Origin: Halorientalis sp. IM1011
GTDB taxonomy: Archaea > Halobacteriota > Halobacteria > Halobacteriales > Haloarculaceae
Direction: 5' to 3'
DNA length: 64,000 nt
Assembly (NCBI RefSeq): GCF_001989615.1
Contig: NZ_CP019067.1
Location: 1,116,001 to 1,180,000, forward strand
In this document: positions 1 to 64,000 of the stretch, one piece after another
Position numbering within the stretch: the stretch's first letter is position 1
Layout: each line of letters begins with the position of its first letter
Notes under the pieces: generated by a model
The model's database searches: none
Told to the model about the DNA's origin: nothing
The model's input: only the letters and a program-made list of their open reading frames with translations
Made by a program: the position numbers and the translations under genes

Positions 1-1
1 G

Positions 2-187
2 AGCGACGAGACGTTCAGCGAGGCGATCGAACGGCTGACGAGCGAGTGGACGCTGCTCGATTTCGCGGACGGTGCGCCGGTCGTGGACGCGGAGACTCAC
101 CGTGATGCACTGGCCCAGTCCGAGAACCAGGGGATAGGGGACACGCGGGACCGACTGGAGCGCATGGACGTCGAGGACGAGGGATGA
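2..187 (+). CDS. VapB-like antitoxin, 5' end outside window
   Basis: The open frame enters from the left edge and encodes about 61 residues. It begins SDETFSEAIERL, a pattern common in haloarchaeal VapB-type antitoxins, and ends in an acidic tail. Its TGA overlaps the ATG of the PIN-domain toxin by four bases (ATGA), the usual antitoxin-first, translationally coupled layout. By family it should bind the neighbouring toxin and its own promoter. The N-terminal DNA-binding part is not visible, so the assignment rests on the SDETFSEAI segment and the context. Confidence 0.7.
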   Translation, partial: SDETFSEAIERLTSEWTLLDFADGAPVVDAETHRDALAQSENQGIGDTRDRLERMDVEDEG

Positions 188-579
188 TCCTCGACACCGA
201 ATTCCTGATCGAACTCGACAACCAGAGTCAGAGCGCGATAGAGAAAGCGGCCGAACTCGAGTCGGCGGACGTGCCGCTTCGCGTCCCGACGCTCGTGGTT
301 CAGGAACTCTACGTCGGAGTCGGCGCGGGCTCCAGATCGTTCGAGAATGCCCGGAAGTACGAGGCACTCGTGGCGAACAAGCCGGTCGTGGAGATCGACG
401 GGAAAATCGCGCGGCAGGCCGGCGCGCTGGAGGGACAACATGTGACCAGTGACGAGAAACCCGAACTCGGCCCCGGCGACGCCATCGTCGCCGCGACAGG
501 ACTCCAGTACAACGAGCCAGTCGTGACGAACGACGGCGATTTCACTCAGGTCGACGGACTCGCCGTGGAGCTCGTCTAG
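184..579 (+). CDS. vapC: PIN-domain VapC-type toxin ribonuclease
   Basis: A 131-residue protein starting MILDTEFLIEL, where the first acidic residue of the PIN active site is expected. Further conserved acidic positions are the Glu in VVQELYVG, the Asp in GPGDAIVA and the Asp in VTNDGDF. PIN toxins use these to bind Mg2+ and cleave RNA, often tRNA or rRNA. The start overlaps the antitoxin stop by four bases. The length is normal for VapC. The specific RNA target cannot be told from the sequence. Confidence 0.88.
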   Translation: MILDTEFLIELDNQSQSAIEKAAELESADVPLRVPTLVVQELYVGVGAGSRSFENARKYEALVANKPVVEIDGKIARQAGALEGQHVTSDEKPELGPGDAIVAATGLQYNEPVVTNDGDFTQVDGLAVELV

Positions 580-691
580 CGTCATCGAGCTGGGCGCTCT
601 CGGCGCGCCGTGGTAGGTCGGAACTCTCTCGCAAGGATCCACAGACAGTTGGCACGGAGACCTTTGCGGCTCGATTTCGTCTGTCGACTCG

Positions 692-1330
692 ATGTTCGCC
701 GACAGGAGTGACGCGGGCGAGCGCCTCGCCGAGCGACTCGCGAGCGAGGACGTCTCGGTCGATCTCGTGCTGGCGATTCCGCGGGGCGGCCTGCCGCTCG
801 GGCGCGCGGTCGCGGACGCGCTCGACGTCCCGCTGGACGTGGTGGTGGCGAAGAAACTCGGCGCGCCGCGCAACCCCGAGTTCGCCATCGGAGCCGTCGC
901 CAGCGACGGGAGCACCTGGTACAACGAGGACGCCATCGACCGACTCGGCGTGAGCGGCGCGTACGTCCGCGATGAGTGGCAAGAACAGACCGTCGCCGCA
1001 CGGCAGAAGGCGGCGACGTACCGACAGGGGAAACGACTCGGCGATCTCGACGGACAGGCGGTGGCCGTGGTCGACGACGGCGTCGCGACCGGGTCGACCG
1101 CGCGGGCGTGCCTGCGACAGGTCCGGGAGGCCGGGGCCGACCCGCTGATCTTCGCCGTCCCGGTCGGGCCGTCAGACACCGTCGCGGAACTGGGAGCCGA
1201 GGCCGACCGGGTGATCTGTCTGGACACGCCACCGGACTTCCGCGCGGTGGGCCAGTACTACCGGAGCTTCGAGCAGGTCCCCGACGAGGAGGCGCTGACC
1301 TACCTCGATCGGGACGAAGCGAAGATGTGA
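692..1330 (+). CDS. Phosphoribosyltransferase-family protein
   Basis: A 212-residue type I phosphoribosyltransferase fold. The PRPP-binding loop is clear around residue 130 (VAVVDDGVATGSTA), and an earlier segment, AIPRGGLPLG, matches the family's substrate/PRPP loop region. The PRG and KKLGAPRNPEFAIGA segments are typical of stand-alone PRTase proteins found beside dienelactone-hydrolase or stress genes. It would be cytosolic. The base it acts on cannot be read from the sequence, and it could have a regulatory role instead. The ATG start gives a complete N-terminal MFADRSDAG as in relatives. Confidence 0.82.
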   Translation: MFADRSDAGERLAERLASEDVSVDLVLAIPRGGLPLGRAVADALDVPLDVVVAKKLGAPRNPEFAIGAVASDGSTWYNEDAIDRLGVSGAYVRDEWQEQTVAARQKAATYRQGKRLGDLDGQAVAVVDDGVATGSTARACLRQVREAGADPLIFAVPVGPSDTVAELGAEADRVICLDTPPDFRAVGQYYRSFEQVPDEEALTYLDRDEAKM

Positions 1331-1394
1331 GCGAGTTCGAAGATTCCGCCGCGGATCTCCACCCTTTTGTCGGACGCAGACCAACCCCGGAGCA

Positions 1395-1424
1395 ATGACC
1401 ACCGAGTTCCGGGTGAGCCGCTGA
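1395..1424 (+). other. Candidate mini-ORF overlapping the truD start
   Basis: ATG followed by nine sense codons (MTTEFRVSR), with its TGA sharing one base with the truD ATG (TGATG). A T-rich stretch about 30 bases upstream could be a promoter TATA box, so a leaderless transcript could begin near this ATG. It may be a coupling ORF or chance. Confidence 0.2.
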
Positions 1425-2800
1425 TGCGCGAGGCCGAACCCGTCGAACGCGCCGTCGGGATGGAGTACTACGCGAGCGACGCCGCCGGCGTCGGGGGCCG
1501 CCTGCGCGACCGGCCCGAAGACTTCCGGGTCACCGAGATCGAGGCGTTCGACCCCGAACCGGTCGACGCCGACCCCGGCGCGTACCCACACGTCCTCCTG
1601 CGCGCGACGCTTTCCGGCTGGGACACCAACGACTTCGCGAGCGCCCTCTCGAACGCCCTCGAATCCAGCCGCGAGCGGATCTCCTGGGCCGGCACGAAGG
1701 ACAAACACGCCGTCACGACCCAACTGTTCTCCGTCGCGGACGCCGACCCCGAGGCCGTCGCCGCCGTCGACCTCTCCGACGCCGACATCGAGGTCCTCGG
1801 ACGGACCGGTCGCCCCATCTTCTTCGGCGATCTTGCGGGCAACGCCTTCGAGGTCACCGTCCGGGAGCCCGAGCGTCCGGAGACGGTCGACGCGATCACC
1901 GCCGACCTCCGGGCGTTCGCGGGTGACGACCCGGCCGGTGACGGCGACACGGACGGCCCCGTCACCGTCGGCGTGCCCAACTACTTCGGCCAGCAGCGCT
2001 TCGGGAGCCATCGGCCGATCACCCACGAAGTCGGCCTCGAAGTGGTCCGCGAAAACTGGGAGGACGCAGTTCTTGCCTACGTAGGTAGGCCTTCCGAGCG
2101 GGAACCCGAGGAGACCCAGACGGCCCGCGCACGCGTCGAGGAAGTCGCAGCCGGCTCGCGGGACTGGCAGGCGGCACTGGACGCGCTACCGGGTTATCTG
2201 AACTACGAACGGGCTATGCTGCACGAACTGGTGGAACGGGACGCGAGCGAACCCGAAGACTTCCGGGCGGCGCTGGAGACGATGCCGAGCAATCTCCAGC
2301 AACTCGTGGTCAACGCCGCCCAGTCGTACGTGTTCAACGAGGTTCTCTCGGAGCGGCTGGCCCGCGGCCTGCCCTTCGACCGGCCAGTCGCCGGCGACGT
2401 GGTCTGTTTCACCGACAGCGACGCGCCGGCCGACCTCGCCGTGCCCGATACCGACCGCCTCCAGCGCGTCGACGAGGACCGGGTCGACACCGTGACCCGC
2501 CACTGCGAGCGCGGGCGGGCGTTCGTCACCGCGCCGCTGGTCGGCACCGAGACTGAACTGGGGGACGGCGAGCCCGGCGAGATCGAACGCGAGGTGCTGG
2601 ACGAGGTGGGGATCGAACCCGCGGACTTCGACCTGCCCGGGGAGTTCCACTCGACGGGGACCCGGCGGGCGGTGCTGGTTCGGACGGAGCTAGATATCGA
2701 GCGCGACCCCCTATCTTTCGCCTTCTCGCTCCCCAAGGGGAGTTACGCGACGGTCCTGCTCCGGGAGTACCTGAAGGTCGACCCGGCGGAACTGGGGTGA
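1424..2800 (+). CDS. truD: tRNA pseudouridine(13) synthase TruD
   Basis: TruD converts U13 of tRNA to pseudouridine. The protein has 458 residues. The catalytic motif [12 protein letters not shown], with the catalytic Asp, lies near residue 80. The family motifs [10 protein letters not shown] and [15 protein letters not shown], and the C-terminal [16 protein letters not shown], are all present, as is the long TRUD insertion domain. I chose ATG 1424 ([16 protein letters not shown]) because the family starts this way and a GGTGAG lies just upstream; the frame is open further upstream but that part looks non-coding. It is cytosolic. Its 3' end faces a convergent membrane-protein gene. Confidence 0.95.
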
Positions 2801-2807
2801 GCCGGGG

Positions 2808-3515
2808 TCACAGTTCCGGTCGGCGGTCGCCGACGGCGACGACCACCCCGACGACGACCAGCAGCAGTCCCGCGATGCCGAGCGCGTCGTGCATCCACTC
2901 CTCGAACAGCGGTGTGTCGACGGCCCCCTCGTCCACCACGACGACGGTGTAGAAGGTCCCGTTCCTAAGGTAGACCTGTCCGATCCGATCGCCATCGGGG
3001 AACTCGGTCGTGGTCCCGGTGTCGCCGGTGACGGCCACGCGAACCGGGAGCGCCCGATCCCGTGCATCCGCCGGCGAGACGCTGGAGACGTTCACGGCGA
3101 CCTCGTCCAGCAGTGCGCGGGGCGCGACCCGCTCCACGTCGTAGACGGTGCCGTTCTCGGTGTCCTCGACCGTCCGGCGGTAGTAGCCACCGTCGAGCTG
3201 GACGAACTCCTGATCCGACCCGTAGAGTGGGTCGCCGGCGACCGTCACCGGGCCGTCTGTCACGAGGTGCTGGTCGAAGGCGCACAGGCGGTCGCCGGTC
3301 CGGCCGTCACAGGCGACCGGGACGAGATCGTTGAACTCGTGACCGGGACCGTCGGCGTCGTTGCGGTAGTCGAACGTGCCGTTCTCGACGGTTATCTCCG
3401 TCCGGTCGACCGTGTACTGGGTGTCGCCTTCCTGGGGAAGGAGCCAGACGCTGTTGAACATGAGGGCGAGCCCGAGGACCGCGAGGAGGAGGGCGGGAAC
3501 GCGCTTCGGGACCAT
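2808..3515 (-). CDS. Membrane protein with large external domain, unknown function
   Basis: A 235-residue protein with an N-terminal membrane segment (residues about 7-26, VPALLLAVLGLALMF) and a C-terminal one (about 205-227, IAGLLLVVVGVVVAVG), separated by an acidic soluble region with several N-x-T/S sequons (NGT, NVS). This suggests a glycosylated external domain held by two helices. Two Cys residues about ten apart in the middle (VACDGRTGDRLCAF) may form a disulfide. I do not recognise a named family. It converges on truD with a seven-base gap. Confidence 0.75.
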   Translation of the reverse strand: MVPKRVPALLLAVLGLALMFNSVWLLPQEGDTQYTVDRTEITVENGTFDYRNDADGPGHEFNDLVPVACDGRTGDRLCAFDQHLVTDGPVTVAGDPLYGSDQEFVQLDGGYYRRTVEDTENGTVYDVERVAPRALLDEVAVNVSSVSPADARDRALPVRVAVTGDTGTTTEFPDGDRIGQVYLRNGTFYTVVVVDEGAVDTPLFEEWMHDALGIAGLLLVVVGVVVAVGDRRPEL

Positions 3516-3609
3516 CCTGTCGACTGTCCAACCCGACGACGAAGGGCTTTTCGGCCGACTGTCACGCCGAACCGTCTCGCTTATCCGGTCGAATCACCGA
3601 CACGGTGAC

Positions 3610-4335
3610 ATGGAGTGTCGGCAGTGTGCCAGCGAACTCGACCGGCCGGGCGATTACTGTCTGGTCTGTCGGACGGGCAACGCCGACACCGTCGTCCTCG
3701 ATCTCTCGCGGGACCGCGCGACCGTCACGACGCTGCTGGACGAGGAGGTCGTCAGCCGGCGGACGATCACGACCACGCCGGAGGATCCCGACGGGGAGAG
3801 CGACGTGATCGAGTTGCGCAACTTCGCCGGCCTGATCGCCGACGAGATCAGGCGCAAGCGACCCGAGGAAGTGTACGCGACGGGCGATCGCACAGTTCTG
3901 AGAGCGGTCCGCGGGCAGGTCCACTACGAGTTCTACCGCGTGACCGGCGACGATCCCGTGACGGCCGTGATCGAACGGAAGGGGCGGCCGGCGCTCGAAG
4001 TGGTCGAGGCGTCGACGGCCGACATCCTCGGCGGCTCTCACACCACGCTGATCGGTGAGCGGGCGGGGAAACAGGCCATCGAGACGGTCGCGGGTCACCC
4101 CCACGTCAAGAAGATCATCCCGGGGCCCATCGACGCCAGCGGGTCGGGGTCGCGGGGCGGCGTCCGGGCGAAGGCCACGCGGGCCGACGCCAACGGGAAC
4201 GTCCGCCTGTTGATCCGGGACGGTTCCAGCGTGCAGGAAAATCGGGTGGTCACCACGGCCGGCGACCGCGAACTCGGCGAACAGGTCCGTGCGGACCTCA
4301 ACGATGCGCTCTCCGAAACCGGACTGCGGGAGTGA
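3610..4335 (+). CDS. DUF2103 family protein, N-terminal zinc ribbon
   Basis: A 241-residue archaeal protein. The N-terminus MECRQCASELDRPGDYCLVC gives CxxC...CxxC, a small zinc ribbon. The rest matches the DUF2103 type, with VYATGDRTVLRAVRG and a Gly-rich GPIDASGSGSRGGVRAKATR segment that could contact nucleic acid. It is just upstream of rpl37ae and rpoP, so a role linked to translation or RNA is a reasonable inference, but the reaction is unknown. The start is the ATG before the zinc ribbon; the open frame extends further upstream without conserved content. Confidence 0.8.
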   Translation: MECRQCASELDRPGDYCLVCRTGNADTVVLDLSRDRATVTTLLDEEVVSRRTITTTPEDPDGESDVIELRNFAGLIADEIRRKRPEEVYATGDRTVLRAVRGQVHYEFYRVTGDDPVTAVIERKGRPALEVVEASTADILGGSHTTLIGERAGKQAIETVAGHPHVKKIIPGPIDASGSGSRGGVRAKATRADANGNVRLLIRDGSSVQENRVVTTAGDRELGEQVRADLNDALSETGLRE

Positions 4336-4369
4336 TTCTGGCCGCGGTGGGTCGTTCGAACACGCAGGG

Positions 4370-4377
4370 TTTATGAG
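4370..4377 (+). promoter_or_regulatory. Candidate TATA box for rpl37ae operon
   Basis: TTTATGAG lies about 30 bases before the rpl37ae ATG, the usual spacing for a leaderless or short-leader haloarchaeal promoter. Single-site call by eye. Confidence 0.35.
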
Positions 4378-4402
4378 CGGGCTGGACCGATAGAACGGTA
4401 CT

Positions 4403-4684
4403 ATGGCCAAAGACAAGGCACGGACGGGGAGCGCCGGCCGGTTCGGCGCTCGCTACGGCCGCGTCGCACGCCGCCGCGTCGCGGACATCGAGGACGACAT
4501 GAACGACGACCACGAGTGCCCCGACTGCGGTAAAGACGCCGTCGAGCGCCAGGGCACCGGCATCTGGGAGTGTGGCTACTGCGGCTACAAGTTCGCCGGC
4601 GGCACGTACCGTCCGGAGACCCCCGGTGGCAAGACGGTGACGCGCTCCATCCGCGCGGCACTCGCCGAAGACGACGACGAATGA
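4403..4684 (+). CDS. rpl37ae: 50S ribosomal protein L37Ae
   Basis: A 93-residue protein of the large ribosomal subunit. It has the hallmark basic N-terminus with [13 protein letters not shown] and a C4 zinc ribbon (CPDCG ... CGYCG), followed by [13 protein letters not shown], which is typical of archaeal L37ae. The stop overlaps the rpoP ATG by four bases, so the two are probably translated together. The order rpl37ae-rpoP-pcc1 is common in archaea. Confidence 0.97.
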
Positions 4685-4815
4685 GCTACAAGTGTTCCCG
4701 CTGTAAGCGCGACGTGGAACTGGACGAGTACGGCGGCGTCCGCTGTCCGTACTGCGGCCACCGCGTCCTGTTGAAAGAGCGCAGCCGCGACGTGAAGGAA
4801 GTCGACGTCAACTAG
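4681..4815 (+). CDS. rpoP: DNA-directed RNA polymerase subunit P (Rpo12)
   Basis: A 44-residue protein, the archaeal equivalent of eukaryotic Rpb12. It reads [14 protein letters not shown] followed by [16 protein letters not shown], giving the CxxC...CxxC zinc site that anchors it in the polymerase assembly platform. The ATG overlaps the rpl37ae stop (ATGA), and the pcc1 GTG begins two bases after its TAG. The length is normal for the family. Confidence 0.97.
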
Positions 4816-4816
4816 C

Positions 4817-5077
4817 GTGGCTCGCGCCCACGACGCCGTTCTTTCGTTCTCCTTCGAAGACGAGCGTCGTGCCCGCATCGTCGAGCGAAGCGTCCGCCCC
4901 GAGGTCGGACAGATCGCCGGTGACCGGACAACGGCGTCCCTCGACCGCGAGGGGGAGACCGTGACGGTGACCGTCTCGGCCGACGATCTGGTCGCGCTCC
5001 GGGCCGGGATCAACACCTGGTCGACGCTGGTCTCGGTCGGCGAGCGGGCCGACGCGGTCGCGACTGGCCGATACTGA
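4817..5077 (+). CDS. pcc1: KEOPS complex subunit Pcc1
   Basis: An 86-residue Pcc1/CTAG-like protein. The segment LRAGINTWSTLV matches the conserved Pcc1 helix. Pcc1 dimerises KEOPS, which makes threonylcarbamoyl-adenosine at position 37 of tRNA together with Kae1, Bud32 and Cgi121. The start is GTG, one base after the rpoP stop, so it belongs to the same operon. The gene order is the standard archaeal one. Confidence 0.92.
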   Translation: MARAHDAVLSFSFEDERRARIVERSVRPEVGQIAGDRTTASLDREGETVTVTVSADDLVALRAGINTWSTLVSVGERADAVATGRY

Positions 5078-5119
5078 CATCGCCGATACCCTTATTTGAC
5101 GCTTCGTCTAGACCCCGGT

Positions 5120-5179
5120 ATGTTCGCGAATCCGTCGTCCGCGGTGTCGGCGACGTTCGTCAGAGGGGGACACCGATGA
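5120..5179 (+). other. Candidate 19-codon leader ORF coupled to the PAS/GAF regulator
   Basis: ATG plus 18 sense codons (MFANPSSAVSATFVRGGHR), ending in a TGA that overlaps the downstream ATG (ATGA). A TATA-like CTTATTTG lies about 25-30 bases before this ATG, so the mRNA may begin here. It could be a translational coupling ORF or simply the 5' leader. Confidence 0.25.
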
Positions 5180-8100
5180 GTCGGGCGATGCGACACGAGG
5201 GGGACTGGTGGGTCGATCCGGACCATCGGGGCGAATGGCCCGAACCCGAGGACATCTCGGACGCTATTCTGGACACGCTGACGGACCTGCTGTACGTGTT
5301 CGACCGCTCGGGCCGGCTCGTCGACTGGAACGCGCAGTGTCGCGAGGTGCTGGGGTACAGCGACGCCGAACTCGCGGAGATCGATCCGCTGACGGTAATC
5401 GCAGAACGCGACCGCGACCGGGTGGCGGCCGCGCTCGATCGCGTCGCCGACGGCGAGGAGACGACGATCGAGGTCCACCTCGAAACCGCGGACGGGCGTG
5501 AGATTCCACACGAACTCACCGCCGCACCGCTGTACGACGACGGCGAGGTGTGGGCGCTCGTCGGGACGGCCCGGGACGTGAGAGAGCGGAGGGAACGCGA
5601 GCGGGACCTCTCGCAGTACAAGTCGCTGCTGGAGACGCTCGGCGACGGCGTCTACGCCCTCGACGAGGACCTGCGGGTCGCGAAAGTCAACGACGCCATG
5701 ACCGAACTGGCCGGCTACGACCGCGAGGAGATGCTGGGGATGCACTTCTCCGAGTTCATGGACGCCGAGACCGTCGACCGAAGCAGGCGTCTGGCCAGCG
5801 CCATGCGAGAGGCAGACCGGACGGTCGAGACCATCGAGTACGACCTCGTCCGGAGAGATGGGAGTCGCCTCCCCGTCGAGGGGCGGTTCTCGTTGCTCTC
5901 CGACGAGGGGTACGCGACGATCGGCCTCGTCCGCGATATCAGCGACCGCAAGGAGCGCGAGCGGGACCTCAGGCGGTACAAGTCGCTCCTGGAGACCATC
6001 GGCGACGGGGTCTACGTCGCCGACGACGACCGCTACGTCCGGAAGGTCAACGACGCGATGCTGGAGATGGTCGGTGTCGACCGCGAGGACGTGCTGGGAC
6101 GACACGTCTCGGAATACCTCGACGCGGAGACGAACGAAATCGCCCGCAAGCGGTCGGACGCGCTCAAGGCTGGCGAAGACGTGCCCACGACCATGGAGTT
6201 CGACCTCCACTGCCCGGACGGGAGGCAAATTCCGGTCGAGGGGCGGTTCGGGCTGGTCGACGACGGTGAGTACTCGACCATCGGCCTGATCCGGGACGTG
6301 ACCGAGCGCATCGAGCGCGAGCGCGAACTCGAACGCTACGAGACGATCCTCGAGACGGTGGGCGACGCCGTCTACGTCATGGGTGACGATCTGCGGCTGA
6401 AGGAGGCCAACGACACGCTCGCAGAGCTGTTCGGACGCGATCCCGACGCGATTCTGGGCGCACACCTCTCGGAGTTCGTCACCGAGGAGACGGCCCAGAA
6501 GGGAGTCAGAGCCCGCCGGGAACTGGCCGAACGGGACGAGAAGGCGGTCGCGACGATTCAGGGGACTGCCCTCGACGGCGACGGCGAGGAGTTCCCCATC
6601 GAAGTCCGGTTCATGCCGCTCGAAGGCGACCTCGCTGCGCTGGGGCTGATCCGGGACATCAGCGACCGCAGGGAACGTGCGGAACTGCTCGAACAGCTCC
6701 ACCGTGGCACCCGGGAACTGATGGCCGCCGAAACTCACTGTGAAGTCGCCGAGACGGCCGCGGACGTCTCACAGCGACACTTCCAGTTCGCGACGACGAG
6801 CGTCCGGCTGTTGACCGACGACGGTCGGCTCGAATCCGTCGTGGTCGAGACCGACGACGACCGGTTCGACGAGACGTTCCCGACCTACGACGTGGGTGAG
6901 GGAGTCGTCGGTGAGGCCTACGAACGCGGCGAGCCGGTCGTCGTCGACGACTTGCGCGACATCGACACCGAGTACGACTACGGACCGGGTCGGAGCGCGC
7001 TCCTGCTCCCCATCGAGGGGTACGGGATGCTCAACATCGGGGCGACCGAGCCGGCGGCCTTCGACGAGACACACCGCGAACTCGGGCGGCTGTTCGCGGC
7101 GGACGTGGAGTCAGCGTTCCGGCGGGCCGACCGCGAGGAGGAGTTACGGGAGCGCACGGAGGAACTCCAGCGCTACGAGACGCTGGTCGAGACGATGAGC
7201 GACGGCGTCTACATGACCGACGAGAACCACGAGCTGCGGATGGTCAACGGGGCGGCCCGGGAGAAACTCGGGTTCGATCCCGCGGAGGTCGACGGCATGG
7301 ACATACGGATGTTTGGTGACGAGAACGTCGTCACGAAGGCCAGACAGCACCGCGAGGAGATGCTCGCCGGCGAGCGCTCGGTGGGAACGGTCGAGGGGAC
7401 GCTCCGATCGGTCTACGGCGAGGAGACGCCAGTCGAGAACCGGTTTTCGTTGCTCCCACTGGACGACGGCGAGTTCGCGGGCACCGTCGGCGTCGTCCGC
7501 GACATCACGGAGCGCAAGGAGAGCGAGCGCCGACTCCGGACCCAGCGCGACGAACTGGAGACGCTGAACCGGATCAACGAACTCGTCCAGGAGACGATCG
7601 GCGCGCTCGCCACGGCCGCGACGGCCGAGGAGATCGAGGAGACCGTCTGTGAGCGACTGGGTGGCTCCTCGCTCTACCGCTTTGCCTTCACGGGTGTGCG
7701 CCGTCCGAGCGAGGCGTTCGTCGAACCGAAAGCCCGGGCCGGCGACGGAGAGGGATACCTGGATCGCGTCGAGATTCCAGTCGATTCAGAGCACGAGCGG
7801 TCCGGTCCCGTCGCCGAGACCTTCGGCTCCGGCGAGGTGACTGTCGTCCACGACGTGGAGTCGGACCCGCTGTTCGAGTCGTTCCGCGAACCGGCGCTAG
7901 ATCATGGCTTCCGGTCGGTCGCGGCCATCCCCTTCACCCACCGGACGGTGACACACGGTGTGCTGGTGGTGTACGCCGACCGGCCGGGAGCGTTCAGCGA
8001 CCGCGAGATCAAGGCCTTCGAGGTGCTGGGCGAGATGGTCGGGTTCGCGATCTCCGCCACGCAGAACCGCCAGCTCATCGAGTCCGACGTGCCCGTCGAG

Positions 8101-8754
8101 ATGACGCTCGAACTGGAGGAACCGGACACGTTCTTCGGAACCGTCTCGACGGAACTGGACTGTACCTGCCGCCTCCTCGGCTCGACGAAATCATCCGGTG
8201 GCGACCGGCTCCACTACGTCGCCGTCACCGCGCCGCCCGCGGACGTGCAGGCGCTGGCCGACGACCCGGAAACCCCGACTCCCGCGTCACTCCGACTGGT
8301 CACGGAGAACGACGACCACGCCGTCTTCGAGGCGCAGGTCGAACCGTCGATAACGTCGGTCCTGTTCGAGTCCGGCGTCGAACCCGCCGCGGTCGAGGCC
8401 GAGGGCGGCGAGGTGACGGTCGAGGCGGCCGCCCCTCGCGGATTCGACATCCGGGAGCTGACCGAACGGCTCGACGAGCGGTTCGGCGACGCCACGCTCG
8501 CGGCCAAACGCGAAGGTGACGGCTGGCCCGAGTCGTCGACCGATCCCTGTGAGGGCGTCGACGACAAACTCACCGACCGGCAGCGCTCGGCGCTGTCGGC
8601 GGCGTACTTCGGTGGCTACTTCGACTGGCCGCGCGACAGCACCGCCGAGGAAGTCGCGGACGCGCTGGGTATCGCCTCGCCGACTTTCCACCAGCACCTC
8701 CGACACGCCGAGCGGAAACTGCTCTCGACGTACTTCGACGACGGGCGGACCTAG
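5176..8754 (+). CDS. Multi-PAS/GAF regulator with bacterio-opsin activator HTH (Bat-like)
   Basis: A 1192-residue soluble signal protein. In order: four PAS domains (residues about 25-495, each starting with a YxxLLETxGDGVYxxD-like segment), a GAF domain (about 500-650), a fifth PAS (about 665-780), a second GAF (about 790-970), a Bat-associated beta-rich region, and a C-terminal HTH_10 (about 1125-1190; LTDRQRSALSAAYFGGYFDW). Repeated tandem PAS units share near-identical phrases, which suggests internal duplication. In Halobacterium, Bat activates bacterio-opsin in response to light and oxygen; this protein's signal and targets are unknown. There are no membrane segments. The ATG start follows GAGGGGGA. 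Confidence 0.9.
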   Translation: MSRAMRHEGDWWVDPDHRGEWPEPEDISDAILDTLTDLLYVFDRSGRLVDWNAQCREVLGYSDAELAEIDPLTVIAERDRDRVAAALDRVADGEETTIEVHLETADGREIPHELTAAPLYDDGEVWALVGTARDVRERRERERDLSQYKSLLETLGDGVYALDEDLRVAKVNDAMTELAGYDREEMLGMHFSEFMDAETVDRSRRLASAMREADRTVETIEYDLVRRDGSRLPVEGRFSLLSDEGYATIGLVRDISDRKERERDLRRYKSLLETIGDGVYVADDDRYVRKVNDAMLEMVGVDREDVLGRHVSEYLDAETNEIARKRSDALKAGEDVPTTMEFDLHCPDGRQIPVEGRFGLVDDGEYSTIGLIRDVTERIERERELERYETILETVGDAVYVMGDDLRLKEANDTLAELFGRDPDAILGAHLSEFVTEETAQKGVRARRELAERDEKAVATIQGTALDGDGEEFPIEVRFMPLEGDLAALGLIRDISDRRERAELLEQLHRGTRELMAAETHCEVAETAADVSQRHFQFATTSVRLLTDDGRLESVVVETDDDRFDETFPTYDVGEGVVGEAYERGEPVVVDDLRDIDTEYDYGPGRSALLLPIEGYGMLNIGATEPAAFDETHRELGRLFAADVESAFRRADREEELRERTEELQRYETLVETMSDGVYMTDENHELRMVNGAAREKLGFDPAEVDGMDIRMFGDENVVTKARQHREEMLAGERSVGTVEGTLRSVYGEETPVENRFSLLPLDDGEFAGTVGVVRDITERKESERRLRTQRDELETLNRINELVQETIGALATAATAEEIEETVCERLGGSSLYRFAFTGVRRPSEAFVEPKARAGDGEGYLDRVEIPVDSEHERSGPVAETFGSGEVTVVHDVESDPLFESFREPALDHGFRSVAAIPFTHRTVTHGVLVVYADRPGAFSDREIKAFEVLGEMVGFAISATQNRQLIESDVPVEMTLELEEPDTFFGTVSTELDCTCRLLGSTKSSGGDRLHYVAVTAPPADVQALADDPETPTPASLRLVTENDDHAVFEAQVEPSITSVLFESGVEPAAVEAEGGEVTVEAAAPRGFDIRELTERLDERFGDATLAAKREGDGWPESSTDPCEGVDDKLTDRQRSALSAAYFGGYFDWPRDSTAEEVADALGIASPTFHQHLRHAERKLLSTYFDDGRT

Positions 8755-8809
8755 ACAGCTAGGTACGCATATCATGCGGGATGGTGTACGAGCATTGTGT
8801 GAAGCCTCC

Positions 8810-9208
8810 ATGAGAGACGACAATCAGTCCGACCGATCGGTGAGGTCCCCGAGTTCGACGAACCCGCTCGGGACGAACCGCGCGGTTGTGACGCCCTCCA
8901 TCGACGACGTCTTCGACCTCCTCTCGAACGACTGTCGCCGTCGTGTCTGTCTGTTCCTCCGGCAGTCAGCGGTCGAAGTCGCGACGCTGTCCGATCTGGT
9001 CGAGGCGCTCGCGTCCGAGGCCTCGGAGGAAGAACGCGACCGGCTCGCCATCAACCTCCACCATCGGCACCTGCCGAAACTCGACGATGCAGGTATCGTC
9101 GAGTACGATCCGCGGAGCAACACCGCACGCTACTGGGGCCAGCCGACAGTCGAGAAGTGGGCCGAACACGTCGAGGCCGTCGACGAGGAGCCACAGGCCG
9201 AATCCTGA
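8810..9208 (+). CDS. Winged-helix regulator (DUF7344-like)
   Basis: A 132-residue protein. The core matches the haloarchaeal small winged-helix type: [19 protein letters not shown], then a helix-turn-helix, [20 protein letters not shown] and a C-terminal acidic tail. Such proteins are predicted DNA-binding regulators, often next to sensors. I chose ATG 8810 (MRDDNQSDR). It lies 55 bases after the large PAS/GAF regulator on the same strand, so the two may act in one circuit. The ligand and operators are not known. Confidence 0.8.
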
Positions 9209-9356
9209 GCGGTCGGTCGGTCCGCTTTTCCGCCCGGTCCCCGCCGCCCTCCGGTCTTCGCTGACGCCGTCTCCCGGGGACCGACGGAACCGTCGACGCC
9301 GGCGCTGGAGTGGTGAGATGCGTGGGTTTTTCACTCCGGATGCCGAGGGTCCGGGT

Positions 9357-9746
9357 ATGCAGGGTAATCTGCCGCCGGAAGCACAGGAGAAAATCGAGGA
9401 GCTACAGGATCTGCAGGAGACAGCCCAGCAGGTCGCCGCCCAGAAACAGCAGGCCGAGACACAGCTGACCGAGTCCCAGACCGCGCTCGAAGAGCTCGAC
9501 GACGTGGACGAGGACACCACCATGTACCGCGAGGTCGGCGAACTGCTCGTCAAGACCGAATACGGCGAAGCCAAAGACGACCTCGAGGAGTCCGTCGAGA
9601 GCCTCGAAGTCCGCGTCGACACGCTCGAAAAGCAGGAAGAGCGCGTTCAGGAGCAGTTCGAGGAACTCCAGCAGGAGCTCCAGCAGCTGCTCGGCGGCGC
9701 GGGCGGCGGTGGCGGCCCGATGGGTCCCGGTGCCGGCGGCGCGTAG
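9357..9746 (+). CDS. pfdB: Prefoldin subunit beta
   Basis: A 129-residue chaperone subunit. It begins [17 protein letters not shown] and forms two long coiled-coil helices joined by a beta hairpin ([14 protein letters not shown]), the classical beta-prefoldin layout. Archaeal prefoldin is a hexamer of two alpha and four beta subunits that passes unfolded proteins to the thermosome. The C-terminus is Gly-rich ([17 protein letters not shown]), a haloarchaeal extension. The DUF3194 gene follows one base after the stop, the usual archaeal partner order. Confidence 0.96.
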
Positions 9747-9747
9747 A

Positions 9748-9990
9748 ATGGGCGAACCCACCGACGAGGACGTCGTGGAGACGGCCGCCGACGCCGCGGA
9801 GGGGCTCGTCTTCTCCCGCTACAAACAGTCCGAAGTCACCGACCTCGACGTGACCGTCACGTTCGAGGACGGGGTACTCGAAGTGGACGTCTACCTCAAC
9901 GCACCTTCGGACACCCGCGATCCCGAACGGATCGCCGACGACGCGGCCCTCGCGGCACGGTCCGCCGTCGACGACCTGTTCGAGGACTAA
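9748..9990 (+). CDS. DUF3194 family protein
   Basis: An 80-residue acidic protein (MGEPTDEDVVETAADAAEG ... DLFED). It follows prefoldin beta after one base and fits DUF3194, a small archaeal family regularly found next to pfdB. It contains a short beta-rich centre (VTVTFEDGVLEVDVYL). The function is unknown; the operon suggests a link to protein quality control. An ATG start immediately after the pfdB TAG gives the family's normal length. Confidence 0.85.
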   Translation: MGEPTDEDVVETAADAAEGLVFSRYKQSEVTDLDVTVTFEDGVLEVDVYLNAPSDTRDPERIADDAALAARSAVDDLFED

Positions 9991-9997
9991 TTTTTCA
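9987..9997. terminator. Candidate poly-T termination tract between convergent genes
   Basis: TAATTTTTC lies just after the DUF3194 stop and before the convergent surface-protein stop. A T-run after a stop codon is the usual archaeal intrinsic termination signal. No stem is required or seen. Confidence 0.35.
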
Positions 9998-12163
9998 GGA
10001 CGCGTCGCTCCCGCCGCGTCTGGCGACCGCGGCACGCGCGACCACGTACGCGACGACGACGAACACCATCGAGCCAAGCGTGTATGGGGCCACCGACGTG
10101 ACGTAGCTCACCAGCCCGCCGATCAGTGACCCGCTTTCGGCCTCGCTGGGTGCGGAACCGTTCGCCGCCGTGGTATTCGTCGTCCCGGGTGTGTCGGTCG
10201 CCGTCGCCGTGGGCGGTGACTGGGGCGTGTCCTCGGGCGTCGCGGTCGGCGGCTGTGCCGTGTCCGGCTCGGGGGTGGCCGTCGGCTCCGGGGTCGCGCG
10301 GGGTTCGATTACGAGTGATCCCGACAGCGACTGGTCGCTCCCGGCGAGGCGGACGGTGTAGGGGTACTCGCCCGGGGGCAGCGAGGGGCGTGCGCCGTCG
10401 AAGGCGACCGACCGGTTCCGTTCGGGGGTGACGGAGACCGAGCGGTTGCCCCAGCGATCGCCGTCGACGGTGAGCAGGACGCGGCCCGTCCCGTCGGCGA
10501 CGCCGTCGTTCCCGACGGTCGCGGACAGCCCTCCCAGCCGCTCGCCCTCCGTGATCGTCAGGTTCCGCGTGGCGTCGAGCAACCGGAGTTCCGCCGGGTT
10601 GTCGGGGTCGGCGGCGATGACGACGGGTCGACGGTCGACCAGCCGGTTGCGCAGGAACAGTTCGGCCTCCACCGGGTACTGGGGGTCGAGTTCGGCGAAG
10701 CTGACGGGCGGGGTCCGGAAGGTGCCGTCGGCGTCGATGGACACGTCGTCGATGGTGATCTTGGTCGGCGGCGGCCCGTCACGGGAGATGAGCTGGATCT
10801 CGACGTCTGTCCCGGGCGCGTAGGTGGTCGTACCAGTGAGCCGGTACCGCCCGTTCTCGCCGACGATCAACTCCCCGTCGTCGGTCAGCTGATCCTGGCT
10901 GTACTCGATGCGTGGCTCGACGACGGTGAACGTCGTCGTCGACTCGACGGTCGTCTCGTCGCTGTCGAAGTAGGGGTACTGTTCGCTCCGGTCCTCGACC
11001 TCCGAGCGGGCGGTGAACGGACCCGGCAACCCGCTCCCGGACGGGAAGCGGTACTCCCGGTTTGCGCTGCCCTCGAACTCGAAGGTCACCCTGAACCGGT
11101 CGCCGGGGGCCGATCGCTGCCCGAACCAGGTGCCCCCAGAGGTGTCGATGACCATCGAGAACGACTCCTCGTCGTCGGACACGTCGACGAACAGATCCTG
11201 TGCGTTCGCCTCGTCGAACGTAACCTGCTCGGTCTCCTGGTTCACGCCGGGGTTCAGGTGTTCGACGGTGACGTTGACGCCTTCGGGGTAGTCGAGCAGC
11301 GTCCGGAGTTTGTCGAGGCCGTCGCCGTCGATGGTCGCGAGGGTGCCGCGGAATCCGGCGGTCGAGAAGCCGCTGATCCGCACGCGGTCGCCGACCGCGA
11401 CCCGGTTCCGGTCGGTCGCGGGCGTGAACTCCCCGTCGGCCGCTCCCTTGGGCGCGACGCTCCGTTCGAGGTCGCCCTCGAAACTCGGCGTCGTCAGTCT
11501 GAGGTTCGAGCGGTCGAGGGGGTTCTCCAGGTAGGGGACGCCGTCGTCGCCGAGGACGAGCGACTCGTTCGCGCCCGCCAGCAACCGGTAGCGGGCGGGC
11601 TGGACTGGTCGCGGGAGTCGCGTAATGCCGACTTCGCCTTCGAACTCGGCGAGCGTCCCGGCGATTTCGTCGCCGTCCTCGTCGACGAACCGGAATCCGG
11701 AGAACTCCGAGGTGTCCTCTGGCGCGGTGTCGGGACCGTACTTCTGGGCGTAACTCACGACACCACCGGAGTAGGCCGACCGGTCAGTGCCGAGCAGTCG
11801 CGTGTTGACGGTGAAGGTCGTGCCCCCGCCGGGCACGTAGAGCAGGTCGAGGAAGTTTCGGTTCGAGGGGGAATCGACCGTCCTGTCACCGCCCACGAGG
11901 AGGTAGCCGCCGCAACTGGTCGATATCTCGACCGTATCGCCGGCCACGCCCTCGAACGTGTCCGGGCCGAAACAGTCCTCCTGCTGGGCGACCGCCGACA
12001 GTTCGGCGTCGACGGGAGCCGCGACGGCCGTCCCCGGTCCGGTGGCTCCCGCGGCCGGGCCGGCGACCGCGAGCAGGCACACGCACGCGAGGACACCGCC
12101 GAGGAGCCAGCGCGACGGTCGGCTGGCCGTGGGCCTCGCGTGATCCGGTTCTGGAGGGTGCAT
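9995..12163 (-). CDS. Large secreted, C-terminally anchored surface protein (BGTF-like)
   Basis: A 722-residue protein. An N-terminal signal peptide (residues about 18-40, LLGGVLACVCLLAVAGPAAG) is followed by a first domain with a Cys pair (DCFGPDTFEGVAGDTVEIS, then TSCGG), several beta-rich repeats, a Thr/Pro-rich linker (about 625-670) and a C-terminal membrane helix (about 695-715) with a short basic/polar end. The early domain resembles haloarchaeal 'BGTF surface domain' proteins related to S-layer glycoproteins. Many N-x-T/S sites fit glycosylation. No PGF motif is visible, so anchoring is probably by the helix itself. Its role is likely structural or adhesive. Confidence 0.8.
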   Translation of the reverse strand: MHPPEPDHARPTASRPSRWLLGGVLACVCLLAVAGPAAGATGPGTAVAAPVDAELSAVAQQEDCFGPDTFEGVAGDTVEISTSCGGYLLVGGDRTVDSPSNRNFLDLLYVPGGGTTFTVNTRLLGTDRSAYSGGVVSYAQKYGPDTAPEDTSEFSGFRFVDEDGDEIAGTLAEFEGEVGITRLPRPVQPARYRLLAGANESLVLGDDGVPYLENPLDRSNLRLTTPSFEGDLERSVAPKGAADGEFTPATDRNRVAVGDRVRISGFSTAGFRGTLATIDGDGLDKLRTLLDYPEGVNVTVEHLNPGVNQETEQVTFDEANAQDLFVDVSDDEESFSMVIDTSGGTWFGQRSAPGDRFRVTFEFEGSANREYRFPSGSGLPGPFTARSEVEDRSEQYPYFDSDETTVESTTTFTVVEPRIEYSQDQLTDDGELIVGENGRYRLTGTTTYAPGTDVEIQLISRDGPPPTKITIDDVSIDADGTFRTPPVSFAELDPQYPVEAELFLRNRLVDRRPVVIAADPDNPAELRLLDATRNLTITEGERLGGLSATVGNDGVADGTGRVLLTVDGDRWGNRSVSVTPERNRSVAFDGARPSLPPGEYPYTVRLAGSDQSLSGSLVIEPRATPEPTATPEPDTAQPPTATPEDTPQSPPTATATDTPGTTNTTAANGSAPSEAESGSLIGGLVSYVTSVAPYTLGSMVFVVVAYVVARAAVARRGGSDAS

Positions 12164-12250
12164 CGTCGGGTTCCCGGCGGACGCCGCCGTTTCCCGACGC
12201 TCGGACCGGCCGCGGCTTAAAACGTCCCGTCGGGTTATCAGATTCGGTAA

Positions 12251-14149
12251 CTACGCGATGGCGAACAGGAAGGCGGAGATGGCGAGGACGGCGACGATGA
12301 CGGCTGCGGCGAGGGTTGCGCCCATGGAGATCATCGCGTTGGCGTGGGAGGCGAGCGTCTCGGTGCGGTCGTTGCCGAAGACGGTGACCCTGGCGCGCTG
12401 TTCGGCCATGCCTGCCTCGACCGGTTCGAGGTCGTCGGTCGCCTGCTCGACCAGTTCCGTCACGAGAGCGACGAGTTTCTCGTCGTCGATGGCTGCACCG
12501 ACCTGGTTGTCGGCCTCGACGGTGTTGACGATGTGAGTGTCGGTCGTCATCACCTCGGCGTGGTCGACGCCGTCGATGGCGTCGAGGAGTTGCCCGCGCA
12601 GGCCCGGTTCCATGTTGTTCCCGTCGATCAGGACGTAGGCGGTGCGGTGGTCGCCGACTTCGAGGACGGAGACTCTGATCCCGAGCGGGCCGATTCCGTC
12701 TTCGGGATCCCACGGCGTCTCGTCCCAGGCGACGCCCAGTCTCGGCTGGCCGCTCTCGGCGTCGAGGAGTCGCTTCCCGACCTCGCCCGCGCCGGTGATC
12801 ATGTCGAACGACCGCTCGCTGCCGGGCGTGACGTGGCCCAGATCGGCCCCGTCGAGCCCGTTGTTACTGTTGTGGGCGTCGACGAGCATCACGTCGTCGA
12901 GGCCGGCCGACCGAGCCTCCGCGGCCGCCGAGAGGCCGACCGCGTACTCCACGTCGTCGGCGAACTCCGGGGCGTAGGTCGCCACGGCCAGCGCGTCGTC
13001 GCCGAAGGCCTGTCCGACGAGTTTCGCGTCCCCCTTGCTGGCCCGGACGGAGACGGTCGCCTCGTCGGTAAACTCGATCTCCCCGACGGCGGCGTCGGCG
13101 GCGTCGAGGATGGTGTCGACCTCGCGTTCGGTCACGAGGTTGAAGTCGTGGCCAGCGGTCGCGTGCGGCGGGAAGGCGAGCCCTTCGGCCCGGTGAGCGA
13201 CCCGCTCGGGCAGGTTACCGCCGCCGATCTCGCCCATCGGCCCGGGGTGGATCATCGGCAGGACGAAGCGGGCTTTCTCCGCGCCGTCCTCGGTCCGGAA
13301 GACCAGTACCGTCACGGGCACCATCGCCTCCTCGCCGATCTCCTCGAAGAAGTCCTCCAGTTCGCGGGTGCCCTCGGCGATGTGGCCGATGAACCCGCGG
13401 ATGAAGTCTAATACTGAGACGTCGAGGCTGCGTCGCCACGGGGAGTCGATCGCCCAGAGGAACAGCCAGACGCCGCCGGTGTAGACGAGACACACCGCGG
13501 CGAGCACCACGAAGTCCTGCGGGCCGACGACGTTCAGTTCGGGCGGTGCCGCCTCCGATCGCGAGAGATAGGAGTTCAGGAACGGCCCGCCGACCTCCAG
13601 GAACCGGAGCGTCCCGCTGTAGATGAACAGCAAGACGGCGGCCGCGACGGTCTGGATGCTGGCGGGGATCGCCGCGACCGGCAGGGAGTGTCTGGAGACG
13701 GCGACGATCACGAACAGCCGGATCGCGAAGATGGAGGCCAGCGCCAGCAAGAGCGCGTCGAAGACGAACTGCTGGCCGAGCGGCTCGGTGAGGAGCGTCG
13801 CCGGCATCACACCGTGGAGGGGGTGTGAGGCCACCACCAGCACGCCGGCAGCCATCAACACGGTGATGGTGACGAGCTCGCAGGTCAGCGCGAGCAGCGA
13901 GGCGCGATTACGGGTCAACTGGCCGCCGAGTCGGCCGTCGACGTACGGCGTGAGCACGCTCGCGGCGACGGTCGGCAGGCCGACGAAGAAGATCCCTTCC
14001 CACGCGTCGCCGAGGACGTACCGGCCGTCGAAGACGGCGACGCCCGTGATAGCGGCGATCACGAGGGCGAACGTCAGGCTCGAATACCAGTTGGGCGCGC
14101 GAAAGATGAACCGCGACAGCCCGGCGAGATCGCCCTGCGTCTGGGTCAT
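12251..14149 (-). CDS. DUF2070 family archaeal membrane protein
   Basis: A 632-residue protein. The first 240 residues contain about six membrane segments. A long soluble domain follows, with conserved phrases such as PMIHPGPMGEIGGGNLP and DAHNSNNG, which mark DUF2070. The C-terminus ends in one more hydrophobic helix (TLAAAVIVAVLAISAFLF). The family is archaea-specific and its biochemistry is unknown; the His/Asp/Asn-rich soluble motifs suggest a metal-dependent active site. The ATG start is followed by the family's N-terminus (LSRFIFRAPNWYSS). Confidence 0.92.
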   Translation of the reverse strand: MTQTQGDLAGLSRFIFRAPNWYSSLTFALVIAAITGVAVFDGRYVLGDAWEGIFFVGLPTVAASVLTPYVDGRLGGQLTRNRASLLALTCELVTITVLMAAGVLVVASHPLHGVMPATLLTEPLGQQFVFDALLLALASIFAIRLFVIVAVSRHSLPVAAIPASIQTVAAAVLLFIYSGTLRFLEVGGPFLNSYLSRSEAAPPELNVVGPQDFVVLAAVCLVYTGGVWLFLWAIDSPWRRSLDVSVLDFIRGFIGHIAEGTRELEDFFEEIGEEAMVPVTVLVFRTEDGAEKARFVLPMIHPGPMGEIGGGNLPERVAHRAEGLAFPPHATAGHDFNLVTEREVDTILDAADAAVGEIEFTDEATVSVRASKGDAKLVGQAFGDDALAVATYAPEFADDVEYAVGLSAAAEARSAGLDDVMLVDAHNSNNGLDGADLGHVTPGSERSFDMITGAGEVGKRLLDAESGQPRLGVAWDETPWDPEDGIGPLGIRVSVLEVGDHRTAYVLIDGNNMEPGLRGQLLDAIDGVDHAEVMTTDTHIVNTVEADNQVGAAIDDEKLVALVTELVEQATDDLEPVEAGMAEQRARVTVFGNDRTETLASHANAMISMGATLAAAVIVAVLAISAFLFAIA

Positions 14150-14243
14150 CGTCTTCGGTTCGATTCCCCTCGGCTATAGTTCTTGATGCATCTTTGATGA
14201 TCGAGGACCCTATCGGAACGGCCGCGGCGATCGCCGGGACCGC

Positions 14244-14792
14244 TCACTCACAGACCGAGAGGAAGTTCTCGAAGACCGCTTCGCCTTCCTCGGTGTGGGA
14301 GACCTCCGGGTGCCACTGGACGCCGTAGAGGTCTCGATCGCGGTCGCTCATGGCCTCGACGCCGCAGACGTCGCTGGTGGCGGTCCGGGTGAACCCGTCG
14401 GGGACCTCCTTGACTTCGTCGGCGTGACTGGCCCACACCCGCGTTTCGGGTGCGAGCGACCCGATCAGCGGGTCGGTGTCGTCGGTGATCTCGACGGTCA
14501 CGTCGGCGTAGCCGCCGTAGTCGCCTTCGCCGATCCGACCGCCGAGCTCGTCGGCGATGAGCTGCATCCCGAGGCAGATCCCGAAGACCGGGACGTCCAG
14601 ATCGAGGTAGTCCGGGCAGTTGCCGATGTCGTCGATGTCCGGGCCGCCCGAGAGGACGAGCCCGTCGGCGTCGATCTCCTCGGGCGGGGTAGTGTTGTCG
14701 ATCAGTTCCACGTCCACGCCCAGATCGCGGAGCGCGCGGTGTTCCAGGTGGGTGAACTGGCCGTGGTTGTCGACCACGTCGATACGCGTCAT
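14244..14792 (-). CDS. guaAA: GMP synthase subunit A (glutamine amidotransferase)
   Basis: A 182-residue class I glutamine amidotransferase. The catalytic Cys is in FGICLGMQL, and the His-Glu pair is in VQWHPEVSHTE. It supplies ammonia from glutamine to a separate ATP-pyrophosphatase subunit (GuaAB) that turns XMP into GMP. The short length, without the synthetase domain, marks the archaeal two-subunit arrangement. GuaAB is not next to it in the window. The protein begins MTRIDVVDNHGQFTHLEH as in relatives. Confidence 0.95.
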   Translation of the reverse strand: MTRIDVVDNHGQFTHLEHRALRDLGVDVELIDNTTPPEEIDADGLVLSGGPDIDDIGNCPDYLDLDVPVFGICLGMQLIADELGGRIGEGDYGGYADVTVEITDDTDPLIGSLAPETRVWASHADEVKEVPDGFTRTATSDVCGVEAMSDRDRDLYGVQWHPEVSHTEEGEAVFENFLSVCE

Positions 14793-14834
14793 TGGGAGAA
14801 CACAGATTCAGGGGACGGATAAGTCGCCCGAAAC

Positions 14835-15449
14835 TCACTCCTCGCGGTCGAACCGCTCGGCCGCCGAGGCGAAGTCCAGCTCGTCCTGCTCGCGGGCGCG
14901 CCGAGACTCGGCCTCGGCGATGGCTTCCGCGTCGGGATTCACGTCGTCGTCGATGCGCGCCCACGAGTCGTGGACCTTCGAGTGACACCAGCGACAGAGG
15001 ACGACGGTGATCTCGTGGCTCGGGTCGCCGTCCTCGGCGCGGCCGTCGGACGCGTCCGCATAGGAGAGGTGGTGTTCCTCCAGCAGCGGTCGCTCGTCGG
15101 AGTGGGCCAGCCGTCGGGCTTGCAGTCCGCAGCGAGCGCACTCGCGGCTCGCGGTTACACCGCTCGCTCCGTCCGAGGCACTCGCTGCGCTCGCGCCTCG
15201 CTGGTCTCGACAGCGGAAGTGCGGACAGTCGGCCCACTCCCACGGCCCGGTCAGCCCCTCTTCGTCGAGGTCGCCGGCGACCGGACACTGGAAGTCCTCG
15301 GCGCTGCGGGCGTCGGCGAAGGCCGGATCGCGGTCGCCCTGCTCGACGGCGAAGCGACACTTCCCGGCGTCGGTGAGGTGATCACACCGGTCGACGTGTG
15401 CGTATGGGTCGTCGACCCCGACGCCGGTCCCGGTCGGCGTCTTCTCCAT
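14835..15449 (-). CDS. HNH-like zinc protein (DUF7097-like)
   Basis: A 204-residue haloarchaeal protein. The N-terminal half has several Cys (VDRCDHLTDAGKCRF, FQCPVAG, DCPHFRC). The C-terminal half carries an HNH-like pattern: ECARCG, then LEEHHLSY, then VLCRWCHSKVHDSW. That arrangement fits an HNH endonuclease-like or zinc-binding fold. Between the two halves is a low-complexity Ala/Ser insertion (ASAASASDGASG) encoded by repeated CGCTCG-type DNA. It lies 42 bases upstream of guaAA on the same strand. The function is not established. Confidence 0.75.
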   Translation of the reverse strand: MEKTPTGTGVGVDDPYAHVDRCDHLTDAGKCRFAVEQGDRDPAFADARSAEDFQCPVAGDLDEEGLTGPWEWADCPHFRCRDQRGASAASASDGASGVTASRECARCGLQARRLAHSDERPLLEEHHLSYADASDGRAEDGDPSHEITVVLCRWCHSKVHDSWARIDDDVNPDAEAIAEAESRRAREQDELDFASAAERFDREE

Positions 15450-15643
15450 ACCACCTCTGTGCCGTCGCCACCCTTCAAACGTCCGACGACCGCCGCCGGC
15501 GGACGATCGAGAGCCACATCTGATTCTGTAGTGAACCCCGGCCGACGAAAAGGGAGCCGGATGTCGAATACGGGTCGAAAGCTGGTTTCAGTTAGTGAGA
15601 ATTTTGACTGGCATTAAACTGCTCCCGGCGGTGTTCGAGAGAC

Positions 15644-17338
15644 ATGAGCAACGTTCTCGACAGGTATCGCGCCCTGCTGTGGGGATCGATGGATCGACTC
15701 GGCGTGACTGGGTCGGTCGAGCGGAAGGTGGTCGCGGCGGTGGCGATCCAGTTCGCTATCTCGCTGGCCCAGGCCGTCGTCCCGTTTCTGGCCACCGGGC
15801 TCGTCCGCGTCGCGCTGGTCGGCACGCTCGTCGTCGCGGCCCTCGTCGCGTTCCTGAACACTCTCCTCATCACGCGCGAGGATCTGGTCGACCCGATCCA
15901 GGACCTCGAAGCGACGGTCGCGTCGGTGGCGGTCGGCGACCTCGACGTGACCGCCGCCAGATCCGACCAGCCCGACGAGGTCGGGTCACTCACCAACGCC
16001 GTCGCCGACATGAGCGAGTACCTGACGACCGTCTCTCGGCAGGCCGACGCGCTGGCCCGCCAGGAGTTCGACGCGCCCGCGCTGGAGGAGGACGTCCCCG
16101 GCGAGTTCGGCGAGTCGCTGTCGACGATGGCCGCGGAACTCGAAGGCTACACGACGGAACTGGAGGAGATGACCGCCGAACTTCAGGAACGCTCGGCGAA
16201 CTTGGAGGAGATGGCGGCTGCCTTCGCCGAGGCGACCGAGCGGGCCCGCGAGGGCGACCTGACCGCGACGGTCGAGTACGACGCTAGCGAGGACGAGTAC
16301 GCGTCCGTCGTCGACAACTACAACGAGTTGCTGGGGACGCTGGCCGACACCGTCGGCGACGTGGCCGCCTTCGCCAGCACGGTTGCGGAGACGAGCGACG
16401 ACCTCCAGTCCTCGGTCGCCGAGATCGACCGCGCCAGCGACGAGATCGCCGGCTCGACGGGGGAGATCTCGGAGGGGGCGGCCACCCAGAGCGACCGGCT
16501 CCAGCTGGTCGCCAGCGAGATGAACACGCTCTCGGCGACGGTCCAGCAGATCGCAGCCTCGGCCGACGAGGTCGCAGACACCGCCGAAGAAGCCGCCGAA
16601 CGGGGGCGCTCGGGCCGGGAGGCCGCCGCCGACGCCATCGAGGAACTCGACGCCGTCGAGGACCGCATCGACCGCACCGCCGAGGACGTGGCCGGCCTCG
16701 CGACCAAGATCGGCCGGATCGACGAGATCGTCGCGGACGTCGAGGAGATCGCCGCGGAGACGAATCTGCTCGCGCTGAACGCCTCCATCGAGGCCGCCCG
16801 CGCCGGACAGGACAGCGAGGGCTTCGCCGTCGTCGCCGACGAGGTGAAAGCGCTGGCCGACGAGGCCCGCACCTCCGCCGACGAGATGTCTGACCTCATC
16901 GCCGAGATCCAGCGCGAGGCCGACGAGACCGCCGCGACCGCTCGCGAGATGAACGAGCAGGTGACCGACAGCATCGCGACCGTCGAGGGTACGCTGTCGA
17001 ACTTCGACGACATCGTCGAGGTCGTCGGCGAGTTGCACACGAGCGTCACGGAGATTTCGACGGCGACCGACGATCAGGCCGGGACCACACAGGAGGTCGT
17101 CGAGATGGTCGACGAGGTGGCCTCGATCAGCGAGGAGACCGCCGCCGAGGCCGACACCGTCGCCGCGGCCGCCCAACAGCAGACCGACTCGGTTTCGACC
17201 GTCGCCGACCAGACCGAGTCCCTGTCGGCCGAAGCGGCCGATCTGACCGACCTTCTGGATCGGTTCCGGCTCCCGGGCGCGTCCGTCCAGCCCGGTTCGG
17301 CCGTCGAACCCGGCGCGACCCGGCCCGCAGATGACTGA
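15644..17338 (+). CDS. Methyl-accepting chemotaxis transducer (HAMP + MA domain)
   Basis: A 564-residue halobacterial transducer. Two membrane helices lie close together (residues about 25-70) with no sizeable external sensor, so it may sense through the membrane, through a partner, or internally. HAMP-like segments follow (about 73-215), then the long coiled-coil signalling domain. Its hairpin tip is intact ([20 protein letters not shown]), the site that contacts CheA and CheW. Ala/Glu-rich methylation helices flank it. A short Pro/Thr tail ends the protein. The signal is unknown. No other che genes are in the window. Confidence 0.9.
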
Positions 17339-17384
17339 CCTCGATTCCTGCGACTTTGGGTGAAGGGGTGCCCGACCAGCCGTC

Positions 17385-19223
17385 TCACTCCGGAACGGCC
17401 GTCGGCGTCTCCGCGACGGATTCCTTGCTCCCCTCGGTGAAGACGAACCGCGCACCCTGATCGTAGTCGGAGTCGTGTTCGACGGTCCAGCCGTGGGACT
17501 CGGCCATCGTCCGGACGATGGAGAGGCCGAGTCCGGTCCCCTCCTCGGTGGTGGTGTAGCCGTACTCGAAGATGTCGTCGGCGTGTTCCGCGGGGATGCC
17601 GGGACCGTCGTCTTCGACGTAGAACCCGCCGGACGTCCCGCCGACCTCGACGGCCACGTCGGCCGGGCCGTGGGCGACAGCGTCATCGGACGAAGTCCGA
17701 TTGCCCGTGGAACCGTGTTCGACAGCGTCTTCAGAACGCTTCGCGTTCTGATTGCCCGTCGAACCGTGTTCGACAGCGTTCCGGAAGCAGTTCTCCAGGA
17801 TCGAGAGGAGTTTCGAGCGGTCGGCCTGGATCTGTCGGTCGTCGGCGACGGTTAGCGTCGCGTCGCCGGTGTCGACGTTGGCCCAGGCGTCGCGGGCGGC
17901 CGTGGCCAGCGAGACCGACTCGGTCTCCTCGACGGTCTTGCCCTCGCGAGCGATGGTGAGGATATCCTCGATGATCGACTCCATCCGCTCGTGGCTGGTC
18001 CGGATCTCGTCGAGATGCCCGGCTGCGGTGTCGGCCTCGTCGGCGTCGATTCCGTCCTCGTCGAGCATCCCCGTCAGGATCTCCGCGTAGCCGTCGGCGA
18101 CGTTGATGGGGTTGCGGAGGTCGTGTGAGATCGTCGAGGCGACCTGATCGAGGCGTTCGTTCTGTTTTTCGAGTTGCCAGCGGGACTGTTCGAGCGCGGT
18201 CACATCCCGTAGCAGGATCGACAGCCACTCCCCGTCCCGGTCGCCCCGTGCGACCCGCGAGACGGTGACGGAGTAGTGGCGGTCCTGACCGTCGGCCGGC
18301 ATCGTGATCCGGTCCGCCTCCTCACCGTCCTCACGCAGGTCGACGACGTCGGCGAGCATCGGGCAGACGTCCTCGAACGGGTCCCCGACGCGGCCCTCGA
18401 GATCGGACCAGACGTGCGTACTGGCCTCGTTGTAGTCGACGACGCGGCGTTCGTCGTCGAGGACGAGGACTGGATCACGGAGGTTCTCCACGACGGCGTT
18501 GCGCGCGACCGGCTGGACGTTCAGCAGGTCGAACCGGAAGAGTGCGAGGGTCACGAACACGTTGAACGGGATCGTCGAGTAGGTGGCGTGGTTGAGGTGG
18601 TCGGCGGGGAACAGGCCCGCCTGACTCGCGGCGGTGATGACCACGACCGAGAGCACGGCGGCGATCAGCAGGGCGAGCTGTTTCGTCGCGCGCGCCGAGG
18701 TCGAGAGCAGGTACACGTACAGCTTGTAGAGCGTGTACCCCCCGAGCGCGTAGGTGAGCAGATAGACGACACCCAGTCCCGCCTCGACCTCGTAGGCGTA
18801 GTAGGTGATCGGCTCCTGTATCAGTCGGACGTTCGTGGTATAGAGACCGTCCGGTCTGGTCAGCGAGAGGACGACGAACCCGCCGAGGATCGCCGTCATC
18901 GTCGCACGGGTCAACCAGTGACGGTGGAAATCCGTCCCCGTGTACCGGCCGGCGAACACGGTAAAGGAGAGGTACGAACAGAACGCGAGCAACGCGATCG
19001 GGAAGAACAGCGCCCGCTTGCCCCCCGACGGCGGGACGAACAGATAGATCCAGAAGAAAAACGCCGAGATCCCCCCGGTGATCAGCGTGATCACGAACCA
19101 CTTCGCCCCCGCCTGATCCCAGTGACGGCGATAGATCCAGTAGCTCAGGCCCGCGTGCAACAACACCGTAACCGCCGGCAGCGCGTAGTACGCCAACTCG
19201 ACGGCCGAGAGACTACTGGCCAT
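17385..19223 (-). CDS. 7TM sensor histidine kinase with PAS domain and expanded N-box
   Basis: A 612-residue membrane kinase. Seven hydrophobic helices (about 1-205) form a histidine-kinase N-terminal 7TM sensor. A PAS domain follows (about 215-330), then HisKA with the phospho-acceptor His in STISHDLRNP, and a HATPase domain with DDGPGIPAEH and GTGLGLSIV. The ATP N-box is interrupted: after ENCFRNAVEHGSTGN come a second near-copy (DAVEHGSTGN) and a third, weaker DAVAHG. The extra 17-residue units are in frame, so the kinase is probably still folded. No response regulator is adjacent. Confidence 0.9.
   Translation of the reverse strand: MASSLSAVELAYYALPAVTVLLHAGLSYWIYRRHWDQAGAKWFVITLITGGISAFFFWIYLFVPPSGGKRALFFPIALLAFCSYLSFTVFAGRYTGTDFHRHWLTRATMTAILGGFVVLSLTRPDGLYTTNVRLIQEPITYYAYEVEAGLGVVYLLTYALGGYTLYKLYVYLLSTSARATKQLALLIAAVLSVVVITAASQAGLFPADHLNHATYSTIPFNVFVTLALFRFDLLNVQPVARNAVVENLRDPVLVLDDERRVVDYNEASTHVWSDLEGRVGDPFEDVCPMLADVVDLREDGEEADRITMPADGQDRHYSVTVSRVARGDRDGEWLSILLRDVTALEQSRWQLEKQNERLDQVASTISHDLRNPINVADGYAEILTGMLDEDGIDADEADTAAGHLDEIRTSHERMESIIEDILTIAREGKTVEETESVSLATAARDAWANVDTGDATLTVADDRQIQADRSKLLSILENCFRNAVEHGSTGNQNAKRSEDAVEHGSTGNRTSSDDAVAHGPADVAVEVGGTSGGFYVEDDGPGIPAEHADDIFEYGYTTTEEGTGLGLSIVRTMAESHGWTVEHDSDYDQGARFVFTEGSKESVAETPTAVPE
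17667..17779 (-). repeat. In-frame repeated N-box segment with palindromic spacers
   Basis: Two 29-base copies differing at one base lie at 17700-17728 and 17751-17779, spaced 51 bases (17 codons) apart, with a third degenerate copy from 17667. The spacers are themselves palindromic: CAGAACG/CGTTCTG and TCGGAC/GTCCGA. The whole block encodes repeated (D/N)AVEHGSTGN in the kinase N-box. Confidence 0.8.
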
Positions 19224-19360
19224 ACTCGCTATACTTACGGCCGCGTTTTTAACTAACCCCCCCAGTTCTCAGAGCTTGAAACGGAGACGCGGCGTGAGTG
19301 GCTGTCGTCGAGAGCCGTTCTCGACCAAAACGTTTTGTCGGCACCGGGAGAGCGACGGGT

Positions 19361-19915
19361 ATGCGCGTCGTCCACGAGACCGAGGGCGAGCGGCGAGCGC
19401 TTGCGACGACCGTCGACCTCGCCGACTCCTTTATCTCCCAGACCGTCGGGTTGATGGGGCAGTCCACGCTGGCCGACGACTACGCACTCGTCTTCGAGTT
19501 CGGCGACCCCGGCTTCCTCTATCGGCTGCGGGAGACCGTCCCGCGGCGCGTGATCCACATGCTGTTCGTCCGGCTGCCGCTGGACGTGCTCTGGCTCCGT
19601 GACGACGAGGTCGTGAAAGTCGCGACGCTCTCGCCGTGGACCGGAATCGGCGTCGCCAAGGCCGACACCATCGTCGAACTCCCCGCCGGCAGCGCCGACG
19701 GCGTCGACGTCGGCGACACGGTCGTCGTCGAACGTGAGGAGTCTCCGGACGACCCTGCTGACACCGACGCCGCCGCCGAACCCGACACCGACGACACTGG
19801 CACTGCCGATACCGACGAGTCGGCCGCGACTGGCGACGGGACGGCGGCTCCGGCCGACGGAACCGGTGATGCCGCGACGGCTGAGGACGAACCGGCCGCC
19901 GACGAGCAGAGCTAG
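19361..19915 (+). CDS. DUF192 family protein
   Basis: A 184-residue protein. Residues 1-125 match DUF192, a compact beta-fold (SQTVGLMGQSTLADDYALVF, IHMLFVRLPLDVLWL, VELPAGSADGVDVGDTV). The last 60 residues are a low-complexity acidic Asp/Glu/Ala/Thr tail, common in haloarchaea. No signal peptide is visible, so it is probably cytosolic or membrane-associated. I chose ATG 19361 because homologous content begins there, although the frame is open further upstream. The function is unknown. Confidence 0.85.
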   Translation: MRVVHETEGERRALATTVDLADSFISQTVGLMGQSTLADDYALVFEFGDPGFLYRLRETVPRRVIHMLFVRLPLDVLWLRDDEVVKVATLSPWTGIGVAKADTIVELPAGSADGVDVGDTVVVEREESPDDPADTDAAAEPDTDDTGTADTDESAATGDGTAAPADGTGDAATAEDEPAADEQS

Positions 19916-19974
19916 AGACTCGCTGTCTCGAATCCAATAGATTAATGCGAGCCTCTGGCTAACTGTGGGGTACA

Positions 19975-20052
19975 ATGTCGGACCATACCCCGACGGAGGA
20001 TAGAGGAAGTCGCCGCAAGGCGGCTGGATGCGAAATTCTCGGTTCTGCCTGA
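19975..20052 (+). CDS. Candidate 25-residue leader peptide upstream of leuA
   Basis: ATG plus 24 codons, ending CEILGSA before TGA, 13 bases before the leuA GTG. Inside it is a GC hairpin at 20012-20024 (GCCGC-AAG-GCGGC). A TATA-like GATTAATG lies about 35 bases before this ATG, so transcription probably starts near it. It contains only one Leu, so a classical Leu-codon attenuator is unlikely. It may be a coupling or regulatory ORF. I give it moderate support from promoter position and frame alone. Confidence 0.4.
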   Translation: MSDHTPTEDRGSRRKAAGCEILGSA

Positions 20053-20065
20053 TGGTGGACACACC

Positions 20066-21610
20066 GTGACAGAGAGTAGCTTCTTCGGGAATCACCCACA
20101 GCTTCGGGACCCGAGTGACGTCGACGACGTACAGTTTCTCGACACGACGCTTCGCGACGGCGAGCAAGCGCCGGGTGTGTCGCTGACACCCGGGGAGAAA
20201 GCGCGCATCGCCCGCGGACTCGATCGAGCAGAGATCGACTTCATCGAGGCCGGCAGCGCCTGCACCGGGCCGGGCGAGCGCGAGACGATCCAGCGCGTGA
20301 CCGACCTCGATCTCGACGCCACGATCACGAGTTTCTGCCGTGGCATCAAGAACGACATCGACCTCGCACTGGACTGCGACGTCGACGGCGTGACCATCGT
20401 GGTCCCCGGCAGCGACAAGCACATCGAGACGAAAGTCGGGACCACCCACGAGGACAACGTCGCGAACACGGAGGAACTGGTCGCCTACGCAAAGGACCAC
20501 GACCTCTGGGTCGAAGTCATCGCCGAGGACGGCTCCCGGGCCCGGGTCGAGTACCTCGAAGAGCTGATGAGCGCGTCGATGGACGCCGGTGCCGACCGGA
20601 TCTGTTACGCCGACACGGTCGGCCACGCGACGCCCGACGACACGCTCGAACGGATCCAGCCGATGACCGAACTCGGCCCGACGAGTACCCACACCCACGA
20701 CGACCTCGGACTGGCCGTCACGAACGCCCTGGTGAGCGTCGCCGCGGGCGCTGACCTCGTCCACGGCACGATCAACGGCATCGGCGAACGGGCCGGCAAC
20801 GTCGCCCTCGAAGAGGTCGCCATCGCCTTGGACCACGGCTACGGCGTCGAGCCGATGGACCTCACCGAGGTGTACGACCTCGCACAGCTGATCTCCCGGT
20901 CGACGGGCGTCCCGCTGGCCCCGAACAAGGCCGTCATCGGCGAGAACGCCTTCACTCACGAGAGCGGCATCCACACCGACGGCACCCTCAAGGACGACTC
21001 GATGTACGAGCCCTACCCGCCCGAGAAGGTGGGTCGGGAGCGCCGACTCGTCCTCGGCAAGCACGCCGGCCGCGCCGGCGTCGCGGCCGCCCTCGAAGAG
21101 CACGGCATCGACGCCGACGACGACGAGATCGACGAGGTCGTCGAGCGCGTCAAGGCAATCGGCGACCGGGGCAAGCGCGTCACCGATGCCGACCTCCTGA
21201 CGATCGCCGAGGAGGTCGTCGGCCAGGATCGGGACCGCCGCGTCGAGCTCCTCGAGATGACCGCCGCGAGCGGCTCCGGTACCCCGACCGCGAGCGTCCG
21301 GGTCGAGGTCGACGGCGAGGAACGCGTCGCCTCCGGCACCGGGTCCGGTCCGGTCGACGCCGCCGTCTCCGCCGTCCAGGGGGCGCTCGGCCACGCCGCC
21401 GACGCCTCGCTCGACTCCTACCACGTCGACGCCATCACCGGCGGCACCGACGCCGTCGTCACCGTCGAAGTGGAGATGTCCCGCGGCGACAACACCGTCA
21501 CCGTCGCCGTCTCCGACGCCGACATCACGCGGGCCTCGGTCGAGGCCATGGTCGAAGCCATCGACCGCCTCATCGAGAACGAACCCGATCAGGTGCTCGC
21601 CGACGATTAA
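20066..21610 (+). CDS. leuA: 2-isopropylmalate synthase (or citramalate synthase) LeuA/CimA
   Basis: A 514-residue alpha-ketoacid acyl-CoA condensing enzyme. The TIM-barrel motif VQFLDTTLRDGEQAPG is at residues 22-37, the metal-binding STHTHDDLGLAVTN and the NGIGERAGN motif follow, then HESGIHTDG and a C-terminal LeuA regulatory dimer domain (about 390-510). It condenses acetyl-CoA with 2-oxoisovalerate for leucine or with pyruvate for isoleucine; sequence by eye does not separate these. The regulatory domain implies feedback by the end product. The GTG start follows a short leader ORF. No leuBCD genes are in the window. Confidence 0.9.
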   Translation: MTESSFFGNHPQLRDPSDVDDVQFLDTTLRDGEQAPGVSLTPGEKARIARGLDRAEIDFIEAGSACTGPGERETIQRVTDLDLDATITSFCRGIKNDIDLALDCDVDGVTIVVPGSDKHIETKVGTTHEDNVANTEELVAYAKDHDLWVEVIAEDGSRARVEYLEELMSASMDAGADRICYADTVGHATPDDTLERIQPMTELGPTSTHTHDDLGLAVTNALVSVAAGADLVHGTINGIGERAGNVALEEVAIALDHGYGVEPMDLTEVYDLAQLISRSTGVPLAPNKAVIGENAFTHESGIHTDGTLKDDSMYEPYPPEKVGRERRLVLGKHAGRAGVAAALEEHGIDADDDEIDEVVERVKAIGDRGKRVTDADLLTIAEEVVGQDRDRRVELLEMTAASGSGTPTASVRVEVDGEERVASGTGSGPVDAAVSAVQGALGHAADASLDSYHVDAITGGTDAVVTVEVEMSRGDNTVTVAVSDADITRASVEAMVEAIDRLIENEPDQVLADD

Positions 21611-21728
21611 CGGCACCCACTTTTCACACGAGGAGGAAATCGTGCTGTCGCTATCCGGGGAACGAATCGACGCTTCCCGGACGTCCAGTGTTCTCAGCCG
21701 GTCCGTCACAGCGGTAACAGCGCGGAAG

Positions 21729-21749
21729 CCCACCGGCTTTAGCCGTGGG
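21729..21749 (+). repeat. IS200/IS605-type end hairpin upstream of tnpB
   Basis: GCCCACCGGC-TTTA-GCCGTGGG forms a near-perfect hairpin (one bulged C). It resembles the hairpin at the right end of the same element. It could be the left end of this element or a right-end relic of an older one. Confidence 0.55.
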
Positions 21750-21818
21750 AGGAAGCGCGTAAACTCCGTGTAACCACTCACTAGTATCGGCATTGCCGAC
21801 TCCCCAACATAGTCAAAA

Positions 21819-21835
21819 CTACTAATAAAAAGTAG
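21819..21835 (+). promoter_or_regulatory. TATA box and small palindrome before tnpB
   Basis: CTACT-AATAAAA-AGTAG is a five-base-pair palindrome whose loop is a good TATA element, 21-27 bases before the tnpB ATG. This fits a leaderless tnpB transcript. Confidence 0.45.
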
Positions 21836-21850
21836 CAACTACTGTGAGAT

Positions 21851-23143
21851 ATGGCATGGGAGGTAACTCGAACGGTACGCGTTCGCCTTGATGTGCCCGA
21901 CAACCGCAAGAGCGACCTCCACGCCACCAACAACAAGTTCCAGTATTGTGTCAACCGCACCGCAGACTGGGCGTGGCGCTATCCCGATGAAGACTGCGTA
22001 ACCAGCAAAAGCGAAGCTGAAAACGCAATCTACGACGACCTTCGGGAAGAAACAGACTACCTGCACGCGAACCTCGTGCAGAAAGCCATCAAACGCGCCA
22101 CCGACGACATCGACAACTGCGTAGACAGGCTGGCCGAGGGCGAGAACACCAGCAAGCCCGAATACGACACGTTCAGCATCGTCTACGTCAAGCGAGCGGC
22201 CTCCTTCTACCGCGATAAGGTAAGTCTCGCTACCGTCAACGGCAGAGTCGAATGCGAGTACGACCTGCCCGACAACCCCGAAGGCACACCCCACGGCGAG
22301 TACCTGCTGAACGAGAAATACTCGTTTTCGACCAGCACCGTCCACTACGACAGCGACGCCGACGAATTCTACCTCCACGCGGCGATGGAGCAAGAACTTG
22401 ACGCGAGCAGTCCTGAGAAAGCTGAGGATTCGAGAGTCCTCGGCGTGGACTGCAACGTTGCCGACCATATTGCCGTGACCAGCACAGGTCGGTTCGTCGG
22501 CAACGCCGACTATCTTAACCACCAGCGCCGCGAGTTCGAGAAACGGCGTGCCAGCCTGCAACAGACCGGGACGCGAAGCGCCCACTTGACCTACCAGCGC
22601 ATCGGTGACAGGTTCGGTCGCTGGAGCCGTGACTACCTGCATCGGTGCTCGAAAGAACTCGTTGCAGAGGCCGAACGCCACGGCTGTACGCACATCGCGT
22701 TCGAGGACCTGGCGCAGATTCGAGAGCGCATCAGCGATGGCAAGAAATTCCAGCAGTGGGCGTTCCGCGAACTGCAAGAGCAGGTGGCATACAAAGCCGA
22801 CGAACACGGTATCGTGGTCGAGACGGTCGAACCGTCCTATACGAGCCAACAATGCTCGAAATGTGGCTGTACGCTCGACGAAAACCGCGACGGGCAACGC
22901 TTCGCTTGCTTGCACTGTTCTTATACTGCGAACGCAGATTACAACGCAGCGAAGAACGTAGCCCGAAAACTGGCGTTGAAACTCCAGCGGGGGCAGAAGT
23001 CCCCCGCTGGAGGGGCGTTCTGTCAGTACGCCCTGAAGTCGGGGGCGATGACCGTGAACGCGACTGACGTGGCGTCCGACACCCCCGTGTCGGCAGAACG
23101 GGAGTCCACCGGCAAGCCCACCGCTTCAGCGGTGGGTAGCTGA
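21851..23143 (+). CDS. tnpB: RNA-guided endonuclease TnpB
   Basis: A 430-residue IS1341/IS605 TnpB, full length. The split RuvC catalytic acids are present: D200 (GVDCNVAD), E285 (AFEDL) and D363 (ANADYNAAKN). A C4 zinc ribbon with CSKCGC (C335, C338) and CLHCSY (C353, C356) lies between the last two. TnpB uses an omega RNA from the element's right end to cut DNA next to a TAM; this helps keep the element after transposition. The catalytic set is intact, so it may be active. The ATG start has a TATA box at leaderless spacing. Confidence 0.93.
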   Translation: MAWEVTRTVRVRLDVPDNRKSDLHATNNKFQYCVNRTADWAWRYPDEDCVTSKSEAENAIYDDLREETDYLHANLVQKAIKRATDDIDNCVDRLAEGENTSKPEYDTFSIVYVKRAASFYRDKVSLATVNGRVECEYDLPDNPEGTPHGEYLLNEKYSFSTSTVHYDSDADEFYLHAAMEQELDASSPEKAEDSRVLGVDCNVADHIAVTSTGRFVGNADYLNHQRREFEKRRASLQQTGTRSAHLTYQRIGDRFGRWSRDYLHRCSKELVAEAERHGCTHIAFEDLAQIRERISDGKKFQQWAFRELQEQVAYKADEHGIVVETVEPSYTSQQCSKCGCTLDENRDGQRFACLHCSYTANADYNAAKNVARKLALKLQRGQKSPAGGAFCQYALKSGAMTVNATDVASDTPVSAERESTGKPTASAVGS

Positions 23144-23145
23144 CT
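22950..23145 (+). ncRNA. Candidate omega RNA (TnpB guide scaffold)
   Basis: In this family the guide RNA comes from the 3' part of tnpB and the right end, with the guide read from flanking DNA. Here the region ends in a strong hairpin (CCCACCGC-TTCA-GCGGTGGG, 23117-23136). Sense-overlapping RNAs at such ends are known in haloarchaea. The 5' end is not defined by sequence, so the left coordinate is approximate. Confidence 0.45.
23117..23136 (+). repeat. Right-end hairpin of the TnpB element
   Basis: An eight-base-pair perfect hairpin, CCCACCGC-TTCA-GCGGTGGG, within the last codons of tnpB. The methyltransferase stop codon on the other strand lies in its loop (23126-23128). Confidence 0.8.
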
Positions 23146-23965
23146 CCGGCGTGACCGAACCGACCGTGACGAAGAAGGGGACGACCTCGCGACGGTGGTA
23201 CTCCTCGGACTGCATCTGGGCGATCACGTCCCGGCCCATCGCGCGCCAGGCCGTCCGGAGGTCGTCGACGTCCTCTGGCGTGGCGTCACCGGCGAGCATC
23301 GTCTCGCGGTCGGCCTCCAGTCCCTCACCGCTCGCCTTCCGGCGGGCCGCCTCGACGGCGTGTTCGGAGTAGGGAGGTTCGATCCGGCGCTCGTGATCGT
23401 ACCGGGTCGTGGATACATCGGTCAGACCCTCGTCCTCGAAGAGGGCTGCGGCGTCCGCCCCCAGCGCGGCGTCGGTCGAGATGCCTTGCAGATATAGCTC
23501 GCGCGCGCGTCTCGCGAGGGTGGCCTCCGGGTCGGCCGAGGAGGTCACCGACACCGCGGCGTTGTTCGGTTCGATCACCGCGACCAGATCGGTCGAGACG
23601 CGGGCGAACTCCGCGACCGCCGCGGCCGGGTCGGGCAGGTTCACGAGCAGCGCCTGACAGACCACCAGATCGAAGCTGTCGTCGGCCACCGGCAGGGAGA
23701 GCGCGTCGCCCTGGAGTCGAGGTGGGTCGACACTGGCGAGCAACCCGCGGTCGGCGTCGAGGCCGACCACCTCGCCGGGCGTCTCCTCCCGGAGGACGCG
23801 CGTCAACTCGCCCGTCCCACAGCCCACGTCGAGGACGCGCTTCCGACCCGGGAGGTCGAGGTCGGCGAGCGCGTCTCGGGAGTCCTCCCACATCCCGACC
23901 CGCGTCGTCTCCAGGTACTCGGCACTGAACTCGCGCACACTCGCTCGTTGGTCACTGGCCGACAA
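23126..23965 (-). CDS. Class I SAM-dependent methyltransferase
   Basis: A 279-residue methyltransferase. The SAM motif I is VLDVGCGTGELTRVL, followed by GLDADRGLL (acidic ribose contact) and SFDLVVCQALLVNL, as in the UbiE/Methyltransf_11 type. The substrate is unknown. The start is TTG 23965; a GTG at 23938 (VREFSAEYLE) is an alternative, and no good ribosome site is visible for either. The 3' end has been altered: the last residues (SATHR) and the stop come from the TnpB element's right-end hairpin. The catalytic domain is unaffected. Confidence 0.82.
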   Translation of the reverse strand: MSASDQRASVREFSAEYLETTRVGMWEDSRDALADLDLPGRKRVLDVGCGTGELTRVLREETPGEVVGLDADRGLLASVDPPRLQGDALSLPVADDSFDLVVCQALLVNLPDPAAAVAEFARVSTDLVAVIEPNNAAVSVTSSADPEATLARRARELYLQGISTDAALGADAAALFEDEGLTDVSTTRYDHERRIEPPYSEHAVEAARRKASGEGLEADRETMLAGDATPEDVDDLRTAWRAMGRDVIAQMQSEEYHRREVVPFFVTVGSVTPESATHR

Positions 23966-23978
23966 AAACGGTCGGGAC

Positions 23979-24392
23979 CTACGTCGCGATGAGAACGATG
24001 CTGAGCACGGCGAACCCGATCCCGAGTCCCTTCCGGGCGGTGAGGGGTTCGTTCAACACGACGATCCCGAGTGTTGCGCCGCCGACGATGAACAGCCCGT
24101 AGATAGGGACGACGACGCTGACCGGCCCGGTCGCCAGCGCACGGAAGTACCCGACGACGGCACCGGCGAGCCCCAGCCCCGCAGCGACCGCGTACAGCGT
24201 GTGGATGCCCGTGACCGACGTTGGCTCCCACTCGCCGGTCAGGATCGTCACGAGCGTCGTCGTCACCAGCAGTACCGGCACGGCGATGGTCATGACGGTG
24301 AAAGCCGGCAGTTCCCGCTGGGCCAGTTTCACCAGCAAGAAGACGCTTGAGTAACTCACCATCGCACCCAGCGACCACAACACGTATCTCAC
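23979..24392 (-). CDS. Small EamA/DMT-type transporter, four helices
   Basis: A 137-residue membrane protein with four hydrophobic helices covering almost all of it (MVSYSSVFLLVKLA, TVMTIAVPVLLVTT, LYAVAAGLGLAGAVVGYF, plus LGIGFAVLSIVLIAT). The segment GPVSVVVPIYGLFIVGGATLG and NEPLTARKGLGIGF match the EamA domain signature. It is half the length of a ten-helix DMT transporter, so it likely works as a dimer. I chose GTG 24392 because GGAGGT lies at a good distance upstream. It ends 13 bases before the methyltransferase start, so they may be co-transcribed. The substrate is unknown. Confidence 0.78.
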   Translation of the reverse strand: MRYVLWSLGAMVSYSSVFLLVKLAQRELPAFTVMTIAVPVLLVTTTLVTILTGEWEPTSVTGIHTLYAVAAGLGLAGAVVGYFRALATGPVSVVVPIYGLFIVGGATLGIVVLNEPLTARKGLGIGFAVLSIVLIAT

Positions 24393-24529
24393 GACCCGGC
24401 CACCTCCGGGAAGCGATCCACGAGCGTCGATCCGTCGAAGAAGTGCATAGCCGGTCTCTGAACCGCCCCGTACAAACAGGTTCGCCCGGTTCGTATTCCC
24501 GAAACTCCCTTCGATTCCCTCGTGTGATT

Positions 24530-25366
24530 TTAGTCGCCGTCCCGGAGCTCCTTGACCTTCTCGACGTTCCAGGCGAAGCCGCGGCCGTCCTCCGTGGGCG
24601 TCTCCAGCACGAGGGGGACGTCCCGGATGGCTTCGTGGTTGACGAACGCGTCCATACCGTCCTCGCCGATCAGGCCGTCTCCCACGTGGGCGTGTTCGTC
24701 CTTGTTGGTGCCACACTCGTGTTTGGAGTCGTTGAGGTGGACGCAGGCCAGATCGTCGAGGCCGACCACGTCGTCGAACTCCGCGAGCGTGTCGTCGACT
24801 CCCTCGGGCGTCGAGAGGTCGTAGCCCGCCGCGAAGGCGTGGGCCGTGTCCAGACAGAACTCGATCTCCTGTTCGGTGCGCTCCCGGACGGTCGCGAGAT
24901 GGTCGAACTGCCCGCCGAGTTTCGTGCCGCTGCCCGCGTCGCTCTCGATCAGAATGGTGACGCCGTCGGGCACGTCGAGTTCGTCCAGCGCGCTCGCGGC
25001 GTTGGAGAGGCCCTGATCGACGCCGGCACCCGTGTGGGCCCCCAGGTGGACGTTGACGTACTCGATTCCCAGTCGGTCGGCGGCGTCGAGTTCCGCCTGC
25101 ATCGAGTCGATCGACTTCTCGCGGAGGTCGTCTTTGGGCGTACAGAGGTTGACCAGATACGAGGAGTGGATGACCCACGGCCCCACGTCAGCGTCGGCGG
25201 AGTTGTCGCGGAACTGTGCGGCGTTGTCGGGGTCGATATCGGGGTCCTGCCAGACCTGCGGGGAGTGTGAGAAGATCTGCCCGCAGTTACCGTCGTACTC
25301 CAGTTGTTCGTCGACGGCGTTGTGGACGCCACCGGCGATAGAGGTGTGTGCACCGACTCTGAGCAT
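24530..25366 (-). CDS. nfo: Deoxyribonuclease IV (AP endonuclease)
   Basis: A 278-residue TIM-barrel AP endonuclease IV. The start [18 protein letters not shown] is the family N-terminus, and metal-site motifs follow: [53 protein letters not shown] and the final LETPTEDG. It cuts DNA 5' of abasic sites in base-excision repair using three zinc ions. The length is normal. I chose ATG 25366; the frame continues upstream without conserved content. Confidence 0.95.
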
Positions 25367-25505
25367 AGTCGGACTGGGTTCGTGGGGGCCAAAGCGGCTT
25401 CGATGCGTGATGACCGGTGAGACGTCTATCATGTCTGCTATTCATACAACTATCACGCAATGAGAAATTACTATATGGGACAATGGCAAACAAGAAGATA
25501 GCAGG

Positions 25506-25676
25506 GTGACAACGGTGGGAAGATATCCGAAAGCAGCCCGGGCAGCCAGTATCAAGTGTATCGATTGTAACGCGCCGGTGGTCGAGACGGTGGACCGCTC
25601 GTACGTCTGTGCCGAGTGCGGGGAATCACCGATCCGAGCGCGCGTCGGGGCTGACGGAGGCGAGGCATCGGAGTGA
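25506..25676 (+). CDS. Small zinc-ribbon protein, 56 residues
   Basis: GTG start, then CIDCNAPVVETVDRSYVCAEC, giving CxxC...CxxC, and a short acidic end. Its TGA overlaps the ATG of the next gene (TGATG), so it is probably translated together with the glycosyltransferase. Similar tiny zinc ribbons in haloarchaea are of unknown function and may act as adaptors or regulators. Confidence 0.6.
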   Translation: MTTVGRYPKAARAASIKCIDCNAPVVETVDRSYVCAECGESPIRARVGADGGEASE

Positions 25677-26947
25677 TGTCGACGGACTCGGACAGCGGAA
25701 TCGAGGAATCCGGTTCCACACCTGAGGTGGACGGATCCATCGGCGTGTCGTCGGTCGGTGCGTCCCAGACAGACCTCTCCGGCGACGATCTGTTGGTCCA
25801 GCGCGACAGTGATCAGGAACCGAGCCTGACCATCGTGATGCCGACCCTCAACGAGGAGGAGGGCATCACGGAGTGTATGGACCGGGCCAAGACGGCGATC
25901 GAGGAACTCGGCGTGTTCGCAGAGATCATCGTCAGCGACAGTTCGACCGACCGGACTCCGGAGATCGCCCGCGATCTGGGTGCGATCGTGGTCGAACCCG
26001 ACGAGGGCGGCTACGGTAACGCCTACAAGTACGCCTTCGAGCGCGCTCGCGGTGAGTTCGTCGCCATCGGTGACGCCGACACGACCTACGACTTCGAGGA
26101 GTTGCCCAAACTCGTCAAACTGGCGACCCGGGACGACGTCGACATCGCGATGGGGAGTCGCCTCGAGGGCGAGATCAAACCCGGGGCGATGCCAGCCCTC
26201 CACCAGTACGTCGGGAACCCGTTGTTGACCGCGTTCCTCAACACCTTCTACGACGCCGGCGTGAGTGACGCACACAGCGGGCTCCGCGTGCTCGACGCCG
26301 ACGCGCTGGACCGCCTGGATCTCGAGACGACCGGCATGGAGTTCGCCAGCGAGATGATCATGGACGCGGCCGCCAAGGACATGACCATCGCCGAGGAGCC
26401 GATCACCTACCACGAGCGCGAGGGTGAGGCTACCCTCGACAGCTTCCGGGACGGGTGGCGACACGTCAAGTTCATGCTCGTGAACGCGCCGGGTTACCTG
26501 TTCTCACTGCCCGCCGCGTTGCTCACGCTTGCCGGCATCGCGGTCATGGGCCTGTCACTGTTCGGGACCCAGATGGGAAGCGTGACCTTCGGCCTCCAGA
26601 CGATGATCGGTGGCAGTCTCATCACGATCGTCGGCTATCAGGTCGGGACCCTCGCGATGTTCAGCTCCATCGCGACCGACCCGATCCGCGAGCCCCGCGA
26701 TCCGATCACCAGCCGGATCCGCGAGAACTTCAAGCTCGAACACGGCGCGTCGATCGGCGTCGGCCTCTTCCTGCTCGGCGCGCTCGCGCTGAGCTACGCC
26801 GTCGTCGGGTGGACCATCGAGGGGTACGCCGCCGTCCCGTCGGCGACCGTCAACCTGCTGGCCTCGACAGTGACACTGCTTGGCGTCCAGACCATCTTCT
26901 GTTCTTTCTTCCTGAGCATGCTGGCGACCTCGGGCGATTCGGCCTGA
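25676..26947 (+). CDS. GT2 glycosyltransferase, dolichol-phosphate-sugar synthase type, with C-terminal membrane domain
   Basis: A 423-residue protein. After an acidic 40-residue leader comes a GT-A domain (SLTIVMPTLNEEEGITECM, VSDSSTDRTPEIAR, AIGDADTTYDF as the metal-binding acidic motif, then SDAHSGLRVL). Four hydrophobic helices (about 275-420) follow. This layout is typical of DPM1/DPG-type enzymes that load a sugar on dolichol phosphate at the membrane for N-glycosylation. The sugar cannot be told. I used ATG 25676; a GTG three bases earlier is possible. Confidence 0.88.
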   Translation: MSTDSDSGIEESGSTPEVDGSIGVSSVGASQTDLSGDDLLVQRDSDQEPSLTIVMPTLNEEEGITECMDRAKTAIEELGVFAEIIVSDSSTDRTPEIARDLGAIVVEPDEGGYGNAYKYAFERARGEFVAIGDADTTYDFEELPKLVKLATRDDVDIAMGSRLEGEIKPGAMPALHQYVGNPLLTAFLNTFYDAGVSDAHSGLRVLDADALDRLDLETTGMEFASEMIMDAAAKDMTIAEEPITYHEREGEATLDSFRDGWRHVKFMLVNAPGYLFSLPAALLTLAGIAVMGLSLFGTQMGSVTFGLQTMIGGSLITIVGYQVGTLAMFSSIATDPIREPRDPITSRIRENFKLEHGASIGVGLFLLGALALSYAVVGWTIEGYAAVPSATVNLLASTVTLLGVQTIFCSFFLSMLATSGDSA

Positions 26948-26987
26948 GGCCGCCAACTCAGCGTTTGATAATTGCGGGGGACGATTT

Positions 26988-27194
26988 ATGGTGACCCTGT
27001 CGAAGTTATTTCCAATGAGTTCGTCAAGTGTGCTCCGATACAGCTACAACGTCGGAAAGATCCTCGTGTTGCTCGCGGTGTACGTCGTCGCGCTGTCCGG
27101 ACTGACGATGTTGGCCACGGGCAAACGCGCGCTGGATCGGATCCGTGCCGCGGGCGGACACGTCTTCCGGGCGTCGCGACCGCGGTCGTCCTGA
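26988..27194 (+). CDS. Small single-helix membrane protein, 68 residues
   Basis: One hydrophobic helix (VLLAVYVVALSGLTMLA) followed by a basic tail (KRALDRIRAAGG...RPRSS). A TATA-like TTTGATAATT lies about 20-25 bases before ATG 26988, which suits a leaderless mRNA; ATG 27015 (MSSSSVLRYSYNVGK) is an alternative. It lies 40 bases after the glycosyltransferase stop. I do not recognise a family. Confidence 0.6.
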   Translation: MVTLSKLFPMSSSSVLRYSYNVGKILVLLAVYVVALSGLTMLATGKRALDRIRAAGGHVFRASRPRSS

Positions 27195-27261
27195 TACAGC
27201 CAGCGAAAGCTCACATCTTCAGAGTGAGTAGAAGCGACAGCCCAGCGTGGCAGGCCACGCA

Positions 27262-27417
27262 CTACTGCTCGTTCGGATGTTCTACTGCTTCTAACCCTGC
27301 GACGAGAATCTCCAGAGAGGCTTCTTCGAGACGCACGTCCTGCTGTTCAGCGCAGTCGGTCACTGTGGCGAGAAAAGTGAGTAGCGATCCGTTGTTCGCA
27401 GAAAATTCGTCGCCGGG
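27262..27417 (-). other. Coding-like fragment in a gene-poor gap
   Basis: On the minus strand a frame reads SLLTFLATVTDCAEQQDV and continues EEASLEILVAGLEAVEHPNEQ to a stop. It opens directly after the TAA of the surface-protein gene and has no start codon except an internal GTG. Composition looks protein-like, so it may be a 3' remnant of a lost gene. Nothing else is visible between 27195 and 27420. Confidence 0.3.
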
Positions 27418-27420
27418 TAG

Positions 27421-29040
27421 TTACGACCGCCGACGGGAGAGCAACGCAACCGCGATCAGCGACAGCGTGGCGATCACGATTCCGAATCCGGGGCCGAAGC
27501 CGGTCGTCGTGTTCGGTGCGTCCGTCCCCGGGTCTGCCGCCGCCTGACCGTCCGATCCGGGGGTCGGCGTGTCGTCGTCGGTCTCCTGCTCGCCGTCGCC
27601 CGTCTCGGTCTCTCGCTCGTCGTCCTCGTCTTCGGTATCGGTTTCGTCGGTGTCGTCCCCGTCAGTTTCCTCTTTGTCGTCGGTATCGTCGTCGGAGTCG
27701 GTGTCACCGTCGTCATCGTCGGTGTGGCCTCCGGTGTCGCCATCGTCGTCATCGTCGTCGTTTCCACCACCGGGGTTGGCCGGTCCATTGCCACCGCCGG
27801 GGTTGATCTGGATGCGGCCCGTCGACGTCGCGGTCTCGTCGGGACCGTCACCCTCGGCGACGTAGACGTACTGGTAGGGACCGGTCGACCAGTTGCCGAA
27901 CGTCTCCACGGTGAGCTCCACATCGGAGCCGTCCTTCTCGACCGCGACCGCCGAGGCGTCGAGCGTCGCGTCACCCGTCGAGACGGTGCCCGGCGGTTCG
28001 GTTCCGATGCTGGTCGCGACGAAGTCCACGAGGCCGGGGAGTTCGACCGTCGGCGAGACGCGTCGATCCGAGATGTCGACGCCCATCACCGAGAGGTCGT
28101 TCTCGATCTCGGCGACGCCGTTGACCTCGTCGAGCGAGTGCTCGATCGTCACGTCCTCGGGCCGGACGTCGCGACTGACCTCGTCGACGTTCAGCGTGAA
28201 CTGCTGTCCGACCAGCGTCGGGCGCCGGTAGAGAACCAGCGAGTGCGTCACGTCGTCGTCGCCCAGGTTCGCGTCCACGTCGAACGTGGCCTCGTCGCCG
28301 GGGTTGATCCGGGAGTCCTCGGGCGAGACGTCGGCCGCCGCGTGCTGGACCGGGACCGAGTCGACGCCGACGATCGTCACGTCGCCGTCGACGCTCGCGT
28401 CACCGTCCGCAACGGAGAATCCGTCACCGTCCTCGACGATGGCGACGGCGAACACGTGGACGCCACTCTCGCTCGGTTCGTACTTCGCTTCCAGACCACC
28501 CTCGTCGTCGAACTCGCCGACGCCCTCGCCGTCGTCGAGCAGGTCGTACGTGACGTTCTCGTTCGTCCCGGCCAGCAGGTCGGCTAGATTACCATCGATT
28601 CCACCCTGACTCACCACGGATCTGGCCGTTTCCGTGTCCTGGACGTTCGCGACCAGCACCTGGGCCTCCTTCCCGGCGAAGTCGCCGGTCCCCGCACCAG
28701 TCGTGTCGGGATCCAGCGACAGCTCGATTTTGTCGCCGGTGTCGTAGACGTTCAGATGCCGTTTGTTCAGCGGCACGTCGCCCGTGTCGAACTCGTCGAC
28801 GTTGACGAACGAGTTCACGCTCGTGACGCGTGTCGCCCCGGGCGTCTTCGCGCGGAACGGCAACGCGGCGCGTTCCCAGACGTCCACCTCGTCGGTGACC
28901 TCGACGACGCTCTCGTTCTCGACGCCCAGTGCGGCGTTCGCTCGGTTATCGGGCTGTGCCATTCCGGTCTGGACACCTACGACCGTGAGGGCCAACAGGC
29001 CGGCTACCAGCAGACACACTCTACCCACCCTAAGTGTCAT
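27421..29040 (-). CDS. PGF-CTERM surface protein with acidic stalk
   Basis: A 539-residue exported protein. A signal peptide (about 8-28, VCLLVAGLLALTVVGVQ) is followed by beta-rich domains (about 30-400), then a low-complexity Asp/Glu/Thr stalk of about 90 residues, and a C-terminal FGPGFGIVIATLSLIAVALL with RRRS. The PGF motif plus helix plus basic end is the archaeosortase A signal, so the protein is probably cut, lipid-attached and displayed on the surface. I chose ATG 29040 (MTLRVGRVC). It is divergent from another surface-protein gene. The ligand or partner is unknown. Confidence 0.82.
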   Translation of the reverse strand: MTLRVGRVCLLVAGLLALTVVGVQTGMAQPDNRANAALGVENESVVEVTDEVDVWERAALPFRAKTPGATRVTSVNSFVNVDEFDTGDVPLNKRHLNVYDTGDKIELSLDPDTTGAGTGDFAGKEAQVLVANVQDTETARSVVSQGGIDGNLADLLAGTNENVTYDLLDDGEGVGEFDDEGGLEAKYEPSESGVHVFAVAIVEDGDGFSVADGDASVDGDVTIVGVDSVPVQHAAADVSPEDSRINPGDEATFDVDANLGDDDVTHSLVLYRRPTLVGQQFTLNVDEVSRDVRPEDVTIEHSLDEVNGVAEIENDLSVMGVDISDRRVSPTVELPGLVDFVATSIGTEPPGTVSTGDATLDASAVAVEKDGSDVELTVETFGNWSTGPYQYVYVAEGDGPDETATSTGRIQINPGGGNGPANPGGGNDDDDDDGDTGGHTDDDDGDTDSDDDTDDKEETDGDDTDETDTEDEDDERETETGDGEQETDDDTPTPGSDGQAAADPGTDAPNTTTGFGPGFGIVIATLSLIAVALLSRRRS

Positions 29041-29180
29041 ACGCAATGGTTTTACGCGCGCTTTCTTAACCGTTTAGATTCCTCTGAATGCTGTCTCGTT
29101 TACGGGTTGCCCGAAAGCGCTCGTCGAACGAACCCCACTTGACCGGAAATAGTTTTGCCCTCAGTGACGCAGATATCGCC

Positions 29181-30110
29181 ATGGACACAGGATCGGGGGT
29201 TCGGTGCGTGGTTCTCGTCGCGGTGTTGTTCGCCGTCCCCGGACTCGGGGCCGCGACCGGTGACGTCGGACAAGACGCTGGTGCCGACGACTACAACGTG
29301 ACCGTCGCGGACGCGGTCGAGACGCCGACCCGGACCGTCTCCCTGGAGGGCGAGGAGTTCGATGTCTCCGCGGTTGCCCAGCGTCGCCCGGGCGAACGGA
29401 TCGACGTCACGGTCGCGGCGCCCGATGCGGGCTACGACCTCTATCTCTACGACGCCGACCGCAATATCCGGGACACGTCCCGCCAGCGAGGACCCGCAGA
29501 GGCGGCCTTCGACACCGAGGGGCTCGAAGTCGGAACGTACGTCGTCGCCGTCTACAGACAGGGGGAGTTCCTCGACGTGTTCCCCGTGGTCGTCGCCGGC
29601 TACGACGTGACCGTCTCGACGCCCGCCGAGACGGTGACCGACCGGACCGCCAGGGTTCCGGTGACGGTCACGTCGACGGGCGACCGCAGTGCGCCCGACG
29701 CGGTCGAGGTCGTCGTCGGCGACCGGAACCGCAGCGTCAGGACGACCGCGACGCGAGTCGAAGACGGCGAGTACGTCGCCAACGTCGATGTCTCGCGCTT
29801 GCCCGCGGGGACCTACCGCGCGTACGCGTCCGTGATCGAACGCCGTCCAGACGCGCGCGATCAGTCCCTGGGGATCAGCGACGGCGCGACCCTGACGGTC
29901 GGCGACACGCCACCGCCGACCTCACAACCGGGTAATTCCAAGACGATCGAAACCACGGACGGGTCGGGTTCCTCCGCCGACGTGCTGACCCCGAACGGGA
30001 ACGACGGACCATCGACGACTGCAGGGACCGGACGGTCGACGGCCGTGGCCCTGCTGACGGTCGCCCTGCTCGGGTACGGGCTGGTGACGGCCCTTCGGCG
30101 TCGGCGGTGA
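29181..30110 (+). CDS. Exported, C-terminally anchored beta-rich protein
   Basis: A 309-residue protein. A signal peptide (residues about 8-25, CVVLVAVLFAVPGLGAA) precedes two immunoglobulin-like beta domains (about 40-150, 150-245; phrases such as YDLYLYDADRNIRD and VTVTSTGDRSAP). A Thr/Ser/Gly linker follows and a final membrane helix (about 285-303, TAVALLTVALLGYGLVTAL) ends in RRRR. No PGF motif is visible. It shares its promoter region with the divergent PGF-CTERM gene, so both may be surface proteins under joint control. The function is unknown. Confidence 0.72.
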   Translation: MDTGSGVRCVVLVAVLFAVPGLGAATGDVGQDAGADDYNVTVADAVETPTRTVSLEGEEFDVSAVAQRRPGERIDVTVAAPDAGYDLYLYDADRNIRDTSRQRGPAEAAFDTEGLEVGTYVVAVYRQGEFLDVFPVVVAGYDVTVSTPAETVTDRTARVPVTVTSTGDRSAPDAVEVVVGDRNRSVRTTATRVEDGEYVANVDVSRLPAGTYRAYASVIERRPDARDQSLGISDGATLTVGDTPPPTSQPGNSKTIETTDGSGSSADVLTPNGNDGPSTTAGTGRSTAVALLTVALLGYGLVTALRRRR

Positions 30111-30216
30111 CGCGGCCGTCCCCGGATCACGTATCGGGCGAATCCATCGTCAGGGGAGATTGTTCAGGTAGAAGATGTTTTATTCGTCGGCCGTCTGCGT
30201 CGGACCAACGAAGATC

Positions 30217-30957
30217 ATGTCGAAGGAGGTCGCGGGAACGGACGGCGACGAGGGATCGGTCGTCCACTGCGCGGACGTCGTCAGGGAGTACCGACGGGGC
30301 GGGGGTGGCTTCTTCGGGGGCGACGGGACGGCGATCCGCGCCGTCGACGGCGTGACGCTGTCGATCGACGCCGGCGAGGTCGTCGGCATCGCCGGCCCGA
30401 GCGGGAGCGGCAAGACCACACTCTTGCACCTGCTCGCCGGCCTGGACACGCCGAGTGCGGGGACGGTCACGCTCGCCGGCACCGACGTGGGGTCGCTCTC
30501 CGAGCGCGGGCGGGCGCGCCACCGCCTCGACCACGTCGGCATCGTCTTCCAGCGCTTTCACCTGCTGCCGTCGCTGACCGCCACCTCGAACGTCGCGCTC
30601 CCGCTGGTCGAACGGGGCGTGGGCAAGCGAACGCGCCGGGAACGGGCCCGCGAGGCGCTCGAATCCGTGGGCCTCGAAGACCGGGCCGATCACCGCCCCG
30701 GCCAGCTCAGTGGCGGGGAACGCCAGCGGGTCGCCATCGCGCGAGCGCTCATCACCGAACCGGACCTCGTCGTCGCCGACGAGCCGACCGGCGAACTCGA
30801 CACCGAGACGAGCGCGCGAGTGCTGGACGTGCTGACCGACCTCGCGACCGACCGCGCGGTCGTGCTCGCATCGCACGACGACCAGGCGCTGGCCGCGGGC
30901 GACCGACTGGTCCGCCTCCGCGACGGGGCCGTCACCGGGGAGGACCGTGCCCCGTAG
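30217..30957 (+). CDS. ABC transporter ATP-binding protein (MacB/LolD type)
   Basis: A 246-residue ATPase. Walker A is AGPSGSGKTTLLHLL, the signature QLSGGERQRVAIARAL, and Walker B DLVVADEPTGELD, with the H-loop in ASHDD. The phrase EPTGELD and the neighbour permeases mark the MacB/LolD/FtsE class that works without channel transport, by mechanotransmission. ATG 30217 is chosen (MSKEVAGTDG). Its stop overlaps the first permease gene, so the three genes form an operon. The exported or extracted substrate is unknown. Confidence 0.92.
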   Translation: MSKEVAGTDGDEGSVVHCADVVREYRRGGGGFFGGDGTAIRAVDGVTLSIDAGEVVGIAGPSGSGKTTLLHLLAGLDTPSAGTVTLAGTDVGSLSERGRARHRLDHVGIVFQRFHLLPSLTATSNVALPLVERGVGKRTRRERAREALESVGLEDRADHRPGQLSGGERQRVAIARALITEPDLVVADEPTGELDTETSARVLDVLTDLATDRAVVLASHDDQALAAGDRLVRLRDGAVTGEDRAP

Positions 30958-32188
30958 CCTCGCCCGCCTGCGCCGCTGGTACGGGCTCGTCGGCCTCGGG
31001 GTGACCCGGGTCGTCGGCTCGCTCGTCCACGGCGGCACTCGACGCGTGGGCTACAGCGTGCTCGGCGTCGCCATCGCCGTCGCACTGCTGACGGTCGTGA
31101 CCGGCATCGCCTTCGGCGTGACCGCCGACGCGACCGTCCACGGCGAGGGCGTCGACTACGTGGTCGTCCCCGAGCGCGGGACGGCCAGCTCCGCGGTCGT
31201 CGCGACCGGCGACCCCCGGCTCGGCGACGTCCACGCCACCGCTGCGGGCCTCCGCGAGGACGAGCGGATCTCCCACGCCACGCCCGTCTTGCGCCAGGTG
31301 CTCCAGGTCTCCGTCGACGGTGGCTCGACCCAGGAGTACGTCGCGGTGGTCGGCGTCGTCGGCGGGGAAAATCTGGATCTGGTCGCCGGCGTCAACGTGT
31401 CGGCCCTCACCCCCGGCGACCCCCACTACGCGAACGGAAGCCGCAACGGGTCCTGGACCGGCGAGGTCGTGCTGAACGAGGCGGCCGCGTCGGTGCTGAA
31501 CGCCTCGGCTGGCTCCGGGTTGCAGTTCGCGACCGCACCCGAGCGCAACTTCTCGGTCGTCGCGGTGGCCGACGCCGAGCGGAGCGGGCCGGGCGGGTCG
31601 GTCCCCGTCGCGGCCGCGCAGTTGAGCGAACTGCAGGCGGTGACGGGCGCCGACCGCGGGGACGTGGCCACCCACCTGCTGGTGGACACGAACGCACCGG
31701 GCGTCCGGGACCGGCTCGCCGGTCTGTACCCCAACACCGAGGTCGTCGAGCAGCGCGGGCTCTCGACCTACCAGCTGGGGAACTCCGACCTCCCGCTCGC
31801 GATGGCCGTGGTCGCGTTCCTGACGGCGCTGGTCGTCGGCGTGCTCTTCATCGGGACGACGATGGCCCTTGCGGTGACGGCCGACCGCCGCCTGCTCGCG
31901 ACGATGGGCGCCGTCGGCTTCGGCGGTCGGAGCCGCTCGCTCATCGTCCTCGCCGAGACGGTCACCGTCTCCGTGCTCGGCGGGATTCTGGGAGTGGTCG
32001 TCGGCCGGGCCGGCATCGCCGCGACGAACCTCGCCACCCGGGAGTATCTGGGGACCCAGATCGCACAGTTCCACCTGGCCCTCGCCGCCTACGGGCTCGG
32101 GGTCGCGGTCGTCATCGGCCTGCTCGCCGCGCCCTATCCGGTCTGGTTGAGCCATCGAGGTCGCGTCACGGAGGACATCCGACGATGA
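30947..32188 (+). CDS. ABC transporter permease (FtsX/MacB-like), first
   Basis: A 413-residue permease with the MacB layout: one N-terminal helix (about 40-60), a large external domain (about 65-275), and three C-terminal helices (about 280-405). The external region has N-x-S/T sites. The GTG start overlaps the ATPase gene by 11 bases, and its stop overlaps the second permease by four (ATGA). It pairs with the second permease to form a heterodimeric exporter or lipoprotein/peptide-moving machine. Confidence 0.88.
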   Translation: MPRSLARLRRWYGLVGLGVTRVVGSLVHGGTRRVGYSVLGVAIAVALLTVVTGIAFGVTADATVHGEGVDYVVVPERGTASSAVVATGDPRLGDVHATAAGLREDERISHATPVLRQVLQVSVDGGSTQEYVAVVGVVGGENLDLVAGVNVSALTPGDPHYANGSRNGSWTGEVVLNEAAASVLNASAGSGLQFATAPERNFSVVAVADAERSGPGGSVPVAAAQLSELQAVTGADRGDVATHLLVDTNAPGVRDRLAGLYPNTEVVEQRGLSTYQLGNSDLPLAMAVVAFLTALVVGVLFIGTTMALAVTADRRLLATMGAVGFGGRSRSLIVLAETVTVSVLGGILGVVVGRAGIAATNLATREYLGTQIAQFHLALAAYGLGVAVVIGLLAAPYPVWLSHRGRVTEDIRR

Positions 32189-33417
32189 GAGTGCTCACGC
32201 GACTCCGTGCGTCGGTCGGACTCGCCATCGCGCAGTTGCGGTACGACCGCACGCGGACGGCGCTGGCCGTGCTCGGCGTCGCGCTGGCCGTCGTCTCGAC
32301 GACGCTGTTGCTCGGCCTCGGCATCGGCGTCGTCGCCTTCGGCGAGGAGCGCTTCGCCCAGTCCGACCAGGAGCTCTGGGTGACCGGCGGCCCCGTGGAA
32401 CTTGCGCCGGGGACGGTGGGCGGCGTCGACAACTCCCTGACCGGCTCGCACGAACTCTCCGATCGGATCAGTCGCCACGAGGACGTCAAGATCGCCGCAC
32501 CGCTGGCCTTCCAGACCGTCTACGTCGGCCGGAATCGGAGCGAGCTGGAGCCAATCGCCGCGGTGGGGGTGCCGTTCGTCAAGGAGAGTCGCATCGGCAT
32601 CGACCGCGGGTCGACCTTCTCGAAATCAGGCACCCACTACGCCAACGGGACCTACGACGGCCCGATGAACCACGAGGTCCTGATCGACCAGCGGACCGCG
32701 AGCCTGTTCGACGTCGGCATCGGCGACACCCTCTACGTCGGCGGGACGACCAGTACCGCCCGCGAGCACGAGTTCGAGATCGTCGGCTTCACCTCCACCT
32801 TCTCGCAGTTCCTCGGGACCTCCACCGTGACGCTCCAGCTGAGCGAACTGCAGGAAGTCACCGGGACGACCGGCACCGACGAGGCCACCTACGTCGCCGT
32901 GAACTTAGAGGACGGCGCCGACCCCGATCAGGTGGCCGGGGAACTGGAGCGGGAGTACCCGAACTACGACGTCCGGACCAACGAGGAACAACTGCAGTCG
33001 CTCCTGCAGGAACGGCTGGTGGTGCTGGCCGCTGGAGTCAGTTTGGCCGGGTTGGCCGTGGTCGTCGGGTTCGCGATCACGCTGAATCTGTTGTTGTCGT
33101 TTGTGGCCCAGCAACGCCGACAGTTCGCCGCGCTGCAGGCGCTCGGCTGTTCCCGGTGGACGCTTGGCGGGACGATCGTGGCGCAGGCGTTGGTGGTTGG
33201 GTTGGTTGGGGTTGTGGTGGGCCTGGGGCTTTCCGTGCCTCTGGCTATTGGTCTGGAGTGGGTCGCCGAAACGCTGGTCGGCTTCGGGGATGTGATTCAG
33301 TTGTCCGGGACTGCTGTATTGGTCGGGGCCTGGATTGGTGGAGTTACGAGTTTGGTTAGTGGGATGGTTGCTGGGTGGGGTGTTGGGCGTGGGTCGGTGG
33401 TAGAAGACGATATTTGA
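32185..33417 (+). CDS. ABC transporter permease (FtsX/MacB-like), second
   Basis: A 410-residue paralogue of the preceding permease, with an N-terminal helix (about 25-50), an external domain and three C-terminal helices (about 285-405, with AQQRRQFAALQALGCSRW before the second). The ATG overlaps the upstream stop. The last 80 codons change base use: from about 33185 the DNA is T/G-rich at third positions and contains a run of GG tracts, unlike the rest of the operon. The protein stays in frame and hydrophobic. This marks the edge of the AT-rich island. Confidence 0.87.
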   Translation: MRVLTRLRASVGLAIAQLRYDRTRTALAVLGVALAVVSTTLLLGLGIGVVAFGEERFAQSDQELWVTGGPVELAPGTVGGVDNSLTGSHELSDRISRHEDVKIAAPLAFQTVYVGRNRSELEPIAAVGVPFVKESRIGIDRGSTFSKSGTHYANGTYDGPMNHEVLIDQRTASLFDVGIGDTLYVGGTTSTAREHEFEIVGFTSTFSQFLGTSTVTLQLSELQEVTGTTGTDEATYVAVNLEDGADPDQVAGELEREYPNYDVRTNEEQLQSLLQERLVVLAAGVSLAGLAVVVGFAITLNLLLSFVAQQRRQFAALQALGCSRWTLGGTIVAQALVVGLVGVVVGLGLSVPLAIGLEWVAETLVGFGDVIQLSGTAVLVGAWIGGVTSLVSGMVAGWGVGRGSVVEDDI

Positions 33418-33511
33418 TATTGGCTCAGCCAATAATATTTGTATTTGAACTATTCCATTGCTATTCAGACCTCCTTGAATCCAGGACCAAATCCATCAAG
33501 CTTTGTTGGTA

Positions 33512-35041
33512 CTATATCTGCTTTCTAAGAAACTCTCTTGTCCTTTCCATCTCGAATCCTATCTTATCCTCAAACATATCAAATAAAATCAAGTCATCCT
33601 CTTCAACACTACGCGTGAGGAATAGTGAAAGTATTTGAATTATTCCGAGGGAAAGTCCAACTAATACCATTTCAGGGATGCTCAGTTGGTTCTGAGTGAG
33701 TAACGCCAGAGACGCTGCAAACCCTGCTGTTGGAATAATTGGTTTGATATTGGATAAAGCAAACGGAGTAATCCCAGTTTCTCTATAAATAGCACCTGTT
33801 TCAACTATATTGTATACTGCGTAACCCATCACAGTAGAAAATGCTGCCCCTACGATTCCAAACACGGGGATGAGAAGTATATTGAATATAAAGTTAAAAC
33901 ACAGACCAACAGCTGCGGAATATAACTCAATTCGAGGTTGATCAATAGCCTGTACTACGTCCCCATTTAACCCAGTAACAGCACGTATGAGAAGACCTCC
34001 AACCAATACGCTCAATGCCGTGGCTGCGGATAAATACGCCTCACCGTACACAATTCGTATTATATCAGAAGAGAAGAATGAAAAGAGAAGAACTGGCGGT
34101 GTGGTAGCGAGTAGTATCCATTTAGTAGATGCATTATATAAATGGTTCAATTCCTCCTTCATTCCCCTATCATAGTATTTTGTCGCCAGAGGTAGGAAAA
34201 TAAACGTGAATGAGCCAAGAATGAAGGTTGAAATTTGTTGGAGTGGCTGGATTGAACGGTAGTAGCCGACTGACGTTTCATCCATGAAGTATCCAATCAT
34301 CAATATATCTAGATTTCGGAGAAATAGGAAGATTGCTAGTCCTCCAGCTAACGGCCATGAGAACCGCCAGAGTTCGCGGACTGAGGTAACACTTGGAGTG
34401 TGGTGGGATATATTTGTCAGATCAAGATTCTTCCTTATGAAGATACTCGCTCCCAGAACTAAAAGAAGTGGAACGGAGAGCCAGTATACGATAGCCCCCA
34501 GTACATTTTCGCCCGTTAAGGTTAAGGCTAAAAGGATACCGATAGAGCCGAGTCGTGAGATGAAGTCCTGTGAAATAACAGCGGGAAAAGATTGTTTCTG
34601 TGCTCTTAGTATTCCTAGCGAAATTCGACCTAACGGGTAAAGAAATATGTAAGGAATGAATAGGACCAAAAATGTGGAGACAGCCATAATTCCCGCTATC
34701 TGAGCTATCCAATTTCGAAGTAGATAGAGAACTATAGAGGAGATCGAAGCACTAAACAAGACAATTATAAGACCACTTTGAACGATTTCTTCTTTAGAAA
34801 GACTGCCCCGTTCACCGGACATTTTTCTTGTAACTCCATCATGTACCCCCAGAAGTACAATTGTCGCCACAGATGATACAATCGTATACGTAAAGGCAAT
34901 TTCACCAAACATATTTGGGTTGAGAGACCGAATGATAATTATCTCTCCAAAAAATCCAAGAGCACGGCCTAAAATAGTGCCACAAAGAATTAGTAGTGCG
35001 CTCTCAGCCAGATCCCCGAGTGATTCATTTGCCGACTGCAC
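33512..35041 (-). CDS. Polysaccharide flippase, Wzx/MOP family
   Basis: A 509-residue polytopic protein with about 14 hydrophobic helices, in the MOP exporter superfamily. It begins with an amphipathic segment and ALLILCGTILGRALGFFGEIII, a typical flippase start, and ends with an acidic cytosolic tail. It should flip lipid-linked glycans across the membrane for the surface polymer made by the neighbouring glycosyltransferases. The gene is AT-rich, unlike the flanking chromosome, which suggests transfer. The last two helices overlap the poor-GC zone near the operon edge. Confidence 0.9.
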   Translation of the reverse strand: MQSANESLGDLAESALLILCGTILGRALGFFGEIIIIRSLNPNMFGEIAFTYTIVSSVATIVLLGVHDGVTRKMSGERGSLSKEEIVQSGLIIVLFSASISSIVLYLLRNWIAQIAGIMAVSTFLVLFIPYIFLYPLGRISLGILRAQKQSFPAVISQDFISRLGSIGILLALTLTGENVLGAIVYWLSVPLLLVLGASIFIRKNLDLTNISHHTPSVTSVRELWRFSWPLAGGLAIFLFLRNLDILMIGYFMDETSVGYYRSIQPLQQISTFILGSFTFIFLPLATKYYDRGMKEELNHLYNASTKWILLATTPPVLLFSFFSSDIIRIVYGEAYLSAATALSVLVGGLLIRAVTGLNGDVVQAIDQPRIELYSAAVGLCFNFIFNILLIPVFGIVGAAFSTVMGYAVYNIVETGAIYRETGITPFALSNIKPIIPTAGFAASLALLTQNQLSIPEMVLVGLSLGIIQILSLFLTRSVEEDDLILFDMFEDKIGFEMERTREFLRKQI

Positions 35042-35154
35042 ATTAGTTCATTAGAAGTTAAATATTAGTAAATTTCGTCTTCTCGCCATACCATATCCGT
35101 AATTAAATAATTAGGTCCATAGATCATATTCTATCTTGTAAAGTCCGCTATTGG

Positions 35155-35280
35155 TTTTTTGGTCCGGAGAAAGCAAAGACGTGGATTGAGGAAGCAAGGG
35201 AAATCAATCTCTCTCAATCAGAAAGAGAGGATAAAGATGTACCACTCGATCTTCTGGAAGAACTCGGTTATATCGAATAA
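35155..35280 (+). pseudogene. Sulfatase C-terminal remnant
   Basis: In a 341-base gap (35042-35382), one frame reads EKAKTWIEEAREINLSQSER, then an acidic stretch and LLEELGYIE before TAA. Haloarchaeal sulfatases end in just this way, with a charged helix and (L/R)xxLGYxE. No start or catalytic domain is upstream. It is a 3' relic of a sulfatase gene, probably removed by recombination. The rest of the gap holds nothing else I can recognise. Confidence 0.5.
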
Positions 35281-35382
35281 CTCAAAGCAATAGATTGTGG
35301 TTTTCCCAAATGTTTCACCAGACCCGTCCACCTATTCTCCTTACCGGATGTTTTATGAAAACGGTGGGTCGAAGGAAGTATC

Positions 35383-36465
35383 TCAGCTCACTGCAGATTG
35401 ATACTGGTCATAAATTCTACCTGTAACCGTATCCCAATCCCAGTCTGCAATTTGGTTTTCCGCATTGGTTGACAATTTTTCCCGGAATCCTTCTGAGGAA
35501 TAGAGTTTCTCCAGAGCATCGGCAATTTTGGATGCATTATGATCAACAAGCAATCCAGTTTTCTCATCTTTAATTATATCTGGGATTCCACCTACTGGCG
35601 TCGAAATCACTGGTACACCTAGCTCAAATGCTTCGACTATGACGCGAGGCATCCCTTCCCGTTCAGAGGGCAGAACGAGTGTATCCGCTTGTGAGATTTC
35701 GGTCAATGCCGTTCTGTGAGAGACACTCCCCTTCAATTCAATTTTATCACCATATTCGATACCCTCAATATGGTCTTTTACTTCATTGAAATCCGGTCCA
35801 TCGCCTATAATTACCAACTTTCCAGATCTGTGCTTTGTATAGAACTCCTCAAAGGCATCAAGTAAGAGGAATATGCCCTTGTGTTGGATTACCGTCCCAA
35901 CGAAGATAATCGTGAATTCGTCGTTTTCTGATTCAATAGCACAATCAGAAACGTAATCTGGATTTACAACCGGGATTCTTGTAATTTTGTTGGCGTCGAC
36001 ACCCGCCTTCTCAAGACGGGCATCAATATTACTGCTACAGCTAAGCCAATGCTCAACATTACCTAATGTAACCATCCATAACGGGAAGTCCTCATCGCGA
36101 CAGTCGTAGACGAGGGGGACATCTAAAAGGACTGTAGCAACCGCGAGCCCCGGGACGGCATTGGAGGTTGAATGAGAATGAACGAGATCAATATCCTCAA
36201 AGAGTATCAGATAGAGGCTTATAATGAGAGATACGAGAGAGGGAATTGCGGTCCGGATGAATAGAGGAGGGTGGTGAAGTTCCGGAATCACCCTAAGGAC
36301 GGTAACCGCTGGATTATCATTTATTTCATCATGGTCTTCCCCCCTAGCCGTAAGTACAAAGATAGTGTGATTGTCATCTATCTTCTCAACCAAGTTGGAG
36401 AAATATGAGGCTGCCCCACCTGATTGAGGAGGATATATTGGCGAGTGTATCAGGATTCTCGACAT
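35383..36465 (-). CDS. Glycosyltransferase family 4, first
   Basis: A 360-residue GT-B enzyme. The N-terminal acceptor domain begins MSRILIHSPIYPPQSGGAAS, and the donor domain carries FVGTVIQHKGIFLLLDAF, VIIGDGP and the EX7E-type segment LPSEREGMPRVIVEAFELG. It transfers a sugar from a nucleotide donor to a lipid-linked glycan on the cytosolic face. The donor and linkage are unknown. The gene is AT-rich like the flippase, and they form part of the same surface-glycan island. Confidence 0.9.
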   Translation of the reverse strand: MSRILIHSPIYPPQSGGAASYFSNLVEKIDDNHTIFVLTARGEDHDEINDNPAVTVLRVIPELHHPPLFIRTAIPSLVSLIISLYLILFEDIDLVHSHSTSNAVPGLAVATVLLDVPLVYDCRDEDFPLWMVTLGNVEHWLSCSSNIDARLEKAGVDANKITRIPVVNPDYVSDCAIESENDEFTIIFVGTVIQHKGIFLLLDAFEEFYTKHRSGKLVIIGDGPDFNEVKDHIEGIEYGDKIELKGSVSHRTALTEISQADTLVLPSEREGMPRVIVEAFELGVPVISTPVGGIPDIIKDEKTGLLVDHNASKIADALEKLYSSEGFREKLSTNAENQIADWDWDTVTGRIYDQYQSAVS

Positions 36466-36521
36466 TTTGGTTCAATATCCGCCTTTATTTTTATAGTTAT
36501 TACGGTTCTGATAGAAGTAAT

Positions 36522-37607
36522 TTACCTTCCCTCAACATTAGTAAATACGTTCACAAGGCGATTACCAGCCCGTTCCCAGCTGTACTTTTCTACTAATTCC
36601 TCACCACATTCCGTCAATTCAGTCTTGAGTTCATGATCGTTCAGTACCTTCCAGACTCCCTCTGCGATTTGTTCGGGACGATCTGGATCCGGAAATAGTG
36701 CACAATCACCCAGAACCTCCGGTAGGGCCGCAGCACTAGAAGCAACAACGGGTGTCATTTGGGTCATTGCCTCTAGCGGAGGAAGGCCAAACCCCTCATA
36801 TTTCGACGGATAGAGGAAGATATCTGCATTCTTATAGGCATATTTAAGTTCAGGCTGGGTAAGATACCCCGGAGTCACAATTTGGGAGGACTCTCCAATA
36901 GTGAAGTCTTGAAATATCGACTTGTTTCCAGGGCCAATTATCACAAGTTTATGTGGAACGCCGTAGTTTTCCCGGAGTATGCGATAACTCTCCAGTATAC
37001 CACTAATATTCTTCCGGGGGTTGAGTGACCCTACATATAATATGTAATCATCTGGGAGATCTACCGGAGATTCTAATGACGAATACAGATAGTCATCAGA
37101 GACTCCATTTGGTACGACCGAGATTTTGCTCCTGTCAACAGAAATTATCCGTTCTATCTCGGATTTCGAGAACTCTGAAACCGTCACTATAGCATCCGCT
37201 AATTGTAGTCCTCGAGGTAAGGTAATGGTTCGATATAACCGGTGAGTCGGACTTGACATGCCTCTCAGTGCATTCATGTCATGGGTGCACACTACAACAG
37301 ACGCATCAATTTCTGTAAGTGGGGCGTTTCCATTGGGACAGTACAAGAGATCGATATCGTACTTCTCTATTAACCTCGGGAGAAAAATTCGCTCCCACAG
37401 AATGCCAAAGACCTGACTGTCTCTGAAAAAATAGTCAGATATGAGTTCTTCTTCAGGAAATAATTCAGCTACTGAGTCGTGACCTAAAATAGCAAGGTCA
37501 ATCTCATCGTTCTTTTCGAGTTCTTTTGTTTGATTTATAGCAGTTTGAACTGCCCCCCCTGGCTCTGAGACAGAGAATGTTCTTGCATTCACCCCTACTC
37601 GTATCAT
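36522..37607 (-). CDS. Glycosyltransferase family 4, second
   Basis: A 361-residue GT-B enzyme of the GT4 type. The donor-side motifs are [25 protein letters not shown] and [18 protein letters not shown], the last holding the EX7E acid pair. The N-terminus [12 protein letters not shown] and [13 protein letters not shown] fits the acceptor domain. Its ATG overlaps the sulfatase-fold gene stop by four bases, so they are co-translated. It is AT-rich, unlike that upstream neighbour. Sugar specificity cannot be read. Confidence 0.9.
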
Positions 37608-38866
37608 TCCTTGTACCCCAGCGCACTCAGCCGCCGGTCGATCTCTTCGTCAACCTCGGAGTCGTCACCACTGGCCCCTCCGTTCTCCGCACGAATCCGC
37701 TCGTCGACGTGTGCCTCTAGCTCCTCACGTAACGACCGGTCCGAACAGTCGCCGAACTCCAGGGACCCGGTTTCAGTGTCCCGTTTGCAGAAACACACAC
37801 CACTCTCGGAACGCACCGCGTACCGGCGAACGTGCGCGTGCTCGTCCTCACCGCGAGCCTGCTGGAACACGGACCGATTACCAGATACGTCGAACAGCGA
37901 CGCGCCGACGTACTCTCGGTCCACACCCACGGCGTCACCGATCGTCGCCGCGACGTCGAGCGTACTGACCGGCGTCGAGACCACGTCCCCATCCGCGCCC
38001 CCTGGCGGGCGAACGAACAGCGGCACCTTCGTGATTTCGTCGTGGAGGTAGCGCGGGTGTTCGTAGTAGTCGTGTTCCCCAAAGGCGTCTCCGTGGTCGG
38101 CAGTCACGATCAACAGTGACTCCTCCAGCACGCCACGGGATTCCAATTCGTCCAGAAACTCGCCGACTTGCGCGTCGTTGTACGCGATCTCGGCGTCGTA
38201 GCAGTCGATCAACAGCTGCCGTTCCTCGTCGGTGATCGACTCGGGATCGTCGATGGCCCGCTGGTACAGCGACTGCGCGCGTTTGTCGGACACCCCACCG
38301 CGACCGTACCGCTCGCGGTACTCACCCGGCGGTTCGTACGGGCCGTGGGTGTCCATGTAGTGATTCCACAGGAAGAACGGTTCGTCGTCCAGCGATTCCA
38401 CCCAGGAAATCGACCGCTTATTGATCTCGTCGGCGCGGGCGTAGTGGCGGTTCCGCAGTTTGTCCAGCAGCCGCTGGGCCAGCGCCACCAGTTTGTTGCT
38501 CCCGAAGTGGAGGTCGTCGTCGAACTCAGCGAATCCCCGGTCGAAACCGTAGGCCCGCGACACGAACGGGTTCGAGTGGAAGCCGCCAGTCGCGAAGCCC
38601 TCGTTCGACAGGTCCGAGGCGATCGTTTCCGTCACGAGGTGGTACTTCGCGTCGATCGCCGTGTCGGGATACTCGCCGGTGAGGATGGCCGGCACAGCTT
38701 CGCGAGTGTGGGAACTCGCACTGTAGGCGTTCTCGAACCGGAGACACTCCTCGGCGAGTTCGTCGAGCACGGGGGACGTGTCACGCTCGTAGCCGTAACA
38801 GCCGAGGTGGTCCGCCCGGAGGGCGTCGAAGGAGAGGAGGGCGACATTCTCCCAGTCCCCATGCAT
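37604..38866 (-). CDS. Sulfatase / alkaline phosphatase-fold enzyme
   Basis: A 420-residue protein. The metal-binding start NVALLSFDALRADHLGCYGY and VTADHGDAFGEHDYYEH are typical sulfatase motifs, and HYMDTHGPYEPP is conserved. The usual modified-Cys position (CxPxR) is replaced by a Ser/His-rich SASSHTREAVPAIL segment, so sulfate-ester activity is uncertain; it may be a phosphoglycan transferase or phosphodiesterase. It ends in [10 protein letters not shown], like the remnant at 35155. I chose ATG 38866; ATG 38887 adds seven residues. The gene is GC-rich inside an AT-rich island. It probably modifies the surface glycan. Confidence 0.85.
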   Translation of the reverse strand: MHGDWENVALLSFDALRADHLGCYGYERDTSPVLDELAEECLRFENAYSASSHTREAVPAILTGEYPDTAIDAKYHLVTETIASDLSNEGFATGGFHSNPFVSRAYGFDRGFAEFDDDLHFGSNKLVALAQRLLDKLRNRHYARADEINKRSISWVESLDDEPFFLWNHYMDTHGPYEPPGEYRERYGRGGVSDKRAQSLYQRAIDDPESITDEERQLLIDCYDAEIAYNDAQVGEFLDELESRGVLEESLLIVTADHGDAFGEHDYYEHPRYLHDEITKVPLFVRPPGGADGDVVSTPVSTLDVAATIGDAVGVDREYVGASLFDVSGNRSVFQQARGEDEHAHVRRYAVRSESGVCFCKRDTETGSLEFGDCSDRSLREELEAHVDERIRAENGGASGDDSEVDEEIDRRLSALGYKE

Positions 38867-38921
38867 TATATTCACAGAATAGACCATGCAGTATATGTGT
38901 TACGTGATTTGCGCGAACTTA

Positions 38922-39047
38922 TTAGGATCGGTCGTGGTACCAGAATCTGAGCCGGGGTTCGAGAATAACGGCCAATCCCGCACCGAGGAGAGGTAAGCCC
39001 AGAAGTAACGCCTGTGCTACGAGAAGGACGTCTGACAAGACGACCAT
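38922..39047 (-). CDS. Small membrane protein, 41 residues (candidate)
   Basis: ATG to TAA encodes one hydrophobic helix (VAQALLLGLPLLGAGLAVIL) followed by a polar C-terminus with Arg, Trp and His. It lies between the sulfatase and the GT-C-like gene on the same strand. Length and composition suit a small membrane subunit, but no family is recognised. Confidence 0.45.
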   Translation of the reverse strand: MVVLSDVLLVAQALLLGLPLLGAGLAVILEPRLRFWYHDRS

Positions 39048-39164
39048 GTCCTCGCCTGTCCAGACAAAAACTTGATCAATGGTGAGGATGCGGGCAATTG
39101 TCTAGGTAAAGAAAAGCCCACCGGCCAGAGAACTCGCGATCAACGTTCGAGTTGTCGACTTGGA

Positions 39165-40841
39165 TTACTTTCTGGCATGGATCGTGACCCCGCCATTATC
39201 GTAGACCCTCTGGTAAGAGGTATTCGCGTTGAGGGTCTGTTCTGGTTCCCACCTCAGCCGATACCAATTGCCTCTGAGACGCCAAACCTCGACATCGGTT
39301 CTATATGCAATATACTGGTACTCGTAGTTGAGCAACGTTCCATTTATCAGCTCGTTGTTCAACAATCCCGGATGCCAGAGAGGATTGGGAACGGTCTTCT
39401 GGTGATGTATCCCGCCACGAGCAGCCTGTTTAAAGTCGACTGCCTCGTCGCCGTAATACAAGTCCATATAACCAGTTTGATCAATTCTGTGGTTGGCGAA
39501 CTGCTTTCCCTCGACCTCTTCTGCGGAGAGGTATAGACGCGGTGTGTCCGGATAATCCGGCATAGCCGTCGAGCTGAGGGGATTCGCTAACAGAATCACC
39601 AGCAGGAATCCAGCTGCAACAGTACGAGTGCTGACCCGGCCGGAGTGTAAAAGCCGCGCCAATCCAACACCGATGAGCGTTGCAACGAAGACAGCCCCAT
39701 ACATGTAGACTCTCTGGTATCCAAGTCCCGATCCGACTAAGCCCAGAAGTGCAGCGGAAACAGTCACTCCTGCGGCCGCCTGGAGAAGCCGGACGCGACT
39801 GTCGTCATACCGCCGGAATAAAACCAGTCCGACGATCCCGCCAGCCCCAACAGTGGCCGGTAGATAGAGTTGGCGAAGCAATGAGACAATAAGGGGAGAT
39901 TCAACCACCGTCGCCGCTGCAGGTTGGACTACCTCGAACGATATCGGTAGTTCAGAGAGGCCAACTATCGAGAATATCTTTAGAACTGCCCTTTCAGAGT
40001 ATCCCAGGAGATAGATCCACTGAAGGGCTAATGCGGCAATTCCAAGTGCTGCAACAATCCACATCGTGCCAGGGGAGCGGTGGATACCTATCCAATGAAG
40101 TACGGCCGAATATCCGACAAGGACAGCACCAATGCCAGCGAACAACATCACCGGGATTTTGTGCGTAACTGCGCCGGCCAGCAGGAAAAGCCCCAGTGGG
40201 AGAATATACTGCAAATCTAACTGACGATTGATATTTGTCATCAGTATCACCACAGAACCAGTGAGATAAATTGCCGCCACCGCCAGAGGGGTTGGAGCCA
40301 TCCCAAAGAATAGTGAAGATGCACCGACAGCGGCCACACTTGCGGCGATAATCGGAGCGTCCGAATCGGACGTCAGGCGGCGAGACAGAATTGCTGCGAA
40401 CAGAACGAATACGAGGCCCACGAGGAATGGAAAGACAGCATATGCCAGATCAACGGGCAATCCTGTAATGAGCATCACCTCCGCACCGAAAACATGAAAC
40501 GCAGCTGCTGCTCCGTAAAAGTCTGGAGCGATCGCACTTAGGTCTCCAGTGATGGCGATGATCTGGCTGCGGACCGCGTACGCATCTGGGTCAAAAAACA
40601 TCATGCTTGGAGGGAAGAGATATCCAAATACCCGCGCAGCGGCGGCTAGGATTGCAATCGCTACGACCCCTGCGACCGCTGATGCCCGCGACCCGAAACT
40701 GCCGGCCACCAGCGCACACACAGCTACAGCAAGTCCGAGCGGCAGCCCTGGAAAGAGTGTCCCGGAGATATGGGTATAGAAAACCCCCGTTCCGAAAGTC
40801 AGAGAAGCGCAAATGGCCCCTATTTTGAATCGCTGATCCAC
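39165..40841 (-). CDS. Polytopic membrane protein, GT-C glycosyltransferase-like
   Basis: A 558-residue protein with about 12 hydrophobic helices (1-430) and an external C-terminal domain (about 430-558) rich in Trp/Tyr. The first large loop holds FFDPDAYAVRSQ, an acidic D-x-D-type motif as in GT-C enzymes that use lipid-linked sugars. It may transfer or polymerise sugar units on the outer face. It is not a recognisable AglB. An N-x-T site (NGT) is in the external part. It is moderately AT-rich and belongs to the glycan island. Confidence 0.72.
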   Translation of the reverse strand: MDQRFKIGAICASLTFGTGVFYTHISGTLFPGLPLGLAVAVCALVAGSFGSRASAVAGVVAIAILAAAARVFGYLFPPSMMFFDPDAYAVRSQIIAITGDLSAIAPDFYGAAAAFHVFGAEVMLITGLPVDLAYAVFPFLVGLVFVLFAAILSRRLTSDSDAPIIAASVAAVGASSLFFGMAPTPLAVAAIYLTGSVVILMTNINRQLDLQYILPLGLFLLAGAVTHKIPVMLFAGIGAVLVGYSAVLHWIGIHRSPGTMWIVAALGIAALALQWIYLLGYSERAVLKIFSIVGLSELPISFEVVQPAAATVVESPLIVSLLRQLYLPATVGAGGIVGLVLFRRYDDSRVRLLQAAAGVTVSAALLGLVGSGLGYQRVYMYGAVFVATLIGVGLARLLHSGRVSTRTVAAGFLLVILLANPLSSTAMPDYPDTPRLYLSAEEVEGKQFANHRIDQTGYMDLYYGDEAVDFKQAARGGIHHQKTVPNPLWHPGLLNNELINGTLLNYEYQYIAYRTDVEVWRLRGNWYRLRWEPEQTLNANTSYQRVYDNGGVTIHARK

Positions 40842-40937
40842 GTGTTAGATGTACATGTTGGACCCTTTTAGTTTTTCTAAGCAACCACCTGAAGACGGGG
40901 TCAGCCAGCGCATATCGGAGAGCAAGAGAGTCTGTCG

Positions 40938-41126
40938 CTAACTGATCGTCGTCATGTTACCAGTTTCATCAGCGACAACAGCCTCTACAGAACCATTGAC
41001 GTATTCCTCGACGACGTTCGGCGGTTGAACACCACCGGAGTATGACCGGAAGTTCATGGTTTCCCTCCCGGAGAAGATCACGGACTGAGATACGGTCACG
41101 TCCTTCCCATTACGAAAGCAGAGCGT
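40938..41126 (-). pseudogene. C-terminal remnant of an exported or surface protein
   Basis: In the 322-base gap 40842-41163, a minus-strand frame opens after a TGA and reads NGKDVTVSQSVIFSGRETMN, then VEEYVNGSVEAVVADETGNM, before TAG. It has no start codon that gives a full protein. The beta-rich, Gly/Asn/Thr pattern is like the end of a secreted domain. It is probably a decayed gene; the parent is not identified. Confidence 0.35.
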
Positions 41127-41163
41127 TCAAGGAGTTGTCGGGAGAGTATACAGACATCTGTCG

Positions 41164-42321
41164 ATGAACGTATGTTTTGTAAGTAATGTGGTATATCCCT
41201 TCGTCACTGGCGGCGCACAGAAGCGCGTCCACGAGATCGGGACACGCCTCGCCGAAGAGGGCCACGACGTCACCGTCTACGGCCGGCACTTCTGGGATGG
41301 GCCGAAGGAGATGACCCACGAAGGGATGACCCTCCGCGCCGCAGCGCCAGAGGCCGAACTCTACGAGGACGAGGGACGGCGCTCGATCACAGAGGCGATC
41401 GACTTCTCGGTCCGCCTGCTCCCGACGCTCCGGCGGCATATCGACGAGCACGACCTCGTCGTGGCCTCTGTCTTCCCCTACTTTCCGGTCCTATCCGCAG
41501 AACTCGCGACGCTCCCCGGTGACACGCCGCTGGTCACGACCTGGCACGAGGTCTGGGGCGACTACTGGGACGACTACCTCGGCCGGCTGGCCCCCGGCGG
41601 GAAACTCGTCGAGCGCGTCACGGCCCGGGTCCCCCAGCACCCGATCGCCGTCTCGGGCGTCACCGCCGACAGCCTCGCGACGATGGGGCCGGCCCGCAGC
41701 GAGATCGATGTCGTCCCGAACGGCATCGACGTCGAGCAGATCCGGGGCGCACCCCTCCCCGAGGATTCCTGGCGAGCGGACGGCGAGCCCGGGTTCGACG
41801 TCCTCTTCGCCGGCCGGTTGATCGAGGACAAGCGCGTGGACGTCCTCCTGGAAGCCTTCGACGCGGTCGCGACCGACCACGACGCCACGCTGGGCATCGT
41901 CGGCGACGGCCCGGAGCGCGAGCGCCTGCAGCACCTCGCGGACGACCTCGACACCGCGGATCGGATCACGTTCCTCGGCTTCCTCGAGGAGTACGAAGAC
42001 GTCCTCGGACACATGCGCGTCGCAGACGTGTTCGCCTCGCCCTCCACGCGAGAGGGGTTCGGCATCACCTACGCGGAGGCGATGGCCGCGGACTGTCTCG
42101 TCGTCGGTGCCGACCACCCGGACTCGGCCGCCGACGAGGTCATCGGCGACGCCGGCCTGCTGGCCGAGCCGACGGTCGACGGCGTCGCCAGCGCGCTCCG
42201 ATCGGCCCTCTCGGGCGAACGCCCGGCAACCGACCCGACGGAACGAGCCGAGCTATTCGACTGGGACGCCGTCGCGGAGCAGGCCGAATCCGTTTACCGC
42301 CGCGCCGTCGACTCTGCGTAA
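41164..42321 (+). CDS. Glycosyltransferase family 4, third
   Basis: A 385-residue GT4 enzyme. N-terminal: MNVCFVSNVVYPFVTGGAQ. Donor domain: DVLFAGRLIEDKRVDVLLEAF, LGIVGDGPERERLQ, and FASPSTREGFGITYAEAMAA. It is GC-rich with ordinary haloarchaeal codon use, unlike the AT-rich glycan genes next to it, so it marks the return to chromosomal composition or a different origin. It probably adds a sugar to a lipid-linked oligosaccharide. Sugar and linkage are unknown. Confidence 0.92.
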   Translation: MNVCFVSNVVYPFVTGGAQKRVHEIGTRLAEEGHDVTVYGRHFWDGPKEMTHEGMTLRAAAPEAELYEDEGRRSITEAIDFSVRLLPTLRRHIDEHDLVVASVFPYFPVLSAELATLPGDTPLVTTWHEVWGDYWDDYLGRLAPGGKLVERVTARVPQHPIAVSGVTADSLATMGPARSEIDVVPNGIDVEQIRGAPLPEDSWRADGEPGFDVLFAGRLIEDKRVDVLLEAFDAVATDHDATLGIVGDGPERERLQHLADDLDTADRITFLGFLEEYEDVLGHMRVADVFASPSTREGFGITYAEAMAADCLVVGADHPDSAADEVIGDAGLLAEPTVDGVASALRSALSGERPATDPTERAELFDWDAVAEQAESVYRRAVDSA

Positions 42322-42351
42322 CGACCGCCCGACGACGGCCCCCACCGCCCC

Positions 42352-43353
42352 TCACCGAGTCACGTTCACCCAGAGATGCAGGTCCCGGTAGGCCGTGGCC
42401 TCGGAGGCGTCCTCGGGGGCTGAGCCCCTGTACAGCAGGTACTGCAGGCGCAACCGCTCGCCGGTCATCGTCGGGTCGATCGACCGGCGCTGTTGCCAGC
42501 TCTCGTTCGCCGCGATTTCGGGCGTGGTGAACCGGTCGATCTCCTCGCGGTCCAGCACCCGTGTCGAGTTGTTCACCGTCTCGACCCGCTGGAGCTGGAC
42601 CACCACCGCATAACGCGTCGGCTCGTGTTCGTGGTTGCCGACGCCGACGATCACCGACTGGCTCTCACCCACCGTGAAGTTCTGCGGGTAGCCGTCTGCG
42701 ACCCGATCGCCGTCTTCGTTCTCGGTCAGGAGGTAGAACTCGGTGAACCGCTCGCCGTCCGAGGGGACCAGCACGGCGTACCCGACGGTCGAGACGGCCA
42801 GCAGAAGAGCCACCACCAGCAGGACGTTCAGCGCCGCGTCCGCCCGCGAAGCGGGCTCGAACAGCTCCCGACGCCCCGCCGCCACCCACGACCGGTAGGG
42901 CACGCTGAACCGCTCCTCGGGGGGCAGCGCCCACCGACGCACGGCGGCGAGCACGACCGAGCCCGTGGTCACGGCCCCCACGGCCAGCGCGACGGGCAGG
43001 AGGCGGATGCCCCACGGCGTGAAGTTCAGCGCCAGTCCGAGCAGTGGGACGACGGCGATACTCAGGCCGAAGGAGAGTGCCACACGCTCGAGGCCGTCGA
43101 TGCCGCTCTCCCGGGCGTCCTCGTCGTCGACCGGCGTCGACGCCTCGGGGAAGAGCGCTGCCAGCAGCGCGTAGCCCGGACAGAAGAGCACGAAGGGGAG
43201 CCCGACCACCACCCGCAGCGGCGTCTCGCGAACGCCCGGGACGGTGACCGAGAGCAGTGTCAGGACCACCAGCGCGACGACGGCCGCCAGGTCGGCCGGT
43301 AGCCGCCGTACTGGCCGCGGGAGCATGAGCCACCAGGTCCCGGAACGCGACAT
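42352..43353 (-). CDS. DUF1616 family membrane protein
   Basis: A 333-residue protein. Four or five hydrophobic helices fill the first 185 residues (ALVVLTLLSVTVPG, LPFVLFCPGYALLAALF, ALSFGLSIAVVPLLGLAL, and others). A beta-rich external domain follows (about 195-333), with N-x-S/T sites. The N-terminal pattern and GLPFVLFCPGYALL match DUF1616, found in archaea near surface-glycan or MoxR clusters. The function is unknown. It starts the minus-strand part of the envelope cluster. Confidence 0.85.
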   Translation of the reverse strand: MSRSGTWWLMLPRPVRRLPADLAAVVALVVLTLLSVTVPGVRETPLRVVVGLPFVLFCPGYALLAALFPEASTPVDDEDARESGIDGLERVALSFGLSIAVVPLLGLALNFTPWGIRLLPVALAVGAVTTGSVVLAAVRRWALPPEERFSVPYRSWVAAGRRELFEPASRADAALNVLLVVALLLAVSTVGYAVLVPSDGERFTEFYLLTENEDGDRVADGYPQNFTVGESQSVIVGVGNHEHEPTRYAVVVQLQRVETVNNSTRVLDREEIDRFTTPEIAANESWQQRRSIDPTMTGERLRLQYLLYRGSAPEDASEATAYRDLHLWVNVTR

Positions 43354-43415
43354 TGGCGTGACTGTTGCTCGGACGAACTGAAAAAGCGACCGGTTACGAG
43401 GGCGACAGGACCCCC

Positions 43416-45632
43416 TCAGTTGCCGGCCGCCTCGCGGTCTTCGAGGATGGTGGCCGCCCGGTCGAGCGTCCGCTCGGCCCGGTCGGTCGGGACCGGCGAC
43501 TGCGCGAACGCCGCCCGCTCGTAGCTGTCGATCACCTGCTCCAGTTCCGTGCGGTCGCTCTCGTCCAGCGCATCCGTCACGGCCGCGTACACCTCACGGT
43601 GCGTGCCGTCCGCGGGGACGTCGTGCTCGGCTGCGAGCGCGTCCCGCACGGCCGCGTACGCAGCCATCACGGCCGCGTCCGTCTCACCCTCGTCGAACCG
43701 CTCCCGTGCCGCGGCCAGCGGTGACGCGTCCCCGGTCGACTCGGTGTCCGCCCCGTTCTCGCTGGGTTCCTCGGTGTCCACCGCGTTCGCGACGACGATC
43801 GGGTCGTCGTCCGACCCGTCCCCTGCTTCCCGTTCTCGCCAGAGGTACGCGGCCGCTCCACCGAGCGCTACCAGGACCAGCAGGACCACGGCGACGATCG
43901 GGAGAAGCCAGCCGGAAAGGAGTGACCCCGTCCCGTCGTCGCCGCCGTCGCCACCAGCACCGTCGCCACCGACCCCGCCCCCGTCCTGCTCGGCCGGTCC
44001 GAGCGTCACGGTCGCGTTCGCCCGTGAGGCCTCGAGGTTCGTCCCGTCAGCCTGGTAGACGACCGACACCGACGCGGTCCCGTTCGCCGCCGTCGGGGTG
44101 CCGGGGACCGACGCCGTCGCCGCGAACCGCCCGTCCCCGTCGGTCCGTACCGTCGTCGCGACGCTCCCGTCCACGAGCACCCTGAGCCGCTGTTCGGGGA
44201 CGGCCCTGCCCTCGGCCGTCCGGAGCGTCCCGTCCACGTCCACCGACTCGGTGCCGTTCGACTCGGCGTCGAGCGAGAGCGACGTCGGCGTGGACTCGAC
44301 CGTCACCGTCGCGGCCTCGCCCGCCGCGGTCAGCGCCCGGTCGTCCTGCGCGACGCGGGCCGCCACCGTCCGGGAGCCGTCGAGCACGGTCGCCGGCACC
44401 GTCGCGTTCAGCCGAAACCCGCCGTCCGCGTCGGTCCTCACGACGCCCAGGCGCTCGTCGCCGAGCGTCACTTCGACGGGCACGTCGGGCGCGCCGACCC
44501 CATCGGCACCGACCCGCCCGGTGACGGTGAGATCGTCCGCGAAACTCACCGTCGTCGGTTCCGGGGTGACCGTCACCGACGGTTCGACCGGTTCGATCGT
44601 CGCGTCGACGGTGTCGGTCGAGCGCAGGTAGCGCGACGCGTCGGCGGGCGCGAACGCCACGTCAAGCGACTGTGACCCGACCGGTTGCGTCGTCGGGCGA
44701 AACTCGAAGGAGAACCGGCCGTCGGCGTCGGTCGTCGTCGTCACGGACCGGCCGGCCACGGTGAACCGCGTCCGGTGGTCGGCGACCGCCGTCCCGTTCT
44801 CGGTCGCGAGCCGTCCCGTGATCGTCAGCGGATCGTCGAACGAGGCGGTCCCGTTGCCGGCCTCGACCGTCAGCGACGTGCCGACGAACACGGCCGCCTC
44901 GATCGCCGACTGCTGGCTGCTGACGTTCTCCTGGAGTCGCTCGATGGTCGTGGTCGCCTCGGACAGATCCGCGTTCGGCGACTCCGAGAGTCGGCCGTAG
45001 AGCCGCCGCAGCGAGGAGCCGTTGTCCCGGATGCGCTGTGCCGGCTCCCTGAGAGTCCGGGCCACCATCCGCGCGCGTGTGGCGTTCCCCTGCTCCCTCG
45101 CCTCGCGGTATCGTTCGAACCCCTCGCGATACCGTTCGACTGCGTCGACAAACGACGACTGGTTCTCCTGTGCTTGGCCGTACGTCTCGGCCTGCTCGTC
45201 GTCCTCGTCGCCGTCGGTCTCGCCGGCCACGTCGACGAACTGGTCGAGTCGCTCGTCGTACCCGTCGCCCAGAATCTCCGACGCCTGCTCGTACTGCCCC
45301 TGGCTCAGGTTGATCGCACTGCCCCCGAGCCGGTCGGCGAGTTCGCCCTGCAACCAGCGCGACACCGCCTCGAGGTCGCCCTCCGACCCCGCCTCGTCCG
45401 GGTCCTCGTGTCTCGTCGACTCGTTGTCGTCACCGTCCGATTCCTGCGCCGCGGCGACGCCGACCGGCGCGCGCCAGCCGTCCGCCGCCGCACCGACCGT
45501 CGTGTCCCCCGCGGCCCCCACCTCGGCGATGGCCGTCCCACCCTGGGATTCCGACGCCGTGAGGGCGCCGGGGACCCACCAGCAGGTGGCGACGAGCAGC
45601 ACCGCCGCGACCGCAACTCCGAAGCGTCTCAC
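43416..45632 (-). CDS. Exported protein with Ig-like repeats, C-terminal membrane helix and DUF4129-like tail
   Basis: A 738-residue protein. Signal peptide (about 6-25, AVAAVLLVATCWWVPG); an alpha-helical region (80-240); three or four Ig-like repeats (about 245-545; each has DGxFxxxATVP-type strands); a Gly-rich linker; one helix (about 575-597, WLLPIVAVVLLVLVALGG); and a cytosolic tail (about 600-738) with AAVMAAYAAVRDALAAEHD, matching DUF4129-like C-termini. DUF4129 proteins occur with MoxR and DUF58. The outside is likely sensory or adhesive. Confidence 0.78.
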   Translation of the reverse strand: MRRFGVAVAAVLLVATCWWVPGALTASESQGGTAIAEVGAAGDTTVGAAADGWRAPVGVAAAQESDGDDNESTRHEDPDEAGSEGDLEAVSRWLQGELADRLGGSAINLSQGQYEQASEILGDGYDERLDQFVDVAGETDGDEDDEQAETYGQAQENQSSFVDAVERYREGFERYREAREQGNATRARMVARTLREPAQRIRDNGSSLRRLYGRLSESPNADLSEATTTIERLQENVSSQQSAIEAAVFVGTSLTVEAGNGTASFDDPLTITGRLATENGTAVADHRTRFTVAGRSVTTTTDADGRFSFEFRPTTQPVGSQSLDVAFAPADASRYLRSTDTVDATIEPVEPSVTVTPEPTTVSFADDLTVTGRVGADGVGAPDVPVEVTLGDERLGVVRTDADGGFRLNATVPATVLDGSRTVAARVAQDDRALTAAGEAATVTVESTPTSLSLDAESNGTESVDVDGTLRTAEGRAVPEQRLRVLVDGSVATTVRTDGDGRFAATASVPGTPTAANGTASVSVVYQADGTNLEASRANATVTLGPAEQDGGGVGGDGAGGDGGDDGTGSLLSGWLLPIVAVVLLVLVALGGAAAYLWREREAGDGSDDDPIVVANAVDTEEPSENGADTESTGDASPLAAARERFDEGETDAAVMAAYAAVRDALAAEHDVPADGTHREVYAAVTDALDESDRTELEQVIDSYERAAFAQSPVPTDRAERTLDRAATILEDREAAGN

Positions 45633-45751
45633 TGTTACCGGCCGTTAGCGGACGGGACTATTATTTCTTACCAGTTTACTGTGATATGATCGCCGGATCG
45701 CCCCCTGTCGCATCCAGAACCTTCAATTGCGCGCCCATTCATCCGGCGGAC

Positions 45752-47203
45752 ATGGAACCCACGCGCCGCTGGTGGGGGACCGTCGCCCTGGCGGCCCTCC
45801 TCGCAGCCGGTGCGGCCGTCCTCGACCGCCCGCAGTTACTCGTCGGTACCGTCGGCCTCGGCGCGTGGCTCGTCGCCGCACAGGCGAGTTTCGTCCGCGA
45901 CGTCCACGCGCTTCAGGAGACGCTGGCCGTCGACCAGACCGTCGCGCCCGTGCGACTCGCCGTCGGCGACGACCTGACGCTCTCGCTCACCGTCGAACGG
46001 ACGGGTCCGACCAGGCGGTCCGTCTCGGTCACCGCCGCCGCACCTGCGGGGGTGGCCGGCCCCGAACGGAGCGACCGGACGACCGTCCTCGACGCGGACG
46101 AGTCCGACGCCGCTACCGCGTTCACCGTCACGCCGCAGGTCGTCGGCGAGACCCAGTTTGGGTCGCCCACGGTGACCGTCACCTCCCCGCTGTTCAGCTC
46201 GGAGTTCACGACGGGCGGAGCAGTCTCGGCGACAGTCGGCCCCCGCGGCCCGACCGACGTCCACGTCGGCGAGGGTGGCGACCGCTTCGCGGCTCCCTTT
46301 GGGAAACACGCGGCCGGCCAGTGGGGGAGCGGCCTCGAACTCTCGAACGTCAGGCAGTACGTGTCGGGCGACGACGCCGACCGGATCGACTGGAACGCGA
46401 CCGCGCGACTCGGCGAGCCCCACGTCGTCGAGTACGAGTCGAAAGTCGACATCCGATGGCTCCTGGTGGTCGACCGCCGGCCCTCGATGGCCGACGGTCC
46501 CCCGGGCGAGACGAAACTCGACTACGCCCGACAGGTGGCGCTCGGGACGCTCCACGCAGCCCAGAAGACGAACGACCCGGTCGGCCTCGTCGCCGTCGGC
46601 TCCGAGGGCCTGACCCACCGTGAGCGACCCAGCGCGGATTCGACCCACTACGCCTGGCTCCACTCGCTCGTCCGCAGCCTCGACCCCGTCACCGACGCGA
46701 GCGCGTCATCGACCGGGAAGACACGTCGGACGCCCCAGCGCGCCCGGATCGACGCCCGCACCGCGGCCGCCCGTCTGGAATCTGACGACTCCCCCTTCGC
46801 GAGCGCGCTCGGCCCGTTCTTCGACGAGCCGGGACCGACGGAGGAGACCGGCAGGGAGACGTCCCTCCACGAGACGCTCACGCAGGAGCTCGCGCGACTG
46901 CGGGGCACCGTCGTCACGATAGTGCTGACCGACGACACCCGCCGGGACGAGTTGCGGGAGACGGTCGAGGCCGCCCAGCACAACGGGGAGCAGGCCGTCG
47001 TCTTCCTCACGCCGTCCGTGCTGTTCGAGACCACCGGAATCGAGGACCTCGACGACGCCTACCACCGCTACGTTCGCTTCGAGGAGTTCCGTCGCAGCCT
47101 GAGCGGCGGCAGTCGTCGGGGGACACGAGTCTACGAGGTCGGCCCGCGCGAGCGCGTCGAGACGCTGTCGAACACGGCGAGTAGACGGAGGGCCAAGCGA
47201 TGA
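45752..47203 (+). CDS. DUF58 domain protein (von Willebrand A-like)
   Basis: A 483-residue protein. Two N-terminal helices (about 8-42) are followed by a beta-rich domain and the DUF58 motif region (SNVRQYVSGDDADRIDWNAT, about 200-220), then a vWA-like domain with WLLVVDRRPSMADG as the MIDAS-like start. DUF58 proteins work with MoxR ATPases in assembly or activation of membrane complexes. I chose ATG 45752 (MEPTRRWWG); the frame extends 22 codons upstream. Its stop overlaps the next gene by four bases. Confidence 0.9.
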   Translation: MEPTRRWWGTVALAALLAAGAAVLDRPQLLVGTVGLGAWLVAAQASFVRDVHALQETLAVDQTVAPVRLAVGDDLTLSLTVERTGPTRRSVSVTAAAPAGVAGPERSDRTTVLDADESDAATAFTVTPQVVGETQFGSPTVTVTSPLFSSEFTTGGAVSATVGPRGPTDVHVGEGGDRFAAPFGKHAAGQWGSGLELSNVRQYVSGDDADRIDWNATARLGEPHVVEYESKVDIRWLLVVDRRPSMADGPPGETKLDYARQVALGTLHAAQKTNDPVGLVAVGSEGLTHRERPSADSTHYAWLHSLVRSLDPVTDASASSTGKTRRTPQRARIDARTAAARLESDDSPFASALGPFFDEPGPTEETGRETSLHETLTQELARLRGTVVTIVLTDDTRRDELRETVEAAQHNGEQAVVFLTPSVLFETTGIEDLDDAYHRYVRFEEFRRSLSGGSRRGTRVYEVGPRERVETLSNTASRRRAKR

Positions 47204-47688
47204 ACGGCGTCGTGCCTGCCGACGTCACCGACCGACTCGGCCGTCCCGGCGCGTACTCGCTGGTCGCCGGGTTCTTCGTCGCCGTCGTGGCCGCGTGGGC
47301 GCTGTACTGGGTCGGCGGCCCGCTGGGGGCCGCAGGTGGCGTCGCGCTCCTCGCCGTCTGGGTCGCGACGACCCCACAGTTCGCCTTCGCGATGGGGCAG
47401 GTCGCCCTCGTCGCGAGCGCCGGACGCATCGGCGACCCCCAGTTCGTCCTCGTGGAAGTCGCCCTGTTCGCCGTCCTGGTCACGCCTCCGCACCGCTCGC
47501 GGACCGACTGGCCGATTGTCGCCGCGACACCGGTCGCCGCACTCGCGTTCGGCGGCCTCGCCTGGTGGACGCAGACGACCTGGAACCGCACGGGACTGAC
47601 GGCGGCCGTGGTCCTCGGCGCCATCGCCACGGCGGCGTATCTCGGCCACCGCTACGAACTCGTCGGCCTCGGGAGGGTTCGATCGTGA
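47200..47688 (+). CDS. Membrane protein, four to five helices, in the DUF58 operon
   Basis: A 162-residue very hydrophobic protein (YSLVAGFFVAVVAAWALYW, GVALLAVWVATT, FVLVEVALFAVLV, then PIVAATPVAALAFGGLAWW and a final helix). It overlaps the DUF58 gene (ATGA) and the downstream gene (GTGA), so the three are translated together. I do not recognise a family. The position suggests a membrane partner of the MoxR/DUF58 system. Confidence 0.78.
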   Translation: MNGVVPADVTDRLGRPGAYSLVAGFFVAVVAAWALYWVGGPLGAAGGVALLAVWVATTPQFAFAMGQVALVASAGRIGDPQFVLVEVALFAVLVTPPHRSRTDWPIVAATPVAALAFGGLAWWTQTTWNRTGLTAAVVLGAIATAAYLGHRYELVGLGRVRS

Positions 47689-48602
47689 GCACCGAGTCCG
47701 ACGGCTACGAGGGCGCCGCCGACGAGCCGACAGCGGCCGGGGACGATGACGAGGCGCTCGCGGCGCGGGCCGCCTACCTCGCCGAGGAGAACCGGCGACT
47801 GCGCGAGGAGTACCGCCGTGCGCGCAAGCAGGAGTATCACCGGACCGGGCTCGGCTTCGCCGGCCTCGGACTGCTCGCCCTCGTCGGCGCTCTCCTGTTC
47901 CCCGGCACCCGGGACGTCCTCTTCGCGCTCGCGGGCACCGGGCTCTTCGTCGCCGTCCTGATCTACTTCCTGACCCCCGAGCGGTTCATCGCCGCCTCCG
48001 TCGGCCAGCGCGTCTACGACGCCTTCGCCGACTCGATGGCCGGCCTCGTCGCGGACCTGGACCTGCAGGAGACCGGCGTCTACGTCCCGACGGACGCCGA
48101 CCGGGTCAGGCTCTTCCTCCCCCAGCACGGCGCGTACGCAGTCCCCGAGGGGGCCGACCTCGAACGCACCGTCGTCGTCGCCGCCGACGACCGGCGTCGC
48201 GGCGTCTGCCTCTCGCCCACCGGCGACGGCCTCTACGAGGAGTTCGAGCGAGCGAGCGCCGCCGACCCGGCCACCGATCCCGTCGACCTGGCGGCCCAGA
48301 TCGCGGACGCACTCGTCGAGGTCCACGAACTGGTCGATAGCGCGACGACCGACGTCGACCGCGAGGCGGGACGGCTCGCGCTCGAAGTGACCGGGAGCGC
48401 CTACGGGCCGGTCGACGGAATCGACCACCCCGTCGCGTCCTTTGCGGCCTGCGGCCTGGCGCGAACGCTCGACGTGCCCGTGGAAATCGAGGAGGAAACG
48501 GGCGACCGAGACGAAGAGGAGTCGCTGGTCGTCTGCTCGTGGGATCCCGAGGCGGTCGACGTCGACGACGAATCCGGAGTCGCGGACACGGAGACAGCGT
48601 GA
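47685..48602 (+). CDS. Membrane-anchored protein with coiled coil, unknown function
   Basis: A 305-residue protein. An acidic N-terminus and a coiled coil (about 30-50, AEENRRLREEYRRARKQ) are followed by two close hydrophobic helices (about 58-95) and a soluble domain (about 100-305) with an acidic end. The soluble part has two Cys near the C-terminus and motifs like AASVGQRVYDAFADS. GTG start overlaps the upstream stop. It completes the three-gene run after DUF58. I do not assign a function. Confidence 0.75.
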   Translation: MSTESDGYEGAADEPTAAGDDDEALAARAAYLAEENRRLREEYRRARKQEYHRTGLGFAGLGLLALVGALLFPGTRDVLFALAGTGLFVAVLIYFLTPERFIAASVGQRVYDAFADSMAGLVADLDLQETGVYVPTDADRVRLFLPQHGAYAVPEGADLERTVVVAADDRRRGVCLSPTGDGLYEEFERASAADPATDPVDLAAQIADALVEVHELVDSATTDVDREAGRLALEVTGSAYGPVDGIDHPVASFAACGLARTLDVPVEIEEETGDRDEEESLVVCSWDPEAVDVDDESGVADTETA

Positions 48603-48629
48603 CCGGCGGGACCGCGTACCCGCTGAGAG

Positions 48630-49622
48630 CTACCCGTCCCCGTCCGTGACCGCGGTCGCACGCGGTCCTTCGAGGTCCTCCGTGCCCGGCGGTGACACCG
48701 ACTCGACGGCGTCCGTGACGACGGTGGTCGTCGATCGGTTACTCAACTCCGCTTCGGCCTGCAGAATGACCCGGTGGCCGAGGACGTTGTCGGTGAGCGC
48801 TTTCACGTCGTCGGGGATGACGTACTCGCGGCCGTGGATCGCCGCCCGGGCCTTCGAGCCGTCGAGCAACGCCAGCGTCGCCCGCGGCGAGCCACCGAAC
48901 TCCAGATCCGGATGTTCGCGCGTGGCCGCCACCATGTCCCGGATGTACTGTTTGATGGAATCGTGGACGTAGATCTCGGCCACGATCTCACGCGCCGATT
49001 CGATGGCCGACGCCGACGCGACGGTCGAGACCGACGACGGCCCCAGTTCCGGGTCGTCGTCGAACCGGTCGAGCATCGCCAGTTCGTCGCTCTCGTCCGG
49101 CAGGTCTACCCGGAGCTTGAACATGAATCGGTCGCGCTGGGCTTCGGGCAGCTCGTAGACCCCCTCGAACTCCAGGGGGTTCTGCGTCGCGACGACCATG
49201 AAGGGCGACGGCAGCGCGAACGTGTCGCCGTCGATGGTGACCGTCTCCTCTTCCATGGCTTCGAGCAGCGCGCTCTGGGTCTTGGGCGTCGCCCGATTGA
49301 TCTCGTCGGCGACGACGATGTTCGCGAACACCGGCCCCCGCTGGAGGTCGAATTCACCGGTCCCCTCGCGGTAGATGTGGGTTCCCGTCACGTCCGCGGG
49401 CAAGACGTCGGGCGTCATCTGGATGCGCGTGTACTCCAGTCCCGTCGCAGTCGCGAAGAGGTTCGCGACCGTCGTCTTCGCCACGCCGGGAACGCCTTCG
49501 AGAAGCACGTGTCCCCGGGTCAGTAACGCCACCGTCAGCCCCTCGACGATCGTCTCGTTCCCGACGAGCACGTTCCCGACCTCCGACTCGAGCGTCGCGT
49601 ATAACTCCTCGGGGTGGACCAT
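48630..49622 (-). CDS. MoxR-family AAA+ ATPase
   Basis: A 330-residue AAA+ protein. Walker A is LLEGVPGVAKTTVANLF, Walker B IVVADEINRATPKTQ, and sensor 1 VVATQNPLEFEGVYELPEAQ, all diagnostic for MoxR. MoxR ATPases remodel or activate envelope complexes with DUF58/vWA partners. It is convergent with the DUF58 operon, with a 27-base gap, so the functional group is split over two strands. The client complex is not identified. Confidence 0.94.
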   Translation of the reverse strand: MVHPEELYATLESEVGNVLVGNETIVEGLTVALLTRGHVLLEGVPGVAKTTVANLFATATGLEYTRIQMTPDVLPADVTGTHIYREGTGEFDLQRGPVFANIVVADEINRATPKTQSALLEAMEEETVTIDGDTFALPSPFMVVATQNPLEFEGVYELPEAQRDRFMFKLRVDLPDESDELAMLDRFDDDPELGPSSVSTVASASAIESAREIVAEIYVHDSIKQYIRDMVAATREHPDLEFGGSPRATLALLDGSKARAAIHGREYVIPDDVKALTDNVLGHRVILQAEAELSNRSTTTVVTDAVESVSPPGTEDLEGPRATAVTDGDG

Positions 49623-49721
49623 TACAGGTACATTTCGGACGCGACGTAAAAACGTATCTGCTCGAACGGACGTCGCGGTCGCCGTCCCGTCACCCGGTCG
49701 TCGCCCCGCAGTCGCCTCCCG

Positions 49722-50795
49722 TCAGTCGTCCCGGTCGCCCGGGGACGCGTCGAGATCGGTGTCGACCAGCCGTTCGACCCGGTCGCGGTCCCACTCCGGG
49801 TGACGGGCCGCGACGTGTTCCAGCACCGCCTCGCGGGAGACGACACCGTCGTCCTCGAATGCCGGTCGGTGGCCGCGCAGTCGGGCGAGACGCGTCCGGC
49901 CCCTTTCGAGCAGCGACGGCCGGGTCGTCCACACCGCGAGGGCGAAGATCGCACTCGTGCCGACCAGCAGTTGCGCGAGCGGTGTCTCCCGGAGCACCAG
50001 CACGGCCATCGCCAGCGGCGGCACCGGCTCACCGTGTGAAATGTCTACGAGCACGCGGTCGTCCTCGTCGACCAGCGTTCGGACGAACGCACTGTTCCCC
50101 TCCCGTTCCTGCATCGCGTTGATGAAGACGCTCGGGTCGCCGACGACGACGACCCGGCCCTCGCCAACGGATTCGCTCGTGGCGACCGGGTGCGACCGGA
50201 GCGACTCGCTGTCGTCGAGTTCGCCATTTTGGTTCCCGTCCAGATAGCCGTACGGCGACGTTGCGACGAGGACGGTCGACCCGTTGGGATGCACGGCCGT
50301 GCCGTGGTTGAGCGTGAGCGACTCGACGCCGTCCGCTGCCAGCTCGTCGGACACGTTGGTCGCGTCCACCAGCGCCGGCGACCGGTAGTAGTTGCGCTCG
50401 TCGCGCAACGACCGGCCGTCGACGCGCGCCGAGGCGTTCACGGCGTCGAGGAGTTCGTTTCCGTTGGAACCGTAGTCCTCGGCCACGACGAGCGTTCCCC
50501 CGTCCCGGACGAACGACCGGACCGCGGCGGCCTCGTCGGTCCCGTACTCACGGTCCGGGGAGAGGACGACGGCGACGGTCCCGTCCGGATCCACGGACCC
50601 GTAGGCTGCAGTCGCCCTCGCGAGGTCCCACTCGGCACCGGCCGATTCGGTCTGGGCACGTAGTTCCGACGTGCCATCCCACGACGGGTTGTGCGGGGCG
50701 TACGCCGCCGTCGAAGTCGACCCGGCGAACACGACGGCCGTCGCGACGACGACGGCGAAGACGGCCAAGCCCAGTCGGTACCAGGGTGTGCTCAT
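49722..50795 (-). CDS. DUF4350 domain membrane protein
   Basis: A 357-residue protein. A signal-anchor helix (about 7-27, LGLAVFAVVVATAVVFAGS) is followed by an external GATase/ThuA-like domain (VAVVLSPDREYGTDEAAAV, GGTLVVAEDYGSNGNELLDA) and a second helix (about 255-280). The cytosolic tail is basic and ends acidic. DUF4350 is regularly found beside MoxR and DUF58. I chose ATG 50795 (MSTPWYRLG), which overlaps the upstream stop by four bases. It probably belongs to the same membrane complex. Confidence 0.88.
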   Translation of the reverse strand: MSTPWYRLGLAVFAVVVATAVVFAGSTSTAAYAPHNPSWDGTSELRAQTESAGAEWDLARATAAYGSVDPDGTVAVVLSPDREYGTDEAAAVRSFVRDGGTLVVAEDYGSNGNELLDAVNASARVDGRSLRDERNYYRSPALVDATNVSDELAADGVESLTLNHGTAVHPNGSTVLVATSPYGYLDGNQNGELDDSESLRSHPVATSESVGEGRVVVVGDPSVFINAMQEREGNSAFVRTLVDEDDRVLVDISHGEPVPPLAMAVLVLRETPLAQLLVGTSAIFALAVWTTRPSLLERGRTRLARLRGHRPAFEDDGVVSREAVLEHVAARHPEWDRDRVERLVDTDLDASPGDRDD

Positions 50796-51070
50796 CCGAC
50801 CACCCCCGGCGGGAGGATCTCGAGGATGCGTCTGACGACGACCGCTGCGAACACCAGCAGGCCGACGGCGACGATCCATTTCAGCCGCGACCGCCAGCGC
50901 GGCGTCACGTTGAACGGTGCGGTGAGTTCGACGACGACGAGAAAGCCGATCAGCGAGACGACGAAGAAGAGTTCGAGCGTCAACGCACCGAGTATCACGA
51001 GGAGGCACAGTCCCGTCACCATCCAGGCCACCTGTCCCTGGACGAACTGTACCCGCCTCGGCGTCGTCAT
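50792..51070 (-). CDS. Small membrane protein in the DUF4350 operon
   Basis: A 92-residue protein with two or three hydrophobic helices (VAWMVTGLCLLVILGALTL, FFVVSLIGFLVVVEL, WIVAVGLLVFAAVVV). Its stop overlaps the DUF4350 ATG (ATGA). I do not recognise the family. Its position and coupling point to a subunit of the MoxR-linked membrane complex. Confidence 0.75.
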   Translation of the reverse strand: MTTPRRVQFVQGQVAWMVTGLCLLVILGALTLELFFVVSLIGFLVVVELTAPFNVTPRWRSRLKWIVAVGLLVFAAVVVRRILEILPPGVVG

Positions 51071-51264
51071 TACGAATCAGTCCCGGTCCGACCGAGTTAA
51101 AGGTCCGGTCATCAGACGGGACGGCCCTAAACAAAACGAGAATGGCGTCTGTCCAGAGGTTGGGGAGCGTGGTAGACCCTGATGCTGATTTCTGACGCAA
51201 TAGAGGAATTTACCAGTTGGTTCGGTGCAACTAACAACCTGAAAAACAAGAACTCGTATGTGGG

Positions 51265-51696
51265 ATGTTCAAGTCCTCTCAAGAGCCAAAGCTGATGATG
51301 TCCACTTTGACGACATATTGGAGGATCGAAGACACGTATGCGCACTCCTGGTCGGCCACGTGGGGAGAGTTCGAGGTATGGCGGTACCGGGTCGAGGATC
51401 ACTTTAAACCCGCACTGCGAGACGACATTGACCAGCTAAAGGACACGTTCGCGGCCGAACCGTCCTTTCAGGACCACACGTATATCTTCGATATCGAAGA
51501 ACCGCCAGAAAATATCACAGACATCCTGATCGAGGCGATCGGGTCAGATCTGGCGTCGAAGTCGATCGTCAGTGCAACCACAATCCCGCTGCATTCAGAA
51601 GCCCATATCCTCGAGGCAGGGCCAGAGTCCGAATTCACAGATAAATCGGAGTTCCGGTCGACACTTCTCGACTACGGCTTGATCGAACGGGATTGA
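51265..51696 (+). CDS. Hypothetical protein, 143 residues
   Basis: Acidic soluble protein, with TYWRIEDTYAHSWSATWGEF, FEVWRYRVEDHFKPALRDD and a C-terminal LLDYGLIERD. No membrane segment or clear motif. ATG at 51298 (MMSTLTTYWR region) is an alternative start. Codon use is less GC-biased than the core genes. It is the first gene of the likely mobile element. I do not assign a function. Confidence 0.6.
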   Translation: MFKSSQEPKLMMSTLTTYWRIEDTYAHSWSATWGEFEVWRYRVEDHFKPALRDDIDQLKDTFAAEPSFQDHTYIFDIEEPPENITDILIEAIGSDLASKSIVSATTIPLHSEAHILEAGPESEFTDKSEFRSTLLDYGLIERD

Positions 51697-51826
51697 GTAA
51701 GACGGTACTCACCTGACTCGCACACGGCGGGGCAGGGAACATTTCTCGCGACCAAGTTTGAACGAGTGCCAAAACAATTTAATCCAGTCGGTGAGGAGAG
51801 AAACCAACCCACGAGGTCGGTAGTAC

Positions 51827-54800
51827 GTGTTCCCGCGACTGGACCTCCCATCCCTCCAGACGACAGCACAGGCAGGCGCTTCGACCACCAGTGAGCACTC
51901 CGCCACAGGGCCAGGGTCAACTGACCGGCCGCTGCCAGCAGTCCGAGACGAGCCACAGACACGGCCGTATATCGAGATTCGGCCGACCGATACGCCGCTG
52001 GATCCCCGGACCGTCGCGCAGGGCGTCGATATTCTCGTCACGGCGTTGCAGGAGGCGAGCCAGGACGGGCTCTGGCACACCCTAACACGCTCCGTGCAAC
52101 GGCCCCACGTCGAGTGGCTGCTCGTCAGTGACGGCCGTTCGGATGCACAGATCCGGTATTTCGTCGGGACGGACGACCAGGATTTTCTCCCGGACGTCAA
52201 ACACGTGCTCCGAACGGCGCTCCCGGACTCCTACGAACTGCGGGAGGTCGCATGGCACCCACGCCAGATCTACGAACAACTGCCGGTCGCGACCACACCC
52301 CAGGACTGCCATCCCCATCCGGCAATCACACCGGCTCGCCCGTACGTTGCAGGCGTCGAATATCGTGGCCGCGCGAAGCGTCGGTCCGACTGGCAGGCAC
52401 CGCTGGTCCCCTTCGAGGAGATCGTCGACGACAGTCAGTCCACACGCCAGCACCGCGACCAGGACCGGCGTGAATCCCGGCGCGTCCCGCTGGCGACCCT
52501 GATCGAAACGATGCGCGAGGCCGACGAACCCGTCATCTACCAGGCTGTCTGTCGGTCCTGCGCCGACTGGACGGGCGATCAACACTCCTACCTCCAGGAC
52601 CTGCAGGAGGGAAATCAGTGGCTCCTCGATGCCATCTTTCCTCGCACTCGCGAAGAGAAACGGGCGTACGAGCCATCCCCAGAGGAACAAGCACGCATCG
52701 ACGCGATCTCGGACCGCGATCCGACGCGGTCACTGCTGCTCTCGGCACGGGCAGTCGTCCTCACCCGAACTGAGCCGGCCGTCGCCAACAGCATAGCGCG
52801 TGAGCTGACCAGCGTCTTCGGCCACGTCGGCACTCGGTTTCACGAGGTTCGAGGCCATCTCCGGACGGACGACGAACTCCATCCCGCGAACCGCCAGCCA
52901 CCGGGCTCACAGATCTTCCAGGACCTCGTCGATCGCACGGTCTACCCGGCGACGTACACGGATCCCCAGACACGGCTGCCGACTGTTCCGGCCACCAGCC
53001 GTGGGCTCGTCGTGGGCCCACCGGAACTGCCGAACTTCTCGCTCCTCGGCGGGGACGGACTCACACCGGACGGCAAACGGGCCCTCGGGACCCGGGCACG
53101 GGAGCGGACTGGGGTGTCGTTGCCCGCACCGGACCTGTTGGCCCACTACATGGGCCCAGGCATGTCGTTGTGTATGCCGCTGACCCACGACCGTGACCCA
53201 TACGGACAGCCACTCTCGCTCCCGCCAGCGGAGCAAGATCGCCATATCGTCGTCGGCGGGAAGACCGGGTCGGGCAAGTCCATTCTCGTCGAGCGGGCGA
53301 TGCTCACGAACGTCGACGCCACCGCTGGCCTGGACATCCTCATCGATTCGAAGGGTGGGGGCACTGCCGAAGAGTACCTGCGAGCCCACTACGCGCGACA
53401 CGGTGACCTGGACGACGTCCGCTACTTCGACTGTACGGAGGTGTTGCCGGCCCTGTCGTTTTTCGATATTCGGGCGCTGCGCGAGGCCGGGATCGCCCAC
53501 GACGAGGCGACAGCTCGGGTAGCCGGGCAGTACGAGGAGATTCTCAAGGGACTGATGGGCGCCGACCGGTACACCCGGGCCGTCGACGCACCGAAGGTCA
53601 TTCGCAACCACGTCAAGGCCCTGTTCGACCCCGTCCACGGCGAGGAGACGTACGGACACGACGACCTCTATGCATCCCTGCGCCGGACGATGGAGATGGA
53701 AGCCCCACCAACCGTCACGAACGACGGGCTGGAGGAGTACTTCGGCAACCTGGTCGAGCGCGACCGCGAGGTCTTCCAGAAGGTACTGGGTGGGGCCGTC
53801 GGTCGCGTCGACACGATCGCCACCGACGAGCGCCTCGCGTCGGTGTTCAACCACACACCAGACGCGGGCGAGTCGACGTTCGATTTCGGGGAGCTGCTCA
53901 ACGAGGACCGCGTCGTCATCTTCGACTTCGGTGGCATGGAGGATCGGATGAAGCGGACGCTGACACTGGTGTTGCTGTCGAATCTCTGGACGGCGCTGAA
54001 AGCCCGGACCGAAGCTGCCGACGCGGATGCGCATCTGCCACTGGTCAACCTCTACCTAGAGGAAGGCGCCGACGTCGCCGAAACCGAACTCATGGATACA
54101 CTGCTGTCGCAGGGCCGGTCGTTCGGGCTCTCCGTCCTGTTGGGTGTGCAGTTCCCCGAGCAGTTGAAATCGTCCGATCCGACGACCGATACCTATCTGG
54201 AGGCCCTCAACGACGTGGCTACGACCGTCGTCGGCAACGTCTCGGTCACCGAGGATCTCGCCGAGGTACTCGCCACCGAGGACATGGATCCCCAGGCTGT
54301 GGCTCGGCGGCTCAGCGCACTCCAGCGCGGGGAGTGGTTCGTCCAGCCCGCCGCACCCTTTGGTGAGCCACGGCCCCGTCCCTTCCTCGGGAAATCGCTG
54401 TCCCCACCAGCCGGCCACCCGGCAGGTGACCAGCCGTTAGCCGACAGCGAAGCCAGTGCCTTCGAGGATGCATTCGAGACAGTGTGTGACCGGACGCGAG
54501 AGACGGCTGGCTTGGCGCATGCCGACGCTGCCTCCGTGCCAGCCCCGGAGGAAGATGGGGACGACGAGACACCCACGGACCCGACGACCGACCCGGACGC
54601 GACGGTCGCAGAGATCACCGATCCGGACGTCCGGATCGACTCGCTCCTGCCACACACCAAGCGGCTCCCGAAATGTGTCGCGTACGATGCCGACGCCCAC
54701 AGCCTCCGGTGTACGGCCTGTGACAACCGTTACGATCCGACGATCGACGGGATGCGGGATGCCATCGAGTGCTGTCACTCACTCGTCGATATCGACCGCG

Positions 54801-55660
54801 ATGACGTCCCTGTCTGTGAGATCAGTTTGAAGCTCTCGCCCGCGGAGATCGAGACCTCCGAGTGGTCGGTGACACAGCTACTGTTCCTGCAGGCAGTGTA
54901 CAACGCCCAGCAGCTTCGCTTCGACGAGCTCGAATACGACCTCGTCCGCGATAGCATGCTCCGGCTTAGGGAGTACGTCGGCATCGAGTACGACGCCGTC
55001 CTGGAGCTGGTCGATGCGGGCATCCTCCGGGACCACGGGAAAGAACCCCACAAGCTGTACTCAGTGGCGCCCGAGGGTCGCACCGTCATCGGCGAGAGTT
55101 ACAGTCGCGGCGTCGAGTTCGGGCACGGGGCTGGCGATCTGGAGGAGTCCGCCCAGCACGTCCTGCTGGTGGAGTTGCTCCGGCGGTATCTCGTCGACGC
55201 GTTCGAGGACGACCCTGAGTCGGCCGTCGAGCAGGTCGTCCCCTACTACGAACTGCAGGAGGGAGAGGCCCCTGCCGCATCGTTCATGGGTGATGACGAC
55301 GACGCGTCGGAGGTCGAATCGGTCGAACGGCGTCGGCTAGACGTCGCCGGTCTCGATGCTGATGGGAACGTGGTGGTCGTCGGTGAGGCCGAGCGGTTGA
55401 ACAACGACAGCCACGAGGCGATTCCAGCCGACTACGACAAGATGGCTGCCTGCGACCCCGAAGAGGCGATCTGGGCGACGCTGACGCGGAAGGACGCCCA
55501 CGAGGTGCTGGAGACCCTCAATGATCCCGCTGACGGGGACCCGCGGGCCGAGAAAACCTACAGTAAGAACACACCGGCCCGGGACATCAAGATCGACACG
55601 CCAGGGGCGACGGAGATCTACCCAGTCAGCTATCTGCGACGGTTGCTTGAGGAAGAGTGA
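51827..55660 (+). CDS. VirD4/HerA-like ATPase with zinc ribbon and possible C-terminal nuclease
   Basis: A 1277-residue protein. N-terminal alpha/beta region (1-440), then a HerA/VirD4-type ATPase: Walker A VGGKTGSGKSIL (about 476), Walker B VVIFDFGGM (about 697), YLEEGAD and QGRSFGLSVLLGVQFPEQL. An acidic linker (about 890-930) leads to a CxxC zinc site (RCTACDNRYDP) and a winged-helix-like region (about 1000-1100). At 1170-1190, LDVAGL...VVVVGEAE gives Asp1172, Glu1187, Glu1189, like a PD-(D/E)xK core but lacking the Lys. It may pump or process plasmid DNA during conjugation. No membrane helix is visible. GTG start. Confidence 0.83.
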   Translation: MFPRLDLPSLQTTAQAGASTTSEHSATGPGSTDRPLPAVRDEPQTRPYIEIRPTDTPLDPRTVAQGVDILVTALQEASQDGLWHTLTRSVQRPHVEWLLVSDGRSDAQIRYFVGTDDQDFLPDVKHVLRTALPDSYELREVAWHPRQIYEQLPVATTPQDCHPHPAITPARPYVAGVEYRGRAKRRSDWQAPLVPFEEIVDDSQSTRQHRDQDRRESRRVPLATLIETMREADEPVIYQAVCRSCADWTGDQHSYLQDLQEGNQWLLDAIFPRTREEKRAYEPSPEEQARIDAISDRDPTRSLLLSARAVVLTRTEPAVANSIARELTSVFGHVGTRFHEVRGHLRTDDELHPANRQPPGSQIFQDLVDRTVYPATYTDPQTRLPTVPATSRGLVVGPPELPNFSLLGGDGLTPDGKRALGTRARERTGVSLPAPDLLAHYMGPGMSLCMPLTHDRDPYGQPLSLPPAEQDRHIVVGGKTGSGKSILVERAMLTNVDATAGLDILIDSKGGGTAEEYLRAHYARHGDLDDVRYFDCTEVLPALSFFDIRALREAGIAHDEATARVAGQYEEILKGLMGADRYTRAVDAPKVIRNHVKALFDPVHGEETYGHDDLYASLRRTMEMEAPPTVTNDGLEEYFGNLVERDREVFQKVLGGAVGRVDTIATDERLASVFNHTPDAGESTFDFGELLNEDRVVIFDFGGMEDRMKRTLTLVLLSNLWTALKARTEAADADAHLPLVNLYLEEGADVAETELMDTLLSQGRSFGLSVLLGVQFPEQLKSSDPTTDTYLEALNDVATTVVGNVSVTEDLAEVLATEDMDPQAVARRLSALQRGEWFVQPAAPFGEPRPRPFLGKSLSPPAGHPAGDQPLADSEASAFEDAFETVCDRTRETAGLAHADAASVPAPEEDGDDETPTDPTTDPDATVAEITDPDVRIDSLLPHTKRLPKCVAYDADAHSLRCTACDNRYDPTIDGMRDAIECCHSLVDIDRDDVPVCEISLKLSPAEIETSEWSVTQLLFLQAVYNAQQLRFDELEYDLVRDSMLRLREYVGIEYDAVLELVDAGILRDHGKEPHKLYSVAPEGRTVIGESYSRGVEFGHGAGDLEESAQHVLLVELLRRYLVDAFEDDPESAVEQVVPYYELQEGEAPAASFMGDDDDASEVESVERRRLDVAGLDADGNVVVVGEAERLNNDSHEAIPADYDKMAACDPEEAIWATLTRKDAHEVLETLNDPADGDPRAEKTYSKNTPARDIKIDTPGATEIYPVSYLRRLLEEE

Positions 55661-55715
55661 TTGAGTTTAGTCCGGAGTCAATAGCGGAAAATCCAGGTCT
55701 GTCAATTCGGTCGTG

Positions 55716-55729
55716 GCTGCGCGCGCAGC
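55716..55729. terminator. Perfect 14-base palindrome between convergent genes
   Basis: GCTGCGCGCGCAGC reads the same on both strands and lies between the ATPase and SWIM gene stops. It could act as a hairpin at mRNA ends or as a protein site. The 55661-55815 gap holds no gene I can support. Confidence 0.3.
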
Positions 55730-55815
55730 GAAGCGAGCACGGAGCGGAGGGTGGGGCGGTGGGCCGTGGGTGGTCTGGTCTACATCAAAAAGAAGAGCCA
55801 CCGCCACTGCAAACA

Positions 55816-56232
55816 TTAGTCCGGGAGGTCCCGCCGCCCTGTCCGGACACACTCCCAGCAGGGGAAGTCGTCTCTGAGCTCCTCACAGTCACAGTCGTTG
55901 TCGTCGTCGGACACCTCCGACTCACGCCCATCCTCGACTGCCGTCCCACCATCCGCTGCAACCGTCCCAGCGACTGCCGCATCTAACACCGGCTCCCGGA
56001 TGGCCACCGCAACCCGATGCTTGCACGCTCCATCGAGGTGAGCATCGGCCGGACACTCACACGCGGCTGGCAGTCCGTCCTCGATCGTCACCAGGTACTC
56101 GTGGTCGGCCGGGTTTTCGTGACTACAGTTCTGTACCACGACGCCGTCGTCACTGATCGCGAACTCGAAGGCTTCGTACTGGGCTCGCTTCGCTACTCGG
56201 GTCGTGAACTCCAACTGTTCCAGAGGATTCAT
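55816..56232 (-). CDS. SWIM zinc-finger protein
   Basis: A 138-residue protein. It has ACECPADAHLDGACKHRVAVA, the CxCx(n)CxH SWIM finger, at about residues 56-75. The N-terminal half is beta-rich (FEFAISDDGVVVQNCSHENP), and the C-terminal half is acidic with a Cys cluster (CDCEELRDDFPCWEC). SWIM proteins bind DNA or protein; small ones occur often in haloarchaeal plasmids. I chose ATG 56232 (MNPLEQLEFTTRV). A hairpin of the leader family lies 22 bases upstream. Confidence 0.85.
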   Translation of the reverse strand: MNPLEQLEFTTRVAKRAQYEAFEFAISDDGVVVQNCSHENPADHEYLVTIEDGLPAACECPADAHLDGACKHRVAVAIREPVLDAAVAGTVAADGGTAVEDGRESEVSDDDNDCDCEELRDDFPCWECVRTGRRDLPD

Positions 56233-56253
56233 CGAATCAGGGCACTCGCGAGA

Positions 56254-56273
56254 GCGCCCACCCATCGGGGCGC
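56254..56273 (-). promoter_or_regulatory. Leader hairpin before the SWIM gene
   Basis: GCGCCC-ACCCATCG-GGGCGC forms a six-base-pair stem. The start-proximal box CGAATCAG (56233-56240) is the same as in the TFB and ArdC leaders. The loop has the ACCC core of the other members. Confidence 0.5.
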
Positions 56274-56330
56274 GCCACAACCCCACGAATAGCTGCCAGA
56301 TGTCCCAGAAATAGCACACCGCTGTCCGAG

Positions 56331-56480
56331 TCAGGGGATCTCGTAGCGAGCGATCTCCGACGACCCACACTGCTGACACGACTCGGCCTCCCCGTCGACT
56401 GGGGTTCCACACCGCCGACACTCGAAGATGACTGAACGGCCTGCCGTGCCGAGCAAAACGCGCGACCAGAACCCCCTCAT
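56331..56480 (-). CDS. Small zinc-ribbon protein, 49 residues
   Basis: ATG to TGA encodes MRGFWSRVLLGTAGRSVIFE, then CRRCG ... CQQCG, and ends ARYEIP. The CxxC...CxxC pair and the ending are typical of tiny haloarchaeal zinc ribbons. Its ATG overlaps the TFB stop by four bases, so it is co-translated with TFB and may act with it. The function is unknown. Confidence 0.65.
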   Translation of the reverse strand: MRGFWSRVLLGTAGRSVIFECRRCGTPVDGEAESCQQCGSSEIARYEIP

Positions 56481-57412
56481 TTCGTCTGCAACAATCGCTC
56501 ACAAATCACATTGCGGTGCCCCCGAACTGTGGCTGCACAGACGTCGGCTGCATCAGCCAGATCAGCCTGCCGGACGTCGATCCCACGTTGACGTGCCGCG
56601 ACTGCCAGACAGCCCGCTGCGAACCCGGCCGGATGTCGGCCCGACACAAGACCACGCCCCTGGGCCTGCTCGGCGATGTCTGTCGCGACACACTGCGTTT
56701 CCGGTGAGATATCCAGCGCGGACGCCAGCTTCGGGACGAACGCCGCCGGCTGCTGTGGGGGAATCTGCAACCCGAGTTCGCGCTGCAGGACCAGGTACGC
56801 GTTCCGCACTCGTGATTGGCCGACACGGGAAACGGCCACGAACTCATCGATCGTCCGGGTCTGGCGTGCACACCGACAGGCTGTGTACACACAGGCCGTC
56901 GCCACCGACTCGATGGCCCGCCCGGGGAGGAGGCCCGCATCCTGTGCCGTCCGGAACAGCGTCGACGCCTGCTCACGGATGCTCCGGTCCAGACCCAGCG
57001 CCGCGACCATGCGCGCGATTTCGGTACAGCCATGGCCCAGATTCCGCTCGGCTTTCGACTGCCACTTCCCGCGCCGATGCTCGCGTCGCAACCGCGCCAG
57101 TTGCCGTCGTTTCCGCGCCGAGAGCGTGTTGCCTCGCGCGTCACGTTCGTGGCCGATCTCCGTCGAGAGCCCACGGTCGTGGCGCGTGTTCGTCAACGGC
57201 CGTCCCGTCCGCACAGTCGGATACTGCTCGTCGTCGGATCGTGGCCCACGTCGATCGAGGCGGGCGCGTTCGATGAGTAACCCACAGTGCTCACACCGTG
57301 TTTCGCCAGCGTCGGTGATGATCTGTCCATTGCACTCCGGACAGTCCTCGGTCGGACACTGTCCGGCCGTTACCTCGTCGAAGCCATCTGCGTAGATGTC
57401 TCTCGTTGCCAT
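56477..57412 (-). CDS. tfb: Transcription initiation factor IIB (TFB), element-borne
   Basis: A 311-residue TFB. Zinc ribbon at C24, C27, C40, C43, then a basic region and two cyclin repeats (about 110-205 and 215-305; SIREQASTLFRTAQDAGLLP and AESVATACVYTACRC-type segments, in order). TFB bridges TBP/promoter and RNA polymerase. The repeat ends carry divergent residues, so promoter preference may differ from the host TFBs. It is next to plasmid genes and probably lets the element control its own promoters. The leader has hairpin element 1. Confidence 0.92.
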   Translation of the reverse strand: MATRDIYADGFDEVTAGQCPTEDCPECNGQIITDAGETRCEHCGLLIERARLDRRGPRSDDEQYPTVRTGRPLTNTRHDRGLSTEIGHERDARGNTLSARKRRQLARLRREHRRGKWQSKAERNLGHGCTEIARMVAALGLDRSIREQASTLFRTAQDAGLLPGRAIESVATACVYTACRCARQTRTIDEFVAVSRVGQSRVRNAYLVLQRELGLQIPPQQPAAFVPKLASALDISPETQCVATDIAEQAQGRGLVSGRHPAGFAAGCLAVAARQRGIDVRQADLADAADVCAATVRGHRNVICERLLQTK

Positions 57413-57712
57413 CTCGAATCAGCGCGACCACTGTGTGTGGCCCCGCACCCCTTCTGGGGCCACAACCCAACACGCTCGCACTGCGGTCTCAGTGGTGCTG
57501 CAAACCGCCTCCTACGAGGGTGGCATCTCACGAGCGGGCAGATTGTAGCAACACCTGCCGAAACGACGTGACCGACAGGGCGAGTGCCACTGGGCCGTCC
57601 GAAAATCGGCGTCTTCGGGATCGCGAGGATCGGAGATTCTCGAACGACTTGACCCCGAGACGCTACACGAACCACGTCATTCCAGAGATCGTAATGGTTT
57701 TCAAGTTATCGG
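57413..57712. other. Intergenic region between TFB and MNT genes
   Basis: This 300-base divergent gap holds the TFB leader hairpin (57436-57464) at one end and the palindrome before the MNT gene at the other. The middle has no gene I can support, although one plus-strand frame near 57645-57720 reads EILERLDPETLHEP before a stop. Confidence 0.6.
57436..57464 (-). promoter_or_regulatory. Leader hairpin element 1, before TFB
   Basis: TGTGGCCCC pairs with GGGGCCACA (nine pairs) around the 11-base loop GCACCCCTTCT. It lies 24 bases before the TFB ATG, with the 22-base start-proximal stretch (57410-57431) between, almost the same as before the ArdC gene. Confidence 0.75.
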
Positions 57713-57725
57713 ACACTCTTAGTGT
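57713..57725 (+). promoter_or_regulatory. Palindromic operator candidate at the MNT start
   Basis: ACACT-CTT-AGTGT ends two bases before the MNT ATG. The upstream T/A-rich DNA (TTTTCAAGTTAT) is a likely TATA region. The MNT protein has an N-terminal HTH, so this could be its own binding site. Confidence 0.45.
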
Positions 57726-57727
57726 AT

Positions 57728-58447
57728 ATGGGCACTGGAGGTGACCAGTCTGTTGGATTGCACCTCTCCTTCCCGTTTGGTGAGGAGCAGGTGTTCCGGT
57801 ACGAGGCAATGGAGGACGTGCTCGAGCTTCTCATTCGCAATCCATTCAGGGAGTTCTCTGTGCGTCAACTGCGCGACATCACGGATAACGGCTCGAAGAC
57901 GACGTCGCGTGCGGTCGACCTGCTCCAGCAGCTGGCACTCGTGCGCGTCGACGAAAGTGGACGCAGTAAGCGTGTGCGCGTGAACCGCGAACGGGTTATG
58001 ATCCCGGACGAGCCACTGTTCACGCTCCCTCAGGATGAATTCCGCGAACCGGTACGAGCGTTTGCCGAACGGGTTCGCACAGAGGTGCCGTCGTTTTCGG
58101 CACTGGTCGTGTTCGGAAGTGTCGCACGCGGTGATGCCGACCGTCGCAGCGACATCGACGTCTGGATACTGATTGACAACGACGACGATCTCCTACAGGC
58201 GCGGCGCACAGCCACCGACATCGCCGTCGATCTTGGTGAGCAGCGATTCGGTGACGAAGGGCACCGGTACGAGTTCGAGGTGTTGGTCGAATCCGTGGCG
58301 TCGGCAGCGAGTCACGGCGAAGCGGACGATGGGATCGACGAGGTGCTGGCCGAGGGCGTAGTGATCGAGAATTCCAGCGCTTTGGGACGCGTGAAAGACG
58401 TCGTGTTGGGCGATGCCACTGCCGAAGAGGTGGTCGGCGATGAGTGA
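57728..58447 (+). CDS. HTH-nucleotidyltransferase (MNT) antitoxin
   Basis: A 239-residue protein. N-terminal winged helix (about 25-90; EFSVRQLRDITDNGSKTTSR), then an MNT-type nucleotidyltransferase with VFGSVARG and RRSDIDVWIL (about 125-150; the GSx10D-x-D motif). MNT antitoxins AMPylate and block their HEPN partner. Here the fused HTH may also regulate the operon. The stop overlaps the HEPN gene start by eight bases. ATG 57728 (MGTGGDQSV) is preferred to a GTG six bases upstream. Confidence 0.85.
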   Translation: MGTGGDQSVGLHLSFPFGEEQVFRYEAMEDVLELLIRNPFREFSVRQLRDITDNGSKTTSRAVDLLQQLALVRVDESGRSKRVRVNRERVMIPDEPLFTLPQDEFREPVRAFAERVRTEVPSFSALVVFGSVARGDADRRSDIDVWILIDNDDDLLQARRTATDIAVDLGEQRFGDEGHRYEFEVLVESVASAASHGEADDGIDEVLAEGVVIENSSALGRVKDVVLGDATAEEVVGDE

Positions 58448-58925
58448 TGCGGATCCTTGCAGCGACGCGTTGAGCGCCGCCGTGGCGGCGTTCAGCCGGC
58501 GCGGCAGCATTGAACCAGGACTGGACGTCGAGGGCGAAGCGCTTCTGCAGTTGCGGAAAGGATGTCGCATCTTAGACGGAATTCGAGCGCTACGGGACAT
58601 CGACCGTCACCATACGCTGGTGGTTGAGGGATCGTTCGCCGCGCTCGAGCGGACGGTACAGTTCTATGTGGTCGACAGCGAACTCGCAGAAACAACCGAT
58701 CTGATAAACCACGAGGACACCTTCGAGTACGGTGTGCAGGCTGGCGTGTTCTCAGAGTCGACGAAAGACGAACTGGTTGAACTCTGGCAAAACTACCGCA
58801 ACGGAACATACTACCAGCAGGAGCGTGCGACCGCGGAGCAGGCCGAAGCGATGCTGGTATACGCCGAGTGTATGCACGACCATATCCCGAAGCTTGCTGG
58901 CCGGAAACACGACTGCATCTGTTGA
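58440..58925 (+). CDS. HEPN-domain protein, toxin partner of MNT
   Basis: A 161-residue all-helical protein. It overlaps the MNT gene, and the helices and the region WQNYRNGTYYQQERAT match HEPN-type proteins. The conserved Arg-Asn is present, although the RX4-6H His of the classical RNase motif is not in the expected place. It may be a toxin ribonuclease with a variant motif, or a non-catalytic member. ATG start MSDADPCSDALSAAV is preferred because of the coupling to MNT. Confidence 0.75.
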   Translation: MSDADPCSDALSAAVAAFSRRGSIEPGLDVEGEALLQLRKGCRILDGIRALRDIDRHHTLVVEGSFAALERTVQFYVVDSELAETTDLINHEDTFEYGVQAGVFSESTKDELVELWQNYRNGTYYQQERATAEQAEAMLVYAECMHDHIPKLAGRKHDCIC

Positions 58926-58983
58926 TGTCGAAAACCGGCCATGGTAATGTTAGAGCCAGTCTCTGGGCACCGCGTAGGACTTA

Positions 58984-58996
58984 TACTACAGTAGTA
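58984..58996 (+). promoter_or_regulatory. Palindromic operator candidate before vapB
   Basis: TACTACAGTAGTA is a perfect palindrome in the A/T-rich promoter, 14 bases before the ATG, next to TACATGTA. RHH antitoxins bind such sites, so autoregulation is likely. Confidence 0.45.
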
Positions 58997-59009
58997 CATG
59001 TAATACACC

Positions 59010-59267
59010 ATGGGAAGCGTCAGTTTCCGTGTCCCCGACGAGGTGAAAGCACGGATGGAAGAACACGACGAGGTAAACTGGAGTGCAGTGCTCCGTGACC
59101 ACATCGAGGAGGAACTACACAGTCTGGAATCGCGGAATATCGCCCACGCGGTTGCGACCAGCGAGCGATTGAGCAGTGCCATCGACGCCGACGAGGTGGC
59201 GACGACCAACACAGCGGAAACGATCCGGGAGTTCCGCGACACCCGATACGGAGAGGAACGGACCTGA
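59010..59267 (+). CDS. Ribbon-helix-helix VapB-type antitoxin
   Basis: An 85-residue protein. MGSVSFRVPDEVKARMEEHD is the RHH beta strand and first helix, followed by WSAVLRDHIEEEL and a disordered toxin-binding tail with Asp/Thr-rich residues. It should neutralise the VapC next door and repress the operon. The stop shares one base with the vapC ATG (TGATG). Confidence 0.88.
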   Translation: MGSVSFRVPDEVKARMEEHDEVNWSAVLRDHIEEELHSLESRNIAHAVATSERLSSAIDADEVATTNTAETIREFRDTRYGEERT

Positions 59268-59686
59268 TGGCGGACATCGTCGTCGACACCAGCACTGTCG
59301 TGAAGTGGTACATTCCCGAACAGCATCACGAACAGGCCCGCACACTCCGCGACGATTTCCTCAACGGAAAGCACGACCTGTGCGCACCGGCGCTCATGCC
59401 CTTCGAGGCGGTCAATGCACTCAACTACAGCGGCCACTACGATGGTGAACGACTCCGCGAGGCCGCAAACTCACTCGACAACTACGGTATCGAACTCGTC
59501 TCGTTCGGGTCGGTCGGCCCCATCGCGGAGATTACGAATGCCGTTGACATCACGGCCTACGACGCTGCCTACGTCGCACTCGCCGTCGAACGAGATGCGA
59601 CAGCCTACACCGCCGATGGAAATCTCTTGCAGGATCTAGATGGGAGTGAGTACGAGGACACCGTCGCCCACATCCAGACCTACTGA
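59267..59686 (+). CDS. vapC: PIN-domain VapC-type toxin
   Basis: A 139-residue PIN RNase. Active-site acids: Asp in IVVDTSTVVKWY, Glu in PFEAVNAL, Asp in TAYDAAYVALA, and Asp in YTADGNLLQDLD. Length is typical. It overlaps vapB by one base. VapC toxins cut specific RNAs and slow growth when the antitoxin is lost; on a plasmid they stabilise inheritance. Confidence 0.92.
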   Translation: MADIVVDTSTVVKWYIPEQHHEQARTLRDDFLNGKHDLCAPALMPFEAVNALNYSGHYDGERLREAANSLDNYGIELVSFGSVGPIAEITNAVDITAYDAAYVALAVERDATAYTADGNLLQDLDGSEYEDTVAHIQTY

Positions 59687-59756
59687 GTGCTGAGTTGCGT
59701 TTCCTGCTGCATCCAGCCTCTGTATCTTGCACATCACTCCCCGCTTGATGAACTAC

Positions 59757-60335
59757 TTAGTCCGCTTCGTCCTCAGCCTCTGTCAGTAACTCAGTCAGCC
59801 TGTCGCGTCTAGTATCAAGATCGTGCTGGTCGGCGATATCGAGTGCGGCGAGAACGGCCCCATCGTTCGTGATCCCATCCGCTGCGAGTTTCCAGAGTCG
59901 GGTGACTGCGGCCGCTTCGTCCGTGTCGCACCGATGGAGATCGGGAACGAGATCGAGACTCAGTTGCTTCCAGTCAGTGGCTGTTCCAGTGAGTTCTAAC
60001 GACCAGTCGTCGATAGCTCCGTCACGCTGGTAGCCGTCCATCGCGTGATCGGCGAGGAGATCGTCGACGATCACGGGCTTGCAAACAGTTGGGCCGTTCC
60101 CGTCGAACATTGGATCGACGACTGTCTCGAACGCGTCAGCCGACCGGATCTCCCGTTCGATGTGCAGGCTAACACTGTCGTGCTCCGCGAGGATACTCGC
60201 CGCCTCGTCGTCGCTCACCTGCCGGGTGAACGTCGCGGGTCCGGACGCAACGACTGTCAGTTCCGGCACCGATGTGTCTGGTGTTGTCTGTGCGTGTGTG
60301 GTATCGGTCGTGGATTCGGGTACCTCCGAACTCAT
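59757..60335 (-). CDS. Hypothetical acidic protein, 192 residues
   Basis: A soluble, acidic protein with a Thr/Ser-rich N-terminus (MSSEVPESTTDTTHAQTTPD) and helical C-terminal half (ALDIADQHDLDTRRDRLTEL). It has no clear motif. It is probably plasmid-borne. ATG 60335 is chosen because the frame upstream does not look conserved. A GC hairpin lies upstream (60356-60373). I do not assign a function. Confidence 0.65.
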   Translation of the reverse strand: MSSEVPESTTDTTHAQTTPDTSVPELTVVASGPATFTRQVSDDEAASILAEHDSVSLHIEREIRSADAFETVVDPMFDGNGPTVCKPVIVDDLLADHAMDGYQRDGAIDDWSLELTGTATDWKQLSLDLVPDLHRCDTDEAAAVTRLWKLAADGITNDGAVLAALDIADQHDLDTRRDRLTELLTEAEDEAD

Positions 60336-60355
60336 CGTTTCTTGAGGGCATTGCT

Positions 60356-60373
60356 CCCTCCGCCCATGGAGGG
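60356..60373 (-). promoter_or_regulatory. Hairpin before the 192-residue gene, weak family member
   Basis: CCCTCC-GCCCAT-GGAGGG forms a six-base-pair stem about 20 bases before the ATG. The loop is shorter than in the other leaders, and the CGAATCAG box is missing. Placed as a possible fifth member. Confidence 0.3.
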
Positions 60374-60554
60374 GAGACAAAAACATGGACGCTTGGAGTA
60401 GATCAGAATGGACACGTAGCTGTATGCTTAGGGCGACATACAACGGTTCACATACAGATCCTTCGCCCCTCAATTTGATTAGTACAGGGTCTTAGAAAAT
60501 CGTAAACAGAGAATAAATCGAGTTTCTGGCAGCTTAAAAATTGACCAAATATGA

Positions 60555-60836
60555 TTATCCGAGAAAATGGGCCTCTAGATGGTGATCTGACCAATTCTCC
60601 ATATTGTCGAATTCTTCGTCACATTCCGGACAAAAATGCGTATCTTCTGTGTTTTCTGTGTCTCTTGTCTGGTGTACTGTCTCCACGTCTCGTAGAAGAT
60701 TCCTACGTGATAAATAATCTGCAACTAGGGCAGGTGATGTATCGGCAGCTTCAGCGATCTCCTTGGTTGACCAGCCCTTCTCTATATAATATTCCTTGAG
60801 AATGCTCCTATCTCTCCAATTTGATATGTCAGACAC
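60555..60836 (-). CDS. HTH protein with C-terminal C2H2 zinc finger
   Basis: A 93-residue protein. N-terminal HTH region (ILKEYYIEKGWSTKEIAEA, then DTSPALVADYLSRRNLL), and a C-terminal CPECDEEFDNMENWSDHHLEAH, a C2H2-type finger. It is AT-rich compared with the neighbours, so it may have a different origin. It is probably a DNA-binding regulator. The 60837-61025 gap shows nothing I can identify. Confidence 0.7.
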   Translation of the reverse strand: MSDISNWRDRSILKEYYIEKGWSTKEIAEAADTSPALVADYLSRRNLLRDVETVHQTRDTENTEDTHFCPECDEEFDNMENWSDHHLEAHFLG

Positions 60837-61025
60837 AACCTAATAATAAAACTCTAATTATAAGTATGTGCTGAACGACGGCGTGTTTCTAACAGTCGGT
60901 TTTCAGACACACTGAGCAGGCGATTCATTCCCGGACCTCTCGAAATCAATCACCCTGGGAATTGTTCTATGACAGCCTGTGAATACTGTTCAGGGTTCAG
61001 AAGTCGATGAGGCGTGTGATCGCCG

Positions 61026-61964
61026 CTACGTTGTGCTGTCCCCCAGTTGGTCGTTGACTGCGTCGATAACCGCCGTTGCCGTCGTACTGATCCGCTGCAG
61101 TCGGTCAGTTATGGTGTCTGTCTCTTCGTCAGCCCACGCCGCCAGGTAGAACGCGGCGTTACGGGTATCGAGTCCGAAGTACCGACCGACGACGTACGCC
61201 ACTGCTTCGGCCTCGACCTCTCGTTTCGCCCGTTCGCTGTCGTCGTTGACCTGAAAGTGCAACAGCGCGTGTGCGTACTCGTGGATCAGTGTCGTCGCCA
61301 GATCCGCGTCGTTCGCTCTATTCTTTGCCTTCACGACTGGCCACTCGTCCCGTCCTGACTGACTACAGACACCCTTGGCACCCGGCTGGGACCAGTCGGA
61401 CTCAGCCACGATCTGAACCTCGACATCGAGAGCGGACGCAGCCGACTGTAGTGCGTCGACCAGGTCGGCTCCATCGCCGTACGTCTCAGTGTCGAGCTCC
61501 GGGAGCGGCTCACCTTCGGTCTGGGAGACGTCGAACACTGGTGCGGGCTTGAACCCGACCAGCCCCTCGTCCCACTCCTCCGGTGGTGTCTCGTCGTACT
61601 CACAGTCTGACTGGTCGTGGTAGCTCGGCGAGTTCTCACACTCCGGGCAACGCGTCGTGATGATCGGTGCCCAGACCCAGATGGCCGACTCGCCCTCTGT
61701 GACGTGTCTGTCGAACTCTTCCTGCCAAGTCCGGTAGCCCGCGACCTTCGTCGCCTCCGGACACTGCTGTTTGATCAAGAGCGTATTCCGATGCGAGTAG
61801 TCGTGGAACCGACTCTGGACATCCAGCCACGCCTGGAACTCCGCGCTGGCCTGTGCGTCGTCGACGAGGTCGGTGAGGTCCTCGACCCACTCGTCGATGG
61901 TCGCTCGCATCTGTTCGTCACGCGTCTCGCGGTCGTCGAATGTCGTGTTGTCACTAGTCGCCAT
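61026..61964 (-). CDS. ArdC-like antirestriction protein with M-metallopeptidase motif
   Basis: A 312-residue protein. The N-terminal part matches ArdC ssDNA-binding domains (SRFHDYSHRNTLLIKQQCPE, GYRTWQEEF). An extra cysteine-rich insert follows (TRCPECENSPSYHDQSDCEY). The C-terminal half has an HExxH metallopeptidase motif (LIHEYAHALLHF) and a further EAEAVAYVVG. ArdC proteins shield incoming single-stranded DNA from restriction. This supports transfer by conjugation. The leader has hairpin element 2. Confidence 0.88.
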   Translation of the reverse strand: MATSDNTTFDDRETRDEQMRATIDEWVEDLTDLVDDAQASAEFQAWLDVQSRFHDYSHRNTLLIKQQCPEATKVAGYRTWQEEFDRHVTEGESAIWVWAPIITTRCPECENSPSYHDQSDCEYDETPPEEWDEGLVGFKPAPVFDVSQTEGEPLPELDTETYGDGADLVDALQSAASALDVEVQIVAESDWSQPGAKGVCSQSGRDEWPVVKAKNRANDADLATTLIHEYAHALLHFQVNDDSERAKREVEAEAVAYVVGRYFGLDTRNAAFYLAAWADEETDTITDRLQRISTTATAVIDAVNDQLGDSTT

Positions 61965-61989
61965 CTCGAATCAGCGCGACCACCGCGTG

Positions 61990-62013
61990 TGGCCCCGCAC
62001 CCCTCGGGGGCCA
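61990..62013 (-). promoter_or_regulatory. Leader hairpin element 2, before the ArdC gene
   Basis: TGGCCCC pairs with GGGGCCA around the loop GCACCCCTCG. It lies 26 bases before the ATG, and the start-proximal 22 bases match those of element 1. A TATA-like tract (TATTATTGG on the gene strand) lies just upstream, so the hairpin should be in or near the 5' leader. Confidence 0.75.
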
Positions 62014-62109
62014 ATAATAGCTACAAACAGCGTCGTTTGCCCAGGAGCGGTGAAAATCTCGTATGGACGCCCGCAAACTTATTTCTCAACACGATAAGGT
62101 GGTGACAAG

Positions 62110-63213
62110 ATGGGTAATCGGCATCGACGCAGGCATCACTACTCGCCCTGGGAGGTCGTCACAACGCTGACCGTACTCTTTTCGCTCGGCATTCTGGGGC
62201 TCCGCGTCGCCGGGTCCGCACCGATTACCACCAACGCCGTAACTATGATCGTCATCACTGCCGCAGCCGTTGCGATCGGAGGCTATATTCTCCACTACCT
62301 GCTCCGGCCCCTCCGAGATGTGTGCAGCCGTGTCTGGCGATGGCTTCTGACCACGCTGGCCCCCGGCCCCGCCTCACCACGATCCTGTCCATCGTGTGGT
62401 CAATACATCCGGAGACAGGGTGGAGATTCCGTCCTCACGTGCCACAGCTGTGGCTGGACAATTGGAATCCCTGGATTACGACTGGTCCGACGGTCCCGAC
62501 ATCTCCACACAGGCATTGAGACCCTGGGACGATGGCTGAGCCAGACCGGGATGGTCGTGCTTGGCTTTGCGATTGTTGTGGTGCTTATCGCGAACGCTTT
62601 CGGGACCGGTGTCGCACCACTCGATGCCGCCGCGTACAACCTTGTCAACGACGACACAACGACTGCGTCACAGGTCCACGACGACATCGGTGGCATCACG
62701 CCACAGCAAGAGTCGGATGACACCACCACTGGTGGATCTGACGACACTGAGATGCAGGGTGGCCTGGATCGAGCGAACCTCGAGCAGAGAATTCATGCCG
62801 AAATCAATAGCGTGCGTGACGACCACGGATTGCCGCCGATCTCATTCGATACCGACCTCCGGAAGATCGCCCGCTATCACTCCAAGGACATGGCCGACAA
62901 CGAGTACTTTGCCCACGAGGCGCCCAATGGTGAGACGGTGGAAGATCGGTATGCCAAGTTCGACTATTCCTGTCGTGGGTCGGGTGAAAACATCCTCTAC
63001 ACCTATTACGAGGAGCGAATCGACACGAAGCAAGGCGAAGTCTATCACTCCTCACCCGACGAACTGGCCGAGGGTGTGGTCACCCAGTGGATGAACTCGC
63101 CAGGCCATCGGGAGAACATCCTTCGATCACGCTGGAACCGAGAGGGGGTCGGTGTCTACGTCACCGAAACCGAGGAGGGGACGCGTGTCTACGTGACGCA
63201 GAATTTCTGCTGA
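62110..63213 (+). CDS. Membrane protein with zinc ribbon and external CAP (SCP/PR1) domain
   Basis: A 367-residue protein. Helices at about 17-37 and 44-64, then a cytosolic zinc ribbon (C93, C96, C111, C114), a third helix (147-164), a Thr/Asp linker and a C-terminal CAP domain (about 224-367; INSVRDDHGLPP, ARYHSKDMADNEYFAHE, MNSPGHRENIL). Helix count places CAP outside and the zinc ribbon inside. CAP proteins often bind lipids or cleave peptides. Its place in the conjugative element suggests a surface role. A TATA-like ACTTATTT lies upstream. Confidence 0.85.
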   Translation: MGNRHRRRHHYSPWEVVTTLTVLFSLGILGLRVAGSAPITTNAVTMIVITAAAVAIGGYILHYLLRPLRDVCSRVWRWLLTTLAPGPASPRSCPSCGQYIRRQGGDSVLTCHSCGWTIGIPGLRLVRRSRHLHTGIETLGRWLSQTGMVVLGFAIVVVLIANAFGTGVAPLDAAAYNLVNDDTTTASQVHDDIGGITPQQESDDTTTGGSDDTEMQGGLDRANLEQRIHAEINSVRDDHGLPPISFDTDLRKIARYHSKDMADNEYFAHEAPNGETVEDRYAKFDYSCRGSGENILYTYYEERIDTKQGEVYHSSPDELAEGVVTQWMNSPGHRENILRSRWNREGVGVYVTETEEGTRVYVTQNFC

Positions 63214-63259
63214 GGAATCGGTTAGTCTCCGACCACAGTCAGTTGAGAGAGACGGATGT

Positions 63260-63907
63260 CTACACGTTCGTGGGTGTTCGATGCGAGTGTGTCCGAACGA
63301 GGAGTTCATGCCGATGGCCGGCCCATGATTCCAGCATCGTCTGCATGTACTCCATCGCCTCGTCGGGCGTGAAGATGCCGCGATCCACCATGTCGCCGAC
63401 GACGGCTTTCAGCGCCCGGAACTCACCCTGAGCAGCACCGTCACCCACCGGCTCACCATCGACCCACCGCACCGTCCGGAGCGCGCCGTTCCCGACCGTT
63501 GGTGCGTCAGTAACCGTCTTGCAGTCGTACGTCAGCCCGAACCAGTGCGTGCGGTAGGCCGTGACGTCGAAGTCCTGGGCGACTTCGAAGAACGCCTCGT
63601 GGTGCAGAAAGTCGAGGTACTCGGTGACGATCTCGTCTTTCGTGAGCCCGATGGCCATCGGGTTGTGGTTGACCTCGGAGGCCAGAAGATTGGCCTCGCG
63701 AACGTACCGCGAGACTGCCTGCTCGTCGGTGCTGGTTCTGAGCGTCCGGCAGAGCAACTGGTGGGTCTCCTCCGCTCGGTCACCGCCGAAGGGTGTCTCG
63801 GGCGTGATGTCGTGTTTCAGTCTGAGGTTGCAAGCGCCCCAGTGGCTGTAGTGCAGGTTGTACGATCCATCAGGTCGTTCGTAGGCAACGAGTGCACGAT
63901 GTCCCAT
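63260..63907 (-). CDS. DUF6735-like haloarchaeal plasmid protein
   Basis: A 215-residue protein. It begins MGHRALVAYERPDGSYNLHY and SHWGACNLRL, a start known from the DUF6735 family of haloarchaea, and carries ASEVNHNPMAIGLTKDEIVT with YRTHWFGLTYDCKTV later. The function is unknown. It is often on mobile elements. ATG 63907 is chosen as it begins the conserved part. The leader has hairpin element 3. Confidence 0.82.
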   Translation of the reverse strand: MGHRALVAYERPDGSYNLHYSHWGACNLRLKHDITPETPFGGDRAEETHQLLCRTLRTSTDEQAVSRYVREANLLASEVNHNPMAIGLTKDEIVTEYLDFLHHEAFFEVAQDFDVTAYRTHWFGLTYDCKTVTDAPTVGNGALRTVRWVDGEPVGDGAAQGEFRALKAVVGDMVDRGIFTPDEAMEYMQTMLESWAGHRHELLVRTHSHRTPTNV

Positions 63908-63924
63908 TTCGATCACACGGGACG

Positions 63925-63958
63925 GGTGATCGCCCCGCACCCCACGGGGGCGATCACC
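63925..63958 (-). promoter_or_regulatory. Leader hairpin element 3, before the DUF6735 gene
   Basis: GGTGATCGCCCC pairs perfectly with GGGGCGATCACC (12 pairs) around the loop GCACCCCACG. The stem sequence differs from elements 1 and 2 while the loop core GCACCCC is kept. It lies 17 bases before the ATG. Confidence 0.75.
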
Positions 63959-64000
63959 ACTATGCAGTTCGCAGATTCGCCACCGACCGGCAGAACACAG

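Follow-up and report, generated by a model that had tools for sequence, protein, structure and literature searches.

Tandem two-hairpin elements in the N-box of a haloarchaeal histidine kinase and their occurrence in other protein genes

Palindromic elements in coding DNA

The CGTC-tagged REPs of bacteria are short stem-loops with a CGTC tag and heterogeneous stems; five bacterial phyla are named as their hosts and Archaea are absent. The group includes RPE-4 and RPE-6, is mostly intergenic, and mostly ends in a CCA tail (PMC3733652). These repeats are the nearest described kin of a two-hairpin mini-element, here called E. Two tandem copies of E make up the duplicated N-box of a histidine kinase gene of Halorientalis sp. 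IM1011, which lies in the 64-kb stretch of DNA analysed here (the window).

How close is the resemblance? Like E, the CGTC-tagged REPs have heterogeneous stems and carry the unpaired tag (CGTC, or else TGTC or CCTC) at one end (GACG on the E strand); almost every copy of E has GAC(G) after hairpin 2, a feature that the class-wide search pattern itself required. Both have in-frame intragenic copies, including some in DNA repair genes, and no dedicated transposase is known. However, the tail of E is GCYN on the CGTC strand and not CCA, and E is a fixed two-hairpin unit, arranged head-to-tail with a flanking 6-nt repeat, whereas CGTC-tagged REPs are single hairpins or head-to-head dimers. Moreover, most copies of E examined, in a search partly biased towards kinases, lie in frame inside genes and not in intergenic DNA. 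Since the tag and the habit are shared but the tail, arrangement, and intergenic bias are not, we call E REP-like and not a REP. Rickettsia RPE-1, as cited in PMC3733652, is likewise a palindrome found in frame in unrelated protein genes, a habit that E displays. RPE-1 is longer, and the likeness drawn here is one of described habit. We know of no tandem expansion of RPE-1 within a single domain.

Comparison with other mobile elements gives a mixed picture. As in MITEs, there is a target-site duplication, exact for GACGCC in a threonine synthase gene and imperfect at other sites; by inspection, the two ends of E (for example GTCAGGC... and ...CTCCGAT in threonine synthase) do not form inverted repeats. 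The PATEs and SMRs of Haloquadratum are also haloarchaeal and transposase-free and have very short forms (52 bp and 80 bp). PATEs bear palindromes, and SMR-A targets the near-terminal palindromes of IS605 elements, as do E-like inserts in the genus studied here. Unlike E, these elements are described as inserting without target duplication, and copies in frame within coding sequence are not a habit reported for them; SMR-A is ~110 bp with terminal inverted repeats, whereas E is 39-45 nt with a 6-bp duplication (PMC3119063). E thus has neither the duplication-free insertion of PATEs and SMRs nor the size and inverted repeats of SMR-A.

Two further systems combine palindromes with coding. PARCEL repeats are tandem, palindromic, and in frame, and are thought to spread among genes and genomes; they encode a 25-residue amphipathic repeat in ORFs without assigned function, many of them membrane-targeted (PMC2996958), while E is a two-hairpin insert in conserved enzymes. 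In the mitochondria of Nematomorpha, palindrome and protein coding coexist as they do in E. There the palindromes are perfect inverted repeats of up to 284 bp in conserved native coding sequence (PMC6649704), in contrast to the repeated short inserts formed by E. A full-text literature search, in which subscription journals were mostly outside coverage, gave no relevant match for an archaeal description of E.

The kinase array and its hairpins

The window protein fits a histidine kinase. HisKA_7TM, HisKA, and HATPase_c are found by Pfam, together with a weak PAS match, and the alignment has the invariant residues N137, D193, G195, G197, G217, G219, and G221 (the N-box Asn and the G boxes). The N-box Asn is the Mg-binding residue in histidine kinases. 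A gene resembling methyl-accepting transducers (15644-17338, from reading the sequence) converges on the kinase gene.

The original prediction described two 29-base copies with one mismatch, 51 bases apart, a degenerate third copy, and palindromic spacers, and every one of these features holds on the sequence. The direct copies at 17696-17728 and 17747-17779 match at 94% of 33 nt, at a distance of 51 nt, with a single base difference in their inner 29 nt (17700-17728 and 17751-17779). The palindromic spacers are CAGAACGCTTCGCGTTCTG (17732-17750) and ATCGGACGAAGTCCGAT (17685-17701). Read on the coding strand, the array is FRN-AVEHGSTGNQNAKRSED-AVEHGSTGNRTSSDD-AVAHGPADV, the inserts sitting where the N-box helix ends. 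What had been overlooked is that the AVEHGST unit is a hairpin as well (GTCGAACACGGTTCGAC), which gives each unit two of them. The parts are as follows.

17385-19223, minus strand: histidine kinase gene, 612 amino acids (ORF, translation, Pfam)
17775-17780, minus strand: left direct repeat AACGCT, the native N-box Asn-Ala codons (sequence; compare the GACGNC repeats elsewhere)
17758-17774, minus strand: element 1, hairpin 1 (7-3-7), GTCGAAC ACG GTTCGAC, coding V-E-H-G-S-T (sequence, covariation)
17754-17757, minus strand: element 1, linker GGGC, consensus NRGC (sequence; same linker in non-kinase copies)
17730-17753, minus strand: element 1, hairpin 2, AATCAGAACGCGAAGCGTTCTGAA, with inner stem CAGAACGC/GCGTTCTG (repeat analysis; recurrence elsewhere in the genome)
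17724-17729, minus strand: middle direct repeat GACGCT, with the tag GACG, or CGTC on the opposite strand (sequence)
17707-17723, minus strand: element 2, hairpin 1, GTCGAAC ACG GTTCCAC, coding V-E-H-G-S-T, one stem mismatch (sequence)
17703-17706, minus strand: element 2, linker GGGC (sequence)
17685-17702, minus strand: element 2, hairpin 2, AATCGGACTTCGTCCGAT (repeat analysis, covariation)
17679-17684, minus strand: right direct repeat GACGCT (sequence)
17668-17678, minus strand: degenerate third VEHG copy, V-A-H-G (orthologues with NALDHGPADVTVEV)

The general layout of E is a 7-3-7 hairpin (17 nt), the linker NRGC, a variable second hairpin of 18, 21, or 24 nt, and a GACGNC direct repeat, giving 39-45 + 6 nt. 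In the window, hairpin 1 is 17 nt, the linker is GGGC, hairpin 2 is 24 nt in one unit and 18 nt in the other, and the repeat is 6 nt; these lengths add up to 51 and 45 nt, the spacings observed. A structural scan of both strands ranks the array as the top double hairpin of the window (score 16, the next scoring 12.4), where Markov controls give 0-1 per strand scoring 12 or more. The array exceeds chance. A weaker double hairpin at 14436-14475 (score 12.4) is at chance level.

Are the stems maintained as stems? In a blind covariation analysis of all column pairs, the strongest complementary signal comes from the nested pairs of both hairpins, in 45-, 48-, and 51-nt units alike. Kinase units show GTSGARCAYGGYTCSAC-type pairing of third codon positions. 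The doubly synonymous pair V3-S3 is complementary in 153 of 178 units (79 expected; maximum of 10,000 shuffles 105), and the doubly synonymous pair E3-G3 in 149 of 178 (84 expected; shuffle maximum 109), while mispaired control columns give no covariation. Independent counts on 49 and 37 units find 96.8% and 95.0% of cells paired, with both sides changed in 93 and 87 cells, respectively. The covariation scores are 0.379 and 0.444 against 0.136 and 0.149 after shuffling (~3x); kinship among units inflates such counts, but slid controls nevertheless collapse to 0.09 or less.

Pairing this strong (95-97% of cells), at one domain position that recurs across 63 genera, could be taken to mean that (D)AVEHGST repeats are a selected mRNA hairpin or protein feature, which tunes kinase expression or ATP binding. 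We regard this as highly improbable. The stem mismatches on the sense strand comprise 25 G.U and 29 A.C, without preference for G.U, and the sense mRNA is therefore unlikely to be the level of constraint; selection for sense-mRNA structure is disfavoured on this count. Furthermore, presence of the inserts varies among congeneric orthologues, the same elements occur in metabolic genes, and the insert is predicted, with low confidence, to be a loop. The paired changes fit a DNA-level requirement for a hairpin, or hairpin-templated copying, better than selection on mRNA structure. The stems are highly variable, with 28 different 5-prime arms in 61 units, and may be renewed. The spacer residue pairs T-S, P-A, and A-P are a consequence of the palindromic DNA.

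Distribution among kinases and other genes

How widespread are the kinase arrays? Pairs of VEHG units at the expected distance are found in 211 of 391 sampled Halobacteria genomes and in 63 of 86 genera, with a reversed-pattern control near zero, and three further kinases of the Halorientalis genome carry them. Kinase-type N-boxes hold 105 of 106 scanned haloarchaeal VEHGST loci (89 assigned by script and 16 by eye), one locus lying elsewhere, and 111 of 112 adjacent unit pairs have in-frame spacing. Among the matches listed in a scan of GTDB genomes, VEHGST outside the haloarchaea occurs as isolated matches and not as arrays.

Hairpin 1 in kinases codes V-E-H-G-S-T, so the N-box stays readable; in the window, hairpin 1 of element 1 completes a functional N-box, N-AVEHG. 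The middle repeat codes Asp at the position of the native N-box Asn, and since the GACGCC repeat gives Asp instead of Asn, the extra units are not additional functional N-boxes. An AlphaFold model built from 40 sequences (mean pLDDT 80) scores the N-box helix (124-142) and the strand after it (179-185) above 90 and most of the insert at ~50-58, as would be expected of a tolerated loop.

Other arrays differ in their details. In L029 (minus strand, ~1500-1710), the unit VEPCST replaces VEHGST, the loop of hairpin 1 being inverted with its stems intact. Two kinases with VEHGST units (L031 and L075) are frameshifted downstream of the N-box. Arrays in L148, L126, L068, L082, and L118 also contain other hairpin types (GSENAS, EPSVADAPED, HQTESD), and the EPSVADAPED hairpin resembles the 48-type spacer in another reading frame. 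Neighbouring units alternate the Val codons GTC and GTG.

The original prediction was right in outline to see a palindromic mini-element at a tolerant site, but E is not confined to the N-box. The inner stem of hairpin 2 recurs in the same genome in an alpha/beta-hydrolase gene, in another kinase, and at IS200/IS605 left ends. Two CBS genes, intergenic DNA, and MutS of this genome hold the complete two-hairpin architecture. In the MutS gene (L308:13592-17101), the E-like insert (SEVSSEASRTASQSDAAEQ) is in frame near the end of domain V. With ~2 tagged copies in a 464-kb sample of this genome (twenty 20-kb stretches and the window), E is not abundant.

The class-wide search fixed GACGNC, RGCARYC, and GRYGACG and placed no constraint on the 17 bases of hairpin 1. 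Such a pattern is loose in GC-rich genomes and its raw matches are mostly chance, so only hairpin-filtered rows were used. Among the matches listed, 24 of 97 distinct sequences form 6 or all 7 of the base pairs of the 7-3-7 frame; shuffles average 0.3 such sequences and never exceed 2, and shifted frames give none. A second stem, 5 bp or longer, is present in 20 of those 24. A chance origin is rejected by this pairing, by the covariation, and by the double-hairpin scan of the window. Many non-kinase copies lie in frame inside conserved genes such as enoyl-CoA hydratase and threonine synthase. The Pfam hosts are MutS, ECH, PALP (threonine synthase), ETF, BirA, TrpA, epimerase, beta-CASP, GNAT, AIRS, FAD, abhydrolase, NUDIX, and CBS. 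In viral contigs, three pattern matches were found, none of them an array, which lends no support to viral carriage.

Comparison of filled and empty sites indicates recent gain. Of 17 congeneric orthologues of threonine synthase, 16 have an empty site, which reads GACTACGACGCCATCGACCTC in L399, L404, and L405. The one filled orthologue reads GACTAC-GACGCC-(45-nt E)-GACGCC-ATCGACCTC, with the 6 bp GACGCC duplicated exactly. Elsewhere the two copies of the repeat often fail to match: kinases have AACGCC and GACGCC, and a CBS gene has GACAGC and GACGGC. Exact 6-bp duplications are thus limited to the cleanest cases. BirA is filled in two of eight congeners and the CBS gene in two of five; the hydrolase is clearly filled in three of six, a fourth being degenerate. 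Together, the alignments of empty and filled orthologues show that E was gained recently.

Copy number varies too, as the original prediction had expected of close relatives. The window kinase has two inserts, congeneric orthologues 79% and 76% identical to it have none, and other members of the subfamily have one; a Natrinema non-kinase gene has 0, 0, 1, and 2 VEHGST cassettes in four genomes of that one genus. All of these comparisons are between species. Between two close Haloferax strains, whose plasmid records include kinases with arrays, no difference in the array region was found. Across species copy number is not fixed, and palindromic spacers of the same kind occur elsewhere, so neither of the refuting conditions set by the original prediction holds.

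Can such arrays arise by local tandem duplication only, the N-box and spacer growing in kinases by slippage or unequal recombination, with no mobile element? Some arrays have near-identical head-to-tail units (L070, L133, L012), and every unit is flanked by direct repeats. However, the kinase cassette occurs in the Natrinema gene in 0, 1, or 2 copies, and the same architecture, with other stems, occurs in unrelated genes that have empty orthologues, with the exact duplication in threonine synthase. Adjacent units also share the third base of the Val codon less often than expected (36 of 125 pairs against 54.5; 4 of 20,000 shuffles as low), an excess of differing codons that fits recombinational loss of identical neighbours. 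Duplication as the sole process is therefore improbable, and slippage or recombination, the route of growth named in the original prediction, is not supported as the only one; insertion is needed, after which these processes may alter array length.

Origin of the element and what it means

The window array probably arose when a haloarchaeal two-hairpin mini-element inserted twice, head-to-tail; the family of this element is scattered in frame through protein genes. E would insert at RAC/GACGNC-like sites, duplicating the target (exactly in one clean case), and would survive only where the reading frame is preserved. If hairpin 1 is the start of E, as its boundaries in threonine synthase suggest, the insertion point in kinases falls between Asn-Ala and Val-Glu-His-Gly, just after the catalytic Asn-Ala codons. 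Hairpin 1 would then supply V-E-H-G and so retain N-AVEHG, which may be the reason for the enrichment in kinases. The native VEHG would end up further downstream, in the loop that precedes the next strand, and would decay there; copies could persist because the loop tolerates extra residues. We read the degenerate third copy in the window as such a displaced continuation, as the HGPADV that follows matches empty orthologues (VAHGPADV in the window, LDHGPADV in empty orthologues). Two relatives retain the VDHG of the subfamily in their last unit, and in these few cases the sequences point to displacement of the native N-box remainder. Arrays might lengthen through further insertions or through tandem duplication mediated by the direct repeats, and might spread among paralogous kinases by recombination.

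What moves E? A mobilising enzyme is presumed, and no transposase, mobilising gene, or source element for E was found in this analysis. IS200/IS605-type insertion is described as lacking target duplication (PMC3119063), and the 6-bp duplication argues against a simple insertion of this type. In the genus studied here, IS200/IS605 left ends occur with the E-like insert (L324, L327, L328, L329, L330) and without it (L321, L322, L325). The empty ends show that the E-like sequence was inserted there and is not native, which rejects a derivation of E from IS605 ends; since these copies are themselves insertions, the shared inner hairpin is uninformative on mobilisation by a Y1 transposase, as in REP/RAYT systems. 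The inserts occupy the near-terminal palindrome and can face either way, which recalls the targets of SMR-A in Haloquadratum, and the copy in the Halorientalis genome (L327) is missing a clear GACG on the left.

Alternatively, E could be written by template-switch repair at a break or stalled fork, where a fold-back copy of the target gives hairpin 1, a stray palindrome gives hairpin 2, and return to the target leaves the direct repeat. A single copying event of this kind would also explain the stem covariation and sits well with the variety of the stems (28 arms in 61 units). In several hosts the likeness between the repeats continues into hairpin 1: its left arm is on average 53% identical to the sequence after the right repeat, against 37% for a comparison arm, and in BirA and TrpA the repeat extends through the entire arm. 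This resemblance suggests that part of hairpin 1 derives from the target and that hairpin 1 is not a fixed part of E, and it leaves room for hairpin-templated synthesis at insertion. Nevertheless, the constant NRGC, 7-3-7 frame, GACG tag, and unit sizes across unrelated loci appear more regular than repair would be expected to yield. The left arm in threonine synthase is no copy of its target (GTCAGGC against ATCGACC), and unrelated loci share the same inner hairpin. Repair as the origin of E is thus unlikely, and insertion of a mini-element remains the preferred reading.

On balance, we lean towards seeing E as a family of archaeal coding mini-elements not described before, with a conserved structure and with most stem bases free to change in pairs. 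Across Halobacteria, this family would have been active in recent times in conserved metabolic genes, with one lineage mimicking the kinase N-box so that its insertion restores the motif. If this is true, REP/RPE-like coding palindromes extend to Archaea, and a selfish-looking element builds new protein segments in conserved enzymes and in the catalytic domain of sensor kinases. Apparent protein repeats and covarying residues there (T-S, P-A, A-P) would be dictated by DNA palindromes, and the inserts should be masked when haloarchaeal kinases are annotated or placed in trees. The clean pairs of empty and filled sites, together with one exact duplication of the target, make the movement of such elements, a long-standing question, testable in genetically tractable haloarchaea.
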